Below are positions 1 to 26,837 of a DNA stretch of 26,837 nucleotides, piece by piece (position 1 is the first letter of the stretch; the number at the start of each line of letters is the position of its first letter). Under the pieces are notes generated by a model that had not been told where the DNA came from, did no database searches, and saw only the letters and a list, made by a program, of their open reading frames with translations. Made by a program: the position numbers and the translations under genes. Source of the DNA: a virus; the IMG/VR virus record IMGVR_UViG_3300009537_000145, positions 1-26,837 of that record. One strand, given 5' to 3'.

Positions 1-239
1 TCTCCCTGGGCCACTCGGCCTGCGCCAGCTATACCTGAAAGTTCCCCGAACCCTTCCATAACCTTTGTTCCGCCCTGAACCAGCATGTCTCCAAGCTGGG
101 CGACTCCCTCTAACGGGTGAGGCTGATCAGCCTCCTCGGGGATGAGCATTGCTTGGAACCCACCCTTGTCGTCTTCGACAATATGCCACTTCTGACCAGG
201 CGGGGGGGTGCCCAGGTACGGGTCAAGTCCAAAAGGCAT
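1..239 (-). CDS. Hypothetical protein, 3' end beyond the window
   Basis: The frame opens with ATG at 239 and stays open to the left edge, giving 79 complete codons. The ATG shares one base with the stop of the gene before it (TAATG), and an AGGA lies about 8 bases upstream, which supports this start. The visible part begins MPFGLDPYLGTPPPGQKWH, then is acidic and glycine-rich, with no signal peptide or known motif. Its place after the lysis-like genes makes it a late gene, but the function is unknown. The true length cannot be seen. Confidence 0.65.
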   Translation of the reverse strand, partial: MPFGLDPYLGTPPPGQKWHIVEDDKGGFQAMLIPEEADQPHPLEGVAQLGDMLVQGGTKVMEGFGELSGIAGAGRVAQG

Positions 240-754
240 TAGTAGTTCCTACGTAGCCACTCTTTGTAAAGGTTGCTGGTTACAAAAGCCCCGGTCTTCC
301 CTCTGGTCACGGCTTCAGGATCGTTCGAGTAAAGGACGTGTAGCAGCTCATGGACTAGCAAAGGGTCACTAGGCCACTGATAGAAAAGAGTCTGGCTGCC
401 AGAGACCGAGCGCAGGGTCAGGCCCTCAATCAATCCCTGCTCCCCACGGATCTGATCCGCAATTGTTGGATCATGTTGATCATAGACTTCTAAGACCCGC
501 TCTTCAAACTCTGCGTAGGGAAGGACCTCGATAACCCAATTCGCTGAGGCCAATTCAATTAGACAGGCACAGCGTCCTTCCGCATAGTCTACAACTTGCT
601 CTATCAGTTGCCCTAGGCGGACTGTGTTTGGAGCCGGAGCAATCGTTTCATTGTAGGTCACACGGGCTAGGTAGGGAAGAATCACAGTCTTGTCCGTCTG
701 CGTTGGGGTGAGAAAAAAGGCCAGCAGCAGCACAGCACCAGACAAGACTTTCAT
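239..754 (-). CDS. Exported protein with an HEXXH zinc-peptidase motif
   Basis: This 171-aa protein begins with a basic residue and a hydrophobic stretch (residues 3-15) that looks like a signal peptide, so it probably acts outside the cytoplasm. Near the C terminus it carries HELLHVLYSND (residues 135-145). HEXXH is the zinc-binding and catalytic signature of zinc peptidases. The Asp at the eleventh position sits where some metzincin-like enzymes, such as snapalysins, place their third zinc ligand, although the usual glycine between is missing. It follows the SleB-type hydrolase by two bases, so a role in lysis or envelope attack is a reasonable inference. The ribosome site is weak. The motif is seen; peptidase activity and substrate are not established. 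Confidence 0.7.
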   Translation of the reverse strand: MKVLSGAVLLLAFFLTPTQTDKTVILPYLARVTYNETIAPAPNTVRLGQLIEQVVDYAEGRCACLIELASANWVIEVLPYAEFEERVLEVYDQHDPTIADQIRGEQGLIEGLTLRSVSGSQTLFYQWPSDPLLVHELLHVLYSNDPEAVTRGKTGAFVTSNLYKEWLRRNY

Positions 755-756
755 GG

Positions 757-1221
757 CTAGTCATCTCGGTAGAAAATGTGATTTCCAATCTCTGCGACAA
801 CGGTCATGTTGTCATTCCACGACGGGTCAATTTCTTTGGTATGGTAGTGATCCGCACCATTTGTTGGGTCGTTTAGATAACCTAGGACAACTCCCAGTGC
901 AACAAATACTGCTCGATAAAAAGCGGGAGATGCTAAAGGTGCGGCGATCACCTTCTTAAAGTTTGGGTCCTTGGGGTTCCAAATCGAGAACTGCGCAGGC
1001 TGGAGACACACATCAATTAGCGTGTTAGGCCACCGCGGGCGGTCAGCTCGGTTCTTAATGGTCCAGGCTACGCCAAGCATTCCCTCAATAGGCTCCCCCC
1101 TCGCCTCTCCCCAGATAGTCTTAGCAAACACGGCTACTTCCTCAATAGGTACCACGGGTAAGCATCCGGTCAATGCGGTCAATGAGGCGATCAATAGAAG
1201 TCCTGGTACCAGCTGTCTCAT
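757..1221 (-). CDS. SleB-like cell wall hydrolase with a lipoprotein signal (endolysin candidate)
   Basis: The 154-aa product matches the SleB / Hydrolase_2 family, whose members cut peptidoglycan. Visible family features are KTIWGEARGEP (residues 34-44, with Glu39 the likely catalytic acid), a following helix with an NR pair, QFSIWN, and the closing IGNHIFY. Residues 1-20 form a signal sequence ending in the lipobox LTGC, so Cys20 would be lipidated and the enzyme tethered to a membrane. That is unusual for a phage endolysin, which is normally soluble or has a SAR anchor. The ATG at 1221 has a GGAG about 10 bases upstream. The start of the gene overlaps the end of the holin-like gene by 80 bases in another frame. 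Together the two look like a lysis pair. Confidence 0.85.
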   Translation of the reverse strand: MRQLVPGLLLIASLTALTGCLPVVPIEEVAVFAKTIWGEARGEPIEGMLGVAWTIKNRADRPRWPNTLIDVCLQPAQFSIWNPKDPNFKKVIAAPLASPAFYRAVFVALGVVLGYLNDPTNGADHYHTKEIDPSWNDNMTVVAEIGNHIFYRDD

Positions 1222-1378
1222 TAGCGACAGTCTCCAACTTTGAATCTGTGTGTTCTAAGTGGTTACTGACCATTTTGATAAGCTGGCCAAAGCGTCTATC
1301 GTTCAGCCAGATCACTACAATTGCTAAGGTTAGGACCGGCCCCCCCACTTTTAGGAGGTCAATCAGGTCGAATGTCAT
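1142..1378 (-). CDS. Small one-TM protein, holin-like
   Basis: This 78-aa protein has a short N terminus, one hydrophobic segment (about residues 8-25) and a charged C-terminal half with regular hydrophobic spacing that suggests a coiled coil. Size, topology and position just before the SleB-like hydrolase fit a holin, the membrane protein that triggers lysis; no sequence family was recognised, so the name is inferred from context. AAGGT precedes the ATG at 1378. Its last 80 bases also encode the signal peptide of the hydrolase, which would tie the two together at the level of translation. Confidence 0.65.
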   Translation of the reverse strand: MTFDLIDLLKVGGPVLTLAIVVIWLNDRRFGQLIKMVSNHLEHTDSKLETVANETAGTRTSIDRLIDRIDRMLTRGTY

Positions 1379-1382
1379 CTAG

Positions 1383-1742
1383 TTACCTTCCAGCGTCAAA
1401 CACTATTGTACCACGTCTCTCGCCCCAGTTCAAGGGCTTAGTCCCTTTAAACTCCTTAGATTTGGCTACGAACTCCTCCGACTGCTCAGCCGAAAGACCG
1501 GGGACCGTTTCCCATGGGTCGTCACAGTCATTGATCTTGACGCGACGGCCCTTGGAGGCCACGCTACCCTCCGCCCACATCCTCTCTGGGGTCACGTAGG
1601 GAGCCCTTCCCACCCAAACCCTCTCCATAGTTTTTTCACAGGACAAACAGCTAGGAAGGTCTAAGGTTCGGCGCTCATACGTAGTCCGGTACTCCTGGAC
1701 TGCACTACATTTTGGACACATTGCATCATACAGAATTTCCAT
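1383..1742 (-). CDS. FmdB-like zinc-ribbon protein
   Basis: The 119-aa product has two CXXC knuckles (Cys9/Cys12 and Cys32/Cys35) near the N terminus, arranged as in the FmdB-type zinc ribbon (short segment starting MEILYDAMCPKC). The remaining 80 residues are hydrophilic and show no further motif. FmdB-like ribbons occur in many phage late operons without a settled function. The ATG at 1742 shares one base with the stop of the 1132-aa gene and has GAGGG about 5 bases upstream, so the start is well supported. It may bind nucleic acid or act in assembly; neither is shown by the sequence. Confidence 0.75.
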   Translation of the reverse strand: MEILYDAMCPKCSAVQEYRTTYERRTLDLPSCLSCEKTMERVWVGRAPYVTPERMWAEGSVASKGRRVKINDCDDPWETVPGLSAEQSEEFVAKSKEFKGTKPLNWGERRGTIVFDAGR

Positions 1743-4700
1743 TATCGCCCTCTCATCTTGAATCTCTGAAGCCGCTCAAACAAGGCTTGGATCTCATCTC
1801 GATTGCCGCTACGGCCCGCCTCAAGCACCGCGGCAGCTGTCCGCTGCTCCTCACGCCGCAACTTCGCGGAGTAGATTTGGGATGCTTGGCCCTTAGTGAG
1901 TCGGACCCGATTGAAGCCGGTAGCAAACCGGAAGAACGCATCACGGCGCTCTTGGGGTGTCTCAGCACTAATTAGCCAGTCTGCTGTATTGAGAAGTCGA
2001 ACGTTCCGCAGTACAGTAATAGCCCACTCTGGCATCCGAAGCCCCAGGTAATCCCGGTTGCCCAGGCCGAAGTCTCTCTCCAGGAACAAGGACTCCCCGA
2101 ACGCAATTTCTAGTGGGGTCTTAACCAACGGCCCAAGATTCTCTGGGATGAACTTCATAAGCTCTTCCACCGAGTCTATGTCAGTTAGCTGAGACTGGGG
2201 AATCCACCCATCCAAGAGCCAGAACCGGTACTCACCGGTCTCGGGGTCTCGGGATACTGGGACGTTCAGTCCCCTAGCGATATACTCCGGCACCAGTCGG
2301 TCGGGGAGTATACCATCCTGCTCCGCAACGGCCCGTTCCTGGTCTTGAATGATCTTGTTCATTACCCGCCACTTGGCGTTGTCGTGGATGAACGACTCGG
2401 CCATGAGCGGGGTCGAGTTACGGGCCCAGGAGTAGAAGGGGATGAAGTACTTTCGTAGCACGTTCCGCTCGAAGCCCGTCATAGCGTTAAAGTCTACCAT
2501 GTGGCGGATTGCAAAGTCCCGGGCCTCAAGGACTGACATGCCCTTATTCTCCAGCGCCCAGAGGAACGCGCCCAAGCGCTGCGAGTCTTCAAGGAACTGG
2601 GCGGCGTCGGCCCCAGCTGCCAGCCCCGCGTTCGTGTTGACCGTGATTCCGGTAAAGCGCCGGGCGGTGCTCTTTCCCGCAGTTTCCAACATGGTCTCAA
2701 GGCTGCGAAGAACTTCCCCTGAGCCGTACTGGCCCGACCGCACAACCCCAAGCTCCGTAGCCAGGTGGAGGAGGGCGATGTCGTCCTTGAGGGGCAGGTC
2801 GTCGTACGAAATCCCCCCAACGAGGTCATCCAGTCGGATAGAGGAGTCGGCTAGGGGCTTCCCCTCCTCAACCAGACGAGAGCCGCGGGCGTGTCTGGTA
2901 AACACGGCCTTGGAGTCCCCACCCTTACCCATGGCCCGGGCCGTTGCATCAATAGCCCGGCGGGCCCGGTTAGCGTGGGAGCCACTGGACAAAAGCCGAG
3001 TGCCCCAGGCATTGTAGTGAACTATGTCCTTTATACCCATGCCCATGGAGTGCTGAAGGAAAGTGTTAGTAACCACGTTGCGGGCAAAGTACCCTGGGAA
3101 CAGGAAGAGGGTCATTGGCTTCCATACGGTGTTTTGCACTGTATTGAGGGCGTTAAGAAGGCCTCGTGCCACCGCGTTCTTGGGGTCTCGCCATGCATTC
3201 ACGCCCATGACTATGTCCGCGGCCTCTTTGGGGAGGACCGAGTTCTCGAACCCGCGCAGGCCCCGAAGGAGAACCAGCCCCTCGTTCTCTAGGTACTCCG
3301 ACGCTTCATTTGTAAGGCTCCACCGCCGGGCTTCTTGGGTAACAGCCTCCCCGGGCATGGCCTGAAGCCGTCCCGGGGACTCACTAACCCGCCCGGCCCG
3401 TGGGCCACCTGGCTGGTCTAGGGCCTGCCGGGCCCGGGCCATCTGGGGGGAGTCCGCCCAAACCTGAATCATCTTCATCTGTGGAAGGCCCGTGGTTGGG
3501 TCTAGTACCTCTTGCCCAAAGTTGTCAAACACGGGGACTTCTAACGTGTCGTCCAGAACCTTCCCAAATCCCCGGACTAGGTCTTGTAGGACAATAGAGG
3601 ACTCAACAGCCCGGCGGGCATACATCTCCCGCACCCCATCAATGAGTCGGGGATCGGTGTGGAAGCCCTGTTCCAGCACGGGCATGTAGATTCGCTCATT
3701 GGTCTCGGGGTGCCGGACAAAGAATTGAGACAGGCCCGGCTTTTTGGGATTGGGGGTCCGAAGAAGCTGGTTGGCTTTGTCAATCCCCATCTCCTGGAGC
3801 GTAGAGTGGAGGTCAGAGGTCGAGAAGGGATTGAGTCCAAACCCCACCTGGCTTCGAGGGCCAAGGCCCACGGCCTCAATCGCCTCTCTAAAGGCCCGGG
3901 TTGGGGCGATCCGGATATAGTCCCGTGTCAGGCTCTCAAAGACCGGGTCTGCGATGTCACTGGTCTTTCGGAGATGTTCCCGGGTGTACGCAAAGCGCTC
4001 CAGGCCCCGCTCTTTCATATCGAAGATAACCTGCTCCAGCTCCCCGAACACGTCCATGTTCCTGAGCTCCTGGATCTTCTCGGCATCAGCGCTTAGGGTC
4101 CCACCCTTAGCTATCTCGTCAAGAGTCTCTGGCAGCTTCGCGTTGAAGATTGTGCGCCGCAAAGCCTGTTCGTGCGTCAGCACGCGCCGCCCCGCAGTCT
4201 CCATCCAGCGATTGTAGCCCTCTAGCCCGTAGTCTCTATAGATCCGGGCCATGGTATTCTCGGTGGCCTCGGGGAGTAGGGCCGGGTCCACAATCTTGGT
4301 CTTGGCCGCGGCAGTCGTGACAATCTCGCCCAGCTCCGTATCGGACAGCCCGGTCTCCTCAACAATCTTCCGCCACGAACGGGAATCTCGAACAAAGTCG
4401 TCTGCAATAACCTCCGCATGCTCGGACATCAGTGACCCAACTTGCGTCTCGCCCAGTTGGGCGGCTCGGGTAGCAGGGTCCCCGGGAAGGGCATGGGAGA
4501 AACCCTGTTTGACCCAGTCCACCACCTGCTCCTTGAGCGGACCAACAACTGGAACACGAGAGGCGGAGCGGCTGAGCCACGCCCCACCACCCCGGGCCAT
4601 TCTTCCTACCCAGCTTGCCATAATACCTATGGGGAGGAGGTTGATAGGGTCTGCTACTACATCAACAGCCAGTCCCGCTGGCCGCATAAGTGCATCAGGA

Positions 4701-5140
4701 AGCATAAACTGTTCAAAACGCATGCCGCCCATAGCGCTCACTCTATTTATAGCGTCGCCCTTCGGAGTTGTAATGTTTCGGAGAAGGTCGTAGCCCGAGA
4801 TGTCGCGCTTGAAGTTGCCTGTCCCCCGGCCCCAAAGTAACTCATCTTCCGCAATCGAAAATGCTTCGGCTGTGTTGGACCCATTCAACCAGGAATCAAA
4901 GCCTGCGAACAGGGCCTTTTGAGGCCGCTGCATTTCCTGAAGCGCCAAGAAGACACCGTCAAGGGTCTTCCACCCAGTTCCGTACTCCGTGTTCTCATTC
5001 CTGGCACGGATAGCGGGGTCCAGGACCGGGGTTCCTCGGTACTGGCGCAGCCGACTTTGTAACGAGATGGCCTGTTGGTCAGGCGTCTCCCTCTGGCGAC
5101 GGAGCCGTTCTTGGATTGAAGGGATACCGCCTGAGGGCAT
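1742..5140 (-). CDS. Very large virion protein, ejection-protein candidate
   Basis: At 1132 aa this is the second-largest protein in the window. It is soluble-looking and mixed helical, with hydrophobic stretches around residues 150-180 (VDVVADPINLLPIGIM) and 670-710 (TLFLFPGYFARNVVTN). A conserved-looking block near 895-925 reads RKYFIPFYSWARNSTPLM. Large proteins of this build are seen in environmental phages and are often annotated only as structural. It is the last of four big genes after the fibre, the position that holds gp7/gp20/gp16 in P22 and gp14-16 in T7, so delivery into the host with the DNA is the likely role. I see no lytic transglycosylase motif. GGAGG lies 6 bases before the ATG, which overlaps the preceding stop as TAATG. 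Confidence 0.85.
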   Translation of the reverse strand: MPSGGIPSIQERLRRQRETPDQQAISLQSRLRQYRGTPVLDPAIRARNENTEYGTGWKTLDGVFLALQEMQRPQKALFAGFDSWLNGSNTAEAFSIAEDELLWGRGTGNFKRDISGYDLLRNITTPKGDAINRVSAMGGMRFEQFMLPDALMRPAGLAVDVVADPINLLPIGIMASWVGRMARGGGAWLSRSASRVPVVGPLKEQVVDWVKQGFSHALPGDPATRAAQLGETQVGSLMSEHAEVIADDFVRDSRSWRKIVEETGLSDTELGEIVTTAAAKTKIVDPALLPEATENTMARIYRDYGLEGYNRWMETAGRRVLTHEQALRRTIFNAKLPETLDEIAKGGTLSADAEKIQELRNMDVFGELEQVIFDMKERGLERFAYTREHLRKTSDIADPVFESLTRDYIRIAPTRAFREAIEAVGLGPRSQVGFGLNPFSTSDLHSTLQEMGIDKANQLLRTPNPKKPGLSQFFVRHPETNERIYMPVLEQGFHTDPRLIDGVREMYARRAVESSIVLQDLVRGFGKVLDDTLEVPVFDNFGQEVLDPTTGLPQMKMIQVWADSPQMARARQALDQPGGPRAGRVSESPGRLQAMPGEAVTQEARRWSLTNEASEYLENEGLVLLRGLRGFENSVLPKEAADIVMGVNAWRDPKNAVARGLLNALNTVQNTVWKPMTLFLFPGYFARNVVTNTFLQHSMGMGIKDIVHYNAWGTRLLSSGSHANRARRAIDATARAMGKGGDSKAVFTRHARGSRLVEEGKPLADSSIRLDDLVGGISYDDLPLKDDIALLHLATELGVVRSGQYGSGEVLRSLETMLETAGKSTARRFTGITVNTNAGLAAGADAAQFLEDSQRLGAFLWALENKGMSVLEARDFAIRHMVDFNAMTGFERNVLRKYFIPFYSWARNSTPLMAESFIHDNAKWRVMNKIIQDQERAVAEQDGILPDRLVPEYIARGLNVPVSRDPETGEYRFWLLDGWIPQSQLTDIDSVEELMKFIPENLGPLVKTPLEIAFGESLFLERDFGLGNRDYLGLRMPEWAITVLRNVRLLNTADWLISAETPQERRDAFFRFATGFNRVRLTKGQASQIYSAKLRREEQRTAAAVLEAGRSGNRDEIQALFERLQRFKMRGR

Positions 5141-6543
5141 TACCTACCTCCCGGCGCGGGGGCCTGGACGTTGGGTTGGGGTGCGGATAGTTGTTGTTGG
5201 AGCTGATGGATAAGCTGCTGTAGAAGCTGGATCACATCGAGGTAGTCCTGGGGCGTCAAGTACTCTTCACCCGGCTCTCGGACCGTGGAGCCAGCCTTGG
5301 CCTCCAAGAAGTCTACATATTGCTGGAACAAATTGGCCTGGACGGCAGCTTGCTGCGAAGGAGGCATGCCCGGCGGAATCTGTGCCAAGTCCTCTTGGAA
5401 CAGGGCGGTGATCCCCTCCTGGAGTTGGGAACGCTGGGCAGCCGCGGGCCGGGACGTGTCCTGGAGAATGTCCCTGCGTGACTGGAACTCTTCGCCTTCT
5501 GCCTGCTCCTTATTCACGTCCTCAAGAGTGCGCTGGAAATAGGCTAAGTCAATTGGGGTTGCTCCAATGACTTCTCGAACGCTGAATCCGGTAGACAGCT
5601 TCAACATGGAGTTGAACGCGGGATCAGCATATTGCTGCCTCACCATTTCAACTACCTGCTCGTACCGCGCCTTAATGTCATCGTCTCCTAGCAGCGCCAT
5701 TTCCCCAGGAAGGTTCCTGTCAGGGAAGACAGAGCCAATAATTGTATCGGTGGCTGCTCTAACGGTTGCGGCTGCCTTTTCAAAGCCCTCTAGGACCCGA
5801 GCAGGCGAGAGCGCCTTGGCTTTGGCAACCGATAGGTAGAACAGGGTCGGGGGATCAATTGTTGCTCCCTGGCTTTGGACGGAGCGGATAAACCCATCAA
5901 TCTGCTCCGCAGCCGCAGGACCCAGCTCAGTGAGCTGGTCAATTACCCCGAGAGGCAGCTCTACCGGGCTCGCCTCCGCTACTTCCTGTTCAGCCTGGAA
6001 GGCGGAATAACGAACTTGGAACTCCTGGAAGGCCTTTGGGTCCTCAAGAACCTCCGGGCCAATCGCCATCCCCGACTTTTCTTGGAACTCAATAGACCAT
6101 TGGAGCAGGGCTTGTTGTGCTGCTAGTTCTTCTTCTAGGGTCTCGGCCGATATCCTGGCGCGGTTGGCACTGGCAAGGCGCTCAAGGACTTCTGTTGACG
6201 ATAGCCCCAGGGGATTAATCCCTTGTGCGGCAGCTGCCTCATCTCGCCGTGCGTCAATACCACGTTGGTCTCGTAAGTCTGTTCCGGCCTGAGTCAGCTC
6301 GGTGCGGTGTGTTGCCCCCAGCTCGTTCAGCTTGGTTCGGAAGTTTTGTTGGGACTGGGAGTAAACCTCCCGGGCATCAGCCTGTTGGCCAGCTAGCTGC
6401 TGAAGGGCCATCTGGCGCTCTGTTGTAGCAATCTCCTGGAGCTTCTCCCGAAGGAGGTCTAGCTGGCGTTTCTGGCCCTCAAGGATACCCCCACTCGCCT
6501 CGCGGGCGAACGCCGCATTAAACAGCTTGCCTGCGAAAGCCAC
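5140..6543 (-). CDS. Coiled-coil virion protein, ejection-protein candidate
   Basis: The 467-aa product starts at GTG (6543) with GGAG 7 bases upstream. Its first 170 residues are rich in Gln, Glu, Ala and Arg and look like a long coiled coil (for example RQMALQQLAGQQADAREVY). The middle is helical, and the C terminus has a glutamine run (QLLQQLIHQLQQQL) followed by a Pro/Ala tail. No family was recognised. Its place between two other large non-enzymatic genes downstream of the tail genes suggests an internal virion or ejection protein. It ends one base into the start of the 1132-aa gene. Confidence 0.8.
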   Translation of the reverse strand: MAFAGKLFNAAFAREASGGILEGQKRQLDLLREKLQEIATTERQMALQQLAGQQADAREVYSQSQQNFRTKLNELGATHRTELTQAGTDLRDQRGIDARRDEAAAAQGINPLGLSSTEVLERLASANRARISAETLEEELAAQQALLQWSIEFQEKSGMAIGPEVLEDPKAFQEFQVRYSAFQAEQEVAEASPVELPLGVIDQLTELGPAAAEQIDGFIRSVQSQGATIDPPTLFYLSVAKAKALSPARVLEGFEKAAATVRAATDTIIGSVFPDRNLPGEMALLGDDDIKARYEQVVEMVRQQYADPAFNSMLKLSTGFSVREVIGATPIDLAYFQRTLEDVNKEQAEGEEFQSRRDILQDTSRPAAAQRSQLQEGITALFQEDLAQIPPGMPPSQQAAVQANLFQQYVDFLEAKAGSTVREPGEEYLTPQDYLDVIQLLQQLIHQLQQQLSAPQPNVQAPAPGGR

Positions 6544-6553
6544 TAGTTACTCC

Positions 6554-7945
6554 TTATTCACCGCCCCCGAAGAGGCCTAGGTTAGCGAGGAAGGTCTGAA
6601 GTCCTTGGTTAAACTGCTGGTTATTCTGCTGTAGTCCCAAGTTACCCATCCCAAGCTGTTGGCTGAGGTTTAGCTGTCCCTGGCCCAGGCCAAGCTGGCC
6701 CAGCCCCAGTTCTCGCTGGAGGTCTATATTCCCCAGGCCAAGAAGTCTCTGAAGGTCGAGACCGCCTTGACCAAGTTGCTGTTGGACCTGGGTGGCATAG
6801 TTACGTGCCCCAATATCGCCTAGGCCAAGCTGCTGATTTACTCGGGTGCCAGCAAACTGGTTCCCGGCTCCAAACGCCGCCTGGCGGTCCTGGAGTTGGA
6901 GCTGGTTGAGCCCCATGTCAAACCCAGCTAGCTGGTCTAGGAGGTTCTCTTGGAACCCTGAGCTCATGAGCTGACCAAGGGCCCCGTGACGACCCCCACC
7001 GAGCCCGCCCGCCGCATTCATCTGGGCGGCTAGGCTACTAAACGCGCCCTGCTGGTTCCGGTTAGAGGCGGATGTTAGAGCAGCGCGTTGGGCGTTGGCG
7101 GTGTCTTCATCAATTCCAAAACCACCACCAAAAAGGTCACGGAGCTGCTTCTCAAAGAAGCCAAGGAACCCGCCCCCTCCTCCTCCTCCTCCTCTGCCTC
7201 CTCCGCCGCCTCCAGGGGGAGGGGCGTTGGGGCCTGGAGCGACATTAGCAGCCCCACCTGTGCCAACGGGGGTCTGGCCAGCAGGGCTTCCCCCTTGACC
7301 AAAGTCTTGCAGGCTTCGCAGGGAGTTCATAGTCATGCCATTGCCAATCTGGATCTTGCCTGACTGGTTTAGCGTATCTCCCTTTCCAAAGAACTCGCGC
7401 ATGCGGTCCCCGAACCTTACCGGCCCAATTTCTGCACGGAGAGCGTCCGGATCGCCACCAGCGGCCCGGATTACCTGATAGAACATGTCCAAAGCCGAGT
7501 CGTTAGTCGCCTTGTCCATTAAATCAAAAGTACCAAGCTGGAATTGGTTTCCGGCCTGCTGGCGCAGAGCATCAAGCTCGGGATTCCCAGTTGGGTTACT
7601 GTCAAAGCCTCCCCCACCTTGCGTCATTGCGCTAAACGCAGGACCCATAGACGGACCAGTGCCTGGGGGCTTTGGGCCTCCCCCAAACAAGCCTGGGAGT
7701 TGGGGCGAGAAGTTGAAGAGCCCACCACCTGGCTGTGGCGTGTACGGCTGCATGGGGGACGGCTGGTTGGGCAGGGTGGGAAGGGCCTGGGGGCCTCCCC
7801 CGCCTCCCCCTACGGGCATTGTCGAGGGGCCAGGGGGGATCTCAGGGCCCGGCCTAGGGCCCGGGAGCCTAAAGCCGCCGGGGAGTTGAGGCTGGTTGCC
7901 GGGCTGCGGGGGCCGGAAGCTCCCGGGGAAACTCGGGCCAAACAT
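6554..7945 (-). CDS. Pro/Gly-rich virion protein with LGLG-type repeats
   Basis: This 463-aa protein has an unusual composition. Residues 1-110 are rich in Pro and Gly. A polyglycine linker near residues 240-262 (coded by long runs around 7170-7225) separates a small central region from a C-terminal part. From about residue 340 to 455 the sequence is made of short repeats such as LGLGNIDLQRELGLGQLGLG, rich in Gly, Leu and Gln. The start is firm: GGAGG lies 6 bases before the ATG, which overlaps the previous stop as TAATG. No family was recognised. Position suggests an internal virion or ejection protein; the repeats could form a fibrous helix or an elongated solenoid. Confidence 0.8.
   Translation of the reverse strand: MFGPSFPGSFRPPQPGNQPQLPGGFRLPGPRPGPEIPPGPSTMPVGGGGGGPQALPTLPNQPSPMQPYTPQPGGGLFNFSPQLPGLFGGGPKPPGTGPSMGPAFSAMTQGGGGFDSNPTGNPELDALRQQAGNQFQLGTFDLMDKATNDSALDMFYQVIRAAGGDPDALRAEIGPVRFGDRMREFFGKGDTLNQSGKIQIGNGMTMNSLRSLQDFGQGGSPAGQTPVGTGGAANVAPGPNAPPPGGGGGGRGGGGGGGGFLGFFEKQLRDLFGGGFGIDEDTANAQRAALTSASNRNQQGAFSSLAAQMNAAGGLGGGRHGALGQLMSSGFQENLLDQLAGFDMGLNQLQLQDRQAAFGAGNQFAGTRVNQQLGLGDIGARNYATQVQQQLGQGGLDLQRLLGLGNIDLQRELGLGQLGLGQGQLNLSQQLGMGNLGLQQNNQQFNQGLQTFLANLGLFGGGE
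6575..6930 (-). repeat. Short in-frame repeats coding LGLGxxxLQ units
   Basis: The DNA coding residues about 340-455 of the 463-aa protein contains degenerate, in-frame repeats of roughly 30-36 bases. Each codes a unit near LGLGxxxLQ(Q/R). Units differ at the base level, so this is an old or selected expansion rather than a fresh duplication. Boundaries are approximate. Confidence 0.6.
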
Positions 7946-8742
7946 TAGCGGCCTCCTTGCAGTTGCGACTTGATAAGCATTTCAATAAGAGGACTCATCT
8001 GCTGCATTTGAAGCAGTTGGGCCATAGGCGATCTGCCTGACTGGCTCTCTTGGGCCATCCCCATACTCCCAGCCGCAGTCGGAACGCTCTGTGTCAAAAA
8101 GTTCATGTTCTGCGCAGGCGGGCCTGACAGGACCTGTTCTCCCCCGCCACCGAAAGCGCCAGGAGCAAAAATCCCTTGGCCTAGAGACTGCTGTCCCATA
8201 AGATTAGCGAGCGTGTTACCAACAGCTGCGCCCCAGCCCCCACCCGCTGTCTCACCGCCTTGGGCCAGGAGGTCAGCGATCCCAAGCTGGGTCGGGGACG
8301 ACTGTTGGCCAATTTGCTGGGCCAGGCCAGCAATACCCGCTTGGCGGTTGATATACTCGCGCAGGGGGTTGGCCGCGAAGTCCACGTTGGCAAACTTCTC
8401 CTGTTGGGGCTTGAGGAAGTCAAACTGGGAGCCAAAGGACGTGGGATCAAATGCACCTACAGACCGAGCATTTGCAATGTCAATGTCTTTGAGAGCCTGG
8501 CTGTCAAAGACCATGTCCCCACGGAGGGTTTGGGCTTGCTGCAAGGCCTCGTTGGTCATCTTAGAAGTGTCTTGCAGGGCTTGGGGCAGGTCCCGCTCTT
8601 TGGGAGCACCACCACCAAAAAGCTTGCCCAAGAACGGGGCGGCGAGTTGGCCAATACCAAGCAAGGCTGAGATGAACCCGGCCTCATCGTTGAGCAGGTC
8701 GAGTTCGGGGGGGAACAGAAAGTTAACTACGCGCTTGAACAC
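7945..8742 (-). CDS. Virion protein with hydrophobic N-terminal helix, ejection-protein candidate
   Basis: The 265-aa product starts at GTG (8742), with GGAG 6 bases upstream, and overlaps the end of the acetyltransferase gene by 20 bases. Residues 20-46 form an apolar, glycine-containing segment (FISALLGIGQLAAPFLGKLF) that could insert in a membrane. The rest is rich in Gln, Ala, Gly and Met and ends in repeated MQQM/LLQ patterns. Small proteins with such a membrane-active N terminus are found among podovirus ejection proteins, and this is the first of four candidates in a row. No named family was recognised. Confidence 0.75.
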   Translation of the reverse strand: MFKRVVNFLFPPELDLLNDEAGFISALLGIGQLAAPFLGKLFGGGAPKERDLPQALQDTSKMTNEALQQAQTLRGDMVFDSQALKDIDIANARSVGAFDPTSFGSQFDFLKPQQEKFANVDFAANPLREYINRQAGIAGLAQQIGQQSSPTQLGIADLLAQGGETAGGGWGAAVGNTLANLMGQQSLGQGIFAPGAFGGGGEQVLSGPPAQNMNFLTQSVPTAAGSMGMAQESQSGRSPMAQLLQMQQMSPLIEMLIKSQLQGGR

Positions 8743-9262
8743 GTTTTCTCCATTCGGGCTTAGTTACCCGCATTTGGGCTTGGTCCTGTGGGCCATCAAT
8801 AGTCCACACTGAGAACTTGGTACGGGCCTCTACTTTAAACCCAGCCTTTAGGCCCACGGCAATGGCCCTCTTATTTGAGACAAGTGGTCGGTACGTAATA
8901 CGGTATAGCCCATCTTCCATCCCAATATCAACCGCCTTGGAAAGAATCTGTGGGCCATATCCCTTTCCTTGCTGGCTTGGGGCAACTGTTAGATGTACGT
9001 CCCCGGACTTGTTTGTGGCGTCTAGGTCGGAGAATACAACGTGCCCTACTGGGACTGCCCCATCCCACGCCGCAAACATTCGGATATCTTTAGGAAGGTT
9101 CTCTTCTAAGGCAGTGAGGGCCTTCTGCGCCAGAACTATCCCTGCGGAGCCTCGACCAAAGCCCACCCAGTGGTTGAGGTCTTCATCCTCATGCCACATT
9201 CTTGCTTCGTGGAAGAAAGCTTTACTCGGGGTTCGTAGTTCCAGCACTAACCCACTTCCCAT
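8723..9262 (-). CDS. GNAT-family N-acetyltransferase
   Basis: The 179-aa product has a GNAT fold pattern. It shows an N-terminal strand and helix (LELRTPSKAFF), a VGHVVFSD strand near residue 72, and motif A, VAPSQQGKGYG (residues 93-103), which binds the pyrophosphate of acetyl-CoA. V-S-N-K-R-A-I-A-V-GLKAGF forms the C-terminal half. GNAT enzymes acetylate amines on proteins, sugars or small molecules; the substrate cannot be told. Because the LELR strand belongs to the fold, the ATG at 9262 or the GTG at 9247 is preferred over the inner ATG at 9199, although the ribosome site is poor. It overlaps the upstream gene by about 40 bases and sits among virion genes, so a virion or host-takeover target is possible. 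Confidence 0.85.
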   Translation of the reverse strand: MGSGLVLELRTPSKAFFHEARMWHEDEDLNHWVGFGRGSAGIVLAQKALTALEENLPKDIRMFAAWDGAVPVGHVVFSDLDATNKSGDVHLTVAPSQQGKGYGPQILSKAVDIGMEDGLYRITYRPLVSNKRAIAVGLKAGFKVEARTKFSVWTIDGPQDQAQMRVTKPEWRKRVQARS

Positions 9263-9446
9263 CCTGAAGGTTTATTGCGACGCCATTCGGGACCCCATCA
9301 GCCCTAGCAGCTAACAGGATCGCACTCTGGAATCTCTCTTCTGCTCGCTGTCTTGCCTGAGCGGCATACTCTACAAGCGCCTGGCTAGCAGGGCTTAGTG
9401 ACCAGGACCGTGGTGTGGGCTCGGGTTGAAAAACTTCATCTGTCAT
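9222..9446 (-). CDS. Hypothetical 74-aa protein
   Basis: A small hydrophilic protein with an Ala/Arg/Glu-rich helix in the middle (residues 20-48) and a short C-terminal part resembling a strand pair (GVAINLQDGKWVSAG). GAGG lies about 8 bases before its ATG. The ATG overlaps the stop of the 33-aa gene as ATGA, which supports both. No family was recognised; it lies between the fibre-associated small genes and the acetyltransferase. Confidence 0.6.
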   Translation of the reverse strand: MTDEVFQPEPTPRSWSLSPASQALVEYAAQARQRAEERFQSAILLAARADGVPNGVAINLQDGKWVSAGTTNPE

Positions 9447-9544
9447 CCTAGTATCCTCGTGTTGGCCTCAGCGCGAATCTTGTCGAGCAACGCGTCGTGG
9501 GATTCTTGCGAGATGGGCCAGCGGTTGTCAGTCGGGCGTGCCAC
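9443..9544 (-). CDS. Hypothetical 33-aa protein, GTG start
   Basis: A short frame starts at GTG (9544), with GGAAG 5-6 bases upstream, and ends in an ATGA overlap with the 74-aa gene. It codes MARPTDNRWPISQESHDALL and then a basic and acidic helix ending NTRILG. It overlaps the end of the 107-aa gene by 17 bases. Without it, about 75 bases between neighbours would be empty in an otherwise gap-free operon. The ribosome site and both overlaps are the support; function is unknown. Confidence 0.5.
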   Translation of the reverse strand: MARPTDNRWPISQESHDALLDKIRAEANTRILG

Positions 9545-9851
9545 TGATGCTTCCCGTGAGGCGTCCGTCATTGATCAGCATCTCCATGATTCGCTTTAGC
9601 AGCGACTTCGTTGACAAGTTGGCGGTGTTGAGTGCCTTCATGCGATCGGTGGCGATGGTCGAGCCGGAGTCGTCGTTGCCGGATGCGTCTTGCCCGTCGC
9701 GGTAATCCTCCTGCCGCTTCTCCCCGTTTTCCCCGAGCAAGATCACGTAGAAACGCCCGCCATCAAAATCCAGATAGAGGTCGGTCGGTCGGTACTTGGT
9801 GGTTCCTGGTTGTGCTTGATCTCGTGTCGTCAAATCAATCTGCTCTGCCAT
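9528..9851 (-). CDS. Hypothetical 107-aa protein, fibre-associated
   Basis: The ATG at 9851 follows the fibre stop by two bases, and GGGAG (part of the fibre's last codons) serves as its ribosome site. The protein has a strand-rich N-terminal half (DLYLDFDGGRFYVILLGENG) and a helical C-terminal half. Its base composition, with many CG dinucleotides, matches the distal part of the fibre gene rather than the older late genes, so the two may have been gained together. It might be a fibre chaperone or an accessory tail protein, but no family was recognised. Confidence 0.7.
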   Translation of the reverse strand: MAEQIDLTTRDQAQPGTTKYRPTDLYLDFDGGRFYVILLGENGEKRQEDYRDGQDASGNDDSGSTIATDRMKALNTANLSTKSLLKRIMEMLINDGRLTGSISGTPD

Positions 9852-9853
9852 CG

Positions 9854-12800
9854 CTAGCTCCCGATTGGAATAAGCTCGAACGTCGAGCCGACAAGAATGC
9901 TTGATGTGCCCGATGCCGCGTTTTGGGCGAATTGCGGCACCAGCGTCCCCGCCGTGTTAACGGTGATGTGCCCTTCGATGATGGTGATACCCGCGACCGA
10001 CCCGGCATTCCCCGCGTAGCCGCCAAGCGCGGTTTGACGAGAAGTGATGCGGAAGGCGCTCGTTGCGTTGCCGATCGAAAGGATCTCGTAGATGACGGCG
10101 GTCGCCGTTGCCGTGCCACCCATCGCGTACTTGTGCCCACCGCCTGCGGTTGCGGCAAAATGCAGCACGGCGCGGAAAGCGTATGACTTGCCTGCCTCGA
10201 CATTGCGCGAAAGGCCGGTAATGTTGGCGAGCGTCGCGTTCGTTTTGTCGAACTGGGAGGAGACACGAACCTTTAGGCCGGTGATCTGTTCGCTCTTGCC
10301 CTCCTCGTTGCGCATGTAGCAGTTGGCTTGACCGGCGACCGTGTCGGCGGCGTGAATCTGGAAGATGTCAGCGGGCGAGGATCCCGGCGAAGTACCGATT
10401 CTCAGCGCCAGAGTGTTGGAGGCGCTGGTACCGAAACTCGTCGCCTGGATACCAACATTGCGGTTTTGGTCGATGCGAACGGCCTCTGCGTTGTTGGCGG
10501 TGTTGAATCGAATCTGCCCATCGGACGAGGCTACCTGGGTGGCGAACGTCATCAGCTTTGAGGAGTACACCCAATTGAACGATGCGCCGACCTGGTCGCT
10601 TGGAGAGCCGAAATAGACCGACCCCTGTTTCGCGTCAGGGGTTATGACATGGATTGCGGCGTGGTTGTTGTGCTCGATTGCCATCACCGCTTCGCTATTC
10701 GCCGACACCGCCCCCGCGGAGGCTTTGTGTACGTGCAGGGTGGTGTCCGGTGCCGCGATGCCAACACCGAGCCGCTCGTTTACCTCGTCGTAAGCGGTTG
10801 CCCCCGCCGCCCCGAACAGCACCTTGCCCTTCGTGACGTGCGCCGTAGATTGCAGCGTCAGGCCATCGCCCGAGCCCGTGCCTCCTATGAGCGTCTGCCC
10901 GCCGCTCACCCCGTCCCCTAGTATCAGCGTGCCCGTGCCGTTAGGAGTTGTTACGACGTTGCCTGCTTCATCTCGCCAGTGGGCTCTGCACGTTCCTGCC
11001 CCTGCTGCGTCGGCGGCATATTGCTGGTACATATCAGCGGGCGAGGATGAGGGTGCGGTGCCGATCCCGTGCGCGATCACCTTTGCCGCCGACGCGCCCG
11101 CCGACGTCGCACCCCAAAGAAGGTTCGACCCTGTGATGCGCCCGCGCTCCGCCGCATCCGTGTAGAAAAGCGTGCTTTTACCGGCAGCGCTATTCCAGAT
11201 AAAAAAGTTGCCCGTATTGTTCTGGAAGAACGTATTCGTGCCGTCGTGATAGAATTGTCCGTCACCGCTTCCGCTTTCTCCGACCCGAAGAATGTCGTTG
11301 TCTCCCAGGTGGATGCCTTTGTTGAAGATGAAATCGTCGCCCGATTCGTCCCAATCAATGCGCGGCGTTCCCGTGACCGCTACTTCTAGTATTCGTATAT
11401 CGGTATCAGATCCCGGCGCGAAGTTGATTTGGGCGGTGACGGTTGACTGCCCGACCACATGCAGCGGCGTGGCCGGGCTGGCCGTCCCAATTCCGAGGCG
11501 GTTGTTGACCTCGTCGTAGGCACTCGTACCAAAAAGGATCTTTCCCTTCGTCGCGTGCGCCGTAGATTGCAGTGTTAGGTCATCGCCCGAGCCCGTACCA
11601 CCTATGAGCGTCTGACCGCCTGAACGGCCCGCCAGCAGCGCGAATGCCGTCTCGGCATTGCCGCCAAGCAGGGAGGCGTTGAGATTAGCGACGGCCGTCG
11701 TTGAAGCCACGATCAGCGGCGCGGTCCCCGTCGCCACGTCGGACTGGAACGTCTGGGCGCGAATCTCGAACGACCCAGCGTCCCAGTTAGCTGTTAGGGG
11801 GAGCGTCCCGTCTCTCCGAATATACGTGCCGTCATGGCCATGGTCCGCTAGAGCGAAGTCATAGGGCTCGTACCCCTGAAGAAACTGCGCACTAAGATTA
11901 CCAATAGTAGGATGGCCAACCGGGATTCCAGTAATAACCCTAGTGCCAGGACAGGAATTAACCCCCGCCGTAAACTGTATCTGACTAATCTGTAACTGAC
12001 AGGGAATTCGACAGTTCTTGGTCTCTGGCTTGAACATCTCAATCTCAGTGTCCAAGCCCTGCTGGAGATACAGCCTGTTGAATCCCCGGAGCTGGGTGTC
12101 GGGGATCTTACACCACCGAAGGCTCGTATCCAGCCCATCTACATCAAAGTCTTCTTTAATAGTAACGGCAGTCAGGTCCGTTAGATCGAAGACTACGAAT
12201 CGCCCGCTGGCAGCGTTCCCTTTCCCACAGAACCCAGCTACGGAGTCTGTGTGGGCGGCTAGGATTCGGAAAACCCCCCAGCCGGAGTCCAGGTACGTCC
12301 CTGGGATGTCCTGTGACGTATTGATTGTAATAGTGGCTTGGTCTGTCGCACTAATGTCAATAGTCCGGCACGCAATATTTGTTGTAGACGTACGCTCAAA
12401 GACCGCTATCCAGCCCCGGGCCTCATTAACAGCCAGGTCGTCCCACTCTCGTGAGGCATCCAGAACTGAGGAGACCTGGACGGGTGCTTCCTTGATTGTA
12501 ATGTCCCAAGCCTCAACTCCCCCGTCCCCCGCAGCATACAGCGTGTTCTCGTCCTTTGTAACAAACACGCTTCGCATGTCGGCTAGGTCCGAGTCCGCGG
12601 TAGCGAAGGTTGCAGCTTCGGTAGGTCCGTCCGGGTCCGACATATCAACCACAATTGCCAGGGTACTGGCGTTCCCCGTGGGGATAATCAAGTACGGGGA
12701 CCGCGAGAGCCAGACGGGCTGCTCATTGCTGGTAATAGCCACGGAGGTCACTAACGAGCCCCGGAGGGTTGGAGCAGTTGGGTTAGTGACATCGACAACT

Positions 12801-13306
12801 TGCAGCGTGGTTGTTGACGTGCCAGTTATCAGAACAACAAAGCGGCTGCTTGGCGACACTGCCATGACGCCGGAAACGGACGTTCTGAGGGCAGTGGAGC
12901 TTACAGTTCCGCTGGGAGTCTCAGACGCGGGTAGCTCAGTGGCACTGTCCAGGCTGTGAATCTCAAAGGCCCCGTTGCTGGAGCTGGGGAGGTTTCTAAC
13001 CCCGTAGAGAAACGTCTTGGCTCCATTAACCGCTATAGCGTTCCAGGCTCGCCCCGCCTCTAGTTCACTCGATACTTCGGAAGTCCAGTTGAGGGGGTCG
13101 TCCACTTGGACGGTCCGGGCCAGCATAGACCCACACTGAACCTTCAGCCCCTTCCCCGACTCCTTATCAAAGTTCTTTAGAATGGGCGAGACGTTGTCGT
13201 TTAGCTGATTCCCTATGCTCTGAAGGGCATTATTGACCGCATCCGCTGTTACATCACAGACCGTTGGGACAGTGAACTTCTGCTGGCCGTCAGCTGGTCC
13301 AAACAT
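9854..13306 (-). CDS. Chimeric tail fibre or receptor-binding protein
   Basis: The 1150-aa product has two visibly different parts. Residues 1 to about 470 are rich in strands with repeated patterns such as VVDVTNPTAPTLRGSLVT and WDITIKEAPVQVSSVLD, which resemble LVIVD-type beta-propeller blades. After DHGHDGTYIRRDGTLPLTAN (about residue 480) the style changes to that of phage fibres, with GGNAETA and two copies of a GGQTLIGGTGSGD...YDEVN(N/E)RLG(I/V)G module. The C terminus is a beta-rich tip domain. The likely role is host attachment. It follows the nozzle-like gene with a TAATG overlap. There is no C-terminal chaperone-peptidase (S74) motif. Fibre identity is well supported by context; the receptor is unknown. 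Confidence 0.85.
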   Translation of the reverse strand: MFGPADGQQKFTVPTVCDVTADAVNNALQSIGNQLNDNVSPILKNFDKESGKGLKVQCGSMLARTVQVDDPLNWTSEVSSELEAGRAWNAIAVNGAKTFLYGVRNLPSSSNGAFEIHSLDSATELPASETPSGTVSSTALRTSVSGVMAVSPSSRFVVLITGTSTTTLQVVDVTNPTAPTLRGSLVTSVAITSNEQPVWLSRSPYLIIPTGNASTLAIVVDMSDPDGPTEAATFATADSDLADMRSVFVTKDENTLYAAGDGGVEAWDITIKEAPVQVSSVLDASREWDDLAVNEARGWIAVFERTSTTNIACRTIDISATDQATITINTSQDIPGTYLDSGWGVFRILAAHTDSVAGFCGKGNAASGRFVVFDLTDLTAVTIKEDFDVDGLDTSLRWCKIPDTQLRGFNRLYLQQGLDTEIEMFKPETKNCRIPCQLQISQIQFTAGVNSCPGTRVITGIPVGHPTIGNLSAQFLQGYEPYDFALADHGHDGTYIRRDGTLPLTANWDAGSFEIRAQTFQSDVATGTAPLIVASTTAVANLNASLLGGNAETAFALLAGRSGGQTLIGGTGSGDDLTLQSTAHATKGKILFGTSAYDEVNNRLGIGTASPATPLHVVGQSTVTAQINFAPGSDTDIRILEVAVTGTPRIDWDESGDDFIFNKGIHLGDNDILRVGESGSGDGQFYHDGTNTFFQNNTGNFFIWNSAAGKSTLFYTDAAERGRITGSNLLWGATSAGASAAKVIAHGIGTAPSSSPADMYQQYAADAAGAGTCRAHWRDEAGNVVTTPNGTGTLILGDGVSGGQTLIGGTGSGDGLTLQSTAHVTKGKVLFGAAGATAYDEVNERLGVGIAAPDTTLHVHKASAGAVSANSEAVMAIEHNNHAAIHVITPDAKQGSVYFGSPSDQVGASFNWVYSSKLMTFATQVASSDGQIRFNTANNAEAVRIDQNRNVGIQATSFGTSASNTLALRIGTSPGSSPADIFQIHAADTVAGQANCYMRNEEGKSEQITGLKVRVSSQFDKTNATLANITGLSRNVEAGKSYAFRAVLHFAATAGGGHKYAMGGTATATAVIYEILSIGNATSAFRITSRQTALGGYAGNAGSVAGITIIEGHITVNTAGTLVPQFAQNAASGTSSILVGSTFELIPIGS
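10827..10903 (-). repeat. Intragenic repeat in fibre gene, copy 2
   Basis: This 77-base stretch closely matches 11544-11620, with about ten mismatches, mostly in third codon positions. The copies are 717 bases apart, an exact number of codons (239), and code the GGQTLIGGTGSGD...TLQSTAH module. It marks an internal duplication of a fibre segment. Confidence 0.8.
11544..11620 (-). repeat. Intragenic repeat in fibre gene, copy 1
   Basis: This is the promoter-proximal copy of the 77-base repeat shared with 10827-10903. At protein level the similarity continues past the DNA match through YDEVNNRLGIG(T)ASPATPLHV, so the duplicated protein unit is about 60 residues long. Confidence 0.8.
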
Positions 13307-15135
13307 TAGAGCTTAACATCCTGAGTCTCAGGCCCGGCATTGAAGTCAAGGGCATGGACAACCGGCCGTACTGTGCCCCCCGGCCAGTACAACAGGGCCT
13401 TGAGCTCATTTGCAATATAACCAAGCGAGAAGGTTTTAGTCCATCTCTCAAACCCAGACTTCTGTAGCGGAATCGATATAGTGATGTCACCACTAGACTT
13501 TGCGTACAGATTATAGCGAAGCTGAAGGCTTGTGCTTGTGTCCGCCACGTCAAAGGTAATTCGGCCCCCCAGCCAGTTCGTGAGGTCGCCCGGGTTCCCT
13601 AGTCGCTGCGGGGGCCACTCCGCCTGGGCAATAATAGCGTCGCCATCAAAGTCCGTGGCAGTGGGGTGGTCCAGCCGCTGGACGACAAGGGTTGGCGCAC
13701 TAGCATTATAGTGAGCCCATAGTTGAAACCCGTCCGGTGGGTTTCCGTCTGACCCAATTTCCACCACAGTGCCCGCAGTAAAGCCAACGCTCATCTTGTA
13801 CCAAGCGTTGTAGTCCAGGAAGTATAAATATGTCCGATTTGGGTATTCCGACGAACCAGTAGGCACACTGGCATAAACCACGCGCCGGTTGGGATCGAAC
13901 CAGCACCGAATGTTTTCCTGCTTTGCTTGGTTTATGTCGTCCCGAAGCTCGTCCTCGAAGTGCAGACTGATCGGCTGGACCGTGCATTGGTTCCCCATTA
14001 GGTAGAAACCACAATTGTAATAAAAGAAGATCCCTTCAGGGGTACTACACAGCGCACCTTGGTCCGGGCACCCGATTGACTTCGCGTGGGGGTCGTCTGA
14101 GCGCACGTCCTCAACCCCAATCATGTCAACCTCGGGGTCCCGCCCCTGGATCTTGTAGATGTGATTGCGCTTGAACACGATCACCGACCCCCGAACCTTC
14201 GCCAGCCCACTAATCTGGTCCCCATCCTTATGACCCACCACAAAGGTAGAAAACAGATTGTAGGACTCGGGCTTATTGAGGTCCGAGTACGACACAATAT
14301 GGGGCTCTTCCCCGGAAATGAACACGCGGTTGTTGTACACAACTGCGTATTTGGTGCCGTCCGGCGGTGGCTGTCCGCTTAGGGGCGGGGGGAACCCAAG
14401 CTCAAAATCTGCGATATCGTCGGTAAACGTGGTCGTTGTGTCGTCGTCAATAGAGCCACAGAAGTAGGGCTGCTCCCCATTTTCCCGAGTCCGGTAGATC
14501 CACCGATTCTTTCCCGCTTCTGTCGGCAGGGTTGTGAGAACGACGGTTGACCCGTCGCCCGCATCAATCTCCCCGAAAGCTACAGATAGCGCCAAAGCCT
14601 CAGTTCCGGAGACATAAGCAACAAAGTATTTAACAACACCGCGGACGCTTCCGTCCCCATCAGTCGCAGCGGCCGAGCTAGCAACGTCTGGCTGAACAAG
14701 CCCAATAGTTGTCATTGAGCTAGCTGTGACAGAGCTAAAGTCGTGCTTGTACGGCGAGTCCGCGCTATTGTAGGGAAAGAAGAGGACCATATCCCCAAAC
14801 GAAACGACGGTGTGGGGCGTGTCAGTCGTAAGCCCGGTATAGACTTCAGTTGCTGTCCCGCTGGTAGTGATCAGCCAGGTAGACGTATCAGCAGAGACAA
14901 AGTAGCGCCGCGTCTGGGTAGAGGCCTTTTCTCCACTAGCGATCGTTATAAGGTTCCCGGCTCCGCCTGGGCCCGTGCCGATTGTAGAAAACCCAGGAAC
15001 GACTTCTAACGACCCAATATCATAAGTTCCTGGCCACCAGTTCTCCGCATTGACTAGACTGGGCTGAGTATAGACATGCCCCTTAGTCGCAAACCCAAGC
15101 GGGTTATTAACCGGCAACAGGGTGATTGCTGCCAC
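13306..15135 (-). CDS. Tail nozzle / DNA-stabilisation protein, P22 gp10-like
   Basis: The 609-aa product is almost wholly beta-strand. It carries the pattern YNNRVFISGEEPHIVSYSDL (about residues 258-277), then KDGDQISGLAKVRGSVIVFK and a nearby SIGCPDQGA segment. These resemble the propeller domain of podovirus nozzle proteins such as P22 gp10, which close the tail and keep packaged DNA in. The start is GTG at 15135, with AGGTGAAG upstream, directly after the adaptor stop. Gene order (adaptor, nozzle, fibre) agrees. Similarity was judged by eye, so the exact family is uncertain. Confidence 0.75.
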   Translation of the reverse strand: MAAITLLPVNNPLGFATKGHVYTQPSLVNAENWWPGTYDIGSLEVVPGFSTIGTGPGGAGNLITIASGEKASTQTRRYFVSADTSTWLITTSGTATEVYTGLTTDTPHTVVSFGDMVLFFPYNSADSPYKHDFSSVTASSMTTIGLVQPDVASSAAATDGDGSVRGVVKYFVAYVSGTEALALSVAFGEIDAGDGSTVVLTTLPTEAGKNRWIYRTRENGEQPYFCGSIDDDTTTTFTDDIADFELGFPPPLSGQPPPDGTKYAVVYNNRVFISGEEPHIVSYSDLNKPESYNLFSTFVVGHKDGDQISGLAKVRGSVIVFKRNHIYKIQGRDPEVDMIGVEDVRSDDPHAKSIGCPDQGALCSTPEGIFFYYNCGFYLMGNQCTVQPISLHFEDELRDDINQAKQENIRCWFDPNRRVVYASVPTGSSEYPNRTYLYFLDYNAWYKMSVGFTAGTVVEIGSDGNPPDGFQLWAHYNASAPTLVVQRLDHPTATDFDGDAIIAQAEWPPQRLGNPGDLTNWLGGRITFDVADTSTSLQLRYNLYAKSSGDITISIPLQKSGFERWTKTFSLGYIANELKALLYWPGGTVRPVVHALDFNAGPETQDVKL

Positions 15136-15136
15136 G

Positions 15137-15853
15137 CTACTTCACCTGGCCCTGTTTAGAAACCTTGGGGTAGTCGTCTCTATAGTAAGAGGACGGGAAC
15201 TGTATAGGCATGAGGCTGAGCGTCTTGAGGTCTACTAGCAAATCCTGTTCTAACCGCCCGCCCTGGGCCATTAAGAACTGAGCATTCATCCCCGAAATCT
15301 CTCGCAGAGTCTTAGCCGTTCGGGTGACCAGGATCGTGCTGTGGTTGTCTGGCCAAGTAAACACGTCTGTTGCGGTGCTTGGAAAGCTGGGTATATACTC
15401 ATAGCGGAGCAACAGGGCCTTGCTCCCAGCGGTTGTCACCTTGGGGTACAGCCTAAACCCGCCCTGTTGGGGCAGCCAGACTCTTGGAGAGCCCGCTGCG
15501 AGAGTTGCGTGAACAATACCAGGAACCCCCAGCTCAACCTCAGCCCCTTCGGTCTCGTCTGTTTCAAGGCTGGTACCGTCGTCTGCTACCACGGGGGGGC
15601 TTACCAACCGCACGAAGTCCGAGGGCCAGGTATGGACTTGTGTTGAGCTAGTTGCTGTTACCAAGGTCTTCTGAAAGAAGCCTGGCGCATGACGCCGGAT
15701 TAGGTTACAAGCTTGTTTATACTCCTCAGCCCCAATACCATCAATTAGGGCATCGGGGAAGAGCTCATTGACTCCCGTTTTGCCAAATGTTCCCCCAGTT
15801 GCAGGGTCGTTGGCATAGGCTCGAACACGCGTTCGGAATTGGGCTAAGTTCAC
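15137..15853 (-). CDS. Head-tail adaptor (tail tubular A / gp4-like)
   Basis: The 238-aa product begins with helices (MNLAQFRTRVRAYAND) followed by strand-rich sequence containing TWPSDFVRLVSPPVV and ALLLRYEYIP, and ends with helices (TLREISGMNAQFLM). This helix-strand-helix layout and length fit the adaptor that forms a ring between the portal and the tail nozzle. The start is a GTG overlapping the previous stop (GTGA). It stands next to the nozzle-like gene as expected. No single motif proves the assignment. Confidence 0.7.
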   Translation of the reverse strand: MNLAQFRTRVRAYANDPATGGTFGKTGVNELFPDALIDGIGAEEYKQACNLIRRHAPGFFQKTLVTATSSTQVHTWPSDFVRLVSPPVVADDGTSLETDETEGAEVELGVPGIVHATLAAGSPRVWLPQQGGFRLYPKVTTAGSKALLLRYEYIPSFPSTATDVFTWPDNHSTILVTRTAKTLREISGMNAQFLMAQGGRLEQDLLVDLKTLSLMPIQFPSSYYRDDYPKVSKQGQVK

Positions 15854-17172
15854 TTTTTCTTGGCTGGCTTTATGCCCACTGCCAGCAAGTAGCCAGCAAT
15901 CGGCTCAACGAATACGTTCGTAAAAGGCTGCATCAGCTTTGCCAGCTTCGCAGCAGTGTAGGTTCTAACGTGCTCCGGCTCTTCTTCAGGGGGAAGGCGG
16001 TCGTCCGGGACCGAGACCATCACTAGGCCCTCTGGCTTCAAGAGACTATAGAGCTTTTTGATCGCGGCCCCCGGGTCTTCCAAATGCTCTAGAACTTCTG
16101 TGCAGACTACACAGTCATAGCCCTGGTGCATCCCGACAGGAACCGGGTCTTGCACTAGGTCCCACTGCTGGGCGGTAAGACCGAGCGAGTTACACAGCTG
16201 GACTGCCACATCGGACAGGTCCAAACACTCACACGCCGTGGCCACCTGGGCAATCTGGGAGGCCAGAACACCCGGGCCCGACCCCACATCTAGCACCGTC
16301 CAATGGGGCTGGATTCCTGCCATTATGGCGTTATGTAGTGTTGGGTACTGTCTAACTCGCCCAAGCTGGGCCTCCAAGGAGTAAAGCGAATCCCAGTACG
16401 CCTTAGAGTTATAGCCAAACTGTTGGCCAAATGTCTCTTTAGCTTCAACAATCTGGTTCATGGAAGACCAGGCTTCGAGCTGGGGCCACATATGGGCTGG
16501 GTGGTAAACAAAGTTACCTACATGGCCCAGCTCGATGCCAAAGTGTCCGTACGTCCCAAACCCAGCCTTCTGGGCCTTTTGGACAAACACATTGTCCGAT
16601 GAGAAGTGGTGGATGGTTCCGTCTTCTTCCACTTCCGTCGTAGTATGAAACCACGGGTCTTCCAACGCCTCAAGAACAGCTCGCTTAATGAGCATGAAGC
16701 CGGTTGGGATTAGGTCGGCCGGGACTAGCTGGCCCCGACTCTCAAGAGTCCGGGCTACGCACTGCTCTGCGGGGAGTTGGTGTCCCTTCTCATCCGTCCA
16801 GCTAATAAGCGGTCGAAGATTCTCGTCCCGGGAGACATAGAAGCCACCAATAACTCCTGCCTCGGGAGTATCAATAGCTGCTTTAATAAGTGTGTTGAGG
16901 TCCTCGGGAACAAAGACCATGTCCGCATCAATAAAGACTAAGTAGTCAGCAGCAGTCTTTAGAAATGCCTCCGTGATCCCATTTCGTCCCCGCCACACAT
17001 TAGTGGACGTGTGGGTTGCTAAACGAAACTGGTAGGGAAGCGCCCCCAGAGCATTAAAGAGAGACTGAACAGTTTTCTGCTCAATGTCTCGATATGCTGT
17101 CATGCCAATATAGATAATTGGCTGGCTTGGTGTAATAGTGGTGCCCTTTGGGAACTCCAAAGTCTTGCCCAT
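15850..17172 (-). CDS. Glycosyltransferase-like / SAM methyltransferase fusion
   Basis: This 440-aa protein joins two enzyme domains. Residues 18-260 resemble a GT-A glycosyltransferase: an initial strand PIIYIGMTAYRD, a GRNGITEAFL helix, and the DXD-like metal and sugar-nucleotide site FIDADMVF (Asp82, Asp84). Residues about 285-430 form a class I methyltransferase with motif I VLDVGSGPG, an acidic post-I residue in CECLDLSD, and CTEVLEHLEDP. Both active-site motifs look intact. GTs of this build transfer sugars; the methyltransferase may cap or modify the same product. Lying between head and tail genes, the enzyme may decorate a virion protein, or alter a host glycan. No frameshift is seen at the join. 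The ribosome site (AGGG about 11 bases before the ATG) is modest. Confidence 0.85.
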   Translation of the reverse strand: MGKTLEFPKGTTITPSQPIIYIGMTAYRDIEQKTVQSLFNALGALPYQFRLATHTSTNVWRGRNGITEAFLKTAADYLVFIDADMVFVPEDLNTLIKAAIDTPEAGVIGGFYVSRDENLRPLISWTDEKGHQLPAEQCVARTLESRGQLVPADLIPTGFMLIKRAVLEALEDPWFHTTTEVEEDGTIHHFSSDNVFVQKAQKAGFGTYGHFGIELGHVGNFVYHPAHMWPQLEAWSSMNQIVEAKETFGQQFGYNSKAYWDSLYSLEAQLGRVRQYPTLHNAIMAGIQPHWTVLDVGSGPGVLASQIAQVATACECLDLSDVAVQLCNSLGLTAQQWDLVQDPVPVGMHQGYDCVVCTEVLEHLEDPGAAIKKLYSLLKPEGLVMVSVPDDRLPPEEEPEHVRTYTAAKLAKLMQPFTNVFVEPIAGYLLAVGIKPAKKK

Positions 17173-17194
17173 AATCTCAGCCCTTAAAAGTTTG

Positions 17195-17216
17195 CCTGGC
17201 GGGCGAACCCGCCAGG
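17195..17216 (-). terminator. Perfect 9-bp hairpin with TTCG loop
   Basis: Read on the minus strand the element is CCTGGCGGG, loop TTCG, CCCGCCAGG. It lies between the stop of the 147-aa gene and the start of the glycosyltransferase fusion. Such a stem is very stable as RNA. Only a weak T tract (CAAACTTTT) follows, so it may be a partial terminator or a stem that protects or processes the upstream mRNA. Confidence 0.6.
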
Positions 17217-17222
17217 ACTTAT

Positions 17223-17666
17223 TTAGTCAACGTTTGAGAAGAACCAGAAGCACGGCCCGAAGGTGAAGCCTTCGGAGGCCGTCAGGCCTGCCTGGTCAAG
17301 CTCTGCGCGGACCCGAGTAAACTCGGCGTCTCCACAGTGCTCAAACCACGCAAACTTGGAACCAGTCGCAGTAAACTGCGCCAGGTCAGCAACAGTCTCG
17401 CTGTCAGCTGACTGGGGCATGTTTACCCAAGTGGTCCCCTTGTCCGGGCTCTGCTCAATGTCAACGTCAAGGGTACCGTCCGAGCTGTCCTCAGTTGCAA
17501 TATTGATGAAAACGCCGACTCGCGCTGCGCCCTTGGGCGCAGCCGCGTCGGTGTTCGTCTCCGTGGCCGAGTTGACCTCGGTCCCCGACAACAGAACACC
17601 ATCGACCTTCATCGGAACACGCATGCTGGGGGTCGCAGCTTGGCTGTACCCGCCGGAAACACCCAC
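17223..17666 (-). CDS. Beta-rich head-associated protein, decoration candidate
   Basis: The 147-aa product starts at GTG (17666) with a strong GGAGGT 5-6 bases upstream. Its core (VGVFINIATEDSSDGTLDVD, then QSPDKGTTWVNMP and FTRVRAELDQAG) follows the strand pattern seen in small phage beta-sandwich proteins encoded after the capsid gene, which often bind the head surface. Decoration or head-fibre function is inferred from this and from position, two genes after the major capsid protein. No named family is certain. Confidence 0.7.
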   Translation of the reverse strand: MGVSGGYSQAATPSMRVPMKVDGVLLSGTEVNSATETNTDAAAPKGAARVGVFINIATEDSSDGTLDVDIEQSPDKGTTWVNMPQSADSETVADLAQFTATGSKFAWFEHCGDAEFTRVRAELDQAGLTASEGFTFGPCFWFFSNVD

Positions 17667-17731
17667 GTCTTACCTCCATGGTATGGGACTCTCCCAAAGC
17701 TAACGAGCTAAGGGTACACGTCCCAGACGGG

Positions 17732-18172
17732 TTATCTAGAGAATCGGTTCCGAGCCTGGTTTAGGTAGGCTTCAACAGCCTCTTGAAACGTCTTGGACGA
17801 CTTGTGACCTGCCGCACCTTGCTCGTTTACAAAAGACCGATCAGTTAACCAACAGTAGACCGTTCCGTTCTCTGCTTTTTCAAAGAAGCTATCGACTAAC
17901 TGGGCCTCGCCGCCATCATCAGAGAAGGCAATGAAGTCCGTGCCGTAGCTAGGGTGGGACATCAAGAGGGAACACAGCTCACCATCCTTAACATCTTGCT
18001 GACCACGCCAGGTTTTACCTTTATAGCGATAGTCGGGGATGCCTTGGAAGCCAACTGTCTTTCCCCACTTCGGGACTCGGCGCTGTCCTTCAACGCCAAT
18101 CTCTTTGATAAATTCAAAGGTCGAGGGCTCAAGAACAACTCGTCCCTCACGCATCCGATGGAAAAATACCAT
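17732..18172 (-). CDS. Hypothetical 146-aa protein after the capsid gene
   Basis: GAGAGGT lies 8 bases before the ATG at 18172, so the start is good. The protein is mixed alpha/beta and basic at the N terminus (MVFFHRMREGRVVLEPSTFEFIKEIG is split here as MVFFHRMREG, then VVLEPSTFEF), with a helical C terminus (TFQEAVEAYLNQARNRF). I do not recognise it. Position between the capsid and decoration-like genes allows a head-completion or structural role. It is flanked by hairpins on the capsid side. Confidence 0.7.
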   Translation of the reverse strand: MVFFHRMREGRVVLEPSTFEFIKEIGVEGQRRVPKWGKTVGFQGIPDYRYKGKTWRGQQDVKDGELCSLLMSHPSYGTDFIAFSDDGGEAQLVDSFFEKAENGTVYCWLTDRSFVNEQGAAGHKSSKTFQEAVEAYLNQARNRFSR

Positions 18173-18181
18173 CTACAGAAC

Positions 18182-18242
18182 CTCTCTTTGAGAGCCTATG
18201 GGGCTGGGGGAGGCGTGTCTCCCCCAGCTTCTAGACCATAGG
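18182..18242 (-). terminator. Compound hairpin after the major capsid gene
   Basis: On the minus strand, just past the capsid stop, an outer 7-bp stem (18236-18242 with 18195-18201) encloses a perfect 10-bp stem (18219-18228 with 18203-18212; GCTGGGGGAG and its complement) with a 6-base loop. A small CTCTC/GAGAG hairpin follows (18182-18194). No U run follows the main stem, so it may limit read-through partly or stabilise the capsid message rather than stop transcription fully. Confidence 0.65.
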
Positions 18243-18250
18243 GTTATAAA

Positions 18251-19420
18251 TTACGCACCCAACTGGACGCCCTTGAGGCGACCGCTGGACTTCTCCTGAC
18301 CACGCTGCATGCCCCACTCGGACAGGTACTCGTCCTTGCGACCGTCAACACCTGGAGTCTGCACGTTAGTGCGGATATGGGTGTCACGGCCCTGCAAGAA
18401 GCGGTAGCCGTACTGAGTAAGGTCCACGGCGTAACCACGCTCGCGGATGTGGTCAATGTCCGAGAAGATATTCTCGACCATGAAGTTCAAACGACCATGC
18501 GGGCTAAACCAGCTCTCCAGCGCGATACCGAAGGACTTGGTCTCGGGGACCACTTCCACACGGTTCAAGCCAATGAGCGAGATAGCGTCCGCAACCTCGC
18601 GGGACATGAAGAAGGCGCGGGTCGAAGACTCGCCGTAGCGGAAGATCGGACGGATGAAGCTAACCAGCTCCAAGGTCGTCAGGTTTCCACCCACGTCGGT
18701 CTCGTTGGTAGTAATATGCTCGTCAATACCACCAGTGGTACGAATTGGAGTCGAACCAGAAGTTACCTGCTTCTTCTGACTAAACCAAGCGGCCAAGTTC
18801 TGCTTGCGCAGATGTTGGATACCGTTCTTGCTGGCCTGGTACGGGAAGTCGGGCCCCCCGTAAAGGTCAGACGCGATCAGGGTTCCCGTGAGCTCGAACG
18901 GAGTACGGGAAATGGTCGTGTAGTTGGTGTCAGAGGTCTCCAGAACCGACTTACCACTCCCAACATCGGCACCTTCAGCATTGCTGTCGGTTAGGATGAA
19001 GATGGGCTCGTTGTCAACCACCGCGGCGTTATTGCTAGCGCCGGAATAGTCACGACCCACAGTAATGGTGGAGTCAGTTGCTGAGATGGCCGTAACACGG
19101 AACATCTCATCAATGCGCGGGAACAGGCCCAGAGAGCCAACAACGAAGTACTCATCATTGTCAACCTTCAGGACGGTGTCAGTAGCGGTATAACCAGCCG
19201 CTGAGTTAATGGCTGTGACGACGGGCAGAAGCTCGTCCTTCATCACCTTAAACTCAGGGTTGTATACCGACTCCCGGTCCAACCGCGACAGGAGAACCGT
19301 TAGAGGCGAGGCATTTGGCTCTAACAGGAGAATCTTCTCGTGCATGTCGATGATACGACGTACAGCGAGAATCCCCTGGTCGGCGGCGGTAGCGCGAGCA
19401 TTCTCACGAATGGTAGCCAC
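18251..19420 (-). CDS. Major capsid protein, DUF5309 / SU10-like
   Basis: The 389-aa product has the length and sequence style of the SU10-type (DUF5309) major capsid proteins, which take the HK97 fold. Visible blocks are the early KVMKDELLPVVTAIN, the mid-protein RTPFELTGTLIASDLYGGPD, a RKQNLAAWF helix, and FFMSREVADAISLIGLNRV. The start is GTG at 19420 with GAGGT 8 bases upstream. It follows a scaffold-like gene and a promoter, as expected for a protein needed in hundreds of copies per particle, and is followed by strong hairpins. Confidence 0.9.
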   Translation of the reverse strand: MATIRENARATAADQGILAVRRIIDMHEKILLLEPNASPLTVLLSRLDRESVYNPEFKVMKDELLPVVTAINSAAGYTATDTVLKVDNDEYFVVGSLGLFPRIDEMFRVTAISATDSTITVGRDYSGASNNAAVVDNEPIFILTDSNAEGADVGSGKSVLETSDTNYTTISRTPFELTGTLIASDLYGGPDFPYQASKNGIQHLRKQNLAAWFSQKKQVTSGSTPIRTTGGIDEHITTNETDVGGNLTTLELVSFIRPIFRYGESSTRAFFMSREVADAISLIGLNRVEVVPETKSFGIALESWFSPHGRLNFMVENIFSDIDHIRERGYAVDLTQYGYRFLQGRDTHIRTNVQTPGVDGRKDEYLSEWGMQRGQEKSSGRLKGVQLGA

Positions 19421-19434
19421 TACTAATTACCTCA

Positions 19435-20358
19435 CTACCCGAGGAAGACTCCTCGTTGCTGGGCGTCGTCGCCGCGAGCGGCGTTGACAATTGCCTCAGC
19501 AATTCGGTCTTCAACGGAAATTTCATTGTCTGTGCCATCAGAGGGCGCAGACACGTTTCGGGAAGGAGCCGAAGGACGCATCACCGAGGACGACTGTCGG
19601 GCCGGTTGGGCCTGATAAGTCTGTGCCTCAGCCTGCGGCCGGGTGTTCCCCTGGCGTCTCAGGGTCTCTAGCTCGATTAGGCGATATACGCCTTGAGTAG
19701 ACCGTGCCATTGCACTGTCACTTTGGAGTTCTCGCCCAAGCCAAGTTTCAGAAAAACTCTGGGGCGTTCCATTACCACGACGGACTAGGTCAATAAAGTC
19801 ACCAACCACTTCCGCCGCAGCCGGGCCTAAGTCCTGGACTGCCAGGTCCACCTGGCGCAGAATGTTGCGCTCAGCGGCCTGCACACTGGCCGTAGCCTGT
19901 TGCACCAGATCCCGCCGACGCTGGTCTTCACTCATACGGCCTTGAGTCCTAGCGTCGAGATGCTCCGCGAGAGCAACAAGGGCCTTTTCAGGATTTTCCT
20001 TGTACTTCTCAGCAAAGAGCTGTGCGGTCTCTGCATCCAGCACGGGGTCGGGCTCCGGTTGGGGTTGCCGTCCCGCCGAGGCACTTTGCATTGCCTCGTA
20101 TCGCTGGTTTTCCCGCTCCAGCTGTCCAATGAACCGGTCCTTATCAGCGAGCCGCCCATTCAGCTGCTCGTAATTCTGACTTAGCCGCTCCACTGTAGCC
20201 TGGAGTGTACTCAGTTCGTCCTGCCTATTGTTTGTTCCATCCTCACTTTGCGCGGTCTGCGGTTCGCTAGGGCTGTATCCCGACAAATAAATGTCGTCGG
20301 AATCCTCTACCTGCTCACCGCCTCGTCCCGTGAGGGTCTGGACAGCTTGCCTAAGCAT
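19435..20358 (-). CDS. Capsid scaffolding-like protein
   Basis: The 307-aa product is hydrophilic and highly helical. Residues 47-90 form a coiled coil (ELSTLQATVERLSQNYEQL), followed by a Pro-rich hinge, a helical domain and a disordered Pro/Gln/Ser tail ending near an acidic helix. Such proteins lie directly upstream of capsid genes and guide capsid assembly. A promoter with a leader of about 12 bases precedes the ATG, and the ribosome site is weak. The last codons form a 6-bp inverted repeat (19440-19455, CGAGGA/TCCTCG) close to the capsid start. Scaffold identity is from build and place, not from a motif. Confidence 0.8.
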   Translation of the reverse strand: MLRQAVQTLTGRGGEQVEDSDDIYLSGYSPSEPQTAQSEDGTNNRQDELSTLQATVERLSQNYEQLNGRLADKDRFIGQLERENQRYEAMQSASAGRQPQPEPDPVLDAETAQLFAEKYKENPEKALVALAEHLDARTQGRMSEDQRRRDLVQQATASVQAAERNILRQVDLAVQDLGPAAAEVVGDFIDLVRRGNGTPQSFSETWLGRELQSDSAMARSTQGVYRLIELETLRRQGNTRPQAEAQTYQAQPARQSSSVMRPSAPSRNVSAPSDGTDNEISVEDRIAEAIVNAARGDDAQQRGVFLG

Positions 20359-20377
20359 TCAGATTAAACTCAATTCT

Positions 20378-20406
20378 ATCTTACCACGTTGGTGGAAGAT
20401 TGTCAA
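20378..20406 (-). promoter_or_regulatory. Internal sigma70-like promoter for scaffold and capsid
   Basis: On the minus strand TTGACA (20401-20406) is followed after 17 bases by TAAGAT (20378-20383). The -35 is perfect and the -10 matches four of six. It lies in one of the few non-coding gaps in the head cluster. Transcription would begin about 12 bases before the scaffold ATG. A small GCCC/GGGC hairpin (20407-20420) abuts it upstream and may mark the end of the previous transcript. Confidence 0.7.
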
Positions 20407-20421
20407 GCCCTTAGTCGGGCG

Positions 20422-20652
20422 TTAGTTAACTGCCTTTTCGCCAAGCTCAGTATTTGGCACGCCTTCACGGCCAACCATTACCGGAGACTTCGGCTTTACG
20501 GGCACAGCGTCGATGCTGGACCCACCACTAATACTAAACCCAGCCTTAACACCCGACTGGTACGCGCTACCAGAGCGGGCCTTGGTTTCTGAGCCCGGCT
20601 TATCCGTCTCAGGGGGACCAAAGCGGCCACCCGGCTTACTAATGACTCCCAT
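20422..20652 (-). CDS. Hypothetical 76-aa protein
   Basis: The start is set at ATG 20652 because AGGAG lies 5-6 bases upstream; a longer reading from 20712 would overlap the previous gene by about 60 bases and lacks such a site. The protein is basic and rich in Gly, Ser, Pro and Lys (MGVISKPGGRFGPPETDKPG), so it is probably disordered. It lies between the portal-side genes and the scaffold. Function is unknown. Confidence 0.65.
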   Translation of the reverse strand: MGVISKPGGRFGPPETDKPGSETKARSGSAYQSGVKAGFSISGGSSIDAVPVKPKSPVMVGREGVPNTELGEKAVN

Positions 20653-20653
20653 G

Positions 20654-20962
20654 TTAGCTCCTGCGGGGGTCGATGGGGCTAGCACCCAAGTAGGCGGGGT
20701 CCGGATCATCAATCGTGGTCGATTGGTCCTTAGAGACTGCTAGAGTCTCAGCAGCTGAGAATAACTGTCCCACTGCTTTTACTCCAGCAATAAACCCCTG
20801 GTCATGCCACAGGTCGGGGATGCTAGCGATCCCCCTGTGGCTTACTAGTCGTTCCTTACGGCTCTCAACTAGCTGGTCTAGCCAGCTAAATATTACGTTT
20901 CCAACGTCGGTCCGACCAAGCTCGGTTAGGGCCTGGGCCGTTCCTCTATCCATGTCAAACAT
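20654..20962 (-). CDS. Hypothetical 102-aa protein after the portal gene
   Basis: GGAGGG lies about 8 bases before the ATG at 20962, which starts two bases after the portal stop. The protein is helical in the first 80 residues (VGNVIFSWLDQLVESRKERL, then GFIAGVKAVGQLFSAAETL) with a Pro/Asp-rich tail. No motif was recognised. Small helical proteins in this place may help in portal or scaffold interactions, but that is only a guess from position. Confidence 0.7.
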   Translation of the reverse strand: MFDMDRGTAQALTELGRTDVGNVIFSWLDQLVESRKERLVSHRGIASIPDLWHDQGFIAGVKAVGQLFSAAETLAVSKDQSTTIDDPDPAYLGASPIDPRRS

Positions 20963-20964
20963 TA

Positions 20965-22761
20965 CTATCCGCCCTCCGCTGTTCCAAGAACATCTCGGAT
21001 GTTAGGGCCGTCTTCGACGGCCGGGGGCGAGCCGGGCTGACCGCCCGAGGCCTCCACATTAGCCGGATTTGGCTGAACAGCCAAGAGTTCTTCATCAATG
21101 TGAATATCGCCCAGGTCCAGAATACGTTTGATCAGCACCTGAATAGCTGGGTGGTTTGGGTCACCGTACAGCTGCATGAAGATTTGCAGAAGGTTCATAT
21201 CCTTCTGGAGCTTCATTTCGCGGTTAATGGGATCAGTCGCCCCAATGTCCAACTTGACGTCCAAGAGAACGCCATTAGTGGCTAAGTCGGCGGGACCAAG
21301 CTTCTGGTGCAGCAGACCCTCCGGGCCCACAATCTTAATCGTTTGCTCCGTCTCCATATGCTGCTCATTAAGAGAAATGAGCATCTCGCCCAGTGGCTCT
21401 AAGCCCATAGACGAGAGCTGGAGAAACTTCATTCCAACACGGGACGCCGCCGCCTGGGCCAGAATCGAGGCCCCGGTTGCTGTCTCCTGTTGTAAGTCTG
21501 AGCCCACCCCCTGGAAGTTATCGTTCGCGCCCGTCGCAATCTGAGCCCATGTCCGAAGCCCGTCTTCCTCACGGTAGAGGGCCATATTAGGCTGGTGCTG
21601 GTACAGAGGCTCGATGTCGTCTTGCTGCGTAACCCAGACAATCCCGCTGGGTTTGAACTCAGTGGTATTAGGAGTGATAGGACTTCCGAGTCGAACCTTC
21701 CACATCTGGAAGACAGAGCGGTTAACGCTCTCTAGGCGCAGGTTGTGGAGAGCATTCAGTTCTGTGGCAATCGACTCCAGGACCTCGGGCTCCCCGACCC
21801 CATAGAACTCGCCCGGAAGCGAGTTGTCTACGATCCGGAGGTAAGGCTTCTTACCATGCCAGAACGGGTTGTAGTCATTAACCAGGATTTCCTCTGGGTC
21901 CGTGACCACAACACAGTACCGCCCGTCTTCCCAATACTCAACCAGCTCGAACTCCCAAATCTGGGCTCGGTTCTTGGCTTGCCTGGAATCCGACGTTCCA
22001 AACGTTCCCTCGCGGTCAGTCTTTAGCTTATCCTGCCCACTAACGTCCGCGTTCGAGAGATGCTTGTCTTTTAGCCTCTTAACCGCTCCCATGTCCCAGC
22101 CAAGCTCTTTGGCCAGGGCCTCAATTTCCCAGTAAGTCTTTTTGCTACGCTCACAGACGTAGCGAGCATTGACAATATCAGGAGCGCCGGGCTCGGGGTA
22201 GAAGTTCTCTAGTGGGACCAGGGCAATAAACGGAGCGTCCCGGACTACAAACTCTGGGTCTTCCGCTTCAGCGGAGCGGCCGTCTTCCGTGCTCATCCGG
22301 AACTTCCGGTGCATCGTCTTTTTTTCCCACCCAGTTTTAACGATGCCGGTCCCGTAGATTAAGGCTTCTTTTTCCCACTGCTCAATTACCATCGGGATCT
22401 TGAGCGCGGACCACTGGTAGTCTAAAACCTGTCGATGGTTTGCCGCGGCGGGGAGCTTCTCGTCTCCCCTGGACTCAACAATAATGCTGGGCTTCTGGGT
22501 AACAAGGCGAGGGAGAAAGGACTCAACCGTAGACCACACCAGGGGAATGAACAGGCTGACACTATGTGGCCAGTTCTTCCGTTCAGCGTAGGAGCGGTAT
22601 AGCTTATACCAACGCTGCCACTGCGTCTCTTTCCCAGCTCTCCAGTCCTTCGCCGCTTCCCACCGCTCCAGAGCCAGCTTCATCATCTCCTTATCAGGGA
22701 GAAGCTGGTTCGGGTCCGTGTTGAACGGAGGCTGGCCAGTGTTGATCGGGGACTCAGCCAT
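20965..22761 (-). CDS. Portal protein, podovirus type
   Basis: The 598-aa product follows the large terminase and has the portal layout: an N-terminal helical part with WQRWYKLYRSYAERKNWPHS, a region that reads VWSTVESFLPRL, a conserved QWEKEALIYGTGIVKTGWE block (about residues 127-145), a wing, and a C-terminal helical part (NREMKLQKDMNLLQIFMQLY). Portals form the ring at one capsid vertex through which terminase drives DNA and to which the tail binds. The ATG shares one base with the stop of the 35-aa gene. The Pro/Gly-rich last 30 residues are probably flexible. Confidence 0.9.
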   Translation of the reverse strand: MAESPINTGQPPFNTDPNQLLPDKEMMKLALERWEAAKDWRAGKETQWQRWYKLYRSYAERKNWPHSVSLFIPLVWSTVESFLPRLVTQKPSIIVESRGDEKLPAAANHRQVLDYQWSALKIPMVIEQWEKEALIYGTGIVKTGWEKKTMHRKFRMSTEDGRSAEAEDPEFVVRDAPFIALVPLENFYPEPGAPDIVNARYVCERSKKTYWEIEALAKELGWDMGAVKRLKDKHLSNADVSGQDKLKTDREGTFGTSDSRQAKNRAQIWEFELVEYWEDGRYCVVVTDPEEILVNDYNPFWHGKKPYLRIVDNSLPGEFYGVGEPEVLESIATELNALHNLRLESVNRSVFQMWKVRLGSPITPNTTEFKPSGIVWVTQQDDIEPLYQHQPNMALYREEDGLRTWAQIATGANDNFQGVGSDLQQETATGASILAQAAASRVGMKFLQLSSMGLEPLGEMLISLNEQHMETEQTIKIVGPEGLLHQKLGPADLATNGVLLDVKLDIGATDPINREMKLQKDMNLLQIFMQLYGDPNHPAIQVLIKRILDLGDIHIDEELLAVQPNPANVEASGGQPGSPPAVEDGPNIRDVLGTAEGG

Positions 22762-22868
22762 TACTTAGCTTTCGGGGCCCGCTGGAGCGGAATAGCTGGG
22801 TCCTTATCAATCTGATCAAGGACGGAAGGAAGGATGGCAATAACAATCTTTAGTATCTTAACCCACAT
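22761..22868 (-). CDS. Hypothetical 35-aa hydrophobic peptide
   Basis: An ATG at 22868 shares one base with the terminase stop, and the frame ends in TAA sharing one base with the portal ATG, so it fills the space between those genes exactly. The product is MWVKILKIVIAILPSVLDQI followed by a Pro- and Lys-containing tail, and the first 18 residues could form a membrane or amphipathic helix. The ribosome site is a modest GGGA. It is too short for most gene callers. Function is unknown. Confidence 0.6.
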   Translation of the reverse strand: MWVKILKIVIAILPSVLDQIDKDPAIPLQRAPKAK

Positions 22869-24322
22869 TATAGTCCCGCTGATGGTCGGCCCTCCCAACG
22901 ACCTGGATTAGGTTCGGTGGGCGGCATTTCAAGGTCTTGAGGTCGGAGAAGAAGCTCACTAACGTACCGGGGCTTCATCGCCAGAATGTATCGGAGTGCG
23001 TCCGGCCGGTGGTTGTTGTACGCACGGGGCCGGTCAGGGTCATTCTTTTCAATAACGACGGAGCGGTTCTCGTCCCACTCGTACTGGACCAGGTCCTTTC
23101 GTAGCCCAGGGCACGTCTCATAGCAGATATAGACCCGGGGCCCAGTTGGATTGGCCTCTTTAGTGGCGCGGAGGTACTCGGCCACTGTCTGAATTCCATA
23201 CGGAATGTCATTGACCGCCTTAACTGAGAAAATTCCGTACTTCGCGTAGTTTTCCTGCGTGGTATGGCCGGTCTGGTTGTTGGTTTTGGCCGCGTCAGGG
23301 TCAATATAGGTAGTTAGAACTGGGTATCGAGTCTTTGCGGCAATATTCTCCGCATGTTCCTTGACCAGGGCCCCCGACAGCGAGTACTCGTCATAGATAT
23401 AGACGTTGTGATGGGGGTCTACAGCCGCCCACAAGCACGCAGTAGGATTGGCTAGGCCAATATCTACTCCTCGGTAGTGCGTCCAGTGGGGCGAGATGTG
23501 GATATAGGACGGATTGTCCGGATCGTTGCTAAAGCAATGCCCCCCTTTGTGTTTGTAGGTGTCTGAGAAGTCCGAGTAGACAACGCCTTTCTTAGCCTCG
23601 AACGACGCTTCATACTCTTGACGGTAAGTCGCCGGATCTGTTCGACGTCTGATGTCGTCAAGTTCTGTGGGGTCCAAGTACGGGTTATCCGCCGTTTTAA
23701 TGTGTGAACGAGACCAACCAGCCAATTGCCCAACTTCCACCCCTCCCTCTGACCAGAGGTCGTAGATCCAATTATATCCTCGGGGAGTTGTAATGAATAG
23801 TGCCCGGCCTTTCTGGTCAACCAGGGTCGGGCCTAGGTAGGTATCCCATATTTCTGAGGCCACCTGCGCCGCCTCGTCTAAGACGAGTAGGTGGAGGCCC
23901 TCGCCCAGAAGGCCCTTGGGGTTCTCACAGGTCTTGCCTTCAATGAAGCCACCCCCAGCCAGCTGGATGAATCGCTGTCCCTTTGGATCGTAACTGGCTC
24001 TTACTACGGCTCCCGATCCCAAGCACTCGTTTTCAACAATGGCCTTGTAGACAATACGGAAGACCTTGTCTGTGAGTGGGTATGTGGGCGCTGCAATCCA
24101 AATCCGTCGTCCCGGCCACGAGGCTTCTTCAATGACCTCGTTGGCCGCGCCTTCTGACTTCCCCGCTCGCCTGCCCCAGACCCCAACGTGGTACCGCCAG
24201 GGCTTATAGTGTATGAGCTCTTGGCCCCCGTGAGGAACGTGCCCTAGGGCTGCGAAGAATGCTTTCTTATACTCAACCCGGAGGTCCCAGTCAGAGTAGA
24301 TGTCGGAGAGCTGTGCGTTCAT
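22868..24322 (-). CDS. terL: Terminase large subunit
   Basis: The 484-aa packaging motor has a clear ATPase domain: Walker A GRRAGKS (residues 50-56), Walker B LLVLDE (145-150) and a coupling motif FITTPRG (176-182). The C-terminal nuclease, of RNase H type, shows the three acidic positions in RGVDIGLANP (about 285), TYIDPDAA (about 340) and HRPDALRY (about 440). It cuts concatemeric DNA and pumps it through the portal. All key residues look intact. It follows the small terminase and a 77-aa gene; no good ribosome site precedes its ATG, so coupling to the upstream gene is likely. Confidence 0.96.
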   Translation of the reverse strand: MNAQLSDIYSDWDLRVEYKKAFFAALGHVPHGGQELIHYKPWRYHVGVWGRRAGKSEGAANEVIEEASWPGRRIWIAAPTYPLTDKVFRIVYKAIVENECLGSGAVVRASYDPKGQRFIQLAGGGFIEGKTCENPKGLLGEGLHLLVLDEAAQVASEIWDTYLGPTLVDQKGRALFITTPRGYNWIYDLWSEGGVEVGQLAGWSRSHIKTADNPYLDPTELDDIRRRTDPATYRQEYEASFEAKKGVVYSDFSDTYKHKGGHCFSNDPDNPSYIHISPHWTHYRGVDIGLANPTACLWAAVDPHHNVYIYDEYSLSGALVKEHAENIAAKTRYPVLTTYIDPDAAKTNNQTGHTTQENYAKYGIFSVKAVNDIPYGIQTVAEYLRATKEANPTGPRVYICYETCPGLRKDLVQYEWDENRSVVIEKNDPDRPRAYNNHRPDALRYILAMKPRYVSELLLRPQDLEMPPTEPNPGRWEGRPSAGL

Positions 24323-24325
24323 TTA

Positions 24326-24559
24326 CTAATTTAGCTGGATAATTTCGTAGTCTTTTCCAGCAACTCGGACCCACCGACGGACTCCCGCGGGACAGTAATC
24401 TAATAGCGTTGAAATTCTCTGTGATCCCTGGTAGGTCTTGGGAGAGCGTGTTTTGTGCGCGATCGGTGGCTCAGCCGGAAGCCCAGGCCCGTCCTCTGGA
24501 TTGACTGGCCCTTGTGATCCCATCACGCTGGCCCTAGGCCCATTAATTACTGTTACCAT
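24326..24559 (-). CDS. Hypothetical 77-aa protein between terminase genes
   Basis: AGGAGG lies 6 bases before the ATG at 24559. The protein has a Pro/Gly-rich, probably disordered first half and a compact second half (ISTLLDYCPAGVRRWVRVAG) ending in a strand (DYEIIQLN). It ends three bases before the large-terminase start. No family was recognised. Confidence 0.7.
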   Translation of the reverse strand: MVTVINGPRASVMGSQGPVNPEDGPGLPAEPPIAHKTRSPKTYQGSQRISTLLDYCPAGVRRWVRVAGKDYEIIQLN

Positions 24560-24568
24560 GCTGCCCTC

Positions 24569-25042
24569 CTACTTTACGATTTCTAGTTTGCGTTTCTGCT
24601 GCTTGGCTAGGGCAGCCTCAATAGCCACTTCGGCCGCTGCCTTGTGTTCTGATACGTTGACCTGAATCCCATCCATCTCAATAGCAATCTGCTTGATGTA
24701 CTGTCTAAACTCCTGTGAGTACTCAACCCAAGGAGGCGTGTCTACCGCGAGAGTTCTTAGGAGAGCTTGTAGTTTTAGAGCCTGCTCCCGCAGGGCCATG
24801 ACCCTGGTTGACTTCTCGATTACCGGCTCGTTGCTATACTCTTTCCGCAGGTGGTCGTAGGCCTGGGCCATGACGTCCTGGCCTTCCTCCGACCGGATGA
24901 AGTTTCCAATAGTCTGTCTAGAGACGTCAAAGGCCCACTCTTCGGCTATATAGGCCGACAGCTCTGCATAGCTCAGTCCTTGGAGGATACGAACCAAGCA
25001 GAGTTCAAACTTCTGTTGAGTGGTTAGGTCGGCTAGGTACAT
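24569..25042 (-). CDS. Probable terminase small subunit
   Basis: The 157-aa protein is almost all helical. Residues 1-60 look like a helix-turn-helix (LTTQQKFELCLVRI, then LSYAELSAYIAEEW and SRQTIGNFIRSEEG), followed by long helices that could form a ring-making oligomerisation domain, and a Lys-rich tail. Small terminases bind the packaging start site and hand DNA to the large subunit, and the gene lies in the usual place upstream of it. The assignment rests on fold pattern and position; another DNA-binding role is possible. Confidence 0.75.
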   Translation of the reverse strand: MYLADLTTQQKFELCLVRILQGLSYAELSAYIAEEWAFDVSRQTIGNFIRSEEGQDVMAQAYDHLRKEYSNEPVIEKSTRVMALREQALKLQALLRTLAVDTPPWVEYSQEFRQYIKQIAIEMDGIQVNVSEHKAAAEVAIEAALAKQQKRKLEIVK

Positions 25043-25345
25043 TTAGGCTCGTGCCACATGGTTTAGAAGCTGAGTAAGGTAGGGAGCAAAAGCGTCACAG
25101 AGCAGCTCTTCGTGCCCCGCTTTAAGAACGTTGTGAACACCAGTAAAATAGAGCCAGGCATGCGTGATCTCGTGAGCCAGAGTCTCAGCTCGCTGAACCG
25201 CGTCAGCCTCTTGGACAATTAGAATTCGGGGCCCTTTGGCATCACAGAGAAACTTTCCGTGAAGGTCCGGGTAGTCAACAACCGAGACGTACTCAACCGG
25301 GACCATCCGCTTCCCAATGGGGACCTCAGTCATCATCTCGCTCAC
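25043..25345 (-). CDS. Small HEXXH protein resembling ImmA/IrrE peptidases
   Basis: The protein (about 100 aa) contains LAHEITHAW with HEITH at residues 58-62, then HEELLCDAFAPYL (78-90), where a downstream Glu and an Asp followed by FA match the pattern of ImmA/IrrE-type zinc peptidases. In known cases these cleave phage or mobile-element repressors after a signal. At 100 aa it is shorter than typical ImmA (about 150 or more), so it may be a minimal or different family. The start is unsure: GTG 25345, ATG 25336 or ATG 25333. It overlaps the end of the 60-aa gene and abuts the small terminase. Confidence 0.75.
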   Translation of the reverse strand: MSEMMTEVPIGKRMVPVEYVSVVDYPDLHGKFLCDAKGPRILIVQEADAVQRAETLAHEITHAWLYFTGVHNVLKAGHEELLCDAFAPYLTQLLNHVARA

Positions 25346-25508
25346 TCTGCTTCACCCAAGCCCTAAAGGCGTTCTTGGCACATTTTTGCCAGGCCTCGCC
25401 CAAGGAGTCACAGGGCCCAGAGCAAGCACCCCAAGGCCCATAGGACAGTGTTACCTGAATATTCCGGTCCAAGATAGCAATTTCTGTCCTAATATTGCGA
25501 AGTTCCAT
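25326..25508 (-). CDS. Hypothetical 60-aa protein, first gene of the late operon
   Basis: The start is set at ATG 25508 because GGAGGG lies 7 bases upstream; the in-frame TTG at 25523 has no such site. The product begins MELRNIRTEIAILDRNIQVT, has three Cys in the centre (CSGPCDSLGEAWQKC) and a charged tail. It is the first gene downstream of the promoter at 25617-25646, after a leader of about 100 bases. No family was recognised. Confidence 0.65.
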   Translation of the reverse strand: MELRNIRTEIAILDRNIQVTLSYGPWGACSGPCDSLGEAWQKCAKNAFRAWVKQSERDDD

Positions 25509-25616
25509 ACCCCTGCCCTCCAAAATAGTGCTGGGGGAGTAGGTGGCAAGAGGGCGGGGTCCACCCGCTCAACCCCAGCGTCCCGTACGGGAAGTCGTTA
25601 GTTACTACAAAAGGGA

Positions 25617-25646
25617 ATTATACCATGAGACGATCCCCGATGTCAA
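25617..25646 (-). promoter_or_regulatory. Consensus sigma70 promoter, leftward (P1)
   Basis: On the minus strand TTGACA (25641-25646) and TATAAT (25617-25622) are separated by 18 bases; both hexamers match the consensus fully. The bases just upstream are A/T-rich (25650-25672), like an UP element. Transcription would start near 25610 and run into the 60-aa gene and the whole leftward cluster. This is the best promoter in the window. The leader contains a CCCGTACGGG palindrome (25582-25591). Confidence 0.9.
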
Positions 25647-25711
25647 GCTTTTAGACTAAAAAAGTTATATGGCTAGCACCCATTTTCACAGGGGGTAGGG
25701 TCCCCCCAGCA

Positions 25712-25736
25712 ATTTACACCAGAGTATTGTGTAAAT
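25712..25736. repeat. 8-bp inverted repeat, ATTTACAC/GTGTAAAT
   Basis: Arms at 25712-25719 and 25729-25736 are perfect and 9 bases apart. The site lies 65 bases upstream of P1 and in the leader of transcripts from P2. It could be a protein-binding site; it has no T tract and is AT-rich, so it is not a terminator. Confidence 0.5.
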
Positions 25737-25742
25737 CGCCTG

Positions 25743-25754
25743 GTCTGGCCAGAC
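25743..25754. promoter_or_regulatory. Palindromic operator candidate O2 (GTCTGGCCAGAC)
   Basis: This 12-bp perfect palindrome shares the 10-bp core TCTGGCCAGA with the larger palindrome at 25856-25893. Two identical palindromic cores in 130 bases of non-coding DNA suggest binding of a dimeric regulator. Its centre is 126 bases from the other, close to twelve helical turns. Confidence 0.6.
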
Positions 25755-25855
25755 TATGGTCAAGCCATCTGGACTAGCCCTTTCTAGCTAGTACTTGTGG
25801 GGGTGGGATACCTAGGGTCTGACAAGGGAAGACCATAGCTTGCTCGCCAGGCATA

Positions 25856-25893
25856 CCATAGTCTAGCTATCTGGCCAGATAGTCATACTATGG
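25856..25893. promoter_or_regulatory. 38-bp near-perfect palindrome, operator candidate O1
   Basis: The element is symmetric about 25874/25875. Inner arms CTATCTGG/CCAGATAG (25867-25882) and outer arms CCATAGT/ACTATGG (25856-25862, 25887-25893) are perfect; four bases between them on each side do not pair. It begins two bases downstream of the P2 -10 box and covers the expected start of transcription, a classic place for a repressor to block a promoter. Confidence 0.75.
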
Positions 25894-25895
25894 AT

Positions 25896-25925
25896 AGTAT
25901 ATAGCATATCTGGGCTACTTGTCAA
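25896..25925 (-). promoter_or_regulatory. Sigma70-like promoter upstream of operator, leftward (P2)
   Basis: On the minus strand TTGACA (25920-25925) is followed after 18 bases by TATACT (25896-25901), five of six matches. The 18-base spacing is the same as in P1. The palindrome O1 starts immediately downstream of the -10. The transcript would cross O2 and P1 before the first gene, giving a leader of nearly 400 bases with no convincing gene in it. Confidence 0.75.
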
Positions 25926-26172
25926 GGACTATTTTAGGCCTGTCCGAAGGGTGCGTTGGGATATCTATAATACTGGGCCGGTTACGCCCTAGGGAACCCA
26001 CGAGACGGGCCTACCCCCCTCCCTTGGTCCGAGACAGGCTCGACCTGGACCGTCATCGTCAGTCCAGAACTTTATAGCTCGTCCTCACGTCGTGGCTGGT
26101 AACCAACAGTCCAACGGGTCGAGCCCTTCGAGGGTCTTGCTATGCTACTACTTTCTATGTGACATTCCCAAC

Positions 26173-26193
26173 TCCCCGATATAAGCTCGGGGA
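26173..26193 (+). repeat. 7-bp hairpin, TCCCCGA/TCGGGGA
   Basis: Arms at 26173-26179 and 26187-26193 pair perfectly around a 7-base loop (TATAAGC). It is the first of a series of hairpins that ends at the rightward terminator near 26290, so it may be part of a structured RNA. Confidence 0.55.
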
Positions 26194-26194
26194 T

Positions 26195-26236
26195 AGGCCG
26201 CGCTATGGTCGCTTCGCGTTCTTATCAGAGCGGCCT
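26195..26236 (+). repeat. 7-bp inverted repeat, AGGCCGC/GCGGCCT
   Basis: Perfect arms at 26195-26201 and 26230-26236 enclose 28 bases. It starts two bases after the previous hairpin. A second small GGCC-TCC-GGCC stem overlaps its right arm, so alternative folds are possible. Confidence 0.5.
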
Positions 26237-26284
26237 CCGGCCCACTTCGCGTCGAGAGAGATAGACGTTTAGATCCGCTTCGCG
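26212..26284. repeat. CTTCGCG repeated three times at 33-base spacing
   Basis: CTTCGCG occurs at 26212, 26245 and 26278, exactly 33 bases apart each time; the 26-base spacers are not alike. A variant, CTACGCG, follows at 26353. Equal spacing near three helical turns resembles iteron-like protein sites, but the copies also take part in hairpins. Confidence 0.45.
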
Positions 26285-26294
26285 GGTTCTTTTT
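26271..26294 (+). terminator. Rho-independent terminator candidate, rightward
   Basis: GATCCGC (26272-26278), loop TTC, and GCGGGTT (26282-26288) form a 7-bp stem with two G-U pairs, followed by CTTTTT (26289-26294). Flanking GAGAGAG (from 26254) and CTCTCTC (near 26300) could pair around it. It would end a short rightward transcript coming from within the non-coding region, since no rightward gene lies to its left. Confidence 0.6.
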
Positions 26295-26487
26295 AGGCTC
26301 TCTCCTCGTTATTTGTTTGATTCAGGGACCAGTCGTCCGATTTATTGATACGCTACGCGTCGAGCAAGCTCGAACGCTCCGCAGCTCGCTAGCTCGTATG
26401 GAAAGTCCTCCTAAACATGTCCCTGTAAGGAAGTCGTGGGTGTAACCGCACAGCAGCTTCGGGGGAGCTTACCCCTTGCCGCGTCGG

Positions 26488-26584
26488 GGCCTGTCAAGCC
26501 CATTGTCCTCATCGCAATTGTCATGCCAAGCAAACCACGCTTGTCATGCCAATTGCATTTGCGGGAATGGGCAGTTGACAGGCC
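26488..26584. repeat. 97-bp nested inverted repeat
   Basis: The outer arms GGCCTGTCAA (26488-26497) and TTGACAGGCC (26575-26584) are perfect. Inside, GCAATTG (26514-26520) pairs with CAATTGC (26550-26556), CATG with CATG, and CAAGC with GCTTG around a 7-base loop (26532-26538); two single mismatches interrupt this 18-position inner stem. The same DNA contains a 12-base direct repeat, TTGTCATGCCAA, at 26518 and 26541. The outer arms place a TTGACA box on each strand, both facing outward. It could be an origin, a recombination or packaging site, or a regulatory switch. Confidence 0.7.
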
Positions 26585-26792
26585 CTGGGGCCTGGTGCAT
26601 GTAGCCCCATCGGCGCTCGACGGACGCTTGGCTCTCGACACCGACCAGCCTGCCCCTTCCTACCTTCTGTGTCTTTCTGCTTCTTCCACCACTACCTGTC
26701 TCGACCGGCGCTTTCCTTCTGTACTTCGTAGGCTGCGGGTAAAATCCCCCTTGAAGCTGCTGAGCATTGGGCTTGGCAAGAAGGAGGATGTC

Positions 26793-26837
26793 ATGGATAC
26801 TTACGTGATTCGTTATGTAGACTACGCTTGTCCCTGG
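26793..26837 (+). CDS. Start of a rightward gene, 3' end beyond the window
   Basis: AAGGAGG lies 5-6 bases before the ATG at 26793, and the frame is open for 15 codons to the edge (MDTYVIRYVDYACPW). It is the only supported rightward gene and marks the divergence from the late cluster. The frame is also open upstream to 26523, but that longer reading has no ribosome site and runs through the nested inverted repeat, so the short start is preferred. No function can be given. Confidence 0.65.
   Translation, partial: MDTYVIRYVDYACPW

Follow-up and report, generated by a model that had tools for sequence, protein, structure and literature searches.

A glycosyltransferase-methyltransferase fusion gene in the head module of an SU10-type phage: a candidate virion-glycosylating enzyme

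Covalently bound sugar has been reported for the virions of mycobacteriophages and, in the literature that we searched, hardly elsewhere. The capsid of mycobacteriophage Che8 carries glycans (Freeman 2023, as cited in PMC11256854), and in Rhodococcus phages the presence of a glycosyltransferase (GT) plus a methyltransferase has been read as a sign of glycosylated virions (PMC13313380). The essential A197 protein of the archaeal virus STIV (PDB 2C0N) has been proposed as a possible glycosyltransferase for the capsid protein of that virus, which is known to be glycosylated (PMC10551542); Asp151 of A197 has been named the catalytic base (PMC4187194). Phage GTs are also known to hypermodify DNA (Pyle 2024, as cited in PMC12619734). 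The 26,837-nt stretch of viral DNA analysed here (the window; positions 1 to 26,837 of IMG/VR record IMGVR_UViG_3300009537_000145) holds a gene that an earlier note, made from the sequence alone, had described as a 440-aa fusion of a GT-A-like domain and a class I SAM methyltransferase, lying between the head genes and the tail adaptor. Pfam matches both halves, and the flanking genes that it recognises are head and adaptor genes of SU10 type, in agreement with that description. The features considered are:

15137..15853, minus strand: SU10-type adaptor (PF24175, E 2.6e-10; coordinates)
15850..17172, minus strand: GT-methyltransferase fusion gene (P0001), 440 aa (continuous ORF; Pfam and PHROG matches)
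15928..16314, minus strand: predicted class I SAM methyltransferase half, Pfam residues 287-415 (Methyltransf_23, E 6.7e-18)
16270..16296, minus strand: SAM-binding motif I, VLDVGSGPG, residues 293-301 (sequence)
16453..17130, minus strand: GT-A glycosyltransferase half, residues about 15-240 (AlphaFold, structure match, phrog_1574)
16522..16524, minus strand: H217, a C-terminal His that is invariant in the GT family (family alignment)
16591..16602, minus strand: S191-S192-D193-N194, the ED motif with its Glu replaced by Ser192 (alignments)
16921..16929, minus strand: DXD motif (D82-A83-D84), metal and nucleotide-sugar site (D82 and D84 invariant in the family alignment)
17195..17216, minus strand: 9-bp GC hairpin with a UUCG loop, in the gap that separates orf147 from the fusion gene (-20.2 kcal/mol, z -2.3)
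17223..17666, minus strand: 147-aa decoration-like head protein, candidate acceptor (homologue of the same length and position in L243, E 3e-6)
17732..18172, minus strand: 146-aa protein after the capsid gene (match to L243 orf164, which has a C2H2 match)
18251..19420, minus strand: SU10-type major capsid protein (MCP), favoured candidate acceptor (PF17236, E 3.4e-36)
19435..24322, minus strand: scaffold-like gene, small orf, SU10 portal and terminase large subunit (Pfam, PHROG; synteny with L243 and L002)

In order of transcription the module comprises the terminase large subunit, SU10 portal, scaffold-like gene, SU10 capsid gene, the 146-aa and 147-aa proteins, the fusion and the SU10 adaptor. 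The adaptor start overlaps the fusion-gene stop by 4 bases, and the fusion gene is probably co-transcribed with the head genes. The hairpin at 17195-17216 is a possible attenuator or processing site and may lower the level of the fusion relative to the abundant head proteins. No RNA families or tRNAs were found in the 26.8-kb window, nor were replication genes recognised there. Because the model of the 147-aa protein is not confident (pLDDT 34), its putative decoration role rests on its position and its homologue. The 146-aa protein appears to be of a zinc-finger type in relatives, to judge from its sequence matches; the post-capsid protein of two related phages (L243 9040-9531 and L119 3248-3622) ends in a C2H2-type zinc finger, which is unusual for a phage head module. 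The window also carries, among tail-region genes, a GNAT acetyltransferase gene (8723-9262, minus strand), whose product is a further enzyme of the structural module that might modify proteins.

The fusion gene runs on the minus strand, for which the earlier note gave no strand, from an ATG at 17172 to a stop at 15850 and has no internal stops; the plus-strand reading of 15850-17172 is riddled with them. A chimeric assembly is thought unlikely, since a single frame spans both halves and the stop overlaps the adaptor start. An IMG/VR scan with the fusion protein as sole query returned no close relative, and relatives were therefore reached through alignments. The Methyltransf_23 form of the fusion is known from one contig only: none of the GT relatives found has it, so the same fusion, proposed earlier as something to seek in related phages, was not found beyond the window contig. 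The nearest phage (L002), whose capsid protein is 81% identical, is on a contig that stops just past the capsid gene, which accounts for the single sighting. A whole-protein search of 289 genomes from the class of one alphaproteobacterial MAG gave separate GT or methyltransferase matches and no fusion.

The structure of the GT half could be predicted with confidence: AlphaFold pLDDT is mostly above 90 over residues 20-230. Compared with solved structures, residues 18-229 match STIV A197 best (Z 20.5, 2.2 Å over 171 residues), and the next matches are human LH3, mimivirus R699, yeast Mnn9 (Z 16.5) and COLGALT1, so that the fold search suggested earlier for the N-terminal half did find a GT-A fold. 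Several of the latter four are protein glycosyltransferases; Anp1/Mnn9 (GT62) and the collagen GTs (COLGALT1, LH3) share the fold of the window GT at Z 16-18. STIV A197 resembles the window GT in fold, DXD motif, aligned catalytic Asp and viral origin, but it has no methyltransferase domain, belongs to an unrelated type of virus and is only 17% identical. In Pfam, Glycos_transf_2 covers residues 61-123 (31.4 bits, cut-off 23.3). PHROGs assigns the first half to phrog_1574 (E 5.4e-18), a family annotated there as 'unknown function', and the second half to methyltransferase families. The Anp1 (GT62) profile does not match the window protein at E 0.1, while two relatives from the same head position (L126 and L067) pass the Pfam cut-off. 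The usual form of the family is a stand-alone protein of about 210-270 aa, and its profile also retrieves STIV A197 by sequence (E 2.6e-9).

In a family alignment of 24 rows R63, D82, D84, D193 and H217 are invariant. The DXD reported earlier at residues 82-84 is there as DAD, and D193 falls opposite D151 of STIV A197, its catalytic base and the Asp of its GED motif. The earlier statement that both halves have intact motifs needs a correction: DXD, D193, H217 and motif I are present, whereas the ED motif has Ser in the window protein at position 192, where the family almost always has Glu. This replacement could change or weaken activity. Taken further, it would mean that the GT half is degenerate and merely binds the virion or docks the methyltransferase; with R63, the DXD, D193 and H217 all kept and the frame open, we regard this as highly improbable.

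Phage sugar transferases had been expected to sit elsewhere; for this family (PHROG 1574, which all head-slot GTs tested match) placement in the head module turns out to be common. In our local survey 33 distinct viral records, covering several capsid lineages, have a GT 0.2-2.4 kb downstream of the MCP gene and in the same orientation; this figure is descriptive because the capsid references were taken from GT-bearing loci. A less biased count, although its records are still selected by GT similarity, comes from 50 GT-bearing viral records: nine have a Pfam-detected capsid gene anywhere, and in seven of these the GT lies within about 1 kb downstream, against about 0.7 expected by position alone.

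The position survey proposed in the earlier note gave a positive answer in two phages related to the window by their capsid protein, where a stand-alone GT occupies the slot of the fusion. In L243 the order is MCP, orf146 homologue, 147-aa homologue, GT (28% identical to the window GT, E 8e-25) and an adaptor-position orf; in L119 it is MCP, small orf, GT and SU10 adaptor. Phages with shorter SU10-type capsids (L067, L126, L154 and MW202496) have the MCP, usually one small orf, the GT and an adaptor-type gene. In the L136 group, with a gpT-like capsid protein, a small orf separates capsid gene and GT, and in the HK97/lambda-portal phages L070, L281, L285 and L287 a decoration-like orf does so. 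In the isolate Microcystis phage Mel-JY34 the GT follows the capsid gene immediately, with no intervening gene, so that a shared acceptor would most simply be the capsid protein. The slot shared over several capsid lineages strengthens the earlier suggestion, made from the place of the gene, of a virion protein as target. Its list of targets is narrowed: a fibre is less likely than a capsid or decoration protein, as the genes common to all slots are head genes.

In the tree the head-slot GTs cluster (4 changes versus a shuffled mean of 19), and the window joins L243 (SH-aLRT 89) at a node that is not starred and with both on long branches. Members of the same family occur in the replication regions of HTVC027P and Cr30 and fall apart from the window. 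In L244 (8603-9208) the post-capsid slot holds a GT2 of another kind, truncated where the contig ends, with an N-terminus similar to the small post-capsid protein. Elsewhere, in cyanophages (L037 3845-5672; L029 1-3360), family GTs lie near baseplate wedge genes and a 2OG-Fe(II)/prolyl-4-hydroxylase-like gene; together with the LH3/COLGALT1-like fold this arrangement resembles, by analogy, hydroxylation plus glycosylation of a tail protein. In an alphaproteobacterial MAG (L163 7986-9352) two adjacent family GTs have flagellin-like filament genes and a GT1-like gene as neighbours. Contig L095 has a separate GT2-Methyltransf_11 fusion and a GT of the window's family (5248-6510 and 2050-2853), and on the same contig a deaminase-like gene and a dNMP-kinase-like gene.

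The distribution of the family bears on two other targets. The enzyme might glycosylate phage DNA, as GTs that make hypermodified bases do (the Pyle 2024 work, as cited in PMC12619734), with methylation as a further step, and wider-family GTs do lie among replication genes (HTVC027P, Cr30) or beside the dNMP-kinase-like gene (L095). Those GTs belong to a separate part of the tree, however, and base-hypermodification genes were not recognised in the window, itself a fragment that lacks the replication region. The T4-type DNA glucosyltransferases, moreover, have the GT-B fold, whereas the window GT is GT-A. We consider a DNA target quite improbable. The second possibility is a host target: during infection the enzyme would act on surface or soluble glycans of the host, for instance to prevent superinfection, and late expression would be the sole reason for its place in the head operon; a head-operon position can indeed reflect expression timing alone. 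Bacterial surface-glycan pathways commonly include GT2-type enzymes and sugar methyltransferases, and related GTs occur in bacterial genomes, one of them beside the filament genes of L163. Serotype-converting Gtr enzymes, on the other hand, have transmembrane anchors, and the window protein has no strongly hydrophobic segment (highest 19-residue mean 1.34). A host-directed gene would also not need the capsid-adjacent slot that is kept over several capsid lineages, and we find this possibility unlikely.

Modification of a virion protein is the reading that we prefer, and the C-terminal half would add a second step to it. This half scores 65.4 bits against Methyltransf_23 (cut-off 27) and carries motif I, given earlier as near residue 290 and located at 293-301. 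Its pLDDT is below 50 across most of its length, and its assignment as a putative class I SAM methyltransferase rests on Pfam rather than on a confident model. Methyltransferase fusions are few among the surveyed head-slot GTs, yet the window is not the sole case: an FkbM domain is fused to the head-slot GT in L070 and L281, and a Methyltransf_24 domain in L285. These fusions resemble that of the window in GT family, in domain order and in directly following a capsid gene and decoration-like orf; they differ in their methyltransferase families, their HK97/lambda-portal phages and their intact SED motif. TylF and FkbM are O-methyltransferases. One GT family thus carries three methyltransferase families (Methyltransf_23, FkbM and Methyltransf_24), always C-terminal, which implies that head-slot GTs gained methyltransferases repeatedly and independently, and such repeated gain in turn suggests that both halves act on one product.

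Che8 offers a parallel: its GTs are phage-encoded as well, and gp108 is a fusion of GT2 and Methyltransf_24/TylF. The Che8 GTs gp108-gp110 nonetheless belong to other subfamilies (hhalign probability 0.1-2.2%) and other PHROG families, and their genes lie at 56-59 kb with the capsid gene at 5 kb, in contrast to the GT in the head module of the window. Phage virion glycosylation being already known, what is new here is the fused methyltransferase, uncommon though recurrent (L070, L281, L285; Che8 gp108). The two halves could instead act separately, the GT adding sugar to a virion protein and the methyltransferase acting on an amino-acid side chain of that target. PMC13288928 points to methylation of proteins in phage systems, and sequence cannot tell what the C-terminal half methylates. 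The recurrent fusions, with FkbM, Methyltransf_24 and Methyltransf_23 domains, are a better fit to O-methylation of a sugar or small molecule, and the Che8 fusion matches TylF; we hold separate action to be improbable.

Our proposal, which we consider reasonably probable, is that the fusion O-glycosylates a protein of the virion, in the simplest case the capsid protein, and then O-methylates the added sugar. The enzyme would be cytoplasmic, expressed late and virion-modifying. Its GT-A half would take a sugar from a nucleotide-sugar of the host and attach it to a hydroxyl side chain on an abundant head protein, either the major capsid protein or, alternatively, the 147-aa decoration-like protein, and the C-terminal half would cap that sugar by SAM-dependent O-methylation. 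The resulting particle would be coated with methylated sugar, and its surface and recognition would be altered.

For PHROG 1574 as a whole we see an even chance that it is a general virion-glycosylation module of tailed phages, with the GT following the capsid gene in SU10-type, gpT-like and HK97-type phages and at least three methyltransferase families independently fused to it to yield a methyl-capped glycan. Related GTs in the same place of many unrelated phages suggest that self-coating with sugar, sometimes methylated, is far commoner than has been recorded. The capsid-adjacent GT family and the repeated methyltransferase fusion make virion glycosylation testable in a cultured phage, Mel-JY34. 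If this broader reading is true, virion glycosylation would be a trait not just of a few actinobacteriophages but of a large share of tailed phages in the environment; many virions would bear glycans, methylated in some cases, with consequences for their structure, persistence and immune recognition and for the annotation of PHROG 1574.
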